NCBI GenBank assembly: GCA_017619375.1
Contig: JAFZSL010000075.1
Span: 124,001 to 188,000 of the forward strand
Origin: Prevotella sp.
Lineage (GTDB): Bacteria; Bacteroidota; Bacteroidia; Bacteroidales; Bacteroidaceae
Reading direction: 5' to 3'
DNA length: 64,000 nucleotides
Shown: one piece after another, positions 1-64,000 of the stretch
How the letters are laid out: the number at the start of each line of letters is the position of its first letter
Numbering within the stretch: position 1 is the first letter of the stretch
Made by a program: the position numbers and the translations under genes
The notes under the pieces: model-generated
Told to the model about the DNA's origin: nothing
What the model saw: the letters and a program-made list of their open reading frames with translations, nothing else
Databases searched by the model: none

Positions 1-323
1 CCATTATTGCCATTGTTGTGCTTTGCATCACCTTGGGCGCATGTAAGAAAGAGAGGGAAGTGGATGTCAACAAACTGAAAGACATCTTTATTGAAGGCAT
101 ATCTAAAGAATTGGCTGAAGACGGAAAAACCCTTGTGGTTGACACCTTCTACCTCAATCCCGTGAATAATTATGATTATGCAGGGAAACTTTATGGCCAT
201 GTCAACGATTCGTTAAAACTGTCTTATATCCTCTCTGTCAAAGAAGACGGCGATGACCTTGATGTGGAATGGGAGTTGGAAACGCCCGTTGTAAAACCTG
301 TTGAAGAGGACTCAGAGGAATAG
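1..323 (+). CDS. Small lipoprotein, 5' end outside the window
   Basis: The reading frame is open from position 3, so the true start lies before the window. The visible part begins in a hydrophobic signal segment ending in LGAC followed by KKER, a typical lipobox, so the mature protein should be a lipid-anchored envelope protein of about 90 residues. The rest is charged and soluble-looking and ends in an acidic tail (EEDSEE). I recognise no domain. The next gene is convergent, with its stop codon only 20 bp downstream. No function can be assigned. Confidence 0.7.
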   Translation, partial: IIAIVVLCITLGACKKEREVDVNKLKDIFIEGISKELAEDGKTLVVDTFYLNPVNNYDYAGKLYGHVNDSLKLSYILSVKEDGDDLDVEWELETPVVKPVEEDSEE

Positions 324-343
324 ATGATAGATGAAAGTGTACA

Positions 344-2605
344 TCATCTTTCATCCTTAATTTCCAAAGGACTGTGCCTCCATCCTGCAATGTTGAGTTG
401 CTCCCATTTCACCACGCAACCATTGGTGGCGGTGTTGCCTGAGACTTGCATTTTGGAGGGGAGCACCCATTTGTTGTTTATCTCTCCGGCTTCGACGGGG
501 TTGTAGTTGGGGCTGTATTTGGCAAGCACGAAACGTATCTTGGCATTTTTCTGACTGATGCGGAACGTGTTGTCCTTGATGCGCCACGAGGTGTTGTTGA
601 GGAATTGCTCCTTTCCTTTCTTGTCCTTCCAAGCATAGGTGTTGAATAGTGAGACGACAAAGACATACTCCTTGTCGGAACCTCCTTCCCATGCCCTTGA
701 AGAAAAGAGAGTGACTGCTTTGCCTTCCGACATGGTGTCGGAAGAGATGCGGTCGGCAATGAACGTGTTTTTTTCGCAGATAAAGTTTTCAGTGAAGATG
801 TTGCTGCTCTCTGCCATGCCACCGATGTTTCCTCCACGGAAGTCGATGAGGTTGTGCGAGAAGGTGAAGGTCTTGAAAGGTGCGTTCTTTCTTGCCGGTG
901 CCCATCTCTCTTGCAAGGTCAGCCCTTTGGCGGGGTCGCTGTTAAAGCAGTTGTCGCTGGAACACACTTGGATGGTGAGCATGTCATCGATGTTGATTTG
1001 GCTGTCTTTTGCTTTGCCCACCGTCCAGTCGAGGGTGTACTTGGAGGGATAGGTGACGGAAACAGGGTAGGTCCTTTCTGTCCACATACGTATGGCGGCG
1101 GCTTTGTCAAGAAGATATTTGTTGTGGGTGTAATACCTCACTGGGTCGGCATGGTCGTGCCCCTCGCGACGCCATGAATAAGGGAGCACCACACCCTTTC
1201 CCTTGCAGATGCCGATAGTCGTACTTCTGTCCGGATGGATGCGAAGTACGTTGGTTACCGTGTTTCCTACGTAATAGACGCTGTGGGCGGTGAGATAGGC
1301 GTCTTGCGTCCCCGGCATGCAGTCCACATCAGTCACTTTGCCGTTAGAGTCGGTGCGGGTGCAGATGGAACCCGCCGAGACGAAATGGCGGATGGTGTTG
1401 CCTATCATATACACTTGACCGGTTTCCGTGGAAACCGCCCCATAGGTCTTCGACCAGTTGTCGTGTTGGTAGTAGACATAGGGGTCACGTGTCCCATCGG
1501 GCTTCTTCCTGCTTGCTCCTTCGAAAGTGTTGCCAACAATCCATATCGGGCATGAGGCGTAGGCCATGGCGCCTGCATGGTTGACACGGCTCGTGATTTT
1601 CCCGGTGGCGTCTTTTTGTGGTTCCGATTTTTCTATCTCGTTGAGGATGGTGATGGAGATGGCTGTGCCTCCCCTGATGTTGAGGCAGGTGTTGCCCACG
1701 AACCTTGCCGTGTTGGTGAAGCGGGCGATGTCGCTCGCCACCATGGCATTGCCGTTGTGGGTGTTGCCTTTGACATACAAATGCTTGAGGCAATTATCGG
1801 GTATGAGGCGTCGACTGTCGTCCAACATGGGAATATTCTTGAAATAGAGGTAAATGGTTCTGCCTCCATAGGCTGCCTTACTGTCAAAGATGCAGTCGAT
1901 GGCTTGCACTTGGTCGATACCGTTGGAACAATCGACGTAGAACGTGTAGTATTCTCCTCCTCGGCGAGTGGTGATGTGGGCGTTGATGAGGTTGAGTGAA
2001 TGTTGTGTGTAGAAGAGGATGGTGTTGGTGACAAATCCGCCTTTGGTACCGTCCTTGCCTGTGATGCCTTCTATGGTGAAGTCTCTCTCCAAGGGTATGG
2101 CTTTTTCCCTATAGGCATCAGGTTTGCGGTTGCCGCACGTCTTGTTGGTGGGCGGCCTGTGTGAAGTGACATCGATGCAGTACTGTTGGTCGAGCAACAA
2201 TCCCGCGCACATGGGGTTGGGGATGATGTGGTTGCGCAGCAGGTTTCCGTTGTATTTGGCGGTGCTTTCCCATGAGCCGGCTCTCAGTCCTGCTTTCTTC
2301 GCCGTCCAGATGGAAGGCTCGTCTTCGCTATCGTAGCACACTTTCCCCTTGTCGTTGCCAAGACGGGGTAGGGTGTAGGCTTCTTCCACCATGACGGGAG
2401 TGATGCTTTCAAGTGGTTGGTCGAAGTTGAACGACCCTTTGTTGAGGATTCGGCGATTGAAAACGTCATCTGAGGCAAGAGGAATACCATCACTACAATG
2501 CACACCTGTGCTTTCCTCCTCCGTTTCAGGTGAGGAGATGAAACATTCCTTGAAAGAGAGGAATGCCAATGGCAAAAGCAGTAACAGGCTGATACGAACT
2601 TTCAT
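344..2605 (-). CDS. Secreted right-handed beta-helix-like protein
   Basis: This is a 753-residue protein with an N-terminal signal segment (MKVRISLLLLLPLAFLSF). Its body has many short repeats of the form 'I-x-G-N-T-F/I' (VIGNTI-like, NTFEGAS, GNTVTNV, KNTFIAD, KDNTFRI), the periodic Asn/hydrophobic turns of parallel beta-helix folds such as pectate-lyase-like and polysaccharide-binding proteins. I see no convincing catalytic residues and no T9SS sorting tail. It starts 31 bp downstream of tsaE on the same strand and may be the last gene of the porW-porX-tsaE unit. Polysaccharide binding or cleavage is plausible from the fold but is inference. Confidence 0.75.
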   Translation of the reverse strand: MKVRISLLLLLPLAFLSFKECFISSPETEEESTGVHCSDGIPLASDDVFNRRILNKGSFNFDQPLESITPVMVEEAYTLPRLGNDKGKVCYDSEDEPSIWTAKKAGLRAGSWESTAKYNGNLLRNHIIPNPMCAGLLLDQQYCIDVTSHRPPTNKTCGNRKPDAYREKAIPLERDFTIEGITGKDGTKGGFVTNTILFYTQHSLNLINAHITTRRGGEYYTFYVDCSNGIDQVQAIDCIFDSKAAYGGRTIYLYFKNIPMLDDSRRLIPDNCLKHLYVKGNTHNGNAMVASDIARFTNTARFVGNTCLNIRGGTAISITILNEIEKSEPQKDATGKITSRVNHAGAMAYASCPIWIVGNTFEGASRKKPDGTRDPYVYYQHDNWSKTYGAVSTETGQVYMIGNTIRHFVSAGSICTRTDSNGKVTDVDCMPGTQDAYLTAHSVYYVGNTVTNVLRIHPDRSTTIGICKGKGVVLPYSWRREGHDHADPVRYYTHNKYLLDKAAAIRMWTERTYPVSVTYPSKYTLDWTVGKAKDSQINIDDMLTIQVCSSDNCFNSDPAKGLTLQERWAPARKNAPFKTFTFSHNLIDFRGGNIGGMAESSNIFTENFICEKNTFIADRISSDTMSEGKAVTLFSSRAWEGGSDKEYVFVVSLFNTYAWKDKKGKEQFLNNTSWRIKDNTFRISQKNAKIRFVLAKYSPNYNPVEAGEINNKWVLPSKMQVSGNTATNGCVVKWEQLNIAGWRHSPLEIKDER

Positions 2606-2636
2606 CCAGATGCAAGATTGGTAGGCACGCTGCCTG

Positions 2637-3065
2637 TCAGTCGTTCCATCTCACGACACGGGAGCCATCGCCGCGTTCCTCTATCTCCACACGGACGGCG
2701 TCTTCCGGCAGCAACTCCTCTATCAGTTCCGGCCATTCAATGAAGCACAACTGTCCGCTGTAGAAATACTCTTCGTATCCCATATCGTAGACTTCTTCAA
2801 GCCGTTTGATGCGGTAGAAGTCGAAATGGTAGATGCTGTCACCCGTTCTGGACGATTCATATTCGTTGACGATGGCGAAGGTGGGAGAAGTGATGACCTC
2901 TTCGACGCCGAGCGCCTCGCAGACGGCTTTGACAAAGGTGGTTTTCCCTGCGCCCATCTTCCCGTAAAAGGCGAAGATGGTGCGACCGCCGATGTGTTCC
3001 ACGAAGGTTTGGGCGGCCGTGGGGAGTTTGTCAAGGGTGGGTATGATGATTTCCATGGTGGTCAT
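2637..3065 (-). CDS. tsaE: tRNA threonylcarbamoyladenosine biosynthesis ATPase TsaE
   Basis: This is a 142-residue cytoplasmic P-loop ATPase of the TsaE/YjeE family. It works with TsaB and TsaD to make N6-threonylcarbamoyladenosine at position 37 of ANN-decoding tRNAs. The Walker A motif GKMGAGKT is at residues 35-42. The family signatures HFDFYR and IEWPE follow, and the length is normal. The ATG at 3063-3065 overlaps the porX stop codon (ATGA), which suggests translational coupling; an internal Met4 is an alternative start. The porX-tsaE pairing is common in Bacteroidota. A second t6A-related gene, mtaB, lies at 44.2 kb. Confidence 0.95.
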   Translation of the reverse strand: MTTMEIIIPTLDKLPTAAQTFVEHIGGRTIFAFYGKMGAGKTTFVKAVCEALGVEEVITSPTFAIVNEYESSRTGDSIYHFDFYRIKRLEEVYDMGYEEYFYSGQLCFIEWPELIEELLPEDAVRVEIEERGDGSRVVRWND

Positions 3066-4651
3066 CGTTTGCGCTGGGTGAGGGTGACAATGGGTACGAG
3101 CATTTCTTCCATTGAGATGCCCCCGTGTTGGAAGGTGTCCTTGTAGTAGGACACATAATAGTTGTAGTTGTTAGGATAGGCGAAGAAGTCGGCTCCCGTG
3201 GCGAAGACATAGGTGGTGCTCAGGTTGGGGGCCGGCAGTTGGGCCTGCTTCGGGTTCTTCATCACGAACACTTCCTTGGGGTTGTAGCTTAGGTTCTTGC
3301 CCAACTTGTAACGGAGGTTGGTGTTGGTATTGCGGTCGCCGATGATCTTGATGGGTTTGGAGGCACGGATGCTGCCATGGTCGGTGGTCAGCACCACCTT
3401 GTAGTCTGACTGGGCCAGCGAGCGGAAGAGTTCTGACATCACGGAGTGACGGAACCAACTCAGGGTGATGGAGCGGTAGGCCGACTCGTTGTTGGCCAGT
3501 TCGCGCACCATCTTCGACTCGGTGCGGGCATGGGATAGCATGTCGATGAAATTGACCACCACCACGTTGAGGTCGTTCTTCTTCAGGTTGTTGAACTGCT
3601 GCATGAAGTTTTCCGCTCCGGCAGAATCGTTGATTTTATGGTAGGAGAACGTGTTGCGGCGGCGGAAGCGCTCCAATTGGGTCTTGATGAGCGGGCCTTC
3701 ATTGAGGTTCTTTCCTTCCTCCTCGTCCTCATCCACCCATAATTCGGGAAACATCTTCGCTATCTGGTCGGGCATGAGGCCGCTGAAGATGGCGTTGCGT
3801 GCGTATTGGGTGGCGGTGGGGAGGATGCTGCAATAGATGTCTTCTTCGATGTCGAACATATCGCCAATCTCTTGTGCCAGCACCCGCCATTGGTCGAAGC
3901 GGAAATTGTCGATGACGATGAGGAACACCTTCTCGCCTTTGTCGAGCAAAGGGAACACCTTGTTCTTGAAGATGTCGGGACTCATCATCGGACGCTCTCC
4001 GGCATCCCCCACCGTGCGGGAGAGGCCGCCATGTGCAGATGGGGCTGCCACCCAGTCGAGGTAGTTCTTCTTGATGAACTTGGCAAAGCCGTTGTTGGCA
4101 TCTTCCTTCTGCGTGCTCAACATCTCAGTCATGCTGCTGTCGGTGCTGCTTAACTCCAGTTCCCAGTGCACAAGCCTGCGGTAGATGTCGGTCCAGTCTT
4201 CCATTGTCTTGCAGTCGGAGATTTTCATGGAGATATCGAGGAAATTCTGCTGGTATCCACTTTGTGTCACCTCGGTGACAATCTCCTTGCGGTGGATGTT
4301 CTTCTTCAGGGTGAGAAGGATTTGATTGGGGTTGACGGGCTTGATGAGATAGTCGGCAATCTTGGAACCGATGGCTTGGTCCATGATGTTTTCCTCTTCA
4401 CTCTTGGTCACCATCACCACTGGAGTGGCTGGGGAGATTTCCTTGATTTTCGACAAGGTCTCAAGGCCGGAGAGTCCGGGCATCATCTCGTCGAGGAGCA
4501 CCAGGTCGAAGGTTTGTTGACGGCACTGGTCGATGGCGTCAGTGCCGTTGCTCACGGTGGTTACTTCGTAACCTTTCTTTTTCAAAAACAGGATGTGGGC
4601 TTTGAGCAGTTCTATCTCATCGTCCACCCATAATAATTGTCCGTTGTTCAT
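3062..4651 (-). CDS. porX: PorX: response regulator with PglZ-type phosphatase output domain
   Basis: This is a 529-residue soluble protein. Residues 1-120 form a CheY-like receiver with an acidic pocket at D10-D11, the phospho-acceptor D54 in LVLLDEMMPG and the conserved K104 in the IKPV motif. The C-terminal part is a PglZ domain of the alkaline phosphatase superfamily, with metal-site blocks FLIVIDNFRFDQW and TTDHGSI. In Porphyromonas gingivalis, PorX controls T9SS gene expression and secretion, and its PglZ domain hydrolyses oligonucleotides. The gene follows porW after 2 bp and overlaps tsaE. Its usual partners, the sensor PorY and the sigma factor SigP, are not in this window. Confidence 0.95.
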   Translation of the reverse strand: MNNGQLLWVDDEIELLKAHILFLKKKGYEVTTVSNGTDAIDQCRQQTFDLVLLDEMMPGLSGLETLSKIKEISPATPVVMVTKSEEENIMDQAIGSKIADYLIKPVNPNQILLTLKKNIHRKEIVTEVTQSGYQQNFLDISMKISDCKTMEDWTDIYRRLVHWELELSSTDSSMTEMLSTQKEDANNGFAKFIKKNYLDWVAAPSAHGGLSRTVGDAGERPMMSPDIFKNKVFPLLDKGEKVFLIVIDNFRFDQWRVLAQEIGDMFDIEEDIYCSILPTATQYARNAIFSGLMPDQIAKMFPELWVDEDEEEGKNLNEGPLIKTQLERFRRRNTFSYHKINDSAGAENFMQQFNNLKKNDLNVVVVNFIDMLSHARTESKMVRELANNESAYRSITLSWFRHSVMSELFRSLAQSDYKVVLTTDHGSIRASKPIKIIGDRNTNTNLRYKLGKNLSYNPKEVFVMKNPKQAQLPAPNLSTTYVFATGADFFAYPNNYNYYVSYYKDTFQHGGISMEEMLVPIVTLTQRKR

Positions 4652-4653
4652 GA

Positions 4654-7600
4654 TTAAAATCCATCCAGGTCGTAATATTCGTCTTCCAAGTCGATTTCTT
4701 GAAGTTCCTTCTCTTTCTTCTTGGATGTAGGAGCCGCTGGCACAGGCTCAACGTCGAAATCATCGAAATAGATGCCGGTGTCTTCTTTATCAGGGTTGAT
4801 GGGGACGGTTTGGTCCTTCTTTTCAGGCTTCTTTTCGCTCTGATTATTCCGATTATTTTGATTATTCTGATTATTCCGAGTGCTCCGACTATTCTGGCTT
4901 GTCTTGGTTGATGTGGCATCGGTGGGTAGTTCCACCTTTTTTTGGTTGTTCTTGGCGTCAGTCTTGGTGGGCACTTTGCCGGAATTGGGGTTTCGCTTGG
5001 ACTCGAAGAGGTTGTATTCATCGTCTTCCGGGATGTCCCCTCCGTTGTTGTTGGAACCAGGATTCACCACAGAGTTGTTGACTCCGTTGCCGTTGTTGCC
5101 ATTGTCGTCCGTTGGGACGGTAAGTCCACCGTCATCACCGGTTGGGATGGATAGTCCCCCGTCATCATCGGTGGGGATGGTGAAACCGTCATCGTCCGTG
5201 GGGATGGTGAAACCATCATCATCCGTGGGGATGGAGAGCCCGTTGTCGTCGCCAGTGGGGGAGAGCCCGTCATCGTCAGTGGGGATGGTGGGTGTCCCTT
5301 CGTCGTCAGTGGGGATGGCGGGCACATCGCCTTCGTCGGGTATTCCTCCTTGGCCTTGCGGCCCTTCTGGAATGTCGATGACATCATTGCCCGGACCTCC
5401 GGGGGTGTTGACGCCAGACTCTTCCTCCGGCAGTTCGAAACCATCGTCGTCGGGATTGCCTGTACCACCTCCTTCGATGTTGAAGCCGTCTTCCATTCCG
5501 TCTTCCTCGCCCCTGTCTTGTTCGAAGGCTCCCTTCAGGTCGGTCTCTTCACCGTCGCCAAGGTCGTAGGGCTCGCTCAACAGGTTGTCGGCGGGAACGC
5601 GCAAAGGTGCGAAATGTTTCACATAGAATTCGTTATAATCATCGAAGCTGAATTGTTTGCCCAACAATTCAAGGTTTTCCTTGCTGATGATAAGGGTTCG
5701 GGCATGGCGCAACCTTTTCACCACGTTCTCTTGCTTGTGAACCTCGCTGGCATACTGGTGGGCTTCATCGAAGAATCGGAAGCCGGAGACTTTCATCAAG
5801 TGGATGCCGTCGAGGTCTTCCAGTTCGATGTCGAAGTTTCTCACGATGTAGGTGGTGAAGTTGAACCGTGCCATCTCGTAGAGCAGTTGGTGCTCGTTGA
5901 GTGAGTCTGGGTGGTAGGCGATGACATAGACGAACTCCTTCAAGCGGTCTGGGGTGAATTTCCTTGCAGCAAGGGAGTCGCTGTCGTTGAGCACTACGGA
6001 ACGTCGGCTCCACATGTCGCTGAGGTCGAATTGGCCGCCCTTCAGCCGTTTCCCTTCTTTCACACCATTGATGATCATGCCGGCCATTTCGCTGATGCGC
6101 CCGGAAGGGAAGTTTTTCACCACCTCGTTCATATCTTCCAGACATCCCTCTGCGTCATCGTGGTTGAGTCGGCTCAAACCCCTGATGAAAAGGAATTTAT
6201 CACGGTTTGCTCCCAATGGGAACCGCGTCTCAGAGAGGGTGGCATTGGTCATCACCTCCTCGTGGCGGTCGCCTTTGAAAGCGTTGTAGGTGGCGGTGTA
6301 TAAGGAGTCTTCCATCTGCTCGCCCCATTTCGAGTTCTCTACGAAATAGGGATCGGTGAGTATTTTTGTCCATTGACTTTCAGGGAACTGCTCTTGCAGC
6401 TTTGCCACGCAACTTTCGGCGTTGGCGGTCTCTCCCTTGCGCGAATAGAGGAGGAAGAGATGATAGTACACCTCATCCATCTTCTCGAACTCGGGGTAGT
6501 TGAAGGTGAGTCGGTCAAACTGTTTCTCGCTGAGTCGCAGGTTGTCGAACTTGTCCTTGAAGATGATGCCGGAGTGGAAGAGCCCGTCGGAGATGATGGC
6601 GTGGCATTCCTGCTTCTGCTCTTCCTCGAAGGGTATCTGCTTGAGGTAGTACTCTCGCTTGTGGGGGTCGTTTTGTGCACTGTCCTGCACGGTGGCGAGG
6701 GAGTCTTCTGCCGCAGCCTGTGCGGCAAGGACGGAGTCGCCCATTTCGGCCATGCCCTCCATTCCCTCTTGCCCCATGGAGAAGTCGCTCACCACGGTCT
6801 TGTTCGAGCGTTGCCAATTGTCTTCGTTCTCACGCTTTCCCCATTGACGTTGGAAAGTAGTCTTGCCCTGGGAGACGGCGAGCGCGTTGTAGAAATACCA
6901 TTCGCCTTGCTGTTGCTGCTTGTTCTGGGCGTTGTTCTGCTGGTTTTGCTGACGGTTATTGGCACCGGTGTTGTTACGGCCTTGCGCATCTTGCACGGCG
7001 GCTTCGGCTTGTGCTTTCTTCTCCTCTTTCTCTTTCTTCTTCAATGCCTCTATCACGCGGTCGATGGCTTCGAGACGTTCCTTTTCAGGCATGTCGGCCA
7101 GTTCGAGGAGGGAGTCCTGCAAGTGGATGGCTTCGGTATAAGGGGCCAATTCATCGAGGATTTTCGAACGGTTGGACAATTCTTCATAGTCCTTGCGCTC
7201 CTTGTCGAGCATGCCGATGGCGGCTCCATAGCAACGCTGTGCGTCACCAAACTTCTCCTTCTCCCAGTAGAGGTTGCCCAACTTCAGCAGCAGCACGCCT
7301 TTCTCCACTCCGCTGCGGGTGGCTTTGGTGTTGCCTTTCTCGTAAGCAGCGATGGCATTGGTGGTGTCTTTGTCGAGAAGATAGACGTTGCCCATGGCAT
7401 AGTACACCTGGTCGAGATAATCCTTGTTGTTGTCGGAGGCGGCCATGCGCTTCAAGCGGCTGATGGTCTTCTTGGTGCTGCCGGCGGCCATCACCTCTGT
7501 CATGGCGATACGGGCATTGAAAGCCAACTCATAAGGAGGGTTCTCCTTCAGCACGTGCTTGTAGGCCTTGTAGGCATTTTCTCTGTTGCCCAACTCGGCT

Positions 7601-8373
7601 TCCAACTGCCCCATGAGATACCATTCGCGGGCGCGCTGCTTGCGGCGCATCTCGCTCTTGATGACCTTGCGAAGATAGGGGATGGCTTTCTCGTAGTCAC
7701 CGGTGTGGATGTAGTAGTCGGCATAGGTGTAGTTCCATTCTTTCGTGGCATGCCAGTCGATGGAGTCGCGTTCCATGTTGCGTATCACGTCTTCTGCATC
7801 GTAGAGCCAGTCTTGTTCGATGTAGCATTTGGCCAGCCAGGCGCGGGCTTTGCAGTAGATGGCGGGTTGCGTTTGGTAGAGGCGGCTCATATAGGAGAAG
7901 GTGGAGGCGGCTTCGTCGAAAGCGCCTTTGTGGAACTGTGAACGCCCCATCAGCATCCATGCCTTCCATAGCATCGGGTTGTATTCGCGACGGCTGAGCC
8001 ATTCTATGTCCTTGGCGGTTTTCCTGCGGCTCTTTGTCCATTCAGGACGCTTGGTGATGCTATGCAACTTGATGGCTTTCTGGCTCTTTTCAATGGCTTT
8101 GTCGAAACTGCCGGAACCGATTTGCACACTGCTTTTGTTGCCTACCGGGTAGAGGGGAATCATTTCGGTGTAGTTGTCTTTGTTCCCGTCTTCCTTGGCC
8201 TGGGAGCCTTCGATGTAAGCCAGTGTGCCGTTGTAGTAGATGTTGTATTTCGCCGTGAACGATTGCCAAAAACGGCTCTTCGCTGTATTCTTGTGCGAAG
8301 AGCAGCCTGCCAACACCAGAAACAGCGATGTCAGCAACAGAGGGATGATGGCTTTCGTCCTATTCATATTCAT
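4654..8373 (-). CDS. porW: PorW/SprE-like T9SS accessory lipoprotein with TPR repeats
   Basis: This is a 1239-residue lipoprotein. The signal peptide ends in the lipobox LAGC (Cys24). The N-terminal half has TPR-like helical repeats, for example around EYNPMLWKAWMLMGRSQFHK and GDYEKAIPYLRKVIKSEMRR, and matches the PorW/SprE family required for type IX secretion and gliding. The middle contains Gln/Asn-rich and charged linkers (near residues 450-490). The last ~240 residues are a low-complexity region with repeated IPTDDD-type units, then an Asn/Gln-rich tract and an acidic C-terminus. The tail is unusual and may bind Ca2+ or act as a spacer. porX starts 2 bp after its stop. Confidence 0.9.
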   Translation of the reverse strand: MNMNRTKAIIPLLLTSLFLVLAGCSSHKNTAKSRFWQSFTAKYNIYYNGTLAYIEGSQAKEDGNKDNYTEMIPLYPVGNKSSVQIGSGSFDKAIEKSQKAIKLHSITKRPEWTKSRRKTAKDIEWLSRREYNPMLWKAWMLMGRSQFHKGAFDEAASTFSYMSRLYQTQPAIYCKARAWLAKCYIEQDWLYDAEDVIRNMERDSIDWHATKEWNYTYADYYIHTGDYEKAIPYLRKVIKSEMRRKQRAREWYLMGQLEAELGNRENAYKAYKHVLKENPPYELAFNARIAMTEVMAAGSTKKTISRLKRMAASDNNKDYLDQVYYAMGNVYLLDKDTTNAIAAYEKGNTKATRSGVEKGVLLLKLGNLYWEKEKFGDAQRCYGAAIGMLDKERKDYEELSNRSKILDELAPYTEAIHLQDSLLELADMPEKERLEAIDRVIEALKKKEKEEKKAQAEAAVQDAQGRNNTGANNRQQNQQNNAQNKQQQQGEWYFYNALAVSQGKTTFQRQWGKRENEDNWQRSNKTVVSDFSMGQEGMEGMAEMGDSVLAAQAAAEDSLATVQDSAQNDPHKREYYLKQIPFEEEQKQECHAIISDGLFHSGIIFKDKFDNLRLSEKQFDRLTFNYPEFEKMDEVYYHLFLLYSRKGETANAESCVAKLQEQFPESQWTKILTDPYFVENSKWGEQMEDSLYTATYNAFKGDRHEEVMTNATLSETRFPLGANRDKFLFIRGLSRLNHDDAEGCLEDMNEVVKNFPSGRISEMAGMIINGVKEGKRLKGGQFDLSDMWSRRSVVLNDSDSLAARKFTPDRLKEFVYVIAYHPDSLNEHQLLYEMARFNFTTYIVRNFDIELEDLDGIHLMKVSGFRFFDEAHQYASEVHKQENVVKRLRHARTLIISKENLELLGKQFSFDDYNEFYVKHFAPLRVPADNLLSEPYDLGDGEETDLKGAFEQDRGEEDGMEDGFNIEGGGTGNPDDDGFELPEEESGVNTPGGPGNDVIDIPEGPQGQGGIPDEGDVPAIPTDDEGTPTIPTDDDGLSPTGDDNGLSIPTDDDGFTIPTDDDGFTIPTDDDGGLSIPTGDDGGLTVPTDDNGNNGNGVNNSVVNPGSNNNGGDIPEDDEYNLFESKRNPNSGKVPTKTDAKNNQKKVELPTDATSTKTSQNSRSTRNNQNNQNNRNNQSEKKPEKKDQTVPINPDKEDTGIYFDDFDVEPVPAAPTSKKKEKELQEIDLEDEYYDLDGF
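4838..4905 (-). repeat. In-frame word repeat encoding an Asn/Gln-rich tract in porW
   Basis: On the minus strand, units like AATAATCGG and AATAATCAG recur with a 9-base period and encode NNQNNRNNQ. The same style of degenerate word repeat is found between genes elsewhere in this window. Confidence 0.7.
5112..5330 (-). repeat. Degenerate tandem repeat encoding Asp-rich IPTDDDG units in porW
   Basis: Related units encode IPTDDDGF, IPTDDDGG, IPTGDDGG, VPTDDNG and IPTDDEG. The plus strand shows them as repeated 'catcatc(c/g)gtggggatgg' words of 27-33 bases. Such arrays can change copy number by slippage. Confidence 0.8.
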
Positions 8374-8443
8374 TATTATATAACCGCCAAAACACCTCTT
8401 TTATTGCCTTGGAAAGGGATTTTCAATTTTTTTATGGCTTCCA

Positions 8444-8501
8444 TAGGCTGTTTAGCTTCTGTGGTCTCCATGGCTTCCATGGTTTCTGTGGCTGGTGCCG
8501 A
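8444..8501. repeat. Degenerate intergenic word repeat (CTTCCATGG type)
   Basis: The 134-bp gap between the small membrane gene and porW contains variants of GGCTTCCATGG, GTCTCCATGG and GGTTTCTGTGG in series. It lies in the presumed leader of porW. It encodes nothing recognisable. Confidence 0.5.
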
Positions 8502-8507
8502 TGGGAT

Positions 8508-8894
8508 TCATTTTTCCATGAGCATGAATAACTCGTCCTTCAACTGGTTGGGGACGTTGATGCCACGGAGAGTGAGGCTTCGGGTCCAAGCCGCCACTTC
8601 TTCGGGACGCATGGTGTAAAGCACTTCGCTGAAAAGTTCCGCTTCGCTGTCGGTGTAACTGTCGGAGGGACGCCCTTGGAAGGCATCCAACTCCTCGTCG
8701 TCGAAATATTCGATTTCCTTCACTGCGGCTTCAAGCATGCATTCTTGTTCGCACCGGCTGTCATTGCCGTTGCAGGTGGCGCAAGAGGGTGGGGCGGCGA
8801 CGGGTTCTTCATCGCCTTTCGAGAAAAAATGAATGAGGGCGGTGACGACACCAAGGAACAAGAGGGCGGCCACCACGATGGTCACATAACTCAT
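8508..8894 (-). CDS. Small single-pass membrane protein with Cys cluster, unknown function
   Basis: This is a 128-residue protein starting at the ATG at 8892-8894, which overlaps the aroA stop codon (ATGA). A longer reading frame extends into aroA, but its extra part reads like shadow sequence. Residues 4-25 form one membrane segment. A short stretch with four cysteines follows (CATCNGNDSRCEQEC, residues 38-52), which could bind a metal or form disulfides. The remainder is acidic and helical (FDDEELDAF, TMRPEEVAAW). I do not recognise the family. Its position between aroA and porW, coupled to aroA, suggests an envelope role, but this is inference. Confidence 0.8.
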   Translation of the reverse strand: MSYVTIVVAALLFLGVVTALIHFFSKGDEEPVAAPPSCATCNGNDSRCEQECMLEAAVKEIEYFDDEELDAFQGRPSDSYTDSEAELFSEVLYTMRPEEVAAWTRSLTLRGINVPNQLKDELFMLMEK

Positions 8895-10144
8895 GGTTCT
8901 TCCTCTATCATATAGCCGGCTTTCCGCATGTCTTCCCAGTAGCGGGGGTAGGACTTGCTCACCACCGAGGGGTCGTTGATGCGCAATCCGGGGAAGCAAG
9001 CACAAGCGGGGGCGAAGGCAAGGGCCATGCGATGGTCTTTGTAGGTGTCGATTACCGGGTGTATGTCGGCATCGCAGCGCTCGCCGTTCCATATGAGGTC
9101 GTTGTCGATGGTGCTGCTCACCACGAAACCGAGTTTCAGCATCTCACGTTTCAAGGCCTCTATGCGGTCGGTCTCCTTGATGCGTAGTGTGCTGAGTCCT
9201 TTGAAATGAAAGGGTATGCCGAGGAGGGCGCATGTCACCACGTAGGTCTGGGCGAGGTCGGGCTGATTGATGAAGCTGAACTCCAACCGTGGGAGTTTCA
9301 CCGCGTGGTGTTTCAGTGTCACTGTTGTGGGGACGCCTTTCTCTCTTACGCCAAAGGTGGTCTTCACGCCCAAGAGGCTGAAGATGTAGCGTGTGACGGA
9401 GTCGCCCTGGCGAGAACCATCGGTGAGCCCGTTGAGGCGGACCACTGACTCTTCGCTGCTCAGGCATAGCATTTCATACCAGTAGGAGGCTGCACTCCAG
9501 TCGTTCTCGATGAAATAAGGGGTGGGCCGATAGGGTTGTGGTGCCACCTCGATGGTGTCGGGGCCTGTCCACTCCACTTTTGCACCGAAGTCGCGCATCG
9601 TGCAGAGGGTCAAGTCGATATATGGGCGTGAGATGATGTTGTCGGTGAGGTGTAGTTCCATGCCGTTTCGCATTGTGGCACCGGCAATCAGTAGAGCGGA
9701 GATGAATTGCGAACTGACGTTGCCTGCCACGTCGATGCGTCCCCCATCAAGGTGGCGCCCACGGATGCGAAGAGGAGGATAGCCTTCTTCGCCGACATAA
9801 TCGATATCGGCACCCAACTGCCGCAATGCATCGACGAGGATGCCTATGGGACGATGGCGCATGCGTTCCGTGCCGGTGAGCACATGCTCGCCATGGTCGG
9901 TCACGGATAGGTATGCGGTCATGAAGCGCATGGCGGTGCCGGCGGCCTTGATGTCGATGGTGGGGGGCATGTCTTGAAGGGCACGGATGATGACGGTGGT
10001 ATCGTCGCAGTCGGACAAGTTAGAGGGCCATTCTGTGCTGCCGGAGAGGGCTTGCATCACCAAAGCACGGTTGCTGATGCTTTTGGAGGAGGGCAGGTCG
10101 ATGGTGGTTTCGATGTGCGTCGGAGCACTTATCTTGTATCGCAT
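8891..10144 (-). CDS. aroA: 3-phosphoshikimate 1-carboxyvinyltransferase (EPSP synthase)
   Basis: This 417-residue cytoplasmic enzyme joins phosphoenolpyruvate to shikimate-3-phosphate in the chorismate pathway. Family landmarks are the N-terminal SKSISNRAL block (S3P binding), GTAMRF, SRPYIDLT, KETDRIEALKREM and DHRMALAFA near the end. The length is typical for Bacteroidota. A consensus promoter lies about 100 bp upstream and may drive the whole minus-strand run down to tsaE. The stop overlaps the start of the small membrane gene. Confidence 0.97.
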   Translation of the reverse strand: MRYKISAPTHIETTIDLPSSKSISNRALVMQALSGSTEWPSNLSDCDDTTVIIRALQDMPPTIDIKAAGTAMRFMTAYLSVTDHGEHVLTGTERMRHRPIGILVDALRQLGADIDYVGEEGYPPLRIRGRHLDGGRIDVAGNVSSQFISALLIAGATMRNGMELHLTDNIISRPYIDLTLCTMRDFGAKVEWTGPDTIEVAPQPYRPTPYFIENDWSAASYWYEMLCLSSEESVVRLNGLTDGSRQGDSVTRYIFSLLGVKTTFGVREKGVPTTVTLKHHAVKLPRLEFSFINQPDLAQTYVVTCALLGIPFHFKGLSTLRIKETDRIEALKREMLKLGFVVSSTIDNDLIWNGERCDADIHPVIDTYKDHRMALAFAPACACFPGLRINDPSVVSKSYPRYWEDMRKAGYMIEEEP

Positions 10145-10239
10145 GTGTTTACATTTCGGTTAGGTGTTCGATGGATGGAAATCTCTTGGCTTTCCACAAG
10201 GGTGAATTATTGATTCCCCACGTCTTGCCAATCGGATTG

Positions 10240-10271
10240 CAAATTTACGCCTTTGAAACGACAATGCCAAA
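10240..10271 (-). promoter_or_regulatory. Bacteroidota-type promoter for aroA
   Basis: On the minus strand, TTTG (10268-10271) and TAAATTTG (10240-10247) are separated by 20 bp, matching the TTTG-N19-21-TAnnTTTG consensus. Transcription would start near 10233, leaving a leader of about 90 nt. Confidence 0.75.
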
Positions 10272-10591
10272 AAAAATGATGATTTTAATGATTATATACA
10301 TTCATCTGTTTACATCTGTTTAAAATGTCCTCTTGAAGTTGTCAGAATGGCTCTGCATCGTTTTGGAGACAACACGGGACAAGAAGAGGCGACAAATGAC
10401 AAAAGATGCTTCCCATATCTGTTTTCGGTTCTTTCGGCTATTTCGTGTTCGGATTTTCGTGGTTCATTGATGTTGGCCATGTTGTTATGGTGTTGTTCAT
10501 TTTGTTTTTAAGAGCAATAGGAGTATTTCGGTTTTTCAATCTTTTCAATGTCTTTGGTTTCCCCTCCCGTCATGAAAAAAACGAGAAAAAG

Positions 10592-10623
10592 TTTGGCTTG
10601 TTGTCGTTTTAGGATTACTTTTG
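10592..10623 (+). promoter_or_regulatory. Bacteroidota-type promoter for the DUF4359 gene
   Basis: TTTG at 10592-10595 and TACTTTTG at 10616-10623 have a 20-bp spacer. The expected start is near 10630, about 25 nt before the ATG at 10656. Confidence 0.75.
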
Positions 10624-10655
10624 CATTCTTAAACATAGATTAGACTATTTGTGAT

Positions 10656-11018
10656 ATGAAAAAATGGTTCGTTTTAGCCATAATCGTGGGTTTGGGTTTT
10701 CTCATGTGGGCTACCTGCCCTGACAAGAAAGATCATCAGGAGGCCATCAAGGCCGTTGTAATCAACGTGGTGGATGAAGAGATATCCAAGTTGCCATCCG
10801 TGGTTGATGATGTAGCGGGGCTGGTTGGCCTTCCCCTCGCTCGCACTTTGTTGAATGTAGTGATGAATAATAAGTTGAAAGTCAAAAATTATTACTTGTT
10901 CAGCATCGGCGAGGTGACCTATAAAGGGGAGACAAGGATGGTGTCCTTAGGCATCCTGGGCCATGTGTTCACTTTCGACGAGGATGACCTCCGGGAGGCT
11001 GTCAAGAAGAAAAAATGA
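10656..11018 (+). CDS. DUF4359-like small envelope protein
   Basis: This is a 120-residue protein with an N-terminal membrane or signal segment (WFVLAIIVGLGFLMWATCP), the pattern FLMWAT-PDK, and a C-terminal half ending in a beta-rich stretch (YYLFSIGEVTYKGETRMVSL). This resembles DUF4359 proteins, which are predicted to be membrane-anchored and have no established function. A strong promoter lies just upstream. The stop overlaps an ATG of the next frame, so the two genes are probably cotranscribed. Confidence 0.75.
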   Translation: MKKWFVLAIIVGLGFLMWATCPDKKDHQEAIKAVVINVVDEEISKLPSVVDDVAGLVGLPLARTLLNVVMNNKLKVKNYYLFSIGEVTYKGETRMVSLGILGHVFTFDEDDLREAVKKKK

Positions 11019-11050
11019 CCATTCACCTTGACCAACAGAAAACAAAAGTG

Positions 11051-12328
11051 ATGTTTGGAATATTCAATCGATTGTTGCTGGTGATGGCGTTGCTGATGGC
11101 CACTTCACCCCTTCAAGCCCAGAAGAAGGAGAAAATCTCTTTGCGCAAAGGAGATTCCAAGACCGTGGCAGGCCAGCTTTATGGCGGTTTGGCTCGCAAG
11201 GGCGATGCCGAAGCGCAATATCTCTTGGGCCTATGCTATGCCAAAGGTGAGTTGGGTGTGGAACGTGATACCATAGAGGCTTTGCGCTGGATCACGCTCT
11301 CGGCCGAAAACCTATATGCCGATGCCGCATGGACACTGGCACAAGGTTATGAGAAAGGCCTTTGCATGGACAAAGACTCCTTGTTGGCTTTGGAATGGAT
11401 GAAGAAAAGTGCCGGATATGGTGTGGCGGAGGCACAGTATGCCTTGGCCAGGCACTTGACGCTATGCGACTCTGCCGACCTTGCAGGGGCGGCGGAATGG
11501 TACCGGAAGGCTGCAGAGCAAAAATATGGAATGGCCCGGTTGGAACTCGCCAAATGCTATGCAGAGGGAAAGGGTGTGGAGCAGAATGACTCCACCGCCG
11601 TGCAATGGCTGACAATGGCTGCTGAAGACAGCATCCCCGAGGCACAATATTTGTTGGGGCTTGCCTATGCGAATGGCAAGGGGGTGAAGGCTGATTCCGA
11701 AAAAGCTGTCTGTTGTTACGAAAACGCAGCAGAGTCTGGCCACGATGGGGCGCAATACAACCTGGCCACTTGCTATTTCTATGGCAAAGGGGTAGATAAA
11801 AGTTGCGAGGAGGCGAAGAGATGGGCACGCATGGCTGCAGAACAAGGCAATGCTGATGCGCAGAACTTCCTCGGCGCATGTTATACCATCAAACAGTGTG
11901 GCAAGCCGAATATGAAGGAAGCGGAGAAATGGTTCGCCCTCGCCGCAGAACAGAACCATGTCAAAGGGATGTATAACGAGGCCCTTTGCTTGATGGGAGT
12001 GCAGGGAGTGAAACCTGACAAGAAACGGGCTGTGGAGTTGTTCACCAAATCGGCTGAGTTGGGCAATGTGGATGCACAAAACAAACTGGCATCTTTCTAC
12101 CTCCTCAACGAGGGTGTAGAGCGTGATTACGAGAAAGCGGTGATGTATGCCACCATGTCGGCAGACCAGGGTGACCCCGATGGCTTGTTCATGCTTGCCA
12201 GTTGTTATCTTGGTGGCTATGGCGTGAAAAAAGGCGTTCTCAAGGCCATTGAACTGTTCCAAGAGGCTGCGAGAAAAGGACATGCTGGTGCAAAAGATGC
12301 ATTGAAGGAATTGGGGCAGAAATATTGA
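11051..12328 (+). CDS. Secreted Sel1-repeat (TPR-like) protein
   Basis: About ten Sel1-like repeats of roughly 36 residues follow a signal peptide that ends in PLQAQ. Typical units are AEAQYLLGLCYAKG, GMARLELAKCYAEGKGVEQN and AQYNLATCYFYGKGV. Sel1 arrays form an alpha-solenoid and bind partner proteins; the function here is unknown. An ATG at 11015 overlaps the upstream stop, but it would place 12 polar residues before the signal peptide. I therefore prefer the ATG at 11051 (MFGIFNRLLLVMALL), giving 425 residues. A related smaller protein is encoded at 43.4 kb. Confidence 0.88.
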   Translation: MFGIFNRLLLVMALLMATSPLQAQKKEKISLRKGDSKTVAGQLYGGLARKGDAEAQYLLGLCYAKGELGVERDTIEALRWITLSAENLYADAAWTLAQGYEKGLCMDKDSLLALEWMKKSAGYGVAEAQYALARHLTLCDSADLAGAAEWYRKAAEQKYGMARLELAKCYAEGKGVEQNDSTAVQWLTMAAEDSIPEAQYLLGLAYANGKGVKADSEKAVCCYENAAESGHDGAQYNLATCYFYGKGVDKSCEEAKRWARMAAEQGNADAQNFLGACYTIKQCGKPNMKEAEKWFALAAEQNHVKGMYNEALCLMGVQGVKPDKKRAVELFTKSAELGNVDAQNKLASFYLLNEGVERDYEKAVMYATMSADQGDPDGLFMLASCYLGGYGVKKGVLKAIELFQEAARKGHAGAKDALKELGQKY

Positions 12329-12474
12329 TGGTGACTCTGCGCTGGAAGTGCGGTAATACTATGATTCTCAAATTTGTGGCCAGACGTAGAAAGTGTTGAG
12401 AATCCTGATGCTACTTACTGCAGGGTGAGGACATGCCTCTCCAATTCGTGGCAATGTAGAGAAATAATGAAAGG

Positions 12475-13272
12475 ATGTCTGAGATGAACATCAAGAACAA
12501 GCAAATCTTGCTGTTGGCTTTGGCCATGACCCATTTCCTCACGATTCGTGCTCAGGGCGACGACTTCGGGAGCCAACTGGGCGTGGAGATGACGAAAAAG
12601 TTAGACAAGCATGTTCGTCTTGACATAGCTGTTGAAATGCGCACACGCGACGACATGAGTGCCATCGACCGTTTTTCGACCGACATCGGTGTCCGTTGGG
12701 AGGTTCTTCCGTGGCTCAATCTTTCAGGGGGCTATGTGTTTCTTGTCGACCACAACAAGCGCATCTCACACTACGAGGAAGGTGACCGCGAGGTGCGAAG
12801 AGGTATGGCAGAGATAGGCGACCGAAAAAACCTGCGTGAATTCTGGGGTGTGCGCAACCGTGCCTATGCCTCGTTCGCCTTGAGCAGGCAATGGGGGCGT
12901 TTCAAACTGTCCTTGCGTGAGCGATGGCAATATACCTATCAAGTGGAGCGAATAGTGGAAAACCGCTACAACTATGTGTATAAGAAGAGCGACAGGGCTC
13001 CGCACCTTTATCATGGAAAGGCACACAACGTCTTGCGTAGCAGGTTGACAGCCACCTACAAACTCCAAGGGATTTCCTTGAAACCCTATGCCAGCGTGGA
13101 AACCTATAACGCTTGGGACTTGGAGAAAATCCGTTACACGTTAGGGGCGGAATGGAAACTCAACAACCGAAACACCTTCGACGCTTTCTATCGCTACAGA
13201 TATGAGAGGGACCATGATGACGACGACCCTTGCCGTCACGTCATTGGACTGACTTGGCAAGTGAAAATATGA
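12475..13272 (+). CDS. DUF2490-family outer-membrane-like protein
   Basis: This is a 265-residue protein with a signal peptide ending near IRAQG. It has alternating aromatic/polar beta strands (RLDIAVEMRTRDD, NLSGGYVFLVDH, RFKLSLRERWQYTYQVE, NTFDAFYRYRYERDHDDDD) and finishes in a strand (HVIGLTWQVKI). This is the layout of DUF2490 proteins, presumed small outer-membrane beta-barrels of unknown role. The start MSEMNIKNK could be shortened to the Met at residue 4. The stop overlaps the ATG of the CotH-like gene (ATGA, 13269-13272), which suggests coupled translation. Confidence 0.85.
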   Translation: MSEMNIKNKQILLLALAMTHFLTIRAQGDDFGSQLGVEMTKKLDKHVRLDIAVEMRTRDDMSAIDRFSTDIGVRWEVLPWLNLSGGYVFLVDHNKRISHYEEGDREVRRGMAEIGDRKNLREFWGVRNRAYASFALSRQWGRFKLSLRERWQYTYQVERIVENRYNYVYKKSDRAPHLYHGKAHNVLRSRLTATYKLQGISLKPYASVETYNAWDLEKIRYTLGAEWKLNNRNTFDAFYRYRYERDHDDDDPCRHVIGLTWQVKI

Positions 13273-14615
13273 ATAAATCACCATTGTCTTCAACGTTTTC
13301 AACTTCTGCAACCCTCCAACCTCTCCTCAAAAAAACGATGCCCGGAAAGAGAAGCAAAATCAACAAGAAAACGAGGTGCTGCCGTCTTTTGATGGTGGCG
13401 GCTTTGGTCATCCCTCTGTCCTCCATCCTGGCAAGTCTTTTTTCCTGTTCCAGCGAACAGTTCGAGATACCTGCAGAGGAGGTGCCTGCCACCGGATTGC
13501 CATTTCTTTATCTCCACACTCCGAATGATGCGGAAATCACTCGCGCCTTGATGGAGAATGTCTCCCTGCAGATGACCGACAATTGCGATAACTCCGATTT
13601 CTCCGACATGGTCATGGTAAAGGGCCACGGCAATACGAGTTGGGTGGACCCCAAGAAGCCTTATTCCATTTTCTTCCCTAACGAGAACAACATCCCCGGC
13701 CTCCCTCCCGGTACCAACCGCTTGTTGTTGGCCAACTACAAGGACTTGACACTGATGCGCAATGAACTGGCTTTTTTCTTGGCTCGTGAGATTGGTGGAA
13801 GGACCGACGCACCCCGGGCGTGTTTCGTCGACTTGATGCTCAACGGCAAATATGCGGGCATCTACCTGTTGTGCGAGAGTGCGGAGGACATCTGCCTGCG
13901 TGAAGGAGACAGCATCGTGGTGGAGGTGGACGGCAAGGCGCGTTACCACGATACCACATTCCGCACTTCGAGGCTCAATCATCCTGTCAGCATCCATCGC
14001 CCTGATGTGGAATTCGACAACGTGGCCTACAACGACATCTCTCGCTACATCCAGCAAGCGGAGGATGCCTTGTTTTCAGAGGATTTCACCAACCCGTTAT
14101 CCGGCTATGGGAACTACTTTGACATGGATTCCTTTGTGGAGTGGTATCTTGTCAATGAGATGGCGAAGAACTGCGATGCCGTTTTTTATACCAGTTGCTT
14201 CATGCATTTCTCTCCTGGAGGGAAACTGAAGATGGGACCGGTGTGGGATTTCGACATCGCCTTCGGTGGCTATCCTTACAGCAAGGATTGGCTCATCAAT
14301 AATCCGAAAAACTTTTACATTAAATTCTCAGAATGGTATGGGCGCCTCTTCGACGACCCTGCTTTCGTGGCAAAGGTGAAGGAGCGTTTTGACGTCTATT
14401 ACGCCCGTCGCCAGGATATCATCGATCACATCGATGCCACCTGTCGCTTGTTGGCGGATAAAGTGCCGCTCGACAACCATATCTGGGGATGTCTCTGCAG
14501 CAAGACAGCCTCGGAGGAACGGGTGAAAAACACCTACGCCAAAGAGGTGGAAGAACTGAAAAACTGGCTATTGAAACGCATGGATTGGCTCCACGAAAAC
14601 TTGGAAAAATTGTAG
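13269..14615 (+). CDS. CotH-like kinase-fold lipoprotein
   Basis: The protein has 448 residues from the overlapping ATG at 13269, or 425 from the ATG at 13338 that sits closer to the signal segment. The signal ends in a lipobox (SLFSC). The body has CotH features: VKGHGNTSW, KKPYSIFF, LLLANYKDLTLMRNELAFFLAREIG, GIYLLCESAEDI and a late KMGPVWDFDIAFGG block carrying the metal-binding Asp. CotH proteins of spore formers are atypical protein kinases; in Bacteroidota related lipoproteins are common and their substrates are unknown. Coupling to the DUF2490 gene suggests the two act together at the envelope. Confidence 0.88.
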   Translation: MNKSPLSSTFSTSATLQPLLKKTMPGKRSKINKKTRCCRLLMVAALVIPLSSILASLFSCSSEQFEIPAEEVPATGLPFLYLHTPNDAEITRALMENVSLQMTDNCDNSDFSDMVMVKGHGNTSWVDPKKPYSIFFPNENNIPGLPPGTNRLLLANYKDLTLMRNELAFFLAREIGGRTDAPRACFVDLMLNGKYAGIYLLCESAEDICLREGDSIVVEVDGKARYHDTTFRTSRLNHPVSIHRPDVEFDNVAYNDISRYIQQAEDALFSEDFTNPLSGYGNYFDMDSFVEWYLVNEMAKNCDAVFYTSCFMHFSPGGKLKMGPVWDFDIAFGGYPYSKDWLINNPKNFYIKFSEWYGRLFDDPAFVAKVKERFDVYYARRQDIIDHIDATCRLLADKVPLDNHIWGCLCSKTASEERVKNTYAKEVEELKNWLLKRMDWLHENLEKL

Positions 14616-14677
14616 ACAGAAACTTGAATTACAGTTTGTTCAATGATGGTCAATAATTGTAATTACTGATTCATGCA

Positions 14678-15838
14678 TCAATGGAATAATCTTACCCATA
14701 TTGAAAGAAGGAAACGTTCTATGGCGCTGGGTCGCTGGTCTGCTTGATGCGTCTTCTCACCAAATAGGAGTCCCCATGTGGAACTTCCATTTTTACGGAG
14801 TTTTAGTGTATAGGTCAAAATCAACATGGCCAATGATAAGACAATGAGCGTCCCGATTACACCAACAACCCTATGCTTAACCGACCACAAAGTGATGCTT
14901 GACCCGGCAAACAACAAAACATCTATCCATAGAATGTAGTAACCTGTTTTCTTTAGCCTGTAAATCAAGTATATGCCAATAATTCCAATTATTGACTCAA
15001 AGAAGAAAAGGAGGGCTATGGAAACCCTTGTACTAAATAAGCCGGAAATGCTCAGGCAGGCGGTGGACACGAAAAAATCCATCGTCAGAATCAAGGCCCC
15101 ATATGTTGTCAAGTGTCTGTTATACCAACCTGGCACAATCATGGAACTCGTTGACAGATGAGTTGTGTAGATGGATAGGAAAAAAGCCATGGCGCCACAA
15201 ACAAAAAGTGACAAAGCGTGAGAAAGAATACCCGGGGGGATGAGGACAAAGCCTAAAATCAACAGCCATATTGCCTCGCAGAGAGCCGTGAAAACCAACG
15301 CTTCACATTTAGTTTGGTATTTAAATAACTGTATGCGGTTTGCTGATTTCAATTTTTCTTGAACAAAAGAATCCGTACTGGAGTTGGGTTTGGGACATTT
15401 CTTGTTTACTATGGGGCATAGCTCGCCATCCGTATTCAAACCTATTTCCTTTTCCAAGGACGACAGCAGTTCATTCATGACCACATTTGGCTTCTTTCTC
15501 AAAGTGTCAATATGCTCAACTCCTGACAAAAGCAATTGCAATGATGAATGATATTCGGAATCGTCAAGACGTATGGGTAAAATCAGTTTGTCTTGTTGGT
15601 CTGCATAAACAACCTCTCTTTTCACCCATTTTGAACCATTTGAATGAGTAGAGGAAAAGAACAAGAGAATCTTGCATTCCTTGATGGCGTTTACAATTTC
15701 CTCAGGAAAAGCATGTCCGGCTGGCAAATCTTCCAAATCTATCCAAACAGAATAACCATGTGAACGAAGGAATTCTGCATAAGGAGCAACTATCTCCTTG
15801 TCTTTTCTGGAATAACTAATGAATATGCTGTATTTCAT
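14678..15838 (-). CDS. TIR-domain protein with multi-span membrane region
   Basis: This 386-residue protein starts directly with a TIR domain (residues 1-~130): SIFISYSRKDK at the first strand, YSVWIDLEDLPAG as the BB-loop region, and W71-E75 in SKWVKREV, where the Glu sits at the position of the NAD-cleaving glutamate in bacterial TIRs. After a linker, residues ~185-365 form about six membrane segments (CEAIWLLILGFVLIPPGI, ALLFFFESIIGIIGIYLIY and others). TIR domains act as NAD+ hydrolases in several anti-phage systems, and TIR-transmembrane fusions occur as effectors. It stands alone and looks more AT-rich than its neighbours, which may mean transfer. A defence role is inference. Confidence 0.88.
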   Translation of the reverse strand: MKYSIFISYSRKDKEIVAPYAEFLRSHGYSVWIDLEDLPAGHAFPEEIVNAIKECKILLFFSSTHSNGSKWVKREVVYADQQDKLILPIRLDDSEYHSSLQLLLSGVEHIDTLRKKPNVVMNELLSSLEKEIGLNTDGELCPIVNKKCPKPNSSTDSFVQEKLKSANRIQLFKYQTKCEALVFTALCEAIWLLILGFVLIPPGILSHALSLFVCGAMAFFLSIYTTHLSTSSMIVPGWYNRHLTTYGALILTMDFFVSTACLSISGLFSTRVSIALLFFFESIIGIIGIYLIYRLKKTGYYILWIDVLLFAGSSITLWSVKHRVVGVIGTLIVLSLAMLILTYTLKLRKNGSSTWGLLFGEKTHQADQRPSAIERFLLSIWVRLFH

Positions 15839-16149
15839 ATGGCACGGATTATAACAGGATATCTATCAAATAACAAAGTCATTTGCCCTTTTGATTGCAA
15901 AAATAGGATTTTTTTGTTACTTGTCACAATAGTTCATCAAAAAATCAACCACGAAAAGGAAAATAATTGGTAACGAACATGAAATAGCCGAATTAGCCGA
16001 AATACATTGTAAAGCGGCATGATATTGTTTCGTCTACTTCATGTTCGTTGAATGAATCACGGAGAGTTATGATTGGTTTCTTATTTCCAACTTTCAGATG
16101 ATGCTTCCCCGGTTCCCGTGATTCTTCCCAACTGGAGGATTCCCTTGAT
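15839..16149. other. AT-rich intergenic region upstream of the TIR gene
   Basis: This 311-bp stretch holds a possible TIR promoter: minus-strand TATTTTTG at 15898-15905, with a poor -33 match 19 bp upstream. It also holds a 16-bp inverted repeat with one mismatch (15972-15987 and 16034-16049). The remainder up to the stop of the next minus-strand gene shows nothing recognisable. Confidence 0.55.
15972..16049. repeat. Spaced inverted repeat upstream of the TIR gene
   Basis: AACGAACATGAAATAG (15972-15987) reappears inverted at 16034-16049 with one mismatch, separated by 46 bp. It has no T-run and is not a typical terminator. It could be a regulator site, an RNA hairpin or the remnant of a small mobile element. 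Confidence 0.7.
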
Positions 16150-17466
16150 TCACTCCGGAAAATCATACACCAGATACTGCATATTGGGCTCTGTAGGATA
16201 GTTGGTGAGTCGTCCGGAGCGTGTTACAAACGACAGAATGCCGTTATATAAACCATTACCAAATGTGTATTGGCCATTGTAGATGTTGATATAGTGAATA
16301 CGGCGGGCGTCATAGTTGAGAAGTTGCTCTACGTCGTTGACCGGCATACCATCAATCAGTACCAACGTTGGCCAAGAACTTTCATTGGGCATCTGCTCAC
16401 TATGGATAATCAGACGGGGAACACCATCAATTTTCTTGTTACTGACGCACATCACATATTCCAGCAGCACTTCCCTGATGGAGAGAAACTGGCGGTATTC
16501 GTCAAGATTATACGCCAAATAAGGTTGGGTGCCAAACGCAGTCGCGTCATAGTCTAATAGTTCTCCTTCTTCCGCCGTGTCATCAGATTGAACACCCAAC
16601 TGTGGTTCGCGCTTGGCAGGTGTGATGGCCATCTGATGGCGTTGCATGTCAATGGAACGAGCTTCCACCTCGCTGCGTTTGTAATGAAACACGAGATGCG
16701 GGAGTCTTTTGGGGAGCAAGGTGGCAAAGGGACTTGTCATCTCGATGGGCAGATTAACACCTGTTGATGATATGGCAGACAGCACCAAGGGCAACTTGCC
16801 ATGGATGCCGTAGGTGTAGAAGACAGCCGTGGAGTCGTTAACCATCTTTCCCTCAAAATAATGAATCTGTTTACCTATGATGCTTATGGAAGGGCAAATC
16901 TGGCTGGCATTGAAAGTATCACCCTCATGGACATTCTTGACACGTGCCTTGATGATGTGGCCTTCTACCTCAGGTACATCGACATCCTTCTCGTCCACCC
17001 AATAGGCAGCAGGGAACCCTCCCGCTCCCGGTCTGCTGTCGCCTACCTGTTGCCCTTCATCGGTTGAAGCATAACTCAATGAGTCGGAATGTTTGATTTC
17101 CACCCATTCGATATCGTCGTACCCGCTCTTGTGGAGAGGATTCACGATGGCGACAAGTTGGTGGACCACCTGGGCGTTGCCACGAGTGTATGCAGACAAC
17201 ACATAATAACCGCTATGGAGGTGGGAAGGCAATTCGATGATGCCGGTTCCCTTTCCGTCTTTGAGGCCTACCACGACACCGGCAGCCAATCCATTCATAT
17301 CACACAGTTCTGCGTATGCAATCAAGGTCTCGTCGGCAGTCACGCTTACTTTCATCGCCTCACCAGCAAGATACCATGTGCGGTCGGTCTCAATACTCGC
17401 AGCAAAGCTACTCAGAGCAAGCACCATCGCAACTGTCAGTGATATTATTCTGTTGTTCATCTTCAA
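16150..17466 (-). CDS. Exported protein with macroglobulin-like start and TonB-plug-like end
   Basis: This is a 438-residue protein with a signal peptide (ends LSSFAAS). Residues ~25-110 resemble an MG2-type macroglobulin domain: DRTWYLAGEAMKVSVTA, then a Gly-rich LKDGKGTGIIELP and SGYYVLSAYTRG. The last ~110 residues read like a TonB receptor plug: VLIDGMPVNDVEQLLNYD, then IHYINIYNGQYTFGNGLYNG and ILSFVTRSG. No beta-barrel follows. It is the last gene of a three-gene unit with a TonB-dependent receptor and a DUF4249 lipoprotein, 22 bp after the latter. A surface assembly or uptake role together with that receptor is inference. Confidence 0.75.
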   Translation of the reverse strand: MKMNNRIISLTVAMVLALSSFAASIETDRTWYLAGEAMKVSVTADETLIAYAELCDMNGLAAGVVVGLKDGKGTGIIELPSHLHSGYYVLSAYTRGNAQVVHQLVAIVNPLHKSGYDDIEWVEIKHSDSLSYASTDEGQQVGDSRPGAGGFPAAYWVDEKDVDVPEVEGHIIKARVKNVHEGDTFNASQICPSISIIGKQIHYFEGKMVNDSTAVFYTYGIHGKLPLVLSAISSTGVNLPIEMTSPFATLLPKRLPHLVFHYKRSEVEARSIDMQRHQMAITPAKREPQLGVQSDDTAEEGELLDYDATAFGTQPYLAYNLDEYRQFLSIREVLLEYVMCVSNKKIDGVPRLIIHSEQMPNESSWPTLVLIDGMPVNDVEQLLNYDARRIHYINIYNGQYTFGNGLYNGILSFVTRSGRLTNYPTEPNMQYLVYDFPE

Positions 17467-17488
17467 TTCTTAATGATTTCATACTATG

Positions 17489-18670
17489 TTACTCGTCTTC
17501 TTCAGATGGCCAGAAATCAGGTTTTTGAATATATGCACCCTTGTATCTGACATCGAGTTGATAGACAGTAGCCCAAGCTGTTTTCAACTTTCCACCAGGC
17601 TCCATTCTCTTATCTTGCCATTCGCATAGGTACTTGCCTTCTTCCACCATTTGGAGGCAATCAGCGATGCTGGTGTCCTCAAACCATGTGCGCTCGTCTT
17701 TTTTTGGAGGACGGTGGATGGAAAAATCGCTGGCATTGAGGAAGAACCTATAATCACTTGTATTCAACGAACATCCCACATATCCAATCACGTGCTTGTG
17801 TGACGTGAGGCAACGGATGTTGGTAGGCAGGGCCGTTGGTAGCGGAGTGAACAAGCCTCCCATTTCAGAACCAGCTTGCTGCAGCGCTAGTTCATATTCA
17901 TACTCTGCCTTTGTGATGGCACGTTGATGCACCAATCCGCTATATTTGTGAAAGATACGCTCATTGTCATAGTCTATGTCGTAAATCTTGAGTCTTTGGA
18001 TGTGCTGTCCATCGTAACTTTGGCTGGTGCCAAACGTGATAGTCGAACCTGCTGCATCTTTCCATCCACGCTCAGGAAACTGGTCAGGCTTATAGACAGC
18101 TTTCTCTAATTCCGTATCGAAAAAAAGGCGGGTCGTATAGTCAGCATACACTTCCCATGTCTCGTCGTACGACCACGAATAGAAATTCGGCTTATCAGAT
18201 TGAAAAGGGACATCAGGAGTGATGAGCACGTCGATGCTGTTTTCAGAAGAGTTCTGCACCCCACATACATCTGCTATCCCCTCTGTAGGAAGAGGTCTCT
18301 GAGGGTCGGATTCATAGACCTCTCCATTTGTCTCAATATGCAGCCAATACTCTATGTCAGGATCCAGAAGGCCAATCCAGCAAGAGTAACAATCATCCGT
18401 TAACTGCGCCTTGTATTCAGAACCGTCACTCCCTCGTACAGAAACACTTGCTCCCATTTCCATCTGAGGGGTATAGGAAGAATTGATAGTTTGTGAACGC
18501 GACAGATAGAACTTATTCAATTCTGCTGAACATATCGTGCCCTCCACAACGAGCAAGTCGGAATCTTCCGCAGAAAGGTCTGCTTCATATTCTTCAATAC
18601 AGCCCGACAGTGTACATACGCCTGCCATCAGGCATAGCACAAAACATAGCGTCTTACTCAGTTGCATCAT
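17489..18670 (-). CDS. DUF4249-family outer-membrane lipoprotein
   Basis: This is a 393-residue lipoprotein with lipobox TLSGC (Cys24) followed by an acidic stretch (IEEYEADLSAEDSDLLVVEG). The pattern LLVVEGTI near the start, then FYLSRSQTIN and SVSVRGSDG, is characteristic of DUF4249 proteins. These are encoded next to TonB-dependent receptors in Bacteroidota and presumably serve as partner lipoproteins in place of SusD; their substrate is unknown. It begins 3 bp after the receptor gene and is followed by the MG/plug-like gene. Confidence 0.88.
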   Translation of the reverse strand: MMQLSKTLCFVLCLMAGVCTLSGCIEEYEADLSAEDSDLLVVEGTICSAELNKFYLSRSQTINSSYTPQMEMGASVSVRGSDGSEYKAQLTDDCYSCWIGLLDPDIEYWLHIETNGEVYESDPQRPLPTEGIADVCGVQNSSENSIDVLITPDVPFQSDKPNFYSWSYDETWEVYADYTTRLFFDTELEKAVYKPDQFPERGWKDAAGSTITFGTSQSYDGQHIQRLKIYDIDYDNERIFHKYSGLVHQRAITKAEYEYELALQQAGSEMGGLFTPLPTALPTNIRCLTSHKHVIGYVGCSLNTSDYRFFLNASDFSIHRPPKKDERTWFEDTSIADCLQMVEEGKYLCEWQDKRMEPGGKLKTAWATVYQLDVRYKGAYIQKPDFWPSEEDE

Positions 18671-18673
18671 ATC

Positions 18674-21661
18674 TTAGTTGAATCGTATGTTAAGTGAAAC
18701 ATAAGGAATGGCTGTGCCAAACACAGACAGCTTATATCCTTTGATTTCATCGTCTTCGGTGACATAATAGACATTATAGGCGTTTCTGCGTGCAAGGGCG
18801 TTATACACACCAATGGAGAACGACGTATGAAGAAAACTTGTCAACTTATGGGTAGGTTCGATATTGAATGCAAGATCCAAACGCATATAGTCAGGAATAC
18901 GGTATGTATTGCGGTCAGTATAGTATGGCATGTATCTCATTTTCTTCAAGCTGTAAAATTTTCCAGCAGGCAAGGTTGTCGGACGGCCAGTGGCATAGTT
19001 GAAGTTGCTTGAAAAGCTGTATCTCTCGGTAAGCTTGTAGTTGAGCACCGCCTTCACCTCGTGGGGGCGGTCGTATTCGGAAGGATACCAGTCGCCATTG
19101 TTCAGAGGGGCAGCCACCCTCTCGTCATCCTGACGGAGCAAGGAACGTGAGAAGGTGTAGCTCACCCATCCATTCAACTTTCCTACTGGTTTTTTTGCTT
19201 GAAGTTCGAGACCATAGGCTTTTCCCTTGGTTGAGATGACGTCGGTCTCAAGGTGGGGGTTCATCAGCAGGACTGCAGAACTGCGATAGTTGAGATAGTC
19301 GTCAATGTGCTTGTAGTACACCTCTGCAGAGAACTCGTATTTTTTGTCAGCTGTCTCGTGGTAGATGCCGGCTGCCACCTGCCAGCCATTCTGAGGCTTG
19401 ATGTTAAAATCGGAAAGTTTCCATGTATCGGTGGGTGACATGATGGAAGTGTTCGACACCTTGTGGATATACTGGTGCATCGTGTTGAAACCAGCCTTCA
19501 AGGAAAGGTTTTCCTGTAGGGCATAGCGAGCCGACAAACGTAACTCTGGAGCATGATAGGTCTTGAAGACACCCGTTTCATGGCGTGTCTCCAACAATGT
19601 CCTCTCTGATGGAAGTTCACCGCCATCATAAATGTTCACATCACGAGGCCCAAGCGCATTGTATATGGAATAGCGCAGGCCGGCAGAAACAGAGAGCTTT
19701 TCAGTGAGCGACCGCTCATAGTCGAAATATGCGGCACTCTCCAACGCCTTTTCTCGCTGCAACTGGTCTGTCATGATGCAGGACTCCTCGCCCACAGGCT
19801 CGTATTTCCCAGCCTGTACATTGTAGTGCTGCATGGAGAGGCCGTACGAGATGACTTGCTTTTCAGACAGTCGCTGACGAAAATGCAACTTTCCCCATAA
19901 CTGGTCAATGCCGAAACTCAACCGGGCTGCCATGGAAGGTACGTACTTGTCCTCATTGAAATAGTCGTAGTGGTCTTGTCCGGCAGAAAGGGTGGCAGTC
20001 ATTCTTTCATTCAGGATGGAGCGCCACTCCAAAGAGAAGTTACGATTCTGATAGCCATAATTATCCTGTGAACTGAACGAGAACTTGTCATTGCTCCAAT
20101 ATCCATACACCTTGAGGCGATGCATGCTATTGAGCTTCCATGTCAGCACGCCACCAAGGTCATAGAAGTTTGCAGTACCGTTCTTGTAACCGCTTTTCTC
20201 CGGCAACTTCTTGAGAATCCAGTCACTATAGGTCGTGCGGCCATTCAACAGCAGCGATACATGCTCCTTGACGACAGGTATCTCTATGTTCGCCTTGCTG
20301 GTAAGCGCACCGATGCTTGCCGAACCAGTAAGCTTCTGCATGTTGGCCTCTTTCGAGGTCACTTTCAACACGCTGCTTATCCTGCCTCCATACTCCACGG
20401 GAATACTTGACTTGAACAGCTCCACATCCTCAACGGCATCTGAATTGAACGATGTGAACAGTCCGAACAGATGAGAAGGATTATATACAGTACCTCCATT
20501 GAAAAGAATGAGGTTCTGGTCTGTTGCTCCTCCTCGCACATTATAACCGCTTGAAGCCTCTCCCACCGTGGTGACACCAGGCAGGGAGAGCACTATCTTC
20601 ATAATGTCCGACTCGCCGAAGGCAGACGGAATGTTCTTGAGCAATACGGGTTTGAACTTCTCCGCCCCCATCATCATATTGCTCACAGCCGAAGGGCGTC
20701 CACCAACAACCACTATCTCGTCAAGTTCCTGGTCATCGGCAATGCTTGCCCTTGCCTTCTTCACACCCGGCAACACATAGACGGTTGTACTTGACGAAGA
20801 AACTCCCCTTGCTACAGAATCATTGTCAAGAACTGGAATACCGGCAATTAGAGTCGCGTTGTCAATAGATGTGTCAATAGTGGTCTGCACAACCGAATCA
20901 CTTCTTGTTGTTTCCGCTTCACGATTGGATACAACGGATAGGGGATGGGGATTGGGTATGGGTGCGCCAGAAACACTTTCCACGACTTTCACAAGGCTGC
21001 TCTCACGCACTCTCTTTGAGAAGGAAAGATGATTCTTCTTTGCAAAGTGTTTAATTTGCTTGTTTTGTTCAGGAAACACCTTTGCCACATCCGATGCACG
21101 CTTCACATGATGCATTTCCCCGTTTGGGGTGATGAGCGTGTAAAGTTCTTTGGTATAAAGAGTCTTTTGATATTTCTTTCCTCCAAAAGTATCATCACCG
21201 CCAGGATCCTTCCACACTGCATGATAAAGACGGATGCCATTGGTGCTGCCATCACAGAGCATGGCCGTGTATCGTGTGCCATCCTCCGGGTCATGCACAT
21301 ATCTGTGACCATCCATCTCAAACCAGTCAACAAATTCCTGCTCAGGTAGACAAAACGCACTTTTCCCGGGAGGAATAACGACAACACACTGCTTGAATTG
21401 GTCGAAACGTAGTTGCACATCGTCATAAACTACGCCGTGGTAGCTGATGCGGCCTCTATAAAAATTGGTGGTGCCATTGTAATATGGGATGTCATGCCAC
21501 AACGTTTTTTGATACTGGGGCTCTACCGCCCCCACATAAAGACGGGCATGGTCGGAAGCAGAGGAAAAATATTCCTGGGCCCCAACATGCTGCACCACTG
21601 CCATCATGCAGGCAAGTATCAACCTGTACTTTTTCAAGTCTTTGTATCTGCCTTTATACAT
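18674..21661 (-). CDS. TonB-dependent receptor with uncharacterised N-terminal domain
   Basis: This 995-residue outer-membrane receptor starts with a signal peptide (ends HVGAQ). Residues ~20-215 form an extra domain with YHGVVYDDVQLRFDQFKQCV and an FPEQNKQIKHFAKKN helix. A low-complexity link follows, then the plug (EIVVVGGRPSAVSN, SAFGESDIMKIVLSLPGV, YNVRGGATDQNLILFNGG) and a 22-strand-type barrel that ends in an aromatic-rich strand (SLNIRFN). It lacks the CarboxypepD_reg start typical of SusC. The ATG at 21661 is chosen because the longer frame begins at TTG and would overlap the promoter. Confidence 0.9.
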   Translation of the reverse strand: MYKGRYKDLKKYRLILACMMAVVQHVGAQEYFSSASDHARLYVGAVEPQYQKTLWHDIPYYNGTTNFYRGRISYHGVVYDDVQLRFDQFKQCVVVIPPGKSAFCLPEQEFVDWFEMDGHRYVHDPEDGTRYTAMLCDGSTNGIRLYHAVWKDPGGDDTFGGKKYQKTLYTKELYTLITPNGEMHHVKRASDVAKVFPEQNKQIKHFAKKNHLSFSKRVRESSLVKVVESVSGAPIPNPHPLSVVSNREAETTRSDSVVQTTIDTSIDNATLIAGIPVLDNDSVARGVSSSSTTVYVLPGVKKARASIADDQELDEIVVVGGRPSAVSNMMMGAEKFKPVLLKNIPSAFGESDIMKIVLSLPGVTTVGEASSGYNVRGGATDQNLILFNGGTVYNPSHLFGLFTSFNSDAVEDVELFKSSIPVEYGGRISSVLKVTSKEANMQKLTGSASIGALTSKANIEIPVVKEHVSLLLNGRTTYSDWILKKLPEKSGYKNGTANFYDLGGVLTWKLNSMHRLKVYGYWSNDKFSFSSQDNYGYQNRNFSLEWRSILNERMTATLSAGQDHYDYFNEDKYVPSMAARLSFGIDQLWGKLHFRQRLSEKQVISYGLSMQHYNVQAGKYEPVGEESCIMTDQLQREKALESAAYFDYERSLTEKLSVSAGLRYSIYNALGPRDVNIYDGGELPSERTLLETRHETGVFKTYHAPELRLSARYALQENLSLKAGFNTMHQYIHKVSNTSIMSPTDTWKLSDFNIKPQNGWQVAAGIYHETADKKYEFSAEVYYKHIDDYLNYRSSAVLLMNPHLETDVISTKGKAYGLELQAKKPVGKLNGWVSYTFSRSLLRQDDERVAAPLNNGDWYPSEYDRPHEVKAVLNYKLTERYSFSSNFNYATGRPTTLPAGKFYSLKKMRYMPYYTDRNTYRIPDYMRLDLAFNIEPTHKLTSFLHTSFSIGVYNALARRNAYNVYYVTEDDEIKGYKLSVFGTAIPYVSLNIRFN

Positions 21662-21669
21662 AACGCTTG

Positions 21670-21701
21670 CAAAGATAGTCTTTTTTTTATAATGCAGCAA
21701 A
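21670..21701 (-). promoter_or_regulatory. Promoter of the TonB receptor/DUF4249 operon
   Basis: Minus-strand TTTG (21698-21701) and TATCTTTG (21670-21677) are 20 bp apart, a close consensus match. The box ends only 8 bp before the ATG at 21661, so the message would be leaderless or nearly so. Confidence 0.65.
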
Positions 21702-21763
21702 TATTCAATTCTTGTATGAAAAATTGAAGAAAAATGAAAAAGGAAGGAATCGGTATAAAAAAT

Positions 21764-21797
21764 TCAAGCACGCACCCCACTCAGGATGCGTGCTTGA
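21764..21797 (-). terminator. Terminator after the pectin-locus operon
   Basis: Perfect 11-bp arms (TCAAGCACGCA at 21764-21774, TGCGTGCTTGA at 21787-21797) surround a 12-nt loop. On the minus strand a T-rich run follows. It separates the DUF5123-like gene from the downstream TonB receptor operon. Confidence 0.8.
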
Positions 21798-21819
21798 TGA
21801 TTCAGCGGTGCTGTAAAAA

Positions 21820-23526
21820 TTAATACCAACGTGGGTCGCCTGGTTTGGGTTTCGTGCCACCCAGTTCATTGGTAATCACCTTGAAGTTGCTCGAGGCAGC
21901 GTCTTGGAAGGTGTTGGCGGTGTTTGTTGACAGCATGGTGCCCGGGAAGGCAGCCCTTGGCGATGGGTCTTCCTCGGAAACAGGTTGCCACAACAGGTCG
22001 CTGGTGTAGTAGATGTCAGAACATTCCGGTTGGAGGTCGCCGCTCCAGCCTGAGATGCCGGTGGTGGCTAATTCCTCTTTGTTGCGCCCTGCCATGCCGA
22101 TGAGGCAGTTCTTGAAAATGAACTTGTCCTTGAACGAACTCCAGTTACTCGACTTGAAGTCAAAGAACGGTTTCGCATCGGCTATGGTATAGACGAAGGT
22201 GCAGTTCTCCACAACAAGGGAGTTGGGTTGCAAGCCCTTGGTGCCCACGCAGATTTTCTCGGCGTTGGAAACCGTCGTGTTGGTGATCTTCACATTCTGG
22301 ATGTCAGCCTTGGCGTTGTCGGCATTGGTGAGGCCGTAGCCGCTGATGGAGTCGATGACGCAGTTGTCAATGATGACGTTCTCAATGGTGGCGGTCGTCT
22401 GTATGCGGCAGATGCCACGCTTGTACTTGATGCTGCAGTCCTGGAACTTTATCGTGCCGATGTTGCCACCCGATTGGTTCAAATTGAAGATGTAGGTGGC
22501 ACCATAGTGGCTGTCCGTACGCGGTTTGCTGTCCGTGTCGGTGAAGGCGATCTTGTTGAACACCACGCCGCCTAAATCGGAATTGCCGGCAACGCGGAAG
22601 TTGCCTTCCACGCCCATCTGTGCCTCGCCAGCGAGACTCAGGCCGGTGACGAAGGTGATGGTGCCGGTGGTGGAGGGAAGTTCGATGGTTGCAATGCGGT
22701 ACTTGGTGCCTCCCTCAAGGATGACGGTGATGTCCTTGTCCTGATACTCGGTCTTGATGAGCGAGTCGAGGGTGTTGGCATAAGCAGAACCGGAGCCGGT
22801 GGAGAACCATTTCCATGCCGTGTTCTCATCGAGTCCGCGCAGGTCGATCACCTCGCCGGAGAAACTCTCGGAGGCGGCGGTGGTGAAACGCTTCTTCCCT
22901 TTGTAGCTGTCGCCGGTGTAGGCTTCCACACGGTAGCTGGTCTTGGGACTGAGGCCGTAGACCACCTTTTGTGCTGCGGCGTTGTCCTCTTCGGTTAGGG
23001 TCACCTCTGTCACCACTTCGCCCTCATCATTGAGGATGCGCAGGCGGTCATAATACACGCCAGGTGTCCAGCGCACGCGGGCAGCGATGTCTATGATGTC
23101 GGTTGTCTGGATGGTGGAGAGGCTTGTCGGATAGTCGGGAGTGGTGGCCGTCAGTGAGTAGGCCTTCGAACTCAAGCCGGTTGTCGTGTTGGCGGCGCTG
23201 ATGTTGACGAAATACTCCTTGTCATACTCCAAGCCGTCGAAATGGCAGGAGAGTTCACTGGTGGTGATGGTCTTGGGGGCTACGCTGGCGTCGGCCGGTT
23301 CCACACTGACCGTGTATTGGTTGGCGTCGGTGTAGTTGTCCCATTTCACATTCATATAGGGAACCAGGTTGTCATCCAGACCCATCTCGATGTTGTCGTC
23401 TGTGATGATCGGACGGAAGAGTGCATCGGCCTTGGCGAGATCGTCGTCGTCGCTGCAACTGACAAACGTTCCCATTCCTGCGGTTGCTGCGAGGAGCAGC
23501 AACATGGTCTTATATATCTTTCTCAT
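21820..23526 (-). CDS. DUF4957/DUF5123-type surface lipoprotein of a pectin locus
   Basis: This is a 568-residue lipoprotein: signal peptide, lipobox FVSC (Cys24), then DDDD. Residues ~50-230 contain two fibronectin type III-like modules (SVEPADASVAPKTITTSEL, VRWTPGVYYDRLRIL). Residues ~240-560 are a beta-helix-like region with IENVIIDNCVIDSISGYG and SLVVENCTFVY, as in DUF4957/DUF5123 proteins. These lipoproteins are found with SusC/SusD in pectin-related loci and probably bind polysaccharide at the surface. It follows susD by 12 bp and is the last gene of the operon, in the place of SusE/F. Confidence 0.85.
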   Translation of the reverse strand: MRKIYKTMLLLLAATAGMGTFVSCSDDDDLAKADALFRPIITDDNIEMGLDDNLVPYMNVKWDNYTDANQYTVSVEPADASVAPKTITTSELSCHFDGLEYDKEYFVNISAANTTTGLSSKAYSLTATTPDYPTSLSTIQTTDIIDIAARVRWTPGVYYDRLRILNDEGEVVTEVTLTEEDNAAAQKVVYGLSPKTSYRVEAYTGDSYKGKKRFTTAASESFSGEVIDLRGLDENTAWKWFSTGSGSAYANTLDSLIKTEYQDKDITVILEGGTKYRIATIELPSTTGTITFVTGLSLAGEAQMGVEGNFRVAGNSDLGGVVFNKIAFTDTDSKPRTDSHYGATYIFNLNQSGGNIGTIKFQDCSIKYKRGICRIQTTATIENVIIDNCVIDSISGYGLTNADNAKADIQNVKITNTTVSNAEKICVGTKGLQPNSLVVENCTFVYTIADAKPFFDFKSSNWSSFKDKFIFKNCLIGMAGRNKEELATTGISGWSGDLQPECSDIYYTSDLLWQPVSEEDPSPRAAFPGTMLSTNTANTFQDAASSNFKVITNELGGTKPKPGDPRWY

Positions 23527-23538
23527 TTTGTTTCCTGT

Positions 23539-25704
23539 TTATTTGTATTCTTTTTCTATCGTAGCCACTTCGACATTCGTTCCTTTCTCCATATTGGCGT
23601 CAAGGATGTGGTAACCATCGTTGTCGAGGACTGAACTGGCAGAGAGTGTCTCGGTGGTGATGGGGAGCAGGTAGGGCACGACGCCGTTGCCGGTCAGTGC
23701 ACCGTTGGAATAGCCGCGATACAGGCGTGTGTAGTAGTCGCTGGCGGCATAGACATCCTTGCGGATGATGCCGGTGGGTTCGCCTGCCTGTACGGTCACC
23801 GTGGCGGTGTTGGGAGCAGCGCCCAAGGTGTAGGTGACGGAGCCGTCGGCATTGTTGGCCTTTGTAGGCGTGGTGGTGCCGTAGTCCTTGCCATTATACA
23901 CATAGGTGCGTGTGCGCTTGATCATATTTGAGCCCCAATTCACCTTCTGCCATCCTTCGGCGGTCATAGTGGCATCGTCAAGGTCGGCCTTGTATTTCTC
24001 GTTATACCACTTGATGTCGCTCTTGAGGTTCTCCTTGCCGCTCTTCACATAATAGAGGCGGTCGGCCCATGTGGTGTAGTTGACTGCCTCGGGGAAGCGC
24101 GCCAGCACGGCCGGGTCGCTGATGAGGTCCTCGTTGGTGGCGATGCCCCAGCAGAGGGCGGTGCGCATGGCTTCCTCAATCTTCTTGGCATAGAGGTTCC
24201 AGCGTACGAGGTCGAACTTGCGGATGGCTTCACCGCCGAACTCCCAGGCGCGCTCGTTGACGATGGCGTTGAAGAAGTCTTCCTTGGTGTTGAGTTTCGC
24301 TACATACTCCGTCACGTCAGCGGCGTAGGTGGGGCTGTTGGCGAAAGCGCGGGCGCGCACCTTGAGCAACTGCTCTTTGGCGAGGGCGGTGGGGCCGTTC
24401 AACTCGTTCTCTGCTTCTGCAAGCATCAGCAGCACATCGGAGTAGCGCATCAGCGGATAGTTGATGCCTGTTCCCTTTGACGAACCGGAACCCAGGTCGT
24501 GGGCGGCGCGGGCGCGGTCCCACTTGCCGACATACAATCCAGTGGAAGCGGAAGCCTTCACGGTGTCGTTCTCATGGGCATACTTGGCCACGTCGATGTC
24601 GCGGCGGATGTCATTGTCGGCGAACGACATGTAGAAGGTCGGGGTTATGGCCACCTGGGCCGTAGTGGTGCCATTCACGTTGCTGCCGGTGTTGGGCACG
24701 CCGAAGCTCCAGCCGATGTCGCCACCGTAGTTCTGTACGAAGGCCACTTCGTAGAGCACCTCGGCATTGTTTTCGATGGTGTAGTTCATCTCGTTGATGA
24801 ACGGCTGCTCGAAGTTGGCATACAACTCGCGTGGCTTCAGTTGGATGAGCTTCTGGCAGTAATCCTTGGCCATCTGGTAGTATTCGGTGTAGGTGCGAGC
24901 GGTCTTCTCTGCGCCTGTCACATCCTTGTAGGTGACGGCGAGGTCGGGGTTGCTCATGTCAAGGTATTCTTCAGCGCGTTTCATCGTGCCGTCCTTCGTC
25001 ATGCCGTAACCGGCGCGGAAGAGGGCTATGCGGGCGATGAGGCCGATGGCGAAGTCGCGGTTCATGCGCTCGATGCCGCCGGTGTTCACGTCGCTCCATT
25101 TCATATTAGGCTCGATGTCGACCAATTGCTGGAGGACACGGCTGTAGACGATGTTCTTGTCGGTGCGGGGCTTGTCGATTTCCTCACCCCATTTGGCGGC
25201 CACGTCATAATAGGGCACGTCGCCGAAGAAATTACACATGAGGTAGTAGCGATAGGCTTTCAGGCAGGTGGCCTCACCCTTGATCTGCTGCATCTCATCG
25301 GTGTTGGCAATGTTGCTGGCGTCGATGCCGGCACGCACCTGGTTGGCGCGCTCGATAGCTTGGAGGTTGTTGTCCCATACTTTTTTCACGTCACTCCATC
25401 CCACGTTGCCAGGACCTTGGAGAGGCCATACGGCCTGGCGGTGGTTGGTGGCGACTGCCTCTTGGACGCTCATGGCCTCTACGTCGGTGTTCTGCATCCA
25501 CACGCCGCACATGCGGGAGGTGTATGGATCCTCGCCGAACAGTACATATACGCCGTTGATGGCGTTGGTTGCAAACTCTGCGGAGCTATACACCATGTTC
25601 TGGTCCATCTGTGAGGGAGACTCCACGTCCAGGTAGTCGTCGCATGCGGTCAACCCCATCACTCCGAGTGTTGCAATTGCTATATATAGACTCTTGATTT
25701 TCAT
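23539..25704 (-). CDS. susD: SusD/RagB-family nutrient-binding lipoprotein
   Basis: This is a 721-residue SusD-like lipoprotein with lipobox LTAC (Cys21) followed by DDYLDVESPSQ, the classic family start. TPR-like helices follow (NNLQAIERANQVRAGI, CLKAYRYYLMCNFFGDVPYY), and the C-terminal half has the family blocks YPLMRYSDVLLMLAEAENEL and FFNAIVNERAWEFGGEA. SusD proteins cap the SusC barrel and deliver glycans from the surface. Its place between SusC and a DUF5123-like lipoprotein, near two pectin lyases, suggests pectin or rhamnogalacturonan fragments as ligand. Confidence 0.95.
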   Translation of the reverse strand: MKIKSLYIAIATLGVMGLTACDDYLDVESPSQMDQNMVYSSAEFATNAINGVYVLFGEDPYTSRMCGVWMQNTDVEAMSVQEAVATNHRQAVWPLQGPGNVGWSDVKKVWDNNLQAIERANQVRAGIDASNIANTDEMQQIKGEATCLKAYRYYLMCNFFGDVPYYDVAAKWGEEIDKPRTDKNIVYSRVLQQLVDIEPNMKWSDVNTGGIERMNRDFAIGLIARIALFRAGYGMTKDGTMKRAEEYLDMSNPDLAVTYKDVTGAEKTARTYTEYYQMAKDYCQKLIQLKPRELYANFEQPFINEMNYTIENNAEVLYEVAFVQNYGGDIGWSFGVPNTGSNVNGTTTAQVAITPTFYMSFADNDIRRDIDVAKYAHENDTVKASASTGLYVGKWDRARAAHDLGSGSSKGTGINYPLMRYSDVLLMLAEAENELNGPTALAKEQLLKVRARAFANSPTYAADVTEYVAKLNTKEDFFNAIVNERAWEFGGEAIRKFDLVRWNLYAKKIEEAMRTALCWGIATNEDLISDPAVLARFPEAVNYTTWADRLYYVKSGKENLKSDIKWYNEKYKADLDDATMTAEGWQKVNWGSNMIKRTRTYVYNGKDYGTTTPTKANNADGSVTYTLGAAPNTATVTVQAGEPTGIIRKDVYAASDYYTRLYRGYSNGALTGNGVVPYLLPITTETLSASSVLDNDGYHILDANMEKGTNVEVATIEKEYK

Positions 25705-25729
25705 ATGTTTGTCAATGGTTTGTGGTTAA

Positions 25730-28700
25730 TTACAGCGTTACGTTTACACCAAAGGTGAATGCACGGCTCTTGGGATAAGAGGAGAAGTCGATGCCCGGGG
25801 TGAGGCCGGAGTAACTGCTGTTGCGTGCATAGGAACTGACTTCGGGGTCGAAGCCGGGATAGTCGGAGATGACGAACAGATTGGTTCCCGTCACGTAGAA
25901 ACGCAAGCGCTGGACACCGAATTTCTTGGTCAGCGTGTTGGGAAGGGTATAGCCCAATGTCACACTCTGCAGACGGAGGAAAGAGGCATCGTCCATAGCC
26001 CAGTCGGTGGGTACGACCACGGCATCACCGGTGGAGAAGGGGCTCCACATGGCTTTGGGAGACTTGCCGTTTCCACCCTCGTTCCAGAAGGCCAGGTCTT
26101 CAAGGCTGGTGAGCAGGACGCCGGTCTCAGGATTGATGTAGGAGTAGGCATTGCTTTGGCTCATGTCGGCGCGCATGTTGGGATAGGTGCCGGCACGGTA
26201 GCGTGAGGAGGTCTGTATCTTGTTGGCGTTGTAGATGTCGTTGCCTACCTTGTAGGTGAAGTTCACATTGAAGTCGAAGTCGTAGATGTCGCCGCTGAGG
26301 CCGAAACCACCGGAGAAATCGGGGTTGGTGTCGCCGATGACGGTGATGTCGGCTGCATCGACCACGCCGTTGCCGTCACGGTCCTTCAGTTTCATGGCAC
26401 CTGGACGGATGCCGATGACGCCGCCGAGGAGGGATGTGGTGGGTACGCCGTCCTTGAGGGTGTAGACACCAGTCGTCTCATTGTAGCTGGCGAAGTCGGA
26501 GGTGGTGTAGTAACCATCACTCTCCCAGCCATATACCAGGCCAATGGGGTCGCCGATGCGCACGATGTAGTCTTGTTGGTTCTTGTTGTCGGTGCTGGCC
26601 CATCCTGAGGCGAAGGTCATCTCCTGCAAGCCGTTGGCCAGACCCTTCACGTTCGACTTGTCGAAGCCGATGTTGAAGTTGGCGTTCAAGTGGAATTTCT
26701 GCTTCTGGATGATGACGCCGTTCAAGGTGAGTTCCACACCTTTGTTGCTGGTGGATGCGGAGTTCTCCCATACGGTGGTGTAGCCTGGGGCGGCGACGTT
26801 GTGGTTGATCAGCAGGTCGTCTGTGCTGTTCCAGTAGAAGTCGAGGGTACCGGTGAGTCGCTCGTGCAGGAAACCGAAGTCAAGACCTACGTTGCGGGTG
26901 GTGCGCTTCTCCCATGTCAAGTTCGGGTTGGCGAGCGTGGTGGAGACGGCCAGGTGTGAATTGGCTGTCTCGCCGACGCCGTAGCGCTTGGAGCCGCTGT
27001 TGGCATTGTAAAGTTGCACGTACTGCGTGTTGCTGATTTTGTCATTGCCCACCTTGCCATAGGACACGCGAAGCTTCAAGTTGGACAACCACTTGCGGGT
27101 GGATTCCATCCAAGGTTCCTCTATGATGCGCCATGATGCGGCGGCGGCAGGGAAGAAACCCCATTGGTGGCCGGGGGCGAACTGCGAGCTACCGTCCTCA
27201 CGGAAGGTGACGGTGAGCAGGTAACGGTCAAGCAAGGTGTAGTTCAGACGACCGAAGAAAGATACCTTGTTCTGGTCGGCGCTGACAAAACCTGTCATCG
27301 ACTGCATTGTGGCCAAGCCAAAGTTGGCAAACACGGCCTCGGCATCAAAGGCGTTGCTGTTGTTGTTATTGGCCATTGAGTTGTAGTTGCTGCGACTGGA
27401 ACGAATTTCCTGACCGGCCATCACGTTGAAATGATGGATGTCGTTCAACTTGGTGTCGTAGGTCAGCGTGAAACTCTCACGGATGCTGTTGGTGTTGGTT
27501 TTTGTCCAGTCTGCCAAGGGGTTGCCACCGACATAGGAAGCCTGTGTGGTGGTGGAGCCATACCAGTTCTTCACTTCGTTGAAGCCATAGGAATAGCCAC
27601 CTTCCAAGTGGGCTTTCAGACCCTTCAGAGGGGTCTTCCAGTCGAGGGCGGCGTTGAAGACGAAACCGCGGTTGTTGCGGCGGCGCCAGTACTGTTCCGA
27701 CTGCTCGGCCAGCGACATGTTGGCACGCTGCCATTCCTCGATTTCCTCTTCCGACATGGTACTGAAGTCGGGGGTGATCATGCCGGAGAGACCCTTGGTG
27801 GCCACACCGTAGAGGGCTTGCTCGGTACGCACCTTGTAGGTGCCACCCTGGGTGCCTTGGCCGTTGGCAGTCTGGTCGTTGATACGTGCCGTCATGGAGA
27901 ACTTCAAGTTGTTGTTGAGTTCATGGTTCAACTTGAAGAGGAAGGCGTAGCGGGAGAAATCGTTGTTGGGCATCAGGCCGGCGTTGAAGTCGTAGGTGCC
28001 GGAGAGATTGAAATTCGTCTTTTCCGTTCCTCCCTGAAGGCTCAGGTTGTGGCTTTGGGAGAGTACGTTCTCGCCAAACAAGTCGTCCTGCCAGTCGATG
28101 GCCTCCACGCTCTTGTAAAGATAGAGGTCATCGAAGACGCCGAACTGCTTGTAGAAGGAGTTGAGAGCGCTTTCGCCACGAAGGGCGGAATATTCATAGT
28201 TGGACATCACGTATTGGTAGGTGTCGAGCACGTCCAGACGCTTGGAGACCTTCTTGGTCTGCAAGTAGCCGTTGTAGTTGATTTGTGTCTTTCCTGCCTT
28301 CGCATTCTTGGTGGTGATGAGGATGACACCATTGGCGCCCTCGGAACCATAGATGGCGGTGGAGGAAGCGTCCTTGAGCACTGTGATGTCCTCGATGTCG
28401 TTGGGTGAGAGGTCGCTGATGGAACCACCTTGGAAACCGTCGATGACAATCAGAGGAGAGTTGTCACCGGTGATGGAGCCGCCACCACGTACTCGGATGA
28501 GCACCTCGGCGTCGGGTGAACCGTCGGTGGTCGTGATGTTCACACCAGCCATCTTTCCGGTGAGGGCCTCGCTGATGTTGGCCACAGGCACTTTGGCGAG
28601 GTCTTGGCCTTTCACGGTGGCCACCGCTCCGGTGAGGTCTTTCTTCCTGGCGGTGCCGTAACCGATCACCACCACGTCGTTGAGGGTGGATGCCTCGTCT

Positions 28701-28990
28701 TCCATTTGGATGGCATAATCGCTCTTGCCGTCAAGGGCCACCGTCTGCGTCTTCATTCCGATGTAGCTGATGGTGATGGTCTTGCCTTTCACATTCTGCA
28801 AGGTGAAGTTACCGTCGATGTCGGTCACCACGCCATTTTGCGTGCCTGTCTCCATGACAGTGGCACCAATGACGGGGTCTCCGCTTGTGTCGGTCACCGT
28901 ACCTTTGATAGTCTGCGCCGATATGTTGTCCGCCAACATGGCAAGGGCGAACAATAGCGCCAATCTAAAGATTTTAAAATTACCAGACAT
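25730..28990 (-). CDS. susC: SusC/RagA-family TonB-linked outer-membrane transporter
   Basis: This is a 1086-residue importer. A signal peptide (ends ISAQT) is followed by a carboxypeptidase-regulatory-like domain (IKGTVTDTSGDPVIGATV), a TonB-box-like LNDVVVIGYGT, the plug (LIVIDGFQGGSISDLSPND, YGSEGANGVILITTK) and a C-terminal beta-barrel. It should import oligosaccharides with TonB/ExbBD energy. It heads the operon with susD (25 bp gap) and the DUF5123-like gene. A promoter and a terminator separate it from the upstream lyase genes, so transport and lyase genes may be transcribed separately. Confidence 0.96.
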   Translation of the reverse strand: MSGNFKIFRLALLFALAMLADNISAQTIKGTVTDTSGDPVIGATVMETGTQNGVVTDIDGNFTLQNVKGKTITISYIGMKTQTVALDGKSDYAIQMEDEASTLNDVVVIGYGTARKKDLTGAVATVKGQDLAKVPVANISEALTGKMAGVNITTTDGSPDAEVLIRVRGGGSITGDNSPLIVIDGFQGGSISDLSPNDIEDITVLKDASSTAIYGSEGANGVILITTKNAKAGKTQINYNGYLQTKKVSKRLDVLDTYQYVMSNYEYSALRGESALNSFYKQFGVFDDLYLYKSVEAIDWQDDLFGENVLSQSHNLSLQGGTEKTNFNLSGTYDFNAGLMPNNDFSRYAFLFKLNHELNNNLKFSMTARINDQTANGQGTQGGTYKVRTEQALYGVATKGLSGMITPDFSTMSEEEIEEWQRANMSLAEQSEQYWRRRNNRGFVFNAALDWKTPLKGLKAHLEGGYSYGFNEVKNWYGSTTTQASYVGGNPLADWTKTNTNSIRESFTLTYDTKLNDIHHFNVMAGQEIRSSRSNYNSMANNNNSNAFDAEAVFANFGLATMQSMTGFVSADQNKVSFFGRLNYTLLDRYLLTVTFREDGSSQFAPGHQWGFFPAAAASWRIIEEPWMESTRKWLSNLKLRVSYGKVGNDKISNTQYVQLYNANSGSKRYGVGETANSHLAVSTTLANPNLTWEKRTTRNVGLDFGFLHERLTGTLDFYWNSTDDLLINHNVAAPGYTTVWENSASTSNKGVELTLNGVIIQKQKFHLNANFNIGFDKSNVKGLANGLQEMTFASGWASTDNKNQQDYIVRIGDPIGLVYGWESDGYYTTSDFASYNETTGVYTLKDGVPTTSLLGGVIGIRPGAMKLKDRDGNGVVDAADITVIGDTNPDFSGGFGLSGDIYDFDFNVNFTYKVGNDIYNANKIQTSSRYRAGTYPNMRADMSQSNAYSYINPETGVLLTSLEDLAFWNEGGNGKSPKAMWSPFSTGDAVVVPTDWAMDDASFLRLQSVTLGYTLPNTLTKKFGVQRLRFYVTGTNLFVISDYPGFDPEVSSYARNSSYSGLTPGIDFSSYPKSRAFTFGVNVTL

Positions 28991-29073
28991 AGATATTATT
29001 TTAGGTTGGTTAAAAATGTCTTATACAGTAGAATCAGTTTTGTAGTAGTTCGTGTGGTAGATGTATTGTTTGG

Positions 29074-29106
29074 CAAAGATAAGTAAAAGAAATTAAAAAA
29101 AAGAAA
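29074..29106 (-). promoter_or_regulatory. Promoter of the susC operon
   Basis: The minus-strand -7 element TATCTTTG (29074-29081) matches well. The -33 element is weak (TTTC at 29103-29106, spacer 21). The leader would be about 75 nt. A weak -33 fits a promoter that needs an activator. Confidence 0.6.
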
Positions 29107-29135
29107 TATTGACATCCTTTGTAGGATTTTTAACA

Positions 29136-29171
29136 AAAAAGGCAGGTTTTGACTGAAAAACCTGCCTTTTT
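29136..29171 (-). terminator. Terminator after the pectate lyase gene
   Basis: Perfect 15-bp arms (29136-29150 and 29157-29171, core GGCAGGTTTT/AAAACCTGCC) have a 6-nt loop and a T-run on the minus strand. It ends the lyase transcript before the susC promoter. Confidence 0.85.
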
Positions 29172-29253
29172 GAGGGCTTTGTCAGGAATTCCACAAGGCA
29201 ATTTCTCTGGTTTTCCTTAGTGTCACAAGTTTTTCTGAACCTCCTTGTTCCTC

Positions 29254-31473
29254 CTACTTCACCATCACCTTTTGCTTGTTGATGATATATACACCCTTGC
29301 GTGGGGTGGCTACCTTTTGTCCTTGGAGGTTGTAGATGGCGTTGTCGGGTTGCAGGGTGGTGCTTTCCACCTCGGCCACGCCGGTGATCTCCCTTTTCAT
29401 CTGCCCAGTGACGCATACGTTGGCGAAACCCACCTGCTTGCTGTTTCCCAACTTGTATACGCAGAGCATCAGACAGCCTGTGCCGTCAGTGGAACTGATG
29501 TCGGTGACGTCCTTGCTATAGGAAGTGTAGCCAGGGTTCCCGTTGTTGCGGTCGGGAGAGATGGCGGCGTCGATGTCGTGCTTCCCGTTGGCGTCTTTCC
29601 AGAAAACATCCACCAAGCCGCCGTCGGTGCCGATGCGGGTGGTGTTGAAAGAAATCTTGGTGGGACGGAAGAAGCATCCCTCGGCGGGAGTGATGTTGAA
29701 CATCAATGCATTCTCATCGTTGGATGAGGTTTCGTTGTTCACCAACGGCTGCACCAAGGTGAAGGTGATTTCTTTCAGCTTGCGTGTACCTTTATATTCC
29801 AAGTTGCCGCCTCTCACCACTTCGCTGGCGGCAACGAGGTTGCCCATGTCGCCGGCGATGGTGGCTTGCTGACCTTCGCCGCCTCCGTCGAAAACCCAGA
29901 GGATGTCGCCGTCGGCGATGGTGGAGAGTCCTTCTTCGTCACCATTGCTGTTGGGGGCTTTCTCGATGTAGCCTTGCACCACGCCGTCGGCATACTGCGC
30001 TGCGGTGATGTGTGCCACCAAAGAGTTGAGGTATACTTCCAATAGGGTGTAGCCTTCGTCGTTGACATGGTTGCCATCACTCTTGTCGTTGGGATTCATG
30101 CCGTGGGCGGTTTCCCATTCGTCGGGGATGCCGTCGCCGTCTGAGTCGGCGGGTGCGGCAGTGCTGTTCAGCGTGGGCCAAGCGCTCCAATCGTCACCGG
30201 CGTCGGCGGGTTTGTTGTCGTCCTGGCTGTTGATGAATCCTTTGCCGAGTCCCGTTCCTGTGTAGGTGGCAGCATTGTTGCGGGTGTCAGCTACCATCAT
30301 TTCATCGTAGGAGTCACGACTCAGCGAGGCGCCTGCATAGAGCAACACTTTTTCGTAGGCTTGTTCCGCCGTGTGGGTGGTGGTGTAGACAAAGGGGATG
30401 GGCTCGTCGAGTTTCATGGTGTCCTTGGTCTCGGCGGTGAAAGTGTTGTCGTTGTCGGCAGACGAAATCTGGGCGTAGATGCCATAGGTCCAGTTGTCGT
30501 TGCTCACGTCGGTGTATTTCGAGTTCTTGTTACCTTCCACGAAATACTTGCCCCAGATGTGCAGGGCTGGTGTGTAGGACGGGTTTTCCTGGCAGTAGGC
30601 ATTGGTGCGGATGCCGATGCTGGCGATGCGCTTGGCCTTGTAGTTGGTGGCAGAGCCGGGACCGGGCTTGTAGTAGTTGTTCACGATGTTCACCTTCATG
30701 GCCTCGCCGCCGTAGCAGCCGTTGCTGCCATAGTTGTAGATGACGTTGTTGCGGTAGTCCATCCGCTCGTCGAGTTGAGTGGTGGGACGCGGGCCGAGGC
30801 GCGGGGTGCGCGAAGTGTGGTGGGCCAGCAGGTTGTGGTGGAAGGAGGCGCCGCTGCCACCCCAGTTGCCGCCATAGCCGTGTGCTCCCTTGGAGTGGCC
30901 TGAGTTGACGAGGCTTTGTGAGACGAGACACCACTGAACGGTGGTGTTGTGGTTGCCAAGCACGGAGAGGCATTCGTCGATGGACCAACTGACGGAGCAA
31001 TGGTCGATGACCCAGTCTTTCTGGTCGAAACCGCCGAAGCCATCCCAACCGTCGGCACCGTTTTGCTTCACGTTCTTGTTGCCCAGACGGAAGCGCATGT
31101 AACGCACGATGACGTTGTTGCCCTTGATGGAGCAGGGGTAGTCTGCCACGCAGATGCCGTCGCCGGGGGCGGTCTGTCCAGCTATGGTGGTATTGGAGCC
31201 GATGCTTAAGGAGGAGTTGAGATGGATGGTGCCGGAGACGTCGAACACGATGGTTTTCGTGCCGTTCTGCCCCAAGGCCCACCGCAGCGACCCTGTGCCG
31301 GAGTCGTTCAGGTTGGTCACATGGTACACTGCTCCGCCACGGCCTCCAGTGGTATAGCGGCCGAATCCCTCGGCGCCGGGGAAAGCAGGGGTCTTCTCCT
31401 GGGCAAAGGATGCCACAGAGGTCAACATGGCGATGGCCAGCGCCATGAAACGGATGTTTGGTCTCTTCTTCAT
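29254..31473 (-). CDS. Pectate lyase (PL1-like), T9SS cargo
   Basis: This is a 739-residue secreted protein. After a signal peptide (ends ASFAQ), AFPGAEGFGRYTTGGRGG opens a parallel beta-helix pectate-lyase domain (to ~residue 420) with WVIDHCSVSWSIDE, ASFHHNLLAHHTSRTPR and ERMDYRNNVIYN. These are typical of PL1-family enzymes that cleave polygalacturonate by beta-elimination. A short Ca2+-binding-like loop (DSDGDGIPDEWE) follows, then a beta-rich module. The last ~40 residues (AIYNLQGQKVATPRKGVYII..., ending KVMVK) are a T9SS type A-like sorting tail. It lies 50 bp after the PL11 gene. Confidence 0.92.
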   Translation of the reverse strand: MKKRPNIRFMALAIAMLTSVASFAQEKTPAFPGAEGFGRYTTGGRGGAVYHVTNLNDSGTGSLRWALGQNGTKTIVFDVSGTIHLNSSLSIGSNTTIAGQTAPGDGICVADYPCSIKGNNVIVRYMRFRLGNKNVKQNGADGWDGFGGFDQKDWVIDHCSVSWSIDECLSVLGNHNTTVQWCLVSQSLVNSGHSKGAHGYGGNWGGSGASFHHNLLAHHTSRTPRLGPRPTTQLDERMDYRNNVIYNYGSNGCYGGEAMKVNIVNNYYKPGPGSATNYKAKRIASIGIRTNAYCQENPSYTPALHIWGKYFVEGNKNSKYTDVSNDNWTYGIYAQISSADNDNTFTAETKDTMKLDEPIPFVYTTTHTAEQAYEKVLLYAGASLSRDSYDEMMVADTRNNAATYTGTGLGKGFINSQDDNKPADAGDDWSAWPTLNSTAAPADSDGDGIPDEWETAHGMNPNDKSDGNHVNDEGYTLLEVYLNSLVAHITAAQYADGVVQGYIEKAPNSNGDEEGLSTIADGDILWVFDGGGEGQQATIAGDMGNLVAASEVVRGGNLEYKGTRKLKEITFTLVQPLVNNETSSNDENALMFNITPAEGCFFRPTKISFNTTRIGTDGGLVDVFWKDANGKHDIDAAISPDRNNGNPGYTSYSKDVTDISSTDGTGCLMLCVYKLGNSKQVGFANVCVTGQMKREITGVAEVESTTLQPDNAIYNLQGQKVATPRKGVYIINKQKVMVK

Positions 31474-31523
31474 TTGTGTTGTTTTTGTCTTTTCGTCAAA
31501 TGGTTATGGGGTGGGAGAAGGGG

Positions 31524-34500
31524 CTATTTCACCACCACTTTCCTGCCATGTATCACATAAACGCCAGGGCGCAGGCCTTCGAGGTTGGTGGCGCGTTGCC
31601 TTATGAGGCGTCCGTTGAGGTCGTAGATGTCGGCCGGCTTTTGTGGCGACACGGTGATGTGTGCGATGCCTGTCGATACGGAGACCACGTAGAGCAGTCC
31701 TTCGCTCAGATGGCTGGTGTCCCAGTCGATGCCGGCAGGCAGGTCGAGTGTCGGTGTCCCAGTCATGCTGCCTGCTTGCCACACGCGGATGGAGTCGCCG
31801 GCCTTCAGGATGTGGCTGTCGACCAAGGTGACGCGCAGCGTGCCGTTGAAGGTCAGGCGGTTGATGTTGGCTATGTTGGTGCAGCCGGGGTTGGTGGCTG
31901 AGGCGCAAGCCCTTGCTTTCACCTCATAGACGCCGTTGGGGCCGATGGTCACGTTCTTGTTGCCGAAATAGAGAGTGCCTGAATAGGAACTGGCTGATGC
32001 ACCAGGACGCAGCGTGCCTTGGATGGTCACGGTGGAGTTGGTCAGCGGCTTGCTGTCCTTGTTCGTACCTGAGAGTATGGCATCCTGGTTGACGGTGAGG
32101 TTGCCGGTGCCGAGTACGCCGGAGGAGAGGAGGAGTTCACCTTGGCTGACGATGATGTTTCCGGAATTGTCGCTTGTGCCGCTATAGGTGAGGCGGCCTT
32201 CGCCCATCTTGGTGAAGTTGGCGTTGGAGGTCACCTTGCCAGCCCATGTCCAGTTGGCGTCGCTGCCCACAAGCCAGGTGTTGGCGCCAACGGACGCACC
32301 ATTGCTGAATGTGCAGGAACCACCGAGGCTGCCCGTGCCAGTCACACGGCCGATGCGGTAGGAGCGTCCGCTGTTCTGCAATTCCACGCCTGCGGGGATG
32401 TCGAATGTGCCGTTGGGCATTCCGTAACTGTTGTCAAGGGTGAAGCGAGTGTCGCTGCTGTGCACCTTGCAGGTGACGGTGCCCTCGAATTCAGACCAAT
32501 TGCCTGTGATTTGCGTGCGTGTGGCGTTCCATCCCGACCCCACCACGACGGGGCAATAGACCGTCAGTGTTCCCTTGCCAATCAACTTGTTGGCGTAGCT
32601 TCCACGGTCGATGAGATTCCAAGTGCCACGCTTGCCTTGTGGAACTTCGATGGTGTAACTGGTGCTGGTGTTCTCGCTGAGTGTGCCGTTTTGGAATTCC
32701 ACAGTCTGTGCAGGAGTGTTGCTATTCACACATTGCACGGTGCCTCCGGAGATGACGAGGCGTTGCAGGCCGGTGTTGGCCACGTTGAGTTTCATCCATC
32801 CCGAACCTTTCTTGACCAAACGGGTGCCCATCATCGGACGGTCTACTATGAAGTCGGCCAGGTTGTTGATTTGTCCGCCATCCTCACTTGCAAAGGTGAT
32901 GTTCGAACCATTGGTGATGGCTGCTGTGGTACGCAGTTCGGCGCCGTTCTCCATGACGAACTTGTTGGAGGTGAGGACCACTGCACCGAGGTTGCCCTTG
33001 GCCTTGGTGGAGTTGGAGAGGCTGGTGATGGCCACCGTGCCGCCGGAGATGCGGGTGCCTCCGGTGTAGCTGTTCTCGGTCATGATGGTGAGGGTGCTGC
33101 TACCGCGCTTCACCAATGTGGTGCCGCCGACAATCGAGCCGGTGCCTTTGAAGATATAGCCGTTTTGGCTGTTGTCCACGATGATGCTGTCGGCTTCAAT
33201 CTCGCTGTTGATGTTGACGGTGAATTTGTTGGCACTATCGTCGAAGGTGACGATGTCGCCACTCACGAAGACATCTTTCTCGCCAGAACTGTTGGTGAAA
33301 TTCTCCGTGCCGCCGATGTCCCAAGTGTCGCTCTCCTCGCCGTTCCACACGATTTCGTCGTTGCCACGCATGCTGAGGATGTCGAGGTAGAGTTTGCCGT
33401 CCTCAAGGGTGAGTTCGCACTTGTGTTTGGTGCCGAGGCCCTCGATGCGGATGTCGTCGAGATTGCCGGTGATGGTGGTTGCCTCACCGATGAGGTAACG
33501 TCCCGGGGTGATTTCCGCACCGTGGTTGACGAACTCAAAGACGGGCATGAGGTATTTCGGGCCATATTTCCAGTCTTTCGTCTCTATGGTGACCAACTTG
33601 GCCAGCACTTGGTCGGCTGTCAGGTCGTCGTAGAGGTCGAACACCACGCGTGAGCCGAAACCGAGGAGGAGGGAGTCGGTGGTGACGATGCCTTTGTTGT
33701 CGGCTCGTCCTGGGCGAAGGGTGGAGGCGTAGTCCATCTTGATGCGGCGGAACACTCCTCCGTCGCTATTGAGTTCGGCAAAACGATTGAGCCAGAGGGA
33801 GGAATGGAGCATGCTGCCATCGAAGTTCAATACGCCGGCCCAGATGTCGGTGTTGCCCGTGTGTTGCTGTTCCACTTTGGGGAGGTTGAGGGTGCCGTCG
33901 CCTTGTTTCACAAGACGGGTCTTGCCGGCAAAGGCTCCGCCCTCCACGTTGCAGGTGTAATAGGTGCGTATGATGTTAGGACTGCCGTTGGTGACACTGC
34001 TGTTGGTGCCTTGCACCCACGAAGGAACGTTGAAGGTGGCCACCCACGGCTGTGCACCTTCGCTCACGGTCACTTGGGTGTCGTTGGTCTCGCACACGAT
34101 GACATGCTGACCGTCATTGGCACTGCCGATGGTGCCTCCGTTGGCTACCTCCACACGTCCGGTCATGGTGAGTGGCGGCGGGGCGACGGTGATGTCTTCC
34201 AATTCGCCAAGGAAGTAACTGGCGTGAGGGGGTTGGTTGTAACCCATCGACTCCCACACCATGGCTTGGCGGTACTGGTGGTCGTGCCACAGCGTGTAGT
34301 TGCGGTGGTTGGTGGCGATGTCGGTGGTGTAGACGCGGATGTGTTTGTTGTCGCTGGTGCGTAGCACAAGTTCCTCGCGCCAGTCGCCGATGATGTCGCC
34401 GGTGGCGGAGGGTGTGTTTTTCGTCCAATTGCAGTTGGCGGTGCCGTTGGCGGTGAAGACAATGGAGCCGTCGCCTTTGAATATGCGGCAGGCTCCTTCG

Positions 34501-36038
34501 CGGCTGCTGGCGCCGTCAAGTCCTTCTTCCAACAGGTCGCCGTCCCAGTAGATGCGGAAATTGTTGGTGAAGCCGCTGGGACCGTTGGTGATCACCTTGT
34601 CTGCCACGGTGGAGACGGTGCCCGACTGTGAGGAGTGGCCGATGCAGCCGGGGTAGTCGTTGGAGAAGTTGCCACAGAGTGCGCGTCCGTCGTCGCTGGT
34701 GGATTGCAGGCGGTAGTAGATTTTGGAGGTGGTGGCGTCACGGTAGTTCATGGCAGGATGGTCTTCGTTGCAGGTGAAGATTTCCTGACCATGGCGGTAG
34801 GGGTCGAAGTCGCTGCAGTGCTGAGCGTCGCCGTGTCCCAAGCCGGTGGTGGAGAGTCCTTTCCCGTTGTCGTCGATGACCATCGAACCGAAGACAATCT
34901 CGTCGCGGCCGTCCCAGTCCACGTCGGCGATGCCGTAGTTGTGAAAGCCTTGGCCGAAATAGGAGCCGGAGTTGCCGCTGTTCCATTCCCAATAGAGTTG
35001 GAGGGTGTGGTCGGGGTTGACGGAGAAGGCTTTCATATGGTGCTTGGTGTAGCATCCGCGTCCGAGGAATATGAAGGGGTGGCGGCCGTCAAGGAATGGT
35101 GCTCCGAAATAGTGCTTCGTGGAACGGTGTCCGTAGCCGTCGCCCCAGTCGTTGGCGTTGCCGCGGGGTAGGGGATAGGCCATCCAACTGGCACCGTTGG
35201 GACCGATGGGGTAGGGCTTGGCGGTGGCGCCTTCCATATAGAGTAGGTATTCAGCACCGGTGTTGGTGTAGGTCATGTTGGCGGCATGGTTCACCGTGTT
35301 GCGGGTGTTCACGTTCATGTTGCCGATTTCTGTCTTCGTGCCGTCGCCATGGTGGATGATGATGTTGTCGGCGGCGCGCATGAGGACTTCTGCCTTGCCG
35401 TCACCGTCCCAGTCGTAGCCCACGATGTCGTATTGTTCGTCGGGGCCGCTGCACATATTGGGACCGAGGTCGATATACCACAGGCGCTCGCCTTCGAGTG
35501 TGTAACATTCAAGGAAGTTATAGGCGGAGTCGTTGGCTACCGGGCAGGGGCCGGTGGCATCGCTGTCAAGGTCGTAGTTGCGCTTTACCAGGAACTCCGA
35601 GATGCCGTCGCCAGTGACATCGGCCAAGGCGATATCGTTGATGCTGTAATCCTTGGAAATGTCCGTACCACGGCGGGAAAGGATGGGTTTCACCGGAAAC
35701 TCCTTGTATTGGGTGGACATGCGAGCGACTGGAGCACTCAATTCCTGTTCCACGCCTCGCACGACGGCGGCTACGCGGTAAGTGCTGCCGGCATGGCCGT
35801 AGGGGTCGGTGTAGTTGGACACATTCAACGGAAGGCCGTTCAATTTCGTGCCGTCGCGGTAGAGGTTGTACTGGGTATCGTAATATTCCTCGCCGAAGAT
35901 TCGCCAACTCACGAAACTACCAGACCCGGAGGGTACGACAACCAACCCGCGATCGAGCTTGTCGGTGGTGCGTTGCGCAAATGTCGCCATTGCACACATC
36001 ACGAGCATGAAAGCCAAGAGGGTAAGTCTTTTTCTCAT
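31524..36038 (-). CDS. Rhamnogalacturonan lyase (PL11-like) with passenger-type beta repeats and T9SS tail
   Basis: This is a 1504-residue secreted protein. After a signal peptide (ends TFAQ), residues ~25-620 match PL11 rhamnogalacturonan lyases: RGLVVVPSGSGSFVSWRIFG, INDIALADVTGDGISEFLVK, YDIVGYDWDGDGKAEVLMRA, and Ca2+-binding propeller loops such as DVDWDGRDEIVFGSMV. Residues ~700-1420 are a long beta-repeat region with units like NSYTGGTRISGGTVAI and TKMGEGRLTYSGTSDNSGNI, resembling autotransporter-associated beta-strand repeats. It ends in a T9SS type A-like tail (IYDLNGRLIRQ, then RPGVYVIHGRKVVVK). The family cleaves the rhamnogalacturonan I backbone. Confidence 0.93.
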   Translation of the reverse strand: MRKRLTLLAFMLVMCAMATFAQRTTDKLDRGLVVVPSGSGSFVSWRIFGEEYYDTQYNLYRDGTKLNGLPLNVSNYTDPYGHAGSTYRVAAVVRGVEQELSAPVARMSTQYKEFPVKPILSRRGTDISKDYSINDIALADVTGDGISEFLVKRNYDLDSDATGPCPVANDSAYNFLECYTLEGERLWYIDLGPNMCSGPDEQYDIVGYDWDGDGKAEVLMRAADNIIIHHGDGTKTEIGNMNVNTRNTVNHAANMTYTNTGAEYLLYMEGATAKPYPIGPNGASWMAYPLPRGNANDWGDGYGHRSTKHYFGAPFLDGRHPFIFLGRGCYTKHHMKAFSVNPDHTLQLYWEWNSGNSGSYFGQGFHNYGIADVDWDGRDEIVFGSMVIDDNGKGLSTTGLGHGDAQHCSDFDPYRHGQEIFTCNEDHPAMNYRDATTSKIYYRLQSTSDDGRALCGNFSNDYPGCIGHSSQSGTVSTVADKVITNGPSGFTNNFRIYWDGDLLEEGLDGASSREGACRIFKGDGSIVFTANGTANCNWTKNTPSATGDIIGDWREELVLRTSDNKHIRVYTTDIATNHRNYTLWHDHQYRQAMVWESMGYNQPPHASYFLGELEDITVAPPPLTMTGRVEVANGGTIGSANDGQHVIVCETNDTQVTVSEGAQPWVATFNVPSWVQGTNSSVTNGSPNIIRTYYTCNVEGGAFAGKTRLVKQGDGTLNLPKVEQQHTGNTDIWAGVLNFDGSMLHSSLWLNRFAELNSDGGVFRRIKMDYASTLRPGRADNKGIVTTDSLLLGFGSRVVFDLYDDLTADQVLAKLVTIETKDWKYGPKYLMPVFEFVNHGAEITPGRYLIGEATTITGNLDDIRIEGLGTKHKCELTLEDGKLYLDILSMRGNDEIVWNGEESDTWDIGGTENFTNSSGEKDVFVSGDIVTFDDSANKFTVNINSEIEADSIIVDNSQNGYIFKGTGSIVGGTTLVKRGSSTLTIMTENSYTGGTRISGGTVAITSLSNSTKAKGNLGAVVLTSNKFVMENGAELRTTAAITNGSNITFASEDGGQINNLADFIVDRPMMGTRLVKKGSGWMKLNVANTGLQRLVISGGTVQCVNSNTPAQTVEFQNGTLSENTSTSYTIEVPQGKRGTWNLIDRGSYANKLIGKGTLTVYCPVVVGSGWNATRTQITGNWSEFEGTVTCKVHSSDTRFTLDNSYGMPNGTFDIPAGVELQNSGRSYRIGRVTGTGSLGGSCTFSNGASVGANTWLVGSDANWTWAGKVTSNANFTKMGEGRLTYSGTSDNSGNIIVSQGELLLSSGVLGTGNLTVNQDAILSGTNKDSKPLTNSTVTIQGTLRPGASASSYSGTLYFGNKNVTIGPNGVYEVKARACASATNPGCTNIANINRLTFNGTLRVTLVDSHILKAGDSIRVWQAGSMTGTPTLDLPAGIDWDTSHLSEGLLYVVSVSTGIAHITVSPQKPADIYDLNGRLIRQRATNLEGLRPGVYVIHGRKVVVK

Positions 36039-36355
36039 CGTTGTTATTGGGTTAGGATATGATTGTTCTTAAGCTATTCATAAGAGAAAGCAGACCAAAT
36101 GCCATGGCAACTCACTTTTTCTCATGACTCTGCAAAGTTAATGCTTTTTGTTCAAAAATCTTCATGTTATAGCAAAAAACAAATGATGATGTCAATAAGT
36201 TGGGATAAAACGATTTTCTCCTTGAAGTCTGTCGAGCGTGAGCAACTTCGACCGCAGGTCAATTTTCTCTTCAATAATTCTAAATCTCTTATTTCTTTTC
36301 GCGATTATGAAAAAAAGTCGTAACTTTGCAGCCTATTTACATCTAAGAACATTTT
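36039..36355. other. Divergent intergenic region, PL11 gene / HAD gene
   Basis: This is 317 bp. A minus-strand TAACTTTG (36133-36140) is a possible -7 for the PL11 gene without a good -33. A plus-strand TAACTTTG (36320-36327), with TTTTC 19 bp upstream, probably serves the HAD gene. A 74-codon frame at 36099-36323 runs into the latter promoter and looks non-coding. Confidence 0.6.
36320..36327 (+). promoter_or_regulatory. Probable -7 element for the HAD hydrolase gene
   Basis: TAACTTTG matches TAnnTTTG. The -33 element (TTTTC, 36296-36300) is imperfect. The leader would be about 22 nt. Confidence 0.5.
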
Positions 36356-36805
36356 ATGGTCATTTCTATCGATTTCGACGGGACGGTGGTTGAACACCGT
36401 TATCCGAAAATAGGGGAGGAGATTCCCCATGCTACAGAGACACTTAGGAAACTTATGGAAGATGGACACAAATTGGTATTGTGGACGGTCCGTGAGGGTC
36501 CACTGCTCGAAGAGGCCATCAACTGGTGTCGCGAGCGAGGGGTGGAGTTTGCCGCCATCAACGAGACATTGCGTGCTGACACCAATGAGCATTACAACAA
36601 TACGAGAAAAATCGACGCCGATATCTATGTGGATGATTGCAATATCGGCGGGCGCTTCGATTGGGAAACCGTTTATCACATGATACACGACCACCTCGAC
36701 TATTACCAGATCATCAGAGAGGAAAAGCGCAAGGCACAGCAACAGATGCAGGAATTTGAAGAACAACAGCCCAAGAAGAAGAAAAGGCGTTGGTTCGGTT
36801 TCTGA
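36356..36805 (+). CDS. Small HAD-superfamily hydrolase
   Basis: This is a 149-residue cytoplasmic protein with the HAD motif I at the start (SIDFDGTVVEH, D6 and D8), motif II in KLVLWTVREG and motif IV acidic residues in DIYVDDCNIGG. It lacks a large cap domain, as in the small BT0820-like HAD proteins of Bacteroides. The C-terminus is a Lys/Gln-rich helix ending KKKKRRWFGF. The substrate is unknown. dapA follows after 47 bp. Confidence 0.85.
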   Translation: MVISIDFDGTVVEHRYPKIGEEIPHATETLRKLMEDGHKLVLWTVREGPLLEEAINWCRERGVEFAAINETLRADTNEHYNNTRKIDADIYVDDCNIGGRFDWETVYHMIHDHLDYYQIIREEKRKAQQQMQEFEEQQPKKKKRRWFGF

Positions 36806-36852
36806 CAATTGTCTGGCCATAATATCTGTAATTCGGTTTTTTCATTCCAAAA

Positions 36853-37743
36853 ATGATGACACAGAATATTTTCAGGGGACTGGGCATAGCCCTCGTCACC
36901 CCTTTCAAGTCCGATGGCAGCGTGGACTACGAAGCGCTGAGCCGACTGGTGGACTACCAACTTGACAACGGTGCAGATTTCCTTTGCATCCTCGCCACCA
37001 CGGGGGAGACTCCATGCCTCACCAAGGAAGAAAAAAGTCGCATCAAGAGGCAAATCGTGGAGCAGGTGAAGGGGCGTGTTCCCATCCTTATGGGGTGTGG
37101 AGGCAACTATACTGCCGCCGTCGTGGAAGAACTGAGGAATGGTGATTTCCTCGGCATCGATGGCGTGTTAAGCGTCTGCCCCTATTACAACAAACCTTCG
37201 CAGGAGGGACTTTACAGGCATTTCAAGGCCATCGCTGAGGCAACAAGCCTGCCCGTGGTGCTTTATAATGTACCGGGACGAACAGGCATCCTCATGAAAG
37301 CGGAAACCACCTGTCGCCTGGCCTACGACTGCGAAAACATCGTGGCCATCAAGGAGGCCAGTGGCAGTCTGGAACTGGTGGATGAAATCATCAAGCATAA
37401 ACCTGCCAATTTTGATGTCATCAGTGGCGACGATGCTCTCACCTATCCCATGGTGGCCAGTGGCGCGGTGGGCGTGATTTCCGTCATTGGCAACGCCCTG
37501 CCCAAGGAATTCTCAAGGATGATCAGGTTGGAGTTCAACAACGAGTTTGAGGCGGCAAGGAAGATACACCACAAATTCACCGACCTTTACAGCCTTCTCT
37601 TCGTCGATGGCAATCCCGCGGGCGTGAAGGCCCTCCTTCATGAGATGGGCTTCATAGAGAACGTCCTGCGTCTGCCCCTCGTGCCTACAAGAGTCACCAC
37701 AGTTCAGAAAATGAGCGAGATACTCAAAGGACTCAAACTGTAG
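36853..37743 (+). CDS. dapA: 4-hydroxy-tetrahydrodipicolinate synthase
   Basis: This 296-residue TIM-barrel enzyme condenses pyruvate with aspartate semialdehyde in lysine/diaminopimelate synthesis. It shows the TTGE phosphate-loop-like motif (T49-T50), the catalytic Tyr in YNVPGRTG (Y138, with R143 for substrate carboxylate) and the Schiff-base Lys in AIKEASG (K167). YNVPGRT favours DapA over the related keto-deoxy-sugar aldolases, although the nearby uxaC makes an aldolase worth excluding. The AraC gene follows with 22 bp between. Confidence 0.93.
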   Translation: MMTQNIFRGLGIALVTPFKSDGSVDYEALSRLVDYQLDNGADFLCILATTGETPCLTKEEKSRIKRQIVEQVKGRVPILMGCGGNYTAAVVEELRNGDFLGIDGVLSVCPYYNKPSQEGLYRHFKAIAEATSLPVVLYNVPGRTGILMKAETTCRLAYDCENIVAIKEASGSLELVDEIIKHKPANFDVISGDDALTYPMVASGAVGVISVIGNALPKEFSRMIRLEFNNEFEAARKIHHKFTDLYSLLFVDGNPAGVKALLHEMGFIENVLRLPLVPTRVTTVQKMSEILKGLKL

Positions 37744-37753
37744 CTTGGTAGGG

Positions 37754-37761
37754 AAAGGAGG
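37754..37761 (+). promoter_or_regulatory. Strong Shine-Dalgarno sequence for the AraC gene
   Basis: AAAGGAGG lies 4 bp before ATG 37766. Such sites are rare in Bacteroidota, and it decides the start. Confidence 0.6.
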
Positions 37762-37765
37762 CGAC

Positions 37766-38650
37766 ATGGACGAGAGGAAGGTCATGCATGAAATCACACC
37801 CTTGATGGGCAAGGATGTGTTGTACATCGCCGACAGAAGGAAGAAGGAGTTCACGTATCCCATCCACAACCATGAGGCTTTTGAACTCAACTTCGTGGAA
37901 CATGCCGCCGGGGTGAGGAGAATCGTCGGAGACAACAGCGAGGTGATTGGTGAATACGACCTCGTCCTCATCACCAGTCCCGACTTGGAACATGTGTGGG
38001 AGCAATACGAATGTCGCAGCGAGGACATCAGGGAAATCACCGTGCAGTTCGACTTCCATACGGGGGACGACACACTCTTCGCACGGACGCCCTTCCTGCC
38101 CATCCAGAAGATGATGAACGAGGCCCGAAAGGGACTGAGTTTTCCCGTGAGCGCAATCATGAAAGTTTATGGCATGCTCGACAAACTCAGCAGCATCAAG
38201 GAGGGGTTCTATGCCGTCACGCAGTTCCTCACCATACTCTATGAATTGTCCAAATGCGAGGGTGCTACACCACTTGCATCCTCCAGTTTCGCCAAGATAG
38301 CCGTGGAGGACGACAGCAGGAGAATCCTCAAAGTGAAGAATTTCATCAGTCAGAATTATATGGATGAGATCAGGCTGGCACAACTGGCAGACATCGCTGG
38401 CATGAGTCCAAGCGCATTTAGCAGGTTCTTCAAATTACACACCGGACGCAACCTCACCGACTATATCATTGACATCAGGTTGGGGGTGGCGTCGCGCATG
38501 CTTGTCGACACCAGCAGGAGCATCTCCGAAATCAGTTTCCATTGCGGTTTCAACAACTTGAGCAATTTCAACCGCATCTTCAAGAAGAAAAAGAATTGCA
38601 GCCCTACGGAGTTCAGGGATAATTACAGGAAAACACGCATCATCGTCTGA
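37766..38650 (+). CDS. AraC-family transcriptional regulator
   Basis: This is a 294-residue regulator. The N-terminal ~150 residues form a cupin-like sensor (FTYPIHNHEAFELNFVEHAAG, then YDLVLITSPDLEHVWEQY). The C-terminal ~100 residues carry two helix-turn-helix units, with IRLAQLADIAGMSPSAFSRF and ISEISFHCGFNNLSNFNRIF, followed by the P-E-F-R end of the family. The ATG at 37766 is preferred over an upstream TTG because an AAAGGAGG Shine-Dalgarno sequence (37754-37761) sits 4 bp before it. Convergent uxaC follows; control of sugar-acid use is possible but not shown. Confidence 0.93.
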   Translation: MDERKVMHEITPLMGKDVLYIADRRKKEFTYPIHNHEAFELNFVEHAAGVRRIVGDNSEVIGEYDLVLITSPDLEHVWEQYECRSEDIREITVQFDFHTGDDTLFARTPFLPIQKMMNEARKGLSFPVSAIMKVYGMLDKLSSIKEGFYAVTQFLTILYELSKCEGATPLASSSFAKIAVEDDSRRILKVKNFISQNYMDEIRLAQLADIAGMSPSAFSRFFKLHTGRNLTDYIIDIRLGVASRMLVDTSRSISEISFHCGFNNLSNFNRIFKKKKNCSPTEFRDNYRKTRIIV

Positions 38651-38661
38651 TAATGCAGTAA

Positions 38662-38705
38662 CCATAAGAAATCCGCAGCACCAAGATGCTGCGGATTTCT
38701 TATGG
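38662..38705. terminator. Bidirectional terminator between the AraC gene and uxaC
   Basis: Perfect 19-bp arms (38662-38680 and 38687-38705, core GAAATCCGCAGCA) surround a 6-nt loop (CCAAGA). It lies between two convergent genes. Confidence 0.9.
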
Positions 38706-38764
38706 TTGTTTCGTTTTTTACGATATATCGTTATTCCGTCATATCGTTGTGCGAATACTTCAAA

Positions 38765-40168
38765 TCAATAAAACTTGAAATAGTTCTTGGCGTTGTTGTA
38801 GCTGATGTCCTCCACCATCCTGCCAAGCGTCTCCATGTCGTCGGGGAGGAGACCCTTCTCCACATCGTTGCCGAGCAGGTTGCAGAGCAAACGGCGGAAA
38901 TATTCGTGGCGGGGGTAGGAGAGGAATGAGCGGGAGTCGGTGAGCATGCCCACGAAACGACTGAGAAGCCCCAGTACGGAAAGGGCGTTCATCTGACGGG
39001 TCATGCCGTCGAGTTGGTCGTTGAACCACCATCCGGAGCCGAATTGTATCTTTCCCGGGCAGGAGCCGTCCTGGAAATTGCCAAGCATCGTGGCTATCAC
39101 CTCGTTGGCGCAAGGATTGAGGGTGTAGAGGATGGTGCGGGTGAGCTTGCCTTTCTCGTTCAACTCGTTCAGGAAGGTGCTCATCGCCCTTGCAGTGGTG
39201 AACTCTCCGATGGAGTCGAATCCGGTATCAGGTCCTAATTGCTTGTACATCAAACTGTTGTTGTCGCGAATAGCACCATAGTGATACTGTTGGGTCCAGT
39301 TGCTGGCATGGTCCATCTCGGCCATCACATGGAGGAAGCAATGCTTGTATTGACGAGTCTCGAAAACAGAAAGCGACTGGCCGCGAAGAGCCTTGCTGAA
39401 GATGATGTCTATCTGGCTGTCGGTGTAAGGCTCATCGTAGAACTCCTCGATGCCATGGTCGCTAAGACGACAACCGTTGGCATGGAAGAAGTCGTGACGC
39501 TTCTGAAGGGCGTCTACCATGTCCTTGAACGACTTTATTTCCATGTCGGCAACCTCTGCCAACTGCTTCACATAAGCAGCGAATTCGGGCTTCTCGATGT
39601 TCATCGCCTTGTCGGGACGCCACGCGGGAATCATCTTCACTTCGAAGCCACTCTCAGCTGTCTGCTTGTGGAAACGGAGGTCGTCGACGGGATCGTCGGT
39701 GGTGCACACGCACTCCACATTGTAACGGCGCATGAAACCACGGGCGGTGTACTCCGGAAGGCGTAGTTTTTCATTACATTCATCGAAAATCTCACGAGCG
39801 GTCTTGGGACTGAGGAGTTTCGTGATGCCGAAGGCGGTCTTCAACTCCAGGTGTGTCCAGTGGTAAAGAGGGTTGCGGAAGGTATAAGGAACGGTCTCCG
39901 CCCATTTCTCGAATTTCTCCCAGTCGCTGGTGTCCTTGCCGGTGCAGAAACGCTCGTCGACACCATTGGTGCGCATCGCACGCCATTTGTAATGGTCGCC
40001 GCCAAGCCACACCTCAGTGATGGAACTGAATTTGTGGTCGGTGGCCACCATCTCGGGGATGAGGTGGCAATGATAGTCGATGATGGGCATCTTGGATGCG
40101 TGATTGTGGAATAGTTCCTGCGCAGTGGCTGTTTCAAGCAGGAAATTCTCGTCCATGAATTTTTTCAT
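38765..40168 (-). CDS. uxaC: Uronate isomerase
   Basis: This 467-residue cytoplasmic enzyme of the amidohydrolase fold converts D-glucuronate to fructuronate and D-galacturonate to tagaturonate. Markers are IIDYHCHLIPEM (metal His pair), VECVCTTDDPVDDL, MIPAWRPDKAM and the late SFLSYPRHEYFRRLLCNLLG. The longer frame starts 28 codons upstream but the added part is unrelated; the ATG at 40168 (MKKFMDENFLLE) gives the normal length. It fits downstream of the pectin locus, which should release galacturonate. uxaB, uxaA and kdgK are not in this window. Confidence 0.95.
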   Translation of the reverse strand: MKKFMDENFLLETATAQELFHNHASKMPIIDYHCHLIPEMVATDHKFSSITEVWLGGDHYKWRAMRTNGVDERFCTGKDTSDWEKFEKWAETVPYTFRNPLYHWTHLELKTAFGITKLLSPKTAREIFDECNEKLRLPEYTARGFMRRYNVECVCTTDDPVDDLRFHKQTAESGFEVKMIPAWRPDKAMNIEKPEFAAYVKQLAEVADMEIKSFKDMVDALQKRHDFFHANGCRLSDHGIEEFYDEPYTDSQIDIIFSKALRGQSLSVFETRQYKHCFLHVMAEMDHASNWTQQYHYGAIRDNNSLMYKQLGPDTGFDSIGEFTTARAMSTFLNELNEKGKLTRTILYTLNPCANEVIATMLGNFQDGSCPGKIQFGSGWWFNDQLDGMTRQMNALSVLGLLSRFVGMLTDSRSFLSYPRHEYFRRLLCNLLGNDVEKGLLPDDMETLGRMVEDISYNNAKNYFKFY

Positions 40169-40298
40169 AAATATAAGATATGTTTTAGTTTGATGAATAG
40201 TTTCTAGCGCTTGCTTCTTGCTGTCGATGGTTCGGGGTAGGCACGTGGTCATGGTGATGACTTCAAGGCCTTTTCGTTGTCCACGCCATAATGAATTG

Positions 40299-40306
40299 CA
40301 AAACTA
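40299..40306 (-). promoter_or_regulatory. Possible -7 element for uxaC
   Basis: Minus-strand TAGTTTTG fits TAnnTTTG, but no TTTG lies at the right distance. It is next to the divergent ansA promoter. The leader would be about 125 nt. Confidence 0.4.
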
Positions 40307-40316
40307 CAAAAAAAAT

Positions 40317-40347
40317 TTTGAAAAGAGCACTTTTTTAGTTATATTTG
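40317..40347 (+). promoter_or_regulatory. Bacteroidota-type promoter for ansA
   Basis: TTTG (40317-40320) and TATATTTG (40340-40347) have a 19-bp spacer, a full consensus match. The leader would be about 15 nt. Confidence 0.8.
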
Positions 40348-40367
40348 CACTAAAATTCACGCAAACG

Positions 40368-41441
40368 ATGTCGTACAGCAATACTAAATCAGATTCCTCG
40401 CCATTCCCGACTCGCACCAACAAGGTGCTGCTCATCTATACGGGAGGGACGATTGGCATGGGGCAGAACCCCGTGACAAAAGCATTGGAACCACTCGATT
40501 TCAACCACCTTGTGGAAAACCTGCCGGAATTCAGATACATCAGCACTGGCATCGACACCTATCATTTCAACCCTCCTGTGGACTCCAGCGACATGACGCC
40601 TCTGATGTGGGCACAGCTGGTGCACATCATACATGACAATTACGAGCATTACGACGGTTTCGTCATCCTCCATGGCACCGACACCATGGCATACACGGCA
40701 TCGGCCCTGTCGTTCATGCTGGAAAACCTCACCAAGCCAGTCATCCTCACGGGAAGTCAACTTCCCATTGGGCAACTGCGCACCGATGGAAAGGAAAATC
40801 TCCTCACTGCCATCGAACTGGCCTCTGACCATTCCCCCGATGGCAAGCCAATGGTGCCGGAGGTATGCATCTATTTCGGTGGAAAGCTTCTTCGGGGAAA
40901 CAGGTCTACCAAAAGGTCGGCCGACGGTTTCGAGGCCTTTGCTTCCTTCAACCATCCCGTACTATGCCACGCAGGAGTTAATTTCACCTATGCACGGCAT
41001 CACATCTTCACACCCGATTTCCAACAACCGATGATTCCCCATGTCGATATGGACACCAACGTCATCGTGCTTTCGCTCTTCCCCGGCATACAAGAATGCT
41101 TCCTACGCCATGTCTTCCAGGCACGAGAGCTGCGCGCAGTCGTCATGAGGACGTTCGGCAGTGGAAACGCACCTCAACAGGCATGGCTGTTGAGGCTGCT
41201 CAAGGAAGCAAGCAACCGAGGGGTCATCATCGTCAACATCAGCCAGTGTGTTACGGGATGTGTGGAAATGGACAGGTATGACACCGGATTGCAACTCAAG
41301 GATGCCGGCGTCGTCAGTGGCCATGACAGCACTGTGGAAAGTGCAGTCACCAAACTCATGCATCTGCAGGCCCGTTATCAGGAGCCACAACAGATACGCT
41401 ATTATATGAGCCGTTCGCTGGCCGGAGAAATCACCGTGTAA
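40368..41441 (+). CDS. ansA: Type I L-asparaginase
   Basis: This 357-residue enzyme hydrolyses L-asparagine to aspartate and ammonia. It has both family signatures: LLIYTGGTIGMGQ (first catalytic Thr) and VILHGTDTMAYTASALSF (second Thr, Asp), plus LTGSQLPIGQLRTDG. There is no signal peptide, so it is the cytoplasmic type I enzyme. A longer frame runs 50 codons upstream through the promoter, so the ATG at 40368 is the better start. It stands alone; the next gene is 112 bp away. Confidence 0.95.
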   Translation: MSYSNTKSDSSPFPTRTNKVLLIYTGGTIGMGQNPVTKALEPLDFNHLVENLPEFRYISTGIDTYHFNPPVDSSDMTPLMWAQLVHIIHDNYEHYDGFVILHGTDTMAYTASALSFMLENLTKPVILTGSQLPIGQLRTDGKENLLTAIELASDHSPDGKPMVPEVCIYFGGKLLRGNRSTKRSADGFEAFASFNHPVLCHAGVNFTYARHHIFTPDFQQPMIPHVDMDTNVIVLSLFPGIQECFLRHVFQARELRAVVMRTFGSGNAPQQAWLLRLLKEASNRGVIIVNISQCVTGCVEMDRYDTGLQLKDAGVVSGHDSTVESAVTKLMHLQARYQEPQQIRYYMSRSLAGEITV

Positions 41442-41447
41442 ACTCTC

Positions 41448-41535
41448 TGCCATCTCCGACCATCACGCCTCTCCGATTCCTTTGACTACTCCGACCACTC
41501 AGATTTCTCAGATAATTAATAATACCATTAATCAT
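41448..41535. repeat. Intergenic word repeat (CTCCGA type)
   Basis: Variants of ATCTCCGACCATC, CTCTCCGATTCC and ACTCCGACCACTC follow one another after the ansA stop, then ATTAATAATACC words. It has no hairpin and no coding potential. Confidence 0.5.
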
Positions 41536-41553
41536 TAAAAACCATCGATCATC

Positions 41554-42096
41554 ATGAAAGAATTGAAAGGAACAAAAACAGAACGCAACTTGCAAGAGGC
41601 ATTCGCTGGCGAAAGCCAAGCACGCAACAAGTATACCTATTGGGCTTCCAAAGCCAAGAAAGACGGCTACCAGCAGATTGCCGCCATTTTCGAGGAAACG
41701 GCCAATAACGAAAAAGAACATGCCAAAATGTGGTTCAAACTGCTTGAAGGCGGCGGTATAAAGAGTACGGTGGAGAACCTCAAGGCCGCAGCCGATGGCG
41801 AAAATTTTGAGTGGACCGACATGTATGAGAGAATGGCAAAAGAGGCCGAGGAAGAAGGATTCCTGGATATCGCTGAGAAATTCAGGGGAGTCGCTGCCAT
41901 TGAGAAGCACCATGAGGAGCGTTATCGCAAACTTCTTCAGAACATTGAGGACAAGGTGGTCTTCTCCAGGGAGGGCGACTGTATTTGGCAGTGCAGGAAC
42001 TGTGGACATATCGTCATCGGAAAGGATGCACCTGAGGTGTGCCCTGTCTGCGACCATCCTCAAAGTTTCTTTGAACTGGCGGCCCAAAACTATTAA
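41554..42096 (+). CDS. rbr: Rubrerythrin
   Basis: This is a 180-residue cytoplasmic peroxide reductase of anaerobes. The N-terminal ferritin-like domain provides the di-iron ligands in [30 protein letters not shown] and the later EKHHEERY. The C-terminal rubredoxin domain has the two CxxC knuckles CRNCG and CPVC. The order and length are standard. It protects against hydrogen peroxide with electrons from NAD(P)H-linked partners that are not encoded here. I see no clear promoter. Confidence 0.96.
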
Positions 42097-42231
42097 TGAT
42101 AGTCCAAAGGCTGGAAGATTTTATAAAATCCAGGAAACTCTATGAGAGATTAGGAGCCCCTGGGAAAACCAGGGCTTCTGCGAAAACCAGGAAATCAAGT
42201 AAGAAGAGACTGCTTTTTATTGAATCAGTAG

Positions 42232-42259
42232 CGGGGAGGGTTGATGTCAACTCTCCCCG
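42232..42259. terminator. Hairpin between rbr and the export lipoprotein gene
   Basis: CGGGGAGGGTT (42232-42242) and AACTCTCCCCG (42249-42259) pair over about 11 positions including one G-U. No long T-run follows on the plus strand, so it is a weak terminator candidate or a structured RNA end. Confidence 0.5.
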
Positions 42260-42320
42260 TTGGATGCTTGCCATCATGAGAGGTATTTTGTTTGCTCAAC
42301 ATAATCTTTCGCCAAAATAA

Positions 42321-42351
42321 TTTGTCAGTTCCAAAAAAAACATTAATTTTG
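42321..42351 (+). promoter_or_regulatory. Promoter of the Wza-like gene
   Basis: TTTG (42321-42324) and TAATTTTG (42344-42351) are 19 bp apart, a full consensus match. The leader would be about 25 nt. Confidence 0.75.
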
Positions 42352-42382
42352 CACCAAATTTTAAATTCCTATTATCGACAAG

Positions 42383-43183
42383 ATGAAGAAAATTTTCGTA
42401 CCCTTGGTAGCCATCTTGGCAATCATGTTCATGAATAGTTGCGAAACAAGCAAGCAAGTGCCTTATATGCAGAACATTGACAGCATCAGCCTTGCTGCAT
42501 CGCAGTATCTCTTCGACGCAAGAATCAAACCGAAGGATATCTTGCACATCACAGTCCACACAACAGACCCAGCTGCTGCTGCTCCTTTCAACCTGACCGT
42601 GTCGAGAAGGTTGAGTGCTCAAGGTGACCTCTCCAGTGGTGGTGGTTCACTTCAAGGATACCTCGTCGAAAACGACGGCACCATCAATTTCCCCGTTATC
42701 GGAAGAATTGCTGTTGTCGGACTTACAAGAAAGGAATGCGAAACCTTGATTGAGGAAAAGTTGACCCCTTATCTGGCAAAGACCGAAAAGCCTGTGGTCA
42801 CTGTCAATATGTCGAGTTTCAGGGTAACACTCCTGGGTGATTTCAGCAGTCCGAGGGTGGTTGCCGTGACGACGGAGAAAATGAGTATTCTCGAAGCCCT
42901 TGCCTCGGGTGGCGACCTCACTCTCTATGGTAAGAGGCAGAATGTGCTGCTTATCAGGGAGGATGCAACCGGCAAGAAGACAGTGCACCGCATCGACCTC
43001 ACGGATGCCAATTTCATCAACTCACCTTATTATTATCTGCAACAGAACGACATCATCTATGTGGAGCCTAATGCCACCAAGGCAAAGAACTCCGCTTTGG
43101 GACAGTCGGTCACCATATGGTTCTCGTTCATCAGCATCGCCACTTCCGTGGCTTCATTGCTCGTGAACATTCTCAGGGACTAA
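42383..43183 (+). CDS. Polysaccharide export outer-membrane lipoprotein (Wza-like)
   Basis: This is a 266-residue lipoprotein with lipobox FMNSC (Cys20). The Poly_export domain follows (ARIKPKDILHITVHTTDP, then GYLVENDGTINFPVIGRIAVVG), then SLBB-like beta-grasp repeats (VTLLGDFSSPRVVAVTTEKM). A C-terminal hydrophobic helix (VTIWFSFISIATSVASLLVNI) could cross the outer membrane, as Wza does. Members export capsule or exopolysaccharide together with an inner-membrane Wzc-type kinase; none is encoded next to it. A GT2 gene lies 2.3 kb downstream, but no full capsule locus is visible. Confidence 0.92.
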   Translation: MKKIFVPLVAILAIMFMNSCETSKQVPYMQNIDSISLAASQYLFDARIKPKDILHITVHTTDPAAAAPFNLTVSRRLSAQGDLSSGGGSLQGYLVENDGTINFPVIGRIAVVGLTRKECETLIEEKLTPYLAKTEKPVVTVNMSSFRVTLLGDFSSPRVVAVTTEKMSILEALASGGDLTLYGKRQNVLLIREDATGKKTVHRIDLTDANFINSPYYYLQQNDIIYVEPNATKAKNSALGQSVTIWFSFISIATSVASLLVNILRD

Positions 43184-43251
43184 TCACTTTGCTGGACGAA
43201 CGGATGAAGATGCCGAAAAGGTGGCTCATCTGTCATCGAGCAAGTTGAGCG

Positions 43252-43317
43252 AATGCCTTTTCAATGCTGTCTCCGCATCCTGTGATGGGAGAGTGAAAAC
43301 AGCTTTGAAAAGGCATT
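43252..43317 (+). terminator. Long hairpin after the Wza-like gene
   Basis: Arms AATGCCTTTTCAATGCTGT (43252-43270) and its inverse (43299-43317) pair over 19 positions with one mismatch, followed by TCGACTTTTCTT. It is probably a terminator, though the 28-nt loop is large. Confidence 0.6.
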
Positions 43318-43345
43318 TCGACTTTTCTTATGAATACGAATGACT

Positions 43346-43371
43346 GCTACAGGGAATGGCTAACCTGTAGC
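43346..43371 (+). promoter_or_regulatory. Small hairpin just before the Sel1 gene
   Basis: GCTACAGG (43346-43353) and CCTGTAGC (43364-43371) form an 8-bp stem with a 10-nt loop. It ends 15 bp before the ATG at 43387, so it could affect translation start if transcribed. Confidence 0.4.
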
Positions 43372-43386
43372 TTAATACCGCGACTA

Positions 43387-44151
43387 ATGAAGAAAATCCT
43401 TTTTTTCGCATGTATGGCTTTGCTCATTGCTCCTGCTTACGCACAAGAAACGGGAGAAAGTGAAATAGTCACACCACATTTCACCATAGAGGATTCCATC
43501 AACTGGGGAAACATCACCAAGCAACAAGTGGACCAGATCGCCAGAATGGCTGCCAACGGGCATTCCACCTCCCAGTATTATCTGGGGAGATGCTATTTCA
43601 ACGGACTCGGGGTGATGAAAGACAGGTTGAAGGCGGTGGAATATTATGCACTGGCTGCTGAAAAAGACAACACACAGGCTCTATACTACCTTGGATTCTG
43701 CTACAAATATGGGTTCGGTGTGGCCAAAAACGATGCCAAGGCACAGCAATTCTTCATCAGGGCGGTGAAATGGCTCAATGAGGAAATGGACAGCGAACCA
43801 TATGCACCTTATTATCTCGCCATGTGCTACAACTATGGCTTTGGGGTGGATGTGGACCACCAAAAGAGCGTGGAACTCTATGAAAAGGCTGCGGCGATGG
43901 GCAACTCACAGGCTTTGGTCAACATGGCCTTGGATTATCAATTGGGCAATAATGTGAAGAAAGACATCGCCAAGGCTGTGGATTTGTTCCGGAAGGCTGC
44001 CGACATGGGTAATCCACAGGCCCAACTGTTGCTTGGATATTGCTTCTTGGAAGGAGACGGGGTGGAACAAGACAAGGAAAAGGCTCACGAATATTTCAAA
44101 AAGGCAGCAGAGCAGGGATTGCCAAAAGCAATGGAGGCTCTTGCACAATAA
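43387..44151 (+). CDS. Secreted Sel1-repeat protein
   Basis: This is a 254-residue protein with a signal peptide ending in APAYAQ. It then has about five Sel1-like repeats (TSQYYLGRCYFNGLGVMKDR, AQLLLGYCFLEGDGVEQDKE). A longer frame starts at 43330 but runs through a hairpin and adds a non-signal stretch, so the ATG at 43387 is preferred. mtaB follows after 6 bp, probably in one transcript. The role is unknown; it is related in type to the protein encoded at 11.0 kb. Confidence 0.88.
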   Translation: MKKILFFACMALLIAPAYAQETGESEIVTPHFTIEDSINWGNITKQQVDQIARMAANGHSTSQYYLGRCYFNGLGVMKDRLKAVEYYALAAEKDNTQALYYLGFCYKYGFGVAKNDAKAQQFFIRAVKWLNEEMDSEPYAPYYLAMCYNYGFGVDVDHQKSVELYEKAAAMGNSQALVNMALDYQLGNNVKKDIAKAVDLFRKAADMGNPQAQLLLGYCFLEGDGVEQDKEKAHEYFKKAAEQGLPKAMEALAQ

Positions 44152-44157
44152 CACGTC

Positions 44158-45501
44158 ATGATAGACACTTCGGTTTTCCAAGGAAAAAAGGCAGCTTATT
44201 TCACCTTGGGCTGCAAACTCAATTTCTCCGAAACATCAACCTTTGCCAAAATGCTCCAGGAAATGGGAGTCGTCAACGTGGGAGAGGGGGAACAGGCCGA
44301 CATATGCCTTGTCAACACTTGTTCCGTCACCGACGTGGCTGACCATAAATGCAGGCAAGCCATCCGACGCCTCACAAGAAAGCATCCCGGAGCCTTCGTC
44401 GTGGTCACAGGATGCTATGCTCAACTATCACCCGAAACGGTGGCGAAAATGGATGGAGTCGACCTCGTGCTTGGCTCTCAGGAAAAAGCGCAGCTCATCG
44501 CCTTCCTTTCCGAAGCATGGGTGGAAAAGAAAGGGGAAGAGGCACTTCACAGATACCACGCAGTGAAAACAAAGGACATCAAGGCTTTCGCCCCAAGTTG
44601 CTCCAGGGGAAACCGCACCAGATTCTTCCTTAAGGTGCAGGATGGATGCGACTATTTCTGCACTTATTGCACCATCCCCTATGCCCGGGGATTCAGCAGA
44701 AGCGCAACGATAGAGTCGTTGGTGGAGCAGGCAAGGATGGCGGCTGAAGAAGGCGGAAAGGAAATTGTGATCACTGGTGTCAATATCGGAGATTTTGGGA
44801 AAAATACGGGGGAACGCTTCATCGACCTCGTCAAGGCACTCGACCAAGTGGAAGGCATCGAAAGATACAGAATCAGCAGCCTTGAGCCTGACCTCATCTC
44901 TGATGAGCTTATCGAATGGTGTGCACAAAGCAGGGCTTTCATGCCGCATTTCCACATACCTTTGCAAAGCGGGGCCGACGAGGTCCTGAAAATCATGCAC
45001 CGCAGATATGACACAAAACTATTCGCCCATAAGGTGGAGCGCATCAAGGCGTGTATGCCGGATGCCTTCATCGGAGTGGACGTCATTGTGGGTATGAGGG
45101 GGGAAACCCAGGACCATTTCATGCAGACTTGCAATTTCCTCGAATCTCTCGACGTTTCCCAATTGCATGTGTTCCCCTATTCTGAAAGACCGGGGACGAC
45201 AGCATTGCGTATTCCACACGTGGTGCCTGAGGCGGAGAAGAAGCGAAGAGGAGCCATCCTTATCGAACTCTCTGAAAGAAAGACGCAACAATTCTATATG
45301 AAACACATGGGACGAACTGCCTTGGTGCTCTTCGAGAAGGCGCAAAGAGGGAGGATCATGCATGGGTTCACCAAGAATTACATAAGGGTCGAACTGCTGC
45401 CTGATATGGCAAGTCCTGAACTTGACAACCAGATCGTCAGCGTCACACTCGGAGCTTTCAACCATGACAAAACTGCGCTTATGGGGCGCATCAATGCATG
45501 A
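44158..45501 (+). CDS. mtaB: tRNA t6A37 methylthiotransferase (MtaB)
   Basis: This 447-residue radical-SAM enzyme adds a methylthio group to t6A37 of tRNA, giving ms2t6A. The N-terminal UPF0004 domain has the Cys ligands of one Fe-S cluster (LGCKLNFSETS, NTCSVTD, TGCYAQ). The radical-SAM cluster motif is CDYFCTYC in VQDGCDYFCTYCTIPYARG. A TRAM-like C-terminus follows. The Gly/Cys layout fits MtaB better than MiaB or RimO. It depends on t6A, whose synthesis needs TsaE (2.6 kb). Confidence 0.94.
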   Translation: MIDTSVFQGKKAAYFTLGCKLNFSETSTFAKMLQEMGVVNVGEGEQADICLVNTCSVTDVADHKCRQAIRRLTRKHPGAFVVVTGCYAQLSPETVAKMDGVDLVLGSQEKAQLIAFLSEAWVEKKGEEALHRYHAVKTKDIKAFAPSCSRGNRTRFFLKVQDGCDYFCTYCTIPYARGFSRSATIESLVEQARMAAEEGGKEIVITGVNIGDFGKNTGERFIDLVKALDQVEGIERYRISSLEPDLISDELIEWCAQSRAFMPHFHIPLQSGADEVLKIMHRRYDTKLFAHKVERIKACMPDAFIGVDVIVGMRGETQDHFMQTCNFLESLDVSQLHVFPYSERPGTTALRIPHVVPEAEKKRRGAILIELSERKTQQFYMKHMGRTALVLFEKAQRGRIMHGFTKNYIRVELLPDMASPELDNQIVSVTLGAFNHDKTALMGRINA

Positions 45502-45505
45502 TACC

Positions 45506-46534
45506 ATGGACAAGGTGGCCATTGTCATACTCAATTGGAATGGGAGAAAGATGCTGGAACAGTATCTGCCGTCGGTGCTGGAACACTCCCGCAATGAGGC
45601 TGTCACCTATGTGGCAGACAATGCGTCCACCGACGATTCCATCCCATACCTGGAGAGGAACCATCCTGATGTGAGGCTGATAACGCTTGACAGGAACTGG
45701 GGATTCGCTGAGGGATACAACAAGGCCTTGAAACAAGTGGAGGCGGAGTATTTCGTGCTGCTCAATTCCGATATCGAGGTGACACAAGGATGGCTCACGC
45801 CTATCGTGGCCTTCTTGGACAAGCATCCTGACGTGGCTGCGTGCCAGCCCAAATTGTTGTCGGTGGCCGATAGGCGGCAGTTTGAGTATGCAGGGGCGGC
45901 AGGTGGATTCATCGATCGTTTCGGGTATCCTTTCTGTCGGGGAAGAGTCTTCGACACCGTGGAAAAGGACAATGGGCAATATGATGAACCCATGCAGGTG
46001 ATGTGGGCCACTGGGGCTTGCCTGGTCATCAGGGCCGATGACTACTTCCGGGCGGGGGGGCTTGACTCGAGGTTCTTCGCCCACAATGAGGAAATCGACC
46101 TCTGCTGGAGACTCAACATCATGGGAAGGAAGGTCTATTGCTTGCCCGAAAGCCATGTCTATCATTTGGGAGGGGGGACGCTGCCTAAAGGAAACCCCCG
46201 AAAGACATTCCTCAATTTCAGGAACAACCTGACCATGCTCTACAAGAACTTGCCAGAGCAGGACTTGCATCGTGTCATGAGATGGAGATGCTTTCTCGAC
46301 TATATAGCCGCCTTTGAGACACTTGTGGTCAACGGCAACTGGGCTGATTTCAAAGCTATCTTCCAAGCAAGAAGGGCTTTCAGAAAATGGAAGCCGACGT
46401 TCGAGGAGGAACGTGGGCGCATACAAAGTGGCAGGGAGAAGGTTGCTTCCACTTCAATGGAGCGCATGCCCTTCTCCATCGTATGGCAGTATCATTTCAA
46501 AGGGAAAAGGATATTTGACCAGTTGCCAAAATAA
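45506..46534 (+). CDS. GT2-family glycosyltransferase
   Basis: This is a 342-residue GT-A-fold enzyme: VAIVILNWNGRKMLEQYL at the start, ADNASTDDS, the DxD-like region FVLLNSDIEV and a late acceptor-side block ARFFAHNEEIDLCWRLNIMG-like (SRFFAHNEEIDLCWR). It resembles rhamnosyl- and related transferases that build surface glycans. The donor sugar cannot be told from sequence. It starts 4 bp after mtaB; an overlapping ATG at 45494 would add four residues. A terminator follows. Confidence 0.9.
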   Translation: MDKVAIVILNWNGRKMLEQYLPSVLEHSRNEAVTYVADNASTDDSIPYLERNHPDVRLITLDRNWGFAEGYNKALKQVEAEYFVLLNSDIEVTQGWLTPIVAFLDKHPDVAACQPKLLSVADRRQFEYAGAAGGFIDRFGYPFCRGRVFDTVEKDNGQYDEPMQVMWATGACLVIRADDYFRAGGLDSRFFAHNEEIDLCWRLNIMGRKVYCLPESHVYHLGGGTLPKGNPRKTFLNFRNNLTMLYKNLPEQDLHRVMRWRCFLDYIAAFETLVVNGNWADFKAIFQARRAFRKWKPTFEEERGRIQSGREKVASTSMERMPFSIVWQYHFKGKRIFDQLPK

Positions 46535-46564
46535 AAAACCGCTTGACAAGAGCCAAGCGGTTTT
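46535..46564. terminator. Bidirectional terminator, GT2 gene / lipoprotein gene
   Basis: AAAACCGCTTG (46535-46545) and CAAGCGGTTTT (46554-46564) form 11-bp arms with A- and T-runs on both sides. It lies directly after the GT2 stop and 21 bp from the stop of the convergent lipoprotein gene. Confidence 0.9.
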
Positions 46565-46585
46565 ATTCTTAATAGTCCGTAGTGA

Positions 46586-46837
46586 TTATTTCTGCTCAGC
46601 GTTTGCGGAATCAGCAGGAGCAGCCTCAGCCTCGGGAGCAGCCTCAGTAGCAGCAGCTTCGGGAGCAGCAGCCTCAGGAGCAGCCTCAACGTTTGCGGAA
46701 TCAGCAGGAGCAGCTTCAGCCTCGGGAGCAGCAGTCTCGGTCTCAGGAGCCTCGGGAGCAGCTTCTTTCTTCTCTTCAGTACAAGCAGCAAATGTCAGAG
46801 CTGCAGCAGCTACGAACATAAAAATAACTTTCTTCAT
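46586..46837 (-). CDS. Small Ala/Glu/Pro-rich lipoprotein
   Basis: This is an 83-residue protein: a signal peptide with lipobox FAAC (Cys19), then TEEKKEAAPEAPETE and a tail made almost entirely of A, E, P and a repeated PADSAN unit. An extended, disordered chain on the envelope is likely. The ATG at 46837 is chosen over an upstream in-frame start because it begins the signal peptide (MKKVIFMFVAAAAL). A promoter lies about 50 bp upstream. No function is known. Confidence 0.85.
   Translation of the reverse strand: MKKVIFMFVAAAALTFAACTEEKKEAAPEAPETETAAPEAEAAPADSANVEAAPEAAAPEAAATEAAPEAEAAPADSANAEQK
46601..46732 (-). repeat. 42-bp direct repeat inside the Ala/Glu-rich lipoprotein gene
   Basis: Two 42-bp copies (46601-46642 and 46691-46732) differ at one base and encode the PADSAN-containing unit. 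Shorter GAGCAGCCTC words fill the space between. Copy number could vary by slippage. Confidence 0.85.
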
Positions 46838-46885
46838 TTTCTTGCTTTTTTTAAATCTGTAAAACATTTGTTTATTAAAACGCTG

Positions 46886-46915
46886 CAAAGGTAGGCATTT
46901 TTTCGCAATCACAAA
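46886..46915 (-). promoter_or_regulatory. Promoter of the Ala/Glu-rich lipoprotein gene
   Basis: Minus-strand TTTG (46912-46915) and TACCTTTG (46886-46893) are separated by 18 bp, slightly short of the usual spacing. The leader would be about 40-45 nt. Confidence 0.6.
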
Positions 46916-47033
46916 TGTTTTTTTTGATTTTTTTTTCCTTGATTTGTAACTTTTTTATAACTGATTGATTAACAATGCGTTATGATGTGTTAAAATGTTT
47001 AAAAAGGTTGTATCTGGATTTCCTGCTCTTCAC

Positions 47034-48527
47034 TTATTTCCACACTTCTTGGATGGCGTTGCCGATGCAGCAGTCGGGCATTTGGATATGGGCCATGGCA
47101 CAGACGGTGGCAGCGATGTCGGTCATGTAGGTAGGTGTACTGGTGCTGCCTTCCTTCACGTTCCATCCCATGAAGATGAGGGGGATGTGTGAGTCATCGG
47201 GATTCCAAGTGCCATGCGAGGTGCCCTTGTAGGTGGGGGTGACGGTGCCGTGCATGTGGCTGCCTTGCAACACCACCATGATGTCACCTGTGCGTAAACG
47301 ATGGTAGCCGTTGATGATGCGTTCGCGAAGGAATTGTGGCACGGTGGAGTTTTGCACGTCCTCATAATCCACCACGTAGACGAACTGCGGGTCTTCGCGG
47401 AGTATTTCCACGGCTTTCTTTTTCACTTGTGTGTAGTCGAGATTGTGTGAGGTGATGAACTCACGGTCAAGGTAGATGCGGCAGTCCATCATCTCTTTGA
47501 TGTAGTTGCCTGCTACCCCGAAGCAGCGGGCAAGGGCGTTGTTCACTTGTTCTCTCACGGGTCTCGATGAATAGCCTCCTCCAGGAAGTTTGTGCTCGTT
47601 GAGGAAATTGCCGTTGTGCACCGCACCATGGTCTGCAGTGAGGAAAAGGAGGTAGTTGCCGCTGCCGATTTCACGGTCGAGTACACGGAGGAAATGAGCC
47701 AGGTCCTTGTCGAGTTGCATGTACACGTCGCGGTTCTCCTTGCCCCGAGTGCTATAAGTATGGCCGATAGCGTCTGTGGAGGAAATGCTCACTGCGAGCA
47801 TGTCGGTGACTTCGTGCTTGCCCAGGTGCTCGTTTTTCAACACTTCCTCTGCCATCTTGAAGGTCATGGTCACGCCTTTGTTGGAGGTCTTGATGTCGAA
47901 GCCGGACTCAGTGTGGTTGTTCCGGTTGAAATTCTCCACCCAGCGCGGTAGTTTTTCCATGTAATAACTACTGGTGATGAAATGCCCGGCTTTCGTGTCC
48001 CACCAATAGGCGGCGTCGGCGGCATGGCCGGCGGGAAGGATGGCGGCACGGTCCTTCAGGGCCACGCCGATGACTTTCGACTTGAAGTCAGTGGCCAGTT
48101 TCAGTTGGTCGCCTATCGTGTTGGCCAGAAGGTTGCGAGGGGAATTTTGCCCGTCGCTGTTTTCTGGTGAACTGCCCACGGCGAATACCGTGGTGTCGGA
48201 AACGCTGGTCACGTTCCGACCGTTGAGAAGGAAGTTGTTGCCGGCGATGCCGGTGAATGCTGGCACCGATCCGGTGTAGACGCATGAGTGGCCTATGGCT
48301 GTCACGGTGGGTACGTAGTTGATCATTGTGTTCTCGCAACTGAAGCCGTTGTCCAACAGGCGTTTCAGTCCGCCGGTGTCGTATTGGTCGTAATAATAAT
48401 ACAGGTAGTCCCATCTCATTTGGTCTACTACGATGCCTACTATGAGGCGTGGACGTTTGACTTCACTTCCACACCAGGCTGTCATGCATGCAAGTGTGAG
48501 AAGGAGGGTTGTGATAGCTTTTTTCAT
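47034..48527 (-). CDS. PafA-like alkaline phosphatase, exported
   Basis: This 497-residue protein of the alkaline phosphatase/phosphodiesterase superfamily has a signal peptide (MKKAITTLLLTLACMTAWCG). Metal and nucleophile blocks are GIVVDQMRWDYL, PTVTAIGH (residues 73-80, with the expected nucleophilic Thr), MLAVSISSTDAIGHTYS and LFLTADHGAV, then GTSHGTWNPDDSHIPLIFMG. This order matches the PafA-type monoesterases of Bacteroidota, which release phosphate in the periplasm. The longer frame adds 29 residues upstream of the signal peptide and is rejected. A -7-like TATATTTG lies at 48550-48557. Confidence 0.92.
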   Translation of the reverse strand: MKKAITTLLLTLACMTAWCGSEVKRPRLIVGIVVDQMRWDYLYYYYDQYDTGGLKRLLDNGFSCENTMINYVPTVTAIGHSCVYTGSVPAFTGIAGNNFLLNGRNVTSVSDTTVFAVGSSPENSDGQNSPRNLLANTIGDQLKLATDFKSKVIGVALKDRAAILPAGHAADAAYWWDTKAGHFITSSYYMEKLPRWVENFNRNNHTESGFDIKTSNKGVTMTFKMAEEVLKNEHLGKHEVTDMLAVSISSTDAIGHTYSTRGKENRDVYMQLDKDLAHFLRVLDREIGSGNYLLFLTADHGAVHNGNFLNEHKLPGGGYSSRPVREQVNNALARCFGVAGNYIKEMMDCRIYLDREFITSHNLDYTQVKKKAVEILREDPQFVYVVDYEDVQNSTVPQFLRERIINGYHRLRTGDIMVVLQGSHMHGTVTPTYKGTSHGTWNPDDSHIPLIFMGWNVKEGSTSTPTYMTDIAATVCAMAHIQMPDCCIGNAIQEVWK

Positions 48528-48619
48528 AATTGTAGTATGGTTGTGACTGCAAATATAGTTAATTTTATAGTCAATAAAGGAGAAAAATGGGAAAAAAGTG
48601 ATTTTTTCTGCCACTTTGT

Positions 48620-48650
48620 TTTGTCGTTACACAAAAAAGTGTTATTTTTG
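48620..48650 (+). promoter_or_regulatory. Plus-strand promoter with no annotated gene downstream
   Basis: TTTG (48620-48623) and TATTTTTG (48643-48650) have a 19-bp spacer, a full consensus match. Both flanking genes are on the other strand, so it should drive an unannotated transcript. Confidence 0.7.
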
Positions 48651-48655
48651 CGACA

Positions 48656-49005
48656 AAATTGATTGGAAAATAAAAAACACATCTTTTGACAGTACATTCA
48701 TGCATATGGAGGGTGTTCCCGTCCATCATGTCATCGATGAGTCACGACAGTCATGAACCGTTGCCTTTGGCTTCTGGTGAGATGTTGTTATTGTGATTGG
48801 ATAATTCTCATAGATATATTCATATTTTACTCGACAGGATAATTTGAGTGTTAGTTTCAGGGTATATTAAGAAAATTTTCAATGCTGATCTTTTAATTCT
48901 GTGACACCCAAAGATTCCTCCACCGTGAGGTGCAGGAATTGGCGGGGGTCATTTTCTTAGAAACGCAGAAGGCGCGCACCTTTCCAAGTGCGCGCCTTCT
49001 ACATT
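48656..49005 (+). ncRNA. Candidate small RNA or small-peptide transcript
   Basis: From the promoter at 48620-48650 to the hairpin at 48967-49000, a transcript of about 350 nt is expected. It contains a hairpin with a GTGA (GNRA) loop (48914-48939: ATTCCT, C, CACC, GTGA, GGTG, C, AGGAAT), a sign of structured RNA, and a 22-codon frame (48728-48796). It lacks the signature ends of tmRNA, RNase P RNA or SRP RNA. The segment 48528-49018 has no other gene. Its family is unknown to me. Confidence 0.45.
48967..49000. terminator. Strong terminator hairpin after the PqqD gene
   Basis: Perfect 13-bp arms (AGAAGGCGCGCAC at 48967-48979 and its inverse at 48988-49000) surround an 8-nt loop. It ends the minus-strand cassette and would also stop the plus-strand candidate RNA. 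Confidence 0.85.
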
Positions 49006-49018
49006 GTATTTCTCGTGA

Positions 49019-49294
49019 TTATGGCTCTACTATGGCTGCAGTAATCCATGTTTTCACGAGTTCTTCCATATGTGGACGCAGTTCGTCAGCACTGGGGGCG
49101 TCCTCGTAATTGTCTTGGATCAGCTTCACCATGTCGTCGATGGTGAATTCCTTGCCGCTGACGTTCTCCCAAAGGAACGCGGACGTCTCGTTCATGCTGA
49201 TTACGTTGGTGTAGTCGATGTTCTCTTTTCCTTCGGCCACCATGATTTTTTCACCGCAGATCTCACGAAGGACGAATCCTGTCTTTGCTTTCAT
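49019..49294 (-). CDS. PqqD-family peptide-binding protein
   Basis: This 91-residue protein has the PqqD/RiPP-recognition-element layout. An N-terminal beta-rich part (GFVLREICGEKIMVAEGKEN) is followed by ISMNETSAFLWENVSG, then a helical part (FTIDDMVKLIQDNYEDA) ending in LVKTWITAAIVEP. Such proteins bind leader peptides and present them to modifying enzymes. It is the last gene of a cassette with a signal-peptidase-like gene (6 bp upstream) and an HPr-kinase-like gene. No radical-SAM or other classic partner is visible. Confidence 0.9.
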   Translation of the reverse strand: MKAKTGFVLREICGEKIMVAEGKENIDYTNVISMNETSAFLWENVSGKEFTIDDMVKLIQDNYEDAPSADELRPHMEELVKTWITAAIVEP

Positions 49295-49300
49295 TTCTTT

Positions 49301-49960
49301 CTATTTTTTAATTGATGATGATTTCTTGTGTTCGAAATTCTTAACTATTTCATTGATTTCTCTACTTTTCAAAGGCTTGTATGGCTTGAGTTTGAAAATG
49401 TTCAGCCAGACGTAGCGATAAAAAGCCAGCAGCCATCGGCGTATGGGACGCAGGGTCACCCAAAACCACGAATACGTTTTCCATTTCCAGCCATCTGTCC
49501 AGTCTGCCTTGTGGCGTCCATTGCGGATGAAGCCGACAACGCTTGCACGGATGTCTGAGACGGTGCAGTATTCGCAACTTAAGTTGCCATCGCCCATGAG
49601 GGTGACGTCCCCATTCTCTATTTTCATCACCCGGTGCATCACATAGTGGCCAGGTTCGATTTCTGCCAGTACCGGGTCTCCGACTTTCACCTCGCCAGGG
49701 GAAGAGAAGATGCCGAGGTCGCGGTTGCTTTCCAGGAAGGGGCGCATGCTGTTGCCTCGGAGGCGCAGCGTGCACGTCTTTCCTTTATTGATATCCTCAA
49801 TGAGAAGTGGGAATAGGATTTCATTGGGGATGTCCATGTTGTTTTCTTTCCTGTCTACCTCTCTGTTTCCACCGTCATGCTGGCGAACGCGGTTGAGGAA
49901 CTTTTCAAGAATACGTCTCAGAATATTTTGTTTCTTGACTTTGGACATGTCAGACTTCAT
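49301..49960 (-). CDS. S24/S26-like peptidase with Ser/His dyad
   Basis: The protein has 219 residues from the ATG at 49960, which overlaps the stop of the HPr-kinase-like gene (ATGA). The peptidase motif LRGNSMRPFL has the Ser nucleophile (S71), and VMHRVMKI (H109) has His where many family members have Lys, as in SipW/Sec11-type signal peptidases. GDPVLAEIEPGHY and MGDGNLSCE are other conserved blocks. A hydrophobic C-terminal segment (SWFWVTLRPIRRWLLAFYRY) could reach the membrane. In this cassette it may cut a leader or an exported peptide. The N-terminal ~40 residues are charged and variable. Confidence 0.85.
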   Translation of the reverse strand: MKSDMSKVKKQNILRRILEKFLNRVRQHDGGNREVDRKENNMDIPNEILFPLLIEDINKGKTCTLRLRGNSMRPFLESNRDLGIFSSPGEVKVGDPVLAEIEPGHYVMHRVMKIENGDVTLMGDGNLSCEYCTVSDIRASVVGFIRNGRHKADWTDGWKWKTYSWFWVTLRPIRRWLLAFYRYVWLNIFKLKPYKPLKSREINEIVKNFEHKKSSSIKK

Positions 49961-50859
49961 GATTCTTTGACTGCTATGGCGTCGTGGCATACCTCTGCGG
50001 CTTCTCTGTCGGGAAGGCAGTGGAGGATGTATATTTTTGTTGTCTCGACTATTTTTGACACGGTGTCACCCATGCGATGATACATCTTGTCCCATTTCAA
50101 TCCGGAGCATGAGGGTAGCACGGAGGTGAAACCTTCGATGGGAGTAAGGCGTTCCACCCAGTTGTGGTCATCGCGGTCTATGCGTGTCAATGCACCCAAT
50201 CTTGCCTTGATGTTCCTGTAGCATGGGGTCTTGCCACTCCAAGGACTGCCAAAGATGTATGCCTTTCCGTCGATGATGCGGATGATGGGGTTGTCGTCGT
50301 TCATCAAATCGCAGTCAGGTATGTAGCGTAGCCAGTTGCTCACTTGGGTGGACTTGCCTGTTCCGCTCGCGGCGTGGAAAGCATACCCATAGCCGTTTTT
50401 CCTGACCAAGGAGGCATGTATGAGCAATGTGTCTTTGAAACTACCTGCAATGGAATAACCCATCATCATGGCATTGTGGATGCCGTAGCTTCGCATGTCG
50501 AAATTGCCTTTGAGGGCGCATTTTATTTCATTACCGTATTCGCTGGCTTGCAGCAGGCAGCATTCTATGCCTTTCAAGTCTTTGAAAATGAATTGGTGAC
50601 CTCCACCTATCATCTCGTCGACGATGACGTGGCCGTTGCCGGTTTCAAAATCACGTATTCTCTCTCTTTCGTTTTTTCCCAAAGGTTTGAGGTCGTCGTC
50701 GACGGTGAGTTCATACAACAGTTCGTGTCCTTCGGCGCTGTCCACGAGAAAAGGATAGCACGACCGAAGCAGGTTCATGTTGTTATGGGTGGTGTCGAGG
50801 AAATTGACTTTCACATAGTGCTCACCTATGCAGAAAAACCTTGTTTCTGGATTGTTCAT
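49957..50859 (-). CDS. HPr-kinase-like P-loop protein
   Basis: This 300-residue protein has a C-terminal half like HPr kinase/phosphorylase: LLIHASLVRKNGYGYAFHAA, then Walker A SGTGKST (165-171), a short LMNDDNPI acidic block and FGSPWSGKTPCYRN. The N-terminal ~140 residues differ from true HprK. Homologues of this type, near PqqD-like proteins, occur in lasso-peptide and other peptide-modification clusters as peptide kinases; the substrate here is unknown. It overlaps the peptidase gene by ATGA and lies 24 bp after the secreted-protein gene. Confidence 0.85.
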   Translation of the reverse strand: MNNPETRFFCIGEHYVKVNFLDTTHNNMNLLRSCYPFLVDSAEGHELLYELTVDDDLKPLGKNERERIRDFETGNGHVIVDEMIGGGHQFIFKDLKGIECCLLQASEYGNEIKCALKGNFDMRSYGIHNAMMMGYSIAGSFKDTLLIHASLVRKNGYGYAFHAASGTGKSTQVSNWLRYIPDCDLMNDDNPIIRIIDGKAYIFGSPWSGKTPCYRNIKARLGALTRIDRDDHNWVERLTPIEGFTSVLPSCSGLKWDKMYHRMGDTVSKIVETTKIYILHCLPDREAAEVCHDAIAVKES

Positions 50860-50883
50860 TGTCTATTTTTGGATGAATTGGTT

Positions 50884-51447
50884 TCAATGGCGTGGAGGAA
50901 CGGTGGGAGGGAGGTCGTTGTCGTTGTTGTTTCCCTTGCGTGTTGATTCCAGTTTGCCTGTCTTTTTCTTCTTCTTCGACTTCTCTGCACGCTTGACTGC
51001 CTTTTCGTCAATCACAAGCTCTTGCTCTTGTATGTTGTCTGAGGGCTCTGCATGGAATTTGAATTCCTCTTCGTCGATCAAGCGGATGTCGAAATGCTTG
51101 GGGTGCTTTTTGCTGCCATTGAGTTTCTTGCGCATCTTGGCCATCTTTTTCAAAATGTCCTTTTCATTTGTCGCATAGGTCACAAAACACGTGCGTGAGG
51201 TCATGCCTTGTTGCGCAAGGTAGTTGCTCAGTTGGCTGGAGTAATTGCCTCGCTTTACCAGGAAGCCGGTCTTGTCTGCCACCCAGGCGCTGTCGACGAT
51301 TTGAATCTCTGTGATGTACACCACGGAGTCGATGAAGGAGGCTGAAGTGCCGAAGATGTAAATGGGCGTGCATCGTTCCTTCCCTTGCACATGCATGCAG
51401 CATAATGCCAAGGAACAAAGGATGAATGCGAAAAGTTTTTTTCTCAT
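50884..51447 (-). CDS. Secreted protein of the HprK-PqqD cassette, unknown family
   Basis: This is a 187-residue protein with a signal peptide (MRKKLFAFILCSLALCCMHVQ). The body has alternating beta/alpha segments (PIYIFGTSASFIDSVVYITE, TCFVTYATNEKDILKKMAKM), then a long Lys/Glu-rich tail (KRAEKSKKKKK) ending in PTVPPRH. I know no domain. It is the first gene of the cassette with the kinase-like, peptidase-like and PqqD genes, 106 bp after the primary sigma factor gene. It could be a target or partner of these, but this is inference. Confidence 0.75.
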   Translation of the reverse strand: MRKKLFAFILCSLALCCMHVQGKERCTPIYIFGTSASFIDSVVYITEIQIVDSAWVADKTGFLVKRGNYSSQLSNYLAQQGMTSRTCFVTYATNEKDILKKMAKMRKKLNGSKKHPKHFDIRLIDEEEFKFHAEPSDNIQEQELVIDEKAVKRAEKSKKKKKTGKLESTRKGNNNDNDLPPTVPPRH

Positions 51448-51493
51448 CAGGGTTTGTTGATTCCTTGTTACCTTAAAAAAATAATACCATCAT

Positions 51494-51537
51494 GGACGGA
51501 AAGACCCCGAAAGGTCCCCGAAAGTCCCTCCTTCCGG
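51494..51537. repeat. Intergenic word repeat (CTTTCGGGG type)
   Basis: On the minus strand, ACTTTCGGGG, CCTTTCGGGG and TCTTTCC follow one another between rpoD and the secreted-protein gene. It is not a hairpin and does not code. Confidence 0.5.
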
Positions 51538-51553
51538 CATGTCCACTCCCGGG

Positions 51554-52420
51554 TCATTGGCCGAGGTAGGTCTTCAGGAGTTTGTTCTTCGTGTTGTGGC
51601 GAAGCCGGCGGATGGCTTTTTCCTTGATTTGCCTGACACGCTCCCTTGTAAGGCCGAATTTCTCTCCTATTTCCTCCAACGTCATCTCGGGTTGGTTGAT
51701 GCCGAAGAAGGCTTCTATGATGCGACGCTCGCGCTCGCTCAGCGTCAGCAAGGCACGGTTGATTTCGTTTCGAAGAGACTCCATCACCAGTTCCGTGTCT
51801 GCCATGGGGGAGTCGGCGTTCGGCAGGATGTCGAGCAGGCTGTTGCCCTCTTCTCCTTCCACGAAAGGAGCGTCAACGGAGATGTGCCGTGTGTTCACTT
51901 TCAGGGCGTCCTCTATCTTGTCTTCGGGCAAGTCCACGCTGGCTGCTATCTCGTCGATGCTTGGCCGGCGTTCGTGCTCCTGCTCGAATTGGTTGAGGAT
52001 CTTGTTGATCTTGTTCACCGAGCCCACTTGGTTGAGGGGGAGCCTCACGATGCGGCTCTGCTCGGCGATGGCTTGCAGTATGCTTTGCCGAATCCACCAG
52101 ACTGCATATGAGATGAACTTGAACCCACGTGTCTCGTCGAATTTCTCGGCGGCTTTGATGAGTCCCAGATTGCCCTCGTTGATGAGGTCTGGAAGGCTGA
52201 GCCCGTGGTTTTGATACTGCTTGGCTACAGAGACAACGAAACGAAGGTTTGCACGGGTGAGCTTCTCCAAGGCTTGGCGGTCACCTTTCCTGATGCGTTG
52301 GGCAAGTTCCACTTCCTCTTCCACGGAAATTAACTCTTCCCGGCCTATTTCTTGCAGATACTTGTCGAGGGAGGCGCTCTCTCGATTCGTAATCGATTGC
52401 GTGATTTTCAGTTGTCTCAT
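51554..52420 (-). CDS. rpoD: Primary sigma factor RpoD (Bacteroidota type)
   Basis: This 288-residue sigma-70 protein lacks the long region 1.1 found in Proteobacteria, as is usual for Bacteroidota. Region 1.2 starts in [16 protein letters not shown]; region 2 has [20 protein letters not shown] ([16 protein letters not shown]) and [19 protein letters not shown] (core binding, -7 melting). Region 3 and a region 4 helix-turn-helix ([20 protein letters not shown]) complete it. It should recognise the TTTG/TAnnTTTG promoters seen across this window. A consensus promoter lies directly upstream. Confidence 0.96.
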
Positions 52421-52443
52421 ATAGCATTAATCTAAAGTGGATG

Positions 52444-52475
52444 CAAAAATACGGACTTTTTCGGAAAATAGCAAA
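52444..52475 (-). promoter_or_regulatory. Promoter of rpoD
   Basis: Minus-strand TTTG (52472-52475) and TATTTTTG (52444-52451) are 20 bp apart, a full consensus match. The leader would be about 15-20 nt. Confidence 0.8.
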
Positions 52476-52501
52476 CAAATGCGCAAATATTTGCGCATTT
52501 G
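52476..52501. promoter_or_regulatory. 26-bp perfect palindrome touching the rpoD promoter
   Basis: CAAATGCGCAAAT (52476-52488) is followed directly by its inverse (52489-52501). It abuts the -33 element, so it is placed like an operator for a dimeric regulator. It lacks a loop and a T-run, so a terminator for htrA is less likely. Confidence 0.7.
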
Positions 52502-52555
52502 CTTGTTTTTGGGTGTGTTCTCGTTTATGTCGGTGTTGTTTTCCCGACTTGTGAA

Positions 52556-53989
52556 TCAGTCGTTGAGCGAGAATCCGATGTATTTCTTCTTGCCAGTGGG
52601 ATAGATGCCTTGGATGTAAATGACGGCGTCTTTGCTGCCAGAGGCTTCCTTCACCGCTTTCTGCAGGTCGTCGATGGTCTTCATGGGCTCTTCGTTCACC
52701 TTTTGGATGATGAAGCCTTTGGTCAAACCTTCATCGGCAAGTTTGCCCTTGTTCACCTTGGTGATTTCAAGGCCGTAGCTGATGCCGAGTTGCTTCTTCT
52801 GCTCGTCGGTGATTTCACGGAAATTGGCACCAAGCACGTCGAGGTCGGCAGACTTCACCACGTCGGTGTTGCCCTGCATGTTCTTCAGTGTAGCAGTCTT
52901 CTCCTTCTTCACTTTCTTGTGCAAGTATGTCACTTTCACTTTCTCACCCGGACGCTTGTTGGCCAGGATTTCCTGAAGCTCGGCCATCTTGGTCACCTTC
53001 TTGCCGTCGATGGCGGTGATGATGTCGCCTTTTTCCAATCCAGCCTCTTCACCGGCTCCGCCTTCTTCCACATCGCTGACATAGACGCCTTCGTTGGTTC
53101 CAAAGTCGACCTCTTCACCCTTCGCCTTCTGCTCGTCGATGTATCGATGGGCATCCATTCCCTTGATGGCCAGGATGGCGCGCTGTACGGTACCGTATTT
53201 CTTCAAGTCGTCCACCACCTTGTTCATGATGGTGGTTGGGATGGCAAAGCCATAACCGCTGTAACTGCCTGTCTGGGAGTAAAGCATGGCGTTGATGCCC
53301 ACAAGTTCACCTTGGGAGTTGACAAGGGCGCCGCCGGAGTTGCCTTGGTTGATGGCGGCATCAGTTTGGATGAATGATTCCACGCCATTGGCATAGAGGG
53401 AGCGGGCCTTGGCGCTGACGATGCCGGCAGTCACCGTGGAGTTGAGGTTGAAGGGGTTGCCCACGGCAATCACCCATTCGCCGACTTTGAGTTTCTCGGA
53501 GTCGCCTACGGTGAGGAACGGCAGGTTCTTTCCGTCCACTTTGATGAGGGCAAGGTCCGTTGTCTTGTCAGCACCAATGATTCGTGCGGGGAATTCTCTG
53601 TTGTCATTCAGCGTGACAGTAAGTTCGTCGGCACCATCGACGACGTGGTTGTTGGTGACGATGTATCCATCGGAGGAGATGATGACCCCGGAGCCGCTGG
53701 CTTCCCGCTTGGGGGTTTGCACCTTGCGCTGCTGTTTCTGGCCGTTGCCGGGATTGCCGAAGAAACCGAAGGGGTCGAAGTCGAAGAAGTCGCTGAACGG
53801 ATCTTCCATTTCCACGGTTCTCACTTTGGAGTTTTGCACGTACTTGATGTGTACCACTGCCGGCACGGCTTTTTCGGCGGCATAGGTCAGGTCCACTGGA
53901 CCTTCGTTGGCGGCACTCAGCGTCCCAGCTGTAAGGATGAAGGCAAGTGCCATGCCTGCTGTTCTCATGCTTTGCTTGTTTGTTTTCAT
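52556..53989 (-). CDS. HtrA/DegP-type periplasmic serine protease
   Basis: This 477-residue Do-family protease has a signal peptide (ends LSAANEG), then a protease domain with triad H115 (IVTNNHVVDGA), D145 (TTDLALIK) and S218 (NQGNSGGAL). Two PDZ domains follow, one from ~residue 330 (GDIITAIDGKKVTKMAELQ) and one at the end (EPMKTIDDLQKAVKEA). It degrades or refolds damaged envelope proteins. A loop rich in Phe/Gly/Gln (residues 63-90) is the family's regulatory LA loop. The longer frame adds 51 residues without signal character and is rejected. Confidence 0.95.
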   Translation of the reverse strand: MKTNKQSMRTAGMALAFILTAGTLSAANEGPVDLTYAAEKAVPAVVHIKYVQNSKVRTVEMEDPFSDFFDFDPFGFFGNPGNGQKQQRKVQTPKREASGSGVIISSDGYIVTNNHVVDGADELTVTLNDNREFPARIIGADKTTDLALIKVDGKNLPFLTVGDSEKLKVGEWVIAVGNPFNLNSTVTAGIVSAKARSLYANGVESFIQTDAAINQGNSGGALVNSQGELVGINAMLYSQTGSYSGYGFAIPTTIMNKVVDDLKKYGTVQRAILAIKGMDAHRYIDEQKAKGEEVDFGTNEGVYVSDVEEGGAGEEAGLEKGDIITAIDGKKVTKMAELQEILANKRPGEKVKVTYLHKKVKKEKTATLKNMQGNTDVVKSADLDVLGANFREITDEQKKQLGISYGLEITKVNKGKLADEGLTKGFIIQKVNEEPMKTIDDLQKAVKEASGSKDAVIYIQGIYPTGKKKYIGFSLND

Positions 53990-54422
53990 TTTGATGTATG
54001 TGATTGATGTATACGCTTGTCTCATATGGGGAGAGGGCGGCATATGGTGATGTTGCCCGGCCTCCCGTAATGCGAATGCAAATATAGACCCAAAATTTGT
54101 TAATTGATGATTTCCATGATAATATTTGTCCTCTTTTAACAAACATTCAAGTAGTGTTAACTATCATATGGATGTTTTAAATACTATTTTACGTTTCTTC
54201 ACGCCATGTAGGGCATGACTATGGTGACATTTTGTCATCATCACGGACGTGGGCAGATGACATGTGGCTTCCTGGCATTCTTGTGTTGCTGGTTTCATGG
54301 TCTTCAAAAACAATCAAAGCGCCATTCAAAAGTAATTTTTCTCGTTTTTTTACCACGGTTTCATTTTTTTTCCGTATTTTTGTCGGTTGAAAACATTCAA
54401 AATTAAAAAAAGGTATCTTCAG
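53990..54422. other. Divergent intergenic region, htrA / C10 protease gene
   Basis: This is 433 bp. A minus-strand TATATTTG (54079-54086), without a good -33, may serve htrA. A plus-strand TATTTTTG (54375-54382), preceded by a T-run, may serve the C10 gene. The middle is AT-rich and I see no gene or RNA in it. Confidence 0.5.
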
Positions 54423-57400
54423 ATGAGGAAATTTGTTCTTTTCATCTTGCTCTGCTTGTGGGTGTCTTCCGCACTTTTGGCTGGGCCGGTAACTCAGCGC
54501 CGGGCCATGGAAATAGCTGCTCGTTTGGCTGTCGATGACGCATCTTCGCAACTTGATTGCAAATGGGCGGCAACAGAGTCGATGCCTTATTATGCGTTTG
54601 ACATTGGTGAAGAGAAAGGCTTTGTCCTCGTGGCAGGTGATGACCGCGTTTCTCCCATTCTGGGCTATTCTGACAAAGGTCATTTCGATTGGAATGAGAT
54701 GCCTCCTGCCTTGCGTGCATGGTTGGAAGCATATGGCGACCACCTTTCTCGAACTGGTGACAATGAAAATGGCGAGCCAATGCCATCCCCTTCAAGGGTG
54801 ATGGAGGTGCCACGCAATGCAATAGCCCCCCTGCTCTCAACGAATTGGAGCCAACAGGAGCCTTATTACAATAGCTGTCCCTATGTTGGTGGCGAATTTT
54901 GCAATACCGGTTGCGTGGCGACGGCGATGGCTCAGTTGATATATTACTTTCGAGCAAGTTGTCCGAAGACGCTTCAGGCAGAAATCGAAGGTTACACTTG
55001 CACCACGAATTGGCCCAACTTTGGATATGTTTCCGTCCCAAGTGTGCCAGAGGGGACTCCCATAGACTTCGACCATATGCTCGACAATTATATGGGAAGG
55101 GAGTCTGAAGTGGAGAAAAAAGCGGTTAGCGACTTCATGTACTATTGCGCCGCATCCATCGAAACAGAGTTCGTGCCACCCTCGACAGGTTCTTCTTCTT
55201 CAGCAAATTCTTATGACATTCCGTCTGCCTTGAAGAACTATTTCGGCTTTTCCAAGGATTGTTGTTTCAAGGAGCGCAGCGCCTATTCCATCGCCCAATG
55301 GGAGGAGATGATTTACAATGAAGTGAAGGCGGGAAGACCTGTCGTTTATCGAGGACGGTCGGAAAACTATTCTCATGCCTTCCTCATTGATGGATATGAT
55401 GGCGACATGCTCTACCACGTCAATTGGGGATGGGGTGGACTTTACAATGGCTATTACAACCTTTCCGTGCTCTCTTCAGTCGAGGGAAGTACGTCGAATG
55501 GATTCACCATGACGCAAGGCGCGCTTTTGGGAGCACAACCTGCTTATGAAGGGGATATGCTCCCAACCCTTTCTGCCTACGATTACACCCTCTCAGGCTT
55601 GACAATTGGATACACGGTGGCTAATTACACAGATGGGGCAGATGACTTCATGTTTGGCATCGCTGCTGTCATGGAGGATGAAACGATTCACTTGCTCAAG
55701 AGTACAGCCTTCTATTTTTCGATGCCGGACAGGACCACCCGCCCCATCTTGCTCACCTTGAACAAGTCGGACGTGAATTTGCCGAAGGGCGAATATGCAC
55801 TCAAACCCGTTTACAAACGCTATTCAGAGGAAACATGGAGGCTTGCCGACTGTTCTGACGAGTATCTCTTCCACCTTTCATGGGATGGTTCCACGCTGTC
55901 GCTTTCTTTGAATTCTCCTTCAAAGGGCAGGATATTCACCGCTGACGCATTCTCCTTCCCCGCCAATGCGGTCAAGGGGTCGAGAATACCTATCACCGCC
56001 ACCCTTACCTGCAGTGGGGGTGAGTATGGGGAAACGGTGTATCTCTTTGCCAGCACCACTTCTACGGCATCCACCTATGCCAGCAGGACCGGAGTGTATC
56101 TCAAGGATGGGGAGCAATGCGAAGTCACTCTCTCATTCACCCCTTCAACTACGGGCAAATACAAAGTGTGGATTGCCACGGATACACAAGGGACGATGTC
56201 TATTGGCGGATGCACGGTGGATGTGTCCGAATCCTCCAGCAATGGTGAATTATCGGTCGTGGGTTATCAGGTGGACAATGCTGTGAAGTCGGGAGAGTGG
56301 AACACGGTCTATGGGAAGATTCTCAAGGGGACCATCACATTGAAAAACATTGGGGCGTCCCTCTATTCCGACATCATCACGCTATGGTTGATGAAGGGTT
56401 CCACCAAGTCTTATTACCAGGGGTCGTCGAGCAACAAGATGCTTGTCACCCTTGCACCAGGCGAGACCATGACGATGAATTATGCCTACGATGAGGGAGA
56501 GACCGGGAAATATTACCAGTTGTGGCTGATGAAGGGCAATGCGCTCATCACCAATGGAAAAGTGAGATTTTTCCAACTCGTTCCTGGCATCACCACTTAT
56601 GAGGCTACGGGAAATTCAAAGAGCATCGCTCCCAACAGTGTTTTCAACGTGCCCGACGCGGTGTGTGCTGTTGACCTGGAGGGTGCCGGAGTGACAAAGT
56701 TGACTCCCAATGGCAATCCCAACACCATCTATTTCTTAGGAGAAAGTGATGTCGTCCCTTCGGGACTAAGTGACAATAACTTGGTGAAGTCAGGTGTGGC
56801 GGAAAAGGTCACTCTGGCTGATGGACATGCATTCTATACACCTCGCACTTTTTATGCCAATACCATCTCTTACACTCGGACGCCTCAGCGTCAGACCTCC
56901 GGGAAGGGAGGTTGGGAGACCATCGTCCTGCCTTTCGCCGTGCAAGAGGTGACCAATGTCACAGACAACAAGACCATAGACTGGTTCCATAGTTCGGTAG
57001 ACTCCAACAAGGACTTCTGGCTCAAGGAATATGCATTGCAAGACGTCGAGACGGGCGTGGCTTATTTCGACCATGTCGAGACGTTCCTACCGCACATCCC
57101 TTACCTCATCGCTGTGCCATCTTCCAAATGGGGGGCGACGCACGACCTCACCGGCAAGCAGTTGAGATTCTCTGCCAAAGGCGTGGAGGTCACCGCTGAT
57201 GCCCGACTGCTGTCAAGGACAAGTGTCTATCGTTTTGAAGGCACCTATGTGGAGAGGATGGTGGAGGATATGTTTGTGCTCAACGAACAAGGCACATCGT
57301 TTGTCAGGACGGGAAGTGCGTCGCTCATGCCTTTCAGGGCGTTTTTCGCTGAAAGCAATCCCGGCGGCACGCATGCCAATATCATCATTGGCGACTTTGA

Positions 57401-57572
57401 TGAAGCCACTTCCATCAAGACATTGCCTGCCATGGAGGAAGAGACCGTGGACATCCATACCCTGTCGGGCGTGAAGGTGCGAACGGTAAAGGTCAGGAAC
57501 GGAAATGTGGACACCGAGGGGCTGCCCAAGGGAATCTATCTGGTGCGTGGCAAGAAAATCATCGTGAGGTGA
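54423..57572 (+). CDS. C10 cysteine protease (streptopain family), T9SS cargo
   Basis: This is a 1049-residue secreted protein. A signal peptide (MRKFVLFILLCLWVSSALLA) is followed by a Spi-type propeptide (AFDIGEEKGFVLVAGDDRVS), then the mature C10 domain with catalytic Cys164 (FCNTGCVATAMAQ) and His318 (NYSHAFLIDGYDG), plus YHVNWGWGG. The rest consists of beta-sandwich-like modules. The end (VDIHTLSGVKVRTVKV, then LPKGIYLVRGKKIIVR) is a T9SS type A-like tail. Related enzymes (interpain, SpeB) cut host proteins. The longer frame adds 12 residues and is less likely. Confidence 0.94.
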   Translation: MRKFVLFILLCLWVSSALLAGPVTQRRAMEIAARLAVDDASSQLDCKWAATESMPYYAFDIGEEKGFVLVAGDDRVSPILGYSDKGHFDWNEMPPALRAWLEAYGDHLSRTGDNENGEPMPSPSRVMEVPRNAIAPLLSTNWSQQEPYYNSCPYVGGEFCNTGCVATAMAQLIYYFRASCPKTLQAEIEGYTCTTNWPNFGYVSVPSVPEGTPIDFDHMLDNYMGRESEVEKKAVSDFMYYCAASIETEFVPPSTGSSSSANSYDIPSALKNYFGFSKDCCFKERSAYSIAQWEEMIYNEVKAGRPVVYRGRSENYSHAFLIDGYDGDMLYHVNWGWGGLYNGYYNLSVLSSVEGSTSNGFTMTQGALLGAQPAYEGDMLPTLSAYDYTLSGLTIGYTVANYTDGADDFMFGIAAVMEDETIHLLKSTAFYFSMPDRTTRPILLTLNKSDVNLPKGEYALKPVYKRYSEETWRLADCSDEYLFHLSWDGSTLSLSLNSPSKGRIFTADAFSFPANAVKGSRIPITATLTCSGGEYGETVYLFASTTSTASTYASRTGVYLKDGEQCEVTLSFTPSTTGKYKVWIATDTQGTMSIGGCTVDVSESSSNGELSVVGYQVDNAVKSGEWNTVYGKILKGTITLKNIGASLYSDIITLWLMKGSTKSYYQGSSSNKMLVTLAPGETMTMNYAYDEGETGKYYQLWLMKGNALITNGKVRFFQLVPGITTYEATGNSKSIAPNSVFNVPDAVCAVDLEGAGVTKLTPNGNPNTIYFLGESDVVPSGLSDNNLVKSGVAEKVTLADGHAFYTPRTFYANTISYTRTPQRQTSGKGGWETIVLPFAVQEVTNVTDNKTIDWFHSSVDSNKDFWLKEYALQDVETGVAYFDHVETFLPHIPYLIAVPSSKWGATHDLTGKQLRFSAKGVEVTADARLLSRTSVYRFEGTYVERMVEDMFVLNEQGTSFVRTGSASLMPFRAFFAESNPGGTHANIIIGDFDEATSIKTLPAMEEETVDIHTLSGVKVRTVKVRNGNVDTEGLPKGIYLVRGKKIIVR

Positions 57573-57573
57573 T

Positions 57574-57624
57574 GTCCTTAAAGGCCTTAAGGTCCTTAGT
57601 GTCCTTAAGGCGCTTAAAGCCTTA
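57574..57624. repeat. Intergenic word repeat (CCTTAAGG type)
   Basis: GTCCTTAAAGG, CCTTAAGGTCCTTAG, GTCCTTAAGG and CGCTTAAAGCC follow one another between the C10 protease and phosphoesterase genes. The words are themselves palindromic. Confidence 0.6.
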
Positions 57625-57666
57625 TTGCAAGAATCTTTTATTGGAAATAATATAAATGAATAGGAT

Positions 57667-59577
57667 ATGAAAAATCGATGGAAAAACATGCTGGCTGTCG
57701 CTTGGATGGCTGGAATGTCTTTGACGGCGTCTGCTCAGCAATTGTCTCTGAATAGTGACAAGTTGTCATTTGCACAAGGCGAAACCATTGGCATACGCTA
57801 TGAGGGTGCTGCCAATGGTGACAAGATTCTGTTGTATCACAACTTGTCCGTGTTGCCGCTCAAGGAAAGAGGTGTCGTCAATGGCACCAATGGCCTCTAC
57901 GAAGTGGCGAACCAATTGAAGCCAGGTGATTATGCAGCCATCCTCATGGGCAAGGATGGTGAGGAGAAGGCTCGGTTGGCCTTTGCTGTGGAAGAGGCTC
58001 CTTTGCCAAAGGACGGACATCGCATCTTTGTGATGAGTGACATTCATGTGATGAGTCCCGATTTGGTGACCGCACCTGACAACAATTTGTATGTCAATGA
58101 TATGGCCACAAGCAGGAAGTTGCAGGCAGAGAGTTATGAGATTTTCTGCGCCTACGTGGACACCATCAAGGCTTTGCGCCCCGAACTGGTTGTCATCCCG
58201 GGAGACTTGAGCAAGGATGGTGAACTGCTGAGCCATCAGACTGTGGCAGCCAAGTTGCAAGAGTTGCTCGACATGGGCATCCCTACGCTGGTCATCCCTG
58301 GAAACCATGACATGGAGAATGACAACGGGCGCCTTTACACTGCAACGGGAAGGCAAAAGTTGGAGAGATTCACGCCGGAACAGTTTGAACAGGTCTATTA
58401 CAATTTCGGACTGAAGGATGCCATCGACCGTGACCCCATCTCGCTGTCTTATGTCTGTGAACCCATTGAGGGAATGAGGTTCATCGGCATTGACGACTGC
58501 CGCATACCAAGTCGTGGAGACACGAAATACGGGGAAGGAGAGTATGGCAGGATTCGACCTGCCACCTTGGAATGGGTTCTCGCCCAAGCCGACCGTGCCA
58601 GGGAGGAGAAAAAAATGGTGGTGGCTGCCTTGCACCATCAATTGATGTATCACTATAATGGACAGGAGAGGGTGATGCCATCGGCAGCCACGGAGAATGG
58701 CGACAGCCTGGCCCGAATTTTCGCTGACCATGGCATACGGGTGGTGCTCACCGGCCATATGCACATGCCCAATGTTTCGAGGGTGGCAGGCTTCGAGGGT
58801 ACTGACACCCTCACCGAGGTAAATCTGGCTTCCACCATTTGCTACCCCAGCCAATACACTTTGCTTACCGTCAGCGACGACCTTTCCACCATGCAGGTGG
58901 ACACGCGGATGGTGAAGAGCACCGAAAGCCTTCCAAATTTGCAGTTGGCCGCGAGGATGAAGGTGGATGACAACCTCGACAATTCCATTTCCTCACTGGC
59001 CATGGGCTATATGTCTACTTTCAACAGCTTGTTGGCAGACTACGCTTCAATCCCCGAATTCGCGGGAATCATCGACGATGTGCCTACTGATCCTAATGAG
59101 TTGGCTGCCATTGCCATAGAGGCTTTTGGCGGTACGTTGAGAAAGGTCTTCTTCACTGCTTCCGAAGGCAACGAACATCTCAAGGATGCCGTCAATGTGG
59201 TGCTCAACGAACTGGAGGAGGATTGCGACAAGGCTTGTAGCCTCATCTTCGACCAGCAGAATGAAAGTACTCGCTCTTTCCTTTCCTATGCGATGTATGG
59301 CTATATGTTGGAAATGGGGGAGGGCATCATCAAGAGCATGCTCTCTGACACCTCGCATATGGGTACACCCCTGGCCGACCAGAGCGATGATCTCTACCTG
59401 ACCATAGCGCTGAAAGATGTGGACAGCGGCATCGTTGAGACAGTTATGACTTCACATGACAATGCTAATCATGTCTACGACATCGCTGGTCAAGTGGTGA
59501 GCATCGAAGGAAAGTTGCCCCAGGGTGTCTATGTCGTCAAGACAGGAAACAAGGTCAAGAAGATCCTTGTCAAGTGA
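57667..59577 (+). CDS. Secreted metallophosphoesterase with T9SS-like tail
   Basis: This is a 636-residue protein with a signal peptide (ends TASAQQ), then a short beta domain. The calcineurin-type phosphoesterase domain has its metal-ligand blocks in order: FVMSDIHVMSP, LVVIPGDLSKDGE, LVIPGNHDMEND, VVAALHHQLMYH and VVLTGHMHMPN. A C-terminal helical part follows, and the tail (YDIAGQVVSIEG, then LPQGVYVVKTGNKVKKILVK) looks like a T9SS type A sorting signal. The substrate is unknown. It lies 94 bp after the C10 gene and may be cotranscribed. Confidence 0.92.
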   Translation: MKNRWKNMLAVAWMAGMSLTASAQQLSLNSDKLSFAQGETIGIRYEGAANGDKILLYHNLSVLPLKERGVVNGTNGLYEVANQLKPGDYAAILMGKDGEEKARLAFAVEEAPLPKDGHRIFVMSDIHVMSPDLVTAPDNNLYVNDMATSRKLQAESYEIFCAYVDTIKALRPELVVIPGDLSKDGELLSHQTVAAKLQELLDMGIPTLVIPGNHDMENDNGRLYTATGRQKLERFTPEQFEQVYYNFGLKDAIDRDPISLSYVCEPIEGMRFIGIDDCRIPSRGDTKYGEGEYGRIRPATLEWVLAQADRAREEKKMVVAALHHQLMYHYNGQERVMPSAATENGDSLARIFADHGIRVVLTGHMHMPNVSRVAGFEGTDTLTEVNLASTICYPSQYTLLTVSDDLSTMQVDTRMVKSTESLPNLQLAARMKVDDNLDNSISSLAMGYMSTFNSLLADYASIPEFAGIIDDVPTDPNELAAIAIEAFGGTLRKVFFTASEGNEHLKDAVNVVLNELEEDCDKACSLIFDQQNESTRSFLSYAMYGYMLEMGEGIIKSMLSDTSHMGTPLADQSDDLYLTIALKDVDSGIVETVMTSHDNANHVYDIAGQVVSIEGKLPQGVYVVKTGNKVKKILVK

Positions 59578-59673
59578 TTTTTGTTCAAGGATTATAAAAT
59601 ATTCCAGGTTTTTTTGTTATCCCAAAGACCCACGACTATTAGGGAGTAATTAGAGAATTCCTTGAGACCAAGA

Positions 59674-59750
59674 TTTATCCCGAATTGGAGAATTACAGAG
59701 CAATGTCCTTGTGTGAAGGGAAATTCTGTAATTCTCTAATTCGGGATAAA
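59674..59750. terminator. Long inverted repeat between convergent genes
   Basis: A 26-nt arm (59674-59699, starting TTTATCCCGAATTGGAG) is repeated inverted at 59725-59750 with one mismatch, separated by 25 nt. It sits between convergent genes and may stop both transcripts, though it is longer than usual terminators. Confidence 0.75.
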
Positions 59751-59768
59751 ACGCTCCAATCCGTGATT

Positions 59769-61433
59769 TTACTTGTATTTTTCTATGAGTCCCGGAGCTT
59801 GGGCGTTGCCCATTTCCCCTGCTTTCTCCAGAACGGCAATGCCATCTTTTTTCTTTCCTAACTGTATGAGGGCCAATCCCTTGATAAGATAAGCATCATC
59901 GTATTCTGGATCCATGTCAATGGCTTTCTGTGCATTGACCAATGCCTCTTCTTTCATGTTCACCCTTAGTTGGAGCGAGGCTTTTTCTGCCACGTAGAGA
60001 GGTTCGTTGGGGGCCAACCGGGTTGCGAACTCGATGTCCTGAAGGGCTTGTTGGAAAAGTTTGCCTTGCACCTCGCATTGCTCGCGTTTGTAGTAGAAAT
60101 CGGCGCCAAGTCTGCCGGCAAGTAGTGTGTCTACTTGGTTGTAATCATGCACGGCCTTGCGGTATTCCCCTTGTTCCTCCAGCACGTTGGCACGATAGAG
60201 GAAATAGGAGGCGGCATCGATGGAGTAGGGGCGTTGGAAGAGATTGATGGCGCTGTCGAGTAAGGCAATCACTTCTTCATTTGGCGCATTCAACTGCGTT
60301 TTGCATTGGGCTGCCTCGAAAAACAGTTCTGGATTGTGTAGTTCGGTTTTGTTGAGTTCCTGAAACAAGTCGTATGCTTGTTGATATTCCTTCTTGGAGA
60401 AAAGGATTTGCGCTTCCAGATGGCGATAGAGGGCTTGCGGCTGGATGGCATTGGCTTGTCTGACCTCGTCGAGAGCTTTGTCAAGGTTCCAATCAGGGAA
60501 TGACTGGTCGAATTTGTACAACTCTTTCTGATAGATGACCCTCGCGTAGTCGAAATGAGCCTCATCCTTGGCATCTGATACTTTGATGGCTGTTTCCATA
60601 TCCTTTTGTGCCGAGGTGAAATCATCGTCATTCACGGCCTTTTGCGCACGGGCGTAGTATCCGTCTGGAAGGTTGGGGAACTTTTCCACAAACATGTCGA
60701 TGGTCTTGCTGGTACGTGGCGAATTGCCCTGCTGGGCGAGTACGAGGGCGAGTATTGCCTGTTCCTTGTCATCGGGGATGGCTGTGGGAATATCTGTGCG
60801 CCTCAGCACGGGGTCGTTGGCGGTGAGTCCGGTCAGTTCGAAGTCGGCGATGTAGTTGGCATCGGTGGAATGGTAGTCGGTGGTGTATTGCGACTGTTGA
60901 AGGAAGCCAATCACTTGTCCGCTGGCATTGACGAAGGGGCATCCCACGGCATTTTCGGGTGCTGTCATCTGGATGATGTAATAGGCGTATTTTTCCATGA
61001 ACATCTCCACTTTGTTGACCGTGGTGGCTGTAAATTCCGGCTTCTTCACCGAGTAGCCTACGAGGTAGATGGGTGAGCCTTCTGCAGCAGGGGCGGTGGC
61101 CAATGGCGTGGCGGTGGTCTTGCCTTTCACTTTGATTTTCGCCACGTCGTAGATTTCGTTCGCCCCCAGGATGCACTCCACATCAAGGCTTTTTCCACTG
61201 GCGTCCATCACGACGGCACGGCTGGCGCCATCGAAAGGAGCCCAGTCGCAGATGCCTGTTCCATTGGCGTCGATGAAGACGCCATGGCTGGAAGCGAGAA
61301 GCGACCCGTCGGCTTTGAAGGTGGTCAGGGTGAACACGGATTTTGCTGCGTTCTTAACGGGGGCTGGCTGGGCGGCGACGTTCAAGGCGAACAACACGCC
61401 GCAGAGCAAGGTTGCAATATTTCTCATTTTCAT
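59769..61433 (-). CDS. Secreted degenerate trypsin-like domain fused to TPR repeats
   Basis: This is a 554-residue protein with a signal peptide (ends NVAAQP). Residues ~30-200 follow the order of a trypsin-like protease (SHGVFIDANGTGICDWAPFD, then YDVAKIKVKG, then NAVGCPFVNASGQVIGFL). However, the His of the usual HVV block and the Ser of the GNSGG block are missing, while the Asp of the YDVAKI block remains. Residues ~220-550 are TPR repeats (AQKDMETAIKVSDAKDEAHF, ALVNAQKAIDMDPEYDDAYL). It is therefore probably a non-catalytic scaffold. recN lies upstream on the same strand. Confidence 0.85.
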   Translation of the reverse strand: MKMRNIATLLCGVLFALNVAAQPAPVKNAAKSVFTLTTFKADGSLLASSHGVFIDANGTGICDWAPFDGASRAVVMDASGKSLDVECILGANEIYDVAKIKVKGKTTATPLATAPAAEGSPIYLVGYSVKKPEFTATTVNKVEMFMEKYAYYIIQMTAPENAVGCPFVNASGQVIGFLQQSQYTTDYHSTDANYIADFELTGLTANDPVLRRTDIPTAIPDDKEQAILALVLAQQGNSPRTSKTIDMFVEKFPNLPDGYYARAQKAVNDDDFTSAQKDMETAIKVSDAKDEAHFDYARVIYQKELYKFDQSFPDWNLDKALDEVRQANAIQPQALYRHLEAQILFSKKEYQQAYDLFQELNKTELHNPELFFEAAQCKTQLNAPNEEVIALLDSAINLFQRPYSIDAASYFLYRANVLEEQGEYRKAVHDYNQVDTLLAGRLGADFYYKREQCEVQGKLFQQALQDIEFATRLAPNEPLYVAEKASLQLRVNMKEEALVNAQKAIDMDPEYDDAYLIKGLALIQLGKKKDGIAVLEKAGEMGNAQAPGLIEKYK

Positions 61434-61475
61434 TGGCTTTTCTTGTTTTTTGTATTCCTGGGACCTCTGCTATTT

Positions 61476-63143
61476 CTATGCCTTCCCAGGTTTTCCGAGG
61501 AGTTCTTCGGCATTGCGGATGGCGGCTTCGGTGATGTCGCTTCCGCTGAGCATTTGAGCGATTTCGTTGATGCGCTCTTGGCTGTTGAGGCGGCGCATGT
61601 GGCTCGTGGTGCCGTTATCGCCCTCCTCCTTGTAAACTTTGTAATGTGAGGCGCCTCTTGCCGCTATCTGTGGGAGGTGGGTGATGCTGATGACTTGACG
61701 GTCGTGGTCGCCCATTTCTTGCATGATGCGCCCCATCATCTCTGCCACCTTGCCGCTCACGCCCGTGTCGATTTCGTCGAAGATGATGGTGGGCAATTTC
61801 ACGGCGCCGCTGATCATGGCCTTTAGTGAGAGCATCACGCGTGCGATTTCGCCACCCGATGCCACTTGAGCCACTGGCTGCAGTGGTGTGCTCGTGTTGG
61901 CCGAGAAGAGGAACGACACCTTGTCGTGCCCGTCGCTGCTGAGTTGTTTCTCCTGCAACTGCACCTCGAATTTCACCTTCGGGATGCCCAGTGGCACCAG
62001 ACGCTGTCTCATCTCCTCCTCCACCGTCTGTGCGGCGGTGGTGCGGATGTTGGTCAGCAGGTCGGCTTTCTCTTCGCAAGACCTCTTCAGGAGGGCAAGT
62101 TTTTCTTCCATTTCCCGCAATTGCTCGTCACCGCCGTCTATCTGCCCTATCTGCCGCTCGATGTCTTGTTTCAAGGCGATCAGTTCACCGACGTTCTCCA
62201 CGTGGTGTTTCTGTTCGAGGTGGTAAAGGGTGTCCAACCGGTTGTCCACCTCCTCCATGCGACGGGGGTCGAACTCCACCTCTTCGCCTTTCGTCGACAC
62301 TTCGGAGGCGATGTCCTTCAGTTCGATGAAACAGCTCTCCAGGCGTTCTGCGGCCTCGGCGATGTCTTTGTACACCTCCTTCACCCCGTCGATGGCATGG
62401 CTGGCGGATTTCAGCCGTTCCACCACGCCTCCTTCTCCCGAGAGAAGGTTGTCGGCTTCGTAAAGCGCGCTTTTGATTTCCTCGGCATGTGAGAGCATCT
62501 CCTGCTCTTCTTCCAGTTGCTCCTGCTCGCCTTCCATCAGGCGGGCCTCTTCCAACTCATGGTATTGGAATCGCAGGAAGTCCTCGCTTTCACGGTTCTT
62601 CTGGAGCAGTTCACGGGTCTTTTCTATTTCCTTGGCCAGGGTGCGGTAGGTGTTGAAGGCCGTCTGGTAGTCGGCCAGGGCTTGCGGATTGCCGGCGATG
62701 ATGTCGAGTACGTTGAGTTGGAAGTCCTCTTTGTTGAGCAGCAGGTTCTGATGCTGGCTGTGGATGTCGACGAGCATCGCTCCCAGTTCCCGGAGTGTGG
62801 TGAGTGCCACGGGGGTGTCGTTGACGAAGGCACGGCTTTTCCCCGCGCTGGTCAACTCTCTTCTGAGGATGCAGTCGCCATCGTCGTATTCGAGGTCTTT
62901 TTCCTCGAAAAACGATTCCATGTCGTATTTGCGCAAGTCGAAGTGGGCTTCCACGGTGCAGCGGTCGCGACCGGCCTTGATGGCCTTGGTGTCGGCGCGT
63001 TGTCCAAGCAACAGTCCCAAGGCTCCGAGGATGATGCTCTTGCCGGCTCCTGTCTCGCCGGTGATGACGGAGAACCCTCCCTCAAACGAGATGTCAAGTT
63101 CGTCGATGAGGGTGAAGTTTTTGATATATAATCGGTGTAGCAT
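61476..63143 (-). CDS. recN: DNA repair ATPase RecN
   Basis: This 555-residue cytoplasmic SMC-like ATPase acts in repair of double-strand breaks. Walker A is GETGAGKS near residues 30-37, followed by LGQRAD. A long coiled-coil middle (KEIEKTRELLQKNRESEDFL and on) separates it from the C-terminal ABC signature (ASGGEIARVMLSLK) and Walker B (IIFDEIDTGVSG). The length is typical. It lies between the DUF4835 gene and the TPR gene, as commonly seen in Bacteroidota. Confidence 0.96.
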   Translation of the reverse strand: MLHRLYIKNFTLIDELDISFEGGFSVITGETGAGKSIILGALGLLLGQRADTKAIKAGRDRCTVEAHFDLRKYDMESFFEEKDLEYDDGDCILRRELTSAGKSRAFVNDTPVALTTLRELGAMLVDIHSQHQNLLLNKEDFQLNVLDIIAGNPQALADYQTAFNTYRTLAKEIEKTRELLQKNRESEDFLRFQYHELEEARLMEGEQEQLEEEQEMLSHAEEIKSALYEADNLLSGEGGVVERLKSASHAIDGVKEVYKDIAEAAERLESCFIELKDIASEVSTKGEEVEFDPRRMEEVDNRLDTLYHLEQKHHVENVGELIALKQDIERQIGQIDGGDEQLREMEEKLALLKRSCEEKADLLTNIRTTAAQTVEEEMRQRLVPLGIPKVKFEVQLQEKQLSSDGHDKVSFLFSANTSTPLQPVAQVASGGEIARVMLSLKAMISGAVKLPTIIFDEIDTGVSGKVAEMMGRIMQEMGDHDRQVISITHLPQIAARGASHYKVYKEEGDNGTTSHMRRLNSQERINEIAQMLSGSDITEAAIRNAEELLGKPGKA

Positions 63144-63167
63144 GTGCAGGATGACGTTAATGGGATT

Positions 63168-64000
63168 TCATTGCTTGATTTTCTCCCATGCGTTGTTTTG
63201 TGAGGCGTTGATGCCGAAAAGGATTTCATACACCTTTTCCTTTTCGTTCTGCGTGCCCTTGCCCTTGTAGATGTTGGCCAATTCGTCTTTCTTGTAGTCG
63301 GTCCAGATTTGGGGGAGCATGCTCAGGGGCTTGTTTTCATGCGCCTTTTTCAGGCACTCCTCCAAGGCTGTGGTCACGTTGGTGCGCCCGCGTTCCACAT
63401 TGGTGGCCATCTCGTCCAGCCCTTTGCGGTAGTAGTCATACTGCAGTTGTCGGAAGGGTTGCATTCCGCCATCGAGGTAGTCGTTGATGATGGCGAAGCG
63501 ATTGCGGTCGTTGTCGAATGCCTTCCAGCCTGGAAAATTGAGGTTCTGGGCGTTGTTGGTGAGGTTCATGCACCGCTGCAGGACATCCTCGCCGCCCATG
63601 GGTGAGAAACTGTCAAGGTCGAGGCCGATGATGAGGTAGGCGTAGTAGGCGATGAGCGCCACGAGTTGGTTGTCGATGATTTCCTCGTTGAACTCCAACT
63701 GGTCGAACTGCTGGAACTCAAAACTGAAGTCGTTGTCCCTGTTGTTGTACAACGTGGTGGTGTAGGCAGAGTTCCACACGGGGCGGTTGGCCTGGATGAG
63801 TGCGTTGCAGGTGAAGAGATTCGACGAATTGTCGTATTTCGTCACCGTGATGTTGAAGTTGCAGTTGATGCGCTCGTTTTGCTGGAACTGCAGGCTGGTC
63901 CACTGCTTGTCGTTGATGAATTGCTCCAAGGTCTCCTGCAGGTTTTCAAATACGCTGGCGTCGGTGCCTTGTATCTGGTTGTGGTTGATGGTGACCTTTG
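63168..64000 (-). CDS. DUF4835-family protein, 5' end outside the window
   Basis: The frame is open to the window edge. The translated edge part (KVTINHNQIQGTDASVFENL) continues into FINDKQWTSLQFQQNERINC, a typical DUF4835 start after the missing signal peptide. The domain continues with PVWNSAYTTTLYNNRDNDFS and DSFSPMGGEDVLQRCMNLTN. Members are exported proteins of unknown role, usually next to recN, as here (24 bp gap). At least 277 residues are visible. Confidence 0.9.
   Translation of the reverse strand, partial: KVTINHNQIQGTDASVFENLQETLEQFINDKQWTSLQFQQNERINCNFNITVTKYDNSSNLFTCNALIQANRPVWNSAYTTTLYNNRDNDFSFEFQQFDQLEFNEEIIDNQLVALIAYYAYLIIGLDLDSFSPMGGEDVLQRCMNLTNNAQNLNFPGWKAFDNDRNRFAIINDYLDGGMQPFRQLQYDYYRKGLDEMATNVERGRTNVTTALEECLKKAHENKPLSMLPQIWTDYKKDELANIYKGKGTQNEKEKVYEILFGINASQNNAWEKIKQ

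Follow-up and report, generated by a model that had tools for sequence, protein, structure and literature searches.

The locus described here encodes a secreted protein, an HPr-kinase-like protein, a signal-peptidase-like protein and a PqqD-like protein on the minus strand of a Prevotella contig, and raises the question of what such a set of genes acts upon. The window, that is, the whole stretch of DNA analysed, is 64 kb in length. The earlier note on this DNA had described SEC, HPRK, S24 and PQQD as four minus-strand genes spanning 49019-51447 with a strong hairpin behind them, an arrangement that was confirmed. The features of the locus are:

50884..51447, minus strand: SEC, secreted protein, family unassigned; often found with the kinase module and with rpoD, but separable from them
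49957..50859, minus strand: HPRK, kinase of the HprK/PEPCK fold; predicted peptide serine kinase
49301..49960, minus strand: S24, serine peptidase of the S24/S26 fold; predicted leader peptidase
49019..49294, minus strand: PQQD, stand-alone PqqD-type RiPP recognition element (RRE); predicted leader binder
48962..49005, minus strand: hairpin, likely terminator at the end of the unit
51554..52420, minus strand: rpoD, primary sigma factor, named from sequence; neighbour of SEC here, context only

The locus had been said to match no classic cluster. This is correct for the window itself; the expected parts were found elsewhere, as YxxP peptides dispersed over the genome and as a transporter at the module of a genome of the same genus (G366). 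Within the 64 kb, no tblastn match at E ≤ 1e-3 was obtained for an NTP transferase (one query) or for an ABC transporter (the ABC protein of locus L119 as query), and no radical SAM enzyme was seen by eye directly around the module. A polysaccharide-export match was the sole outcome of the window search for the ABC and NTP transferase genes. A precursor ORF inside the window was considered and rejected, the peptide profile described below reaching only E values of 2 and 6.6 on window ORFs. The conserved small ORF near the module that the earlier note had proposed looking for is missing from the window; YxxP ORFs do stand beside HPRK in several relatives.

Protein families and catalytic residues

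HPRK carries the P-loop SGTGKST at residues 165-171, invariant in all 16 aligned rows, as well as NDDNP and SPWSGK motifs, and a fold test assigned it to the PEPCK/HprK fold. It scored below every curated profile cut-off tried; against TIGR04352 (HprK-related kinase A system) it reached 20.8 bits with a cut-off of 200. In S24, residues Ser81, His119 and Asp134 (counting from 49990, where the ORF starts) were likewise invariant in 16 of 16 rows, and no N-terminal transmembrane helix was visible by eye. Sequence searches of solved structures returned nothing useful for HPRK and nothing for S24. PQQD matched PF05402 with 40.5 bits and its best solved relative was the lasso B1 protein TfuB1 (6jx3, E 0.0017); the solved LppB (9x8z) was absent from the PQQD profile search, which has no bearing either way. 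The position that, from the TfuB1 alignment, is read as the tyrosine-binding Asp is His75 in the window and in L001, and Asp in the other 14 of the 16 rows. The HprK-like and PqqD-like calls made from the letters of the DNA thus hold in profile and fold tests, and the call of a Ser-His peptidase is borne out by the invariance of both residues.

The idea that these genes constitute a peptide-modifying and export-processing module has also gained ground. Peptide modification with leader cleavage is the best reading, and a published RiPP pathway has the same three parts. This is the pathway of the linear polyphosphorylated peptides (LPPs), a RiPP family from Bacillota (Popov et al. 2026, PMC13381572). 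According to the accessible text of that paper, the pathway comprises a SipW-like peptidase (LppS), an RRE (LppB), an HprK-like kinase (LppK), an NTP transferase and an MsbA-like transporter. LppB binds the YxxP leader of the precursors, LppK phosphorylates a core serine, LppS and LppB remove the leader, and the core was tested in Bacillus (PMC13381572).

Conservation of the module

HPRK, S24 and PQQD were intact as a unit in all 20 close loci, which are all from Bacteroidales and mostly from Prevotellaceae, and the order rpoD-SEC-HPRK-S24-PQQD was found in 19 of these 20 loci, L020 ending at a contig edge. The association was looser in hand-picked wider loci, where the three genes lay together in 18 of 30 and in 5 of 8 loci. 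HPRK was found in 164 of 201 genomes of the family, and 52 genomes of an order-level sample of 295 contained relatives of HPRK, the weakest with E near 0.001. These counts bear on whether the locus might be the remnant of a lasso-like or SynChlorMet-like cluster, now decaying after the loss of a cyclase or radical SAM partner, a reading to which weak matches to TIGR04248 and TIGR04249 (ScmD/ScmC) could point. Because the active-site residues, the three-gene unit and HPRK itself are all kept, the pattern is one of conservation and not of decay, and a remnant appears very improbable.

In distant loci the module is accompanied by an NTP_transf_5 protein (PF14907) and an ABC exporter, in some by polysaccharide-export genes, and also by small ORFs bearing an early YxxP, these having been picked by a Y..P pattern. 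Within the same genus, the transporter of G366 adjoins the module (L119). The genome to which the window belongs (G000, the own genome) encodes further parts of this kind: a paralogue of HPRK at C55 with a radical SAM enzyme, a PqqD protein and an NTP transferase; an S24 protein with an ABC exporter, also at C55; and an S24-PqqD fusion at C1 with two tandem peptides.

SEC and rpoD

It was considered whether HPRK, S24 and PQQD act on SEC, or on a clostripain-like lipoprotein that lies between SEC and HPRK in relatives, and not on dispersed peptides. The gene order kept in 19 close loci is consistent with this, as is the presence of SEC in all 164 HPRK-bearing genomes of the family; SEC was equally present in 31 of the 37 genomes that lack HPRK (195 of 201 in total), which argues the other way. 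Among the 105 genomes with matches listed for both SEC and HPRK, the two genes were adjacent in 44 and one gene apart in 24, so that 68 of 105 favour a link, and not close in 37. In six of these 37 a single contig carried both genes at a large distance; in the other 31 they lay on different contigs, where breaks may hide some neighbours. A large ORF separates SEC from HPRK in L015, L017 and L018; that of L017, the only one scanned, proved to be a Peptidase_C11 protein, a finding on the side of this reading.

The position of SEC relative to rpoD was informative in both directions. Among 13 SEC loci beyond the close set, rpoD was beside SEC in seven and was not found in the stretch in six, and five of the latter (L140, L141, L143, L147 and L303) have HPRK adjacent or one gene away. 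Because these five loci hold SEC together with HPRK and no rpoD was found in them, SEC is not merely a neighbour of rpoD; the notion of a bystander of the sigma factor gene was rejected, and the same loci favour a tie between SEC and the kinase. Conversely, G366 and G399, of the same genus, have SEC beside rpoD without the module (L157 and L158) and the module elsewhere (L119 and L120). Relatives of HPRK occur order-wide, whereas SEC was found in only 4 of the 295 genomes of the order sample, which are that sample's four family members. By eye, SEC has no YxxP leader. Taken together, SEC or the intervening lipoprotein is an unlikely substrate. We regard HPRK-S24-PQQD as the core, which SEC often accompanies within a single family. 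The four-gene unit of the earlier note therefore stands for the other three genes in 20 of 20 close loci and for the constant presence of SEC in HPRK genomes of the family, with the amendment that SEC is separable.

A dispersed family of YxxP peptides

The own genome contains 22 scattered small ORFs that match an MKKxYxxP-type profile at E ≤ 0.01; of the 20 matches listed, none lies inside the window. An earlier profile had given 20 matches in this genome, 19 of them below E 0.1, and these were already included in the profile that gave 22. The N-terminus reads MKKxYxxP or nearly so and is followed by a stretch of alternating hydrophobic residues, an I/L-L/M pair and a variable body that is net acidic on average. 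Seed ORFs were chosen by the Y..P pattern, so that the conservation of YxxP is partly a product of selection. No family match in Pfam or NCBIfam was obtained for any of the six peptides tested. In the one peptide gene checked at base level, on C45, AGGAGG precedes the ORF and an inverted repeat follows it.

Features beyond the leader differ between the peptides of the own genome and those from elsewhere. A Ser or Thr 18-20 residues past the Tyr was present in 32 of 33 peptides from elsewhere and in only 10 of 21 own peptides; a C-terminal S-x-W was present in 11 of 21 own peptides and in 7 of 33 others. Trp occurs within the last 12 residues of 14 of the 21 own peptides. The S-x-W recalls the phosphorylated Ser in the AQSNWK of the LPP precursor LppA, as given in the accessible text of PMC13381572, a likeness that may be coincidence. 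The LPP motif HQxIxFETxxS was not seen in the dispersed peptides, though YxxP is present.

Pairing of the peptides with tailed, predicted surface proteins

A first examination of 20 own peptides showed 12 with a gene directly upstream for a large protein that has a type IX-secretion-like tail, and eight without. In these 12 pairs the peptide starts 9-95 bp behind the tailed protein, apart from one that overlaps it by 4 bp. The partners are 390-1658 amino acids long, end in a tail like KGVYIVNGKKVVIK, and mostly have an apparent signal sequence by eye. At C55 there is a thirteenth pair, next to genes for S24 and an ABC exporter, which brings the count to 13 of 21 examined. With 112 tails in the own genome at E ≤ 0.1 (tail model A8), under one such pair would be expected by chance; the binomial probability for 12 of 22 peptides behind tails is 8e-13, taking 3400 genes as an estimate for the 4.26 Mb genome. 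Tail model A8 has 12 rows and was built from the partner proteins themselves.

The pairing recurs in other genomes. A tailed protein stands in front of the peptide in 17 of 29 peptide loci, with gaps of -4 to 172 bp; these are the best-scoring loci and not a random sample, and the profile located the peptide in 28 of them, L221 being counted as a miss. As background, 38 other genes from these loci were considered and 3 were tailed; some of the 38 run off the edge of a 3-kb locus, so that their tails are invisible. Pairing with a peptide is limited to some of the tailed proteins, since none of the 15 that could be resolved to an ORF, among 18 inspected of 100 further tails in the own genome, had a peptide-family ORF behind it by eye.

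The tails are similar to the sorting tail of type IX cargo, of which they may be a variant, or they may be another signal. SprA, of the type IX translocon, is present in the own genome (2556 bits). TIGR04183 (Por_Secre_tail) matched none of eight partner proteins at E ≤ 0.01, and the assignment of the tails therefore depends on A8 and a partial overlap with TIGR04183: of 28 matches to TIGR04183 in the own genome at E ≤ 1, 15 coincide with A8 ends, and of the 10 above the cut-off only two do.

Association between module and peptides

Across the 201 family genomes, peptides were found in 128 genomes with HPRK and not in 36, and in 9 genomes lacking HPRK and not in 28. The odds ratio, uncorrected for phylogeny, is 11 (Fisher 1.3e-9). 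The 36 of 164 HPRK genomes in which the peptide-profile search gave no match include G441 and G366 (module adjoining an ABC gene), and at the module loci of G366 and G399 (L119 and L120) the best profile E values were 0.93 and 3.4. In genus g2, ten HPRK-less genomes had no peptides, and the two with HPRK had three and none. Counting against the link, 9 of the 37 HPRK-less genomes do carry peptides, no own-genome peptide adjoins the module of the window, and C55 and C1 of that genome offer alternative candidates.

Physical proximity was also seen. Among the matches listed, 130 peptides lie outside the own genome, 123 of them in genomes with a listed HPRK, and 12 of these 123 lie no more than 10 kb from HPRK, one of them at a distance of 9,997 bp, against 0.8 expected; they belong to 12 related genomes. 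Without the four seed genomes the count is 8 of 119. Genus g205 has, in L297 and L298, a peptide and its tailed partner adjacent to, and convergent with, an S24-HPRK-PQQD-ABC set.

The C55 locus of the own genome (L295) has a tailed protein and a peptide with S24 and ABC only. It could accordingly be proposed that the YxxP peptides are real RiPP precursors served by the C55 or C1 modules and that the window module has an unseen substrate. The HPRK paralogue at C55, and the S24-PqqD fusion with its tandem peptides at C1, would suit such an arrangement. The test case is provided by 58 genomes whose sole HPRK match lies beside or one gene from SEC. Peptides were found in 52 of them, with a mean of 4.2 and up to 15, and because these genomes carry peptides a module of the window type is favoured over the others; service by C55 or C1 is judged distinctly unlikely.

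Proposed pathway and its implications

HPRK-S24-PQQD is, with moderate probability, an LPP-like peptide-maturation module that works in trans, its substrates being scattered peptides that have surface proteins as partners. Gene order and counts are what led us to infer that the module acts in trans and that the peptides partner with surface proteins. The proposed capture, phosphorylation and cleavage are modelled on the LPP pathway, which was tested. By this analogy PQQD would capture the YxxP leader in the manner of LppB and the lasso B1 proteins; HPRK would phosphorylate a serine near the end of the leader or in the C-terminal SxW; and S24 would cut the leader near the ILxxS segment. The linear, acidic and phosphorylated product would leave the cell through an MsbA-like exporter encoded elsewhere, a candidate being C13:18311-19906, which is 38% identical to the module-linked ABC protein of G366. 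The matured peptide would then serve together with its partner surface protein; it is speculation that the peptide helps to display that protein or to attach it to a surface polymer. More tentatively, a RiPP maturation system may have turned into a permanent aid to surface display in Bacteroidota: a single RRE-kinase-peptidase module would mature about twenty scattered phosphopeptides, most of which would share an operon with a type IX-secreted surface protein of their own and act with it at the cell surface.

If this pathway is true, a RiPP chemistry first reported in 2026 in Bacillota extends to a main gut and rumen phylum, and its logic shifts to a trans-acting module with many dispersed precursors, in place of a single cluster that contains one to three. 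Small modified peptides would be linked to type IX-secreted surface proteins, a link that did not appear among the records listed in the literature search. Cluster-based mining for RiPPs would in that case gain a reason to seek precursors far from their enzymes.

Comparison with known systems

The records listed in the literature search contained no account, for Bacteroidota, of the module or of a pairing between YxxP peptides and type IX cargo. Passages of a survey of RiPPs in Bacteroidales (PMC10352776) concern radical SAM, YcaO and PCAT clusters, and its accessible text has no mention of S24 or of a nucleotidyltransferase. The SynChlorMet cassette (TIGR04248/TIGR04249) shares the pairing of a PqqD-like with an HprK-like protein; the scores to ScmD and ScmC are, however, 22.6 vs 100 and 19.7 vs 125, both far below the cut-off. 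Paeninodin-type lasso clusters, as portrayed in the accessible text of PMC13381572, have an HprK-like kinase acting on a peptide serine, a discrete PqqD-type B1 protein and a [Y/W]xxP leader, all of which recall the system studied here, but the peptidase of the window is S24/S26-like and not a B2 cysteine peptidase.

The likeness to LPP extends further. A SipW-like leader peptidase with Ser, His and Asp (S24), a discrete PqqD-type RRE (PQQD) and an HprK-like kinase (HPRK) are all present, the peptides have a YxxP leader, and relatives of the module have an NTP transferase, an ABC exporter and, at some loci, polysaccharide-export genes as neighbours. In contrast to LPP, the window locus has no NTP transferase, which is present in distant relatives (PF14907), and no MsbA-like transporter, for which the own genome has the candidate at C13. 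The window cluster has no YxxPxVLxHQxIxFETxxS precursor, and the peptides differ in the downstream leader motif, are scattered and are paired with large tailed proteins. The accessible text of PMC13381572 calls LPPs restricted to Bacillota, and 'Bacteroid' occurs 0 times in its main text, whereas the present host belongs to Bacteroidota; HPRK in 164 of 201 family genomes also differs from the patchy spread of LPP. As the NTP transferase, transporter and cognate precursor are absent from the cluster, the module was not filed as a member of LPP. It likely works as the LPP pathway does, as a variant of it, with a linear phosphorylated product as its predicted outcome.

Genes neighbouring the module in the window

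Several genes lie around the module of HprK-like kinase, S24/S26-fold peptidase and PqqD-type RRE, and around SEC, the secreted protein that frequently accompanies it:

42383-43183 (+), Wza-type polysaccharide-export protein (PF02563)
46586-46912 (-), short lipoprotein-like ORF
47034-48614 (-), type I phosphodiesterase/alkaline-phosphatase-type enzyme (PF01663)
50884-51447 (-), SEC
54387-57572 (+), C10 (streptopain-type) cysteine peptidase

The polysaccharide-export gene is separated from the module by approximately 6 kb, and the body of the lipoprotein-like ORF consists almost entirely of Ala, Glu and Pro arranged as near-repeats. The phosphodiesterase-type gene is situated beyond the hairpin that likely terminates the module, and a gene of this type was also found beyond the module in the related loci L001, L002, L005, L006 and L010. 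SEC ends in a fixed PPRH motif in the window and in the closer relatives L001-L007, L009, L010 and L019; the terminal motif is absent from L008 and from the more distant L011-L018. The C10 peptidase carries an Inhibitor_I69 prodomain and terminates in a type IX secretion-like tail, for which the match to TIGR04183 (E = 5.5e-4) is below the cut-off.

Other RiPP-type loci of the same genome

On contig C52 a radical SAM-SPASM enzyme containing a PqqD domain (L027:7404-9409) adjoins a 234-aa ORF with many CGSS(Y/F)xCAGGGG-like repeats. This locus is a RiPP cluster of its own, the repeat ORF being the predicted precursor. A further RiPP-type cluster is present on C55 (L026:7159-11005), where a paralogue of the HprK-like kinase, a radical SAM enzyme, a PqqD-like protein and an NTP_transf_5 protein are encoded consecutively. 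Contig C39 holds two more YxxP peptides, predicted precursors with an MKKxYxxP-type leader, in tandem (L196:10687-11351) in a gap adjoining a radical SAM-SPASM protein, with a similar third ORF close by.

Two tandem YxxP peptides were likewise located on C1 (L025, small ORFs 10058-10186 and 10398-10529), and directly downstream of them an S24/S26-like peptidase and a PqqD domain are combined in one protein (L025:9220-9978; PF00717 and PF05402). An apparent lipoprotein signal precedes the peptidase-PqqD part; if exported, such a peptidase-RRE fusion would be an unusual arrangement.
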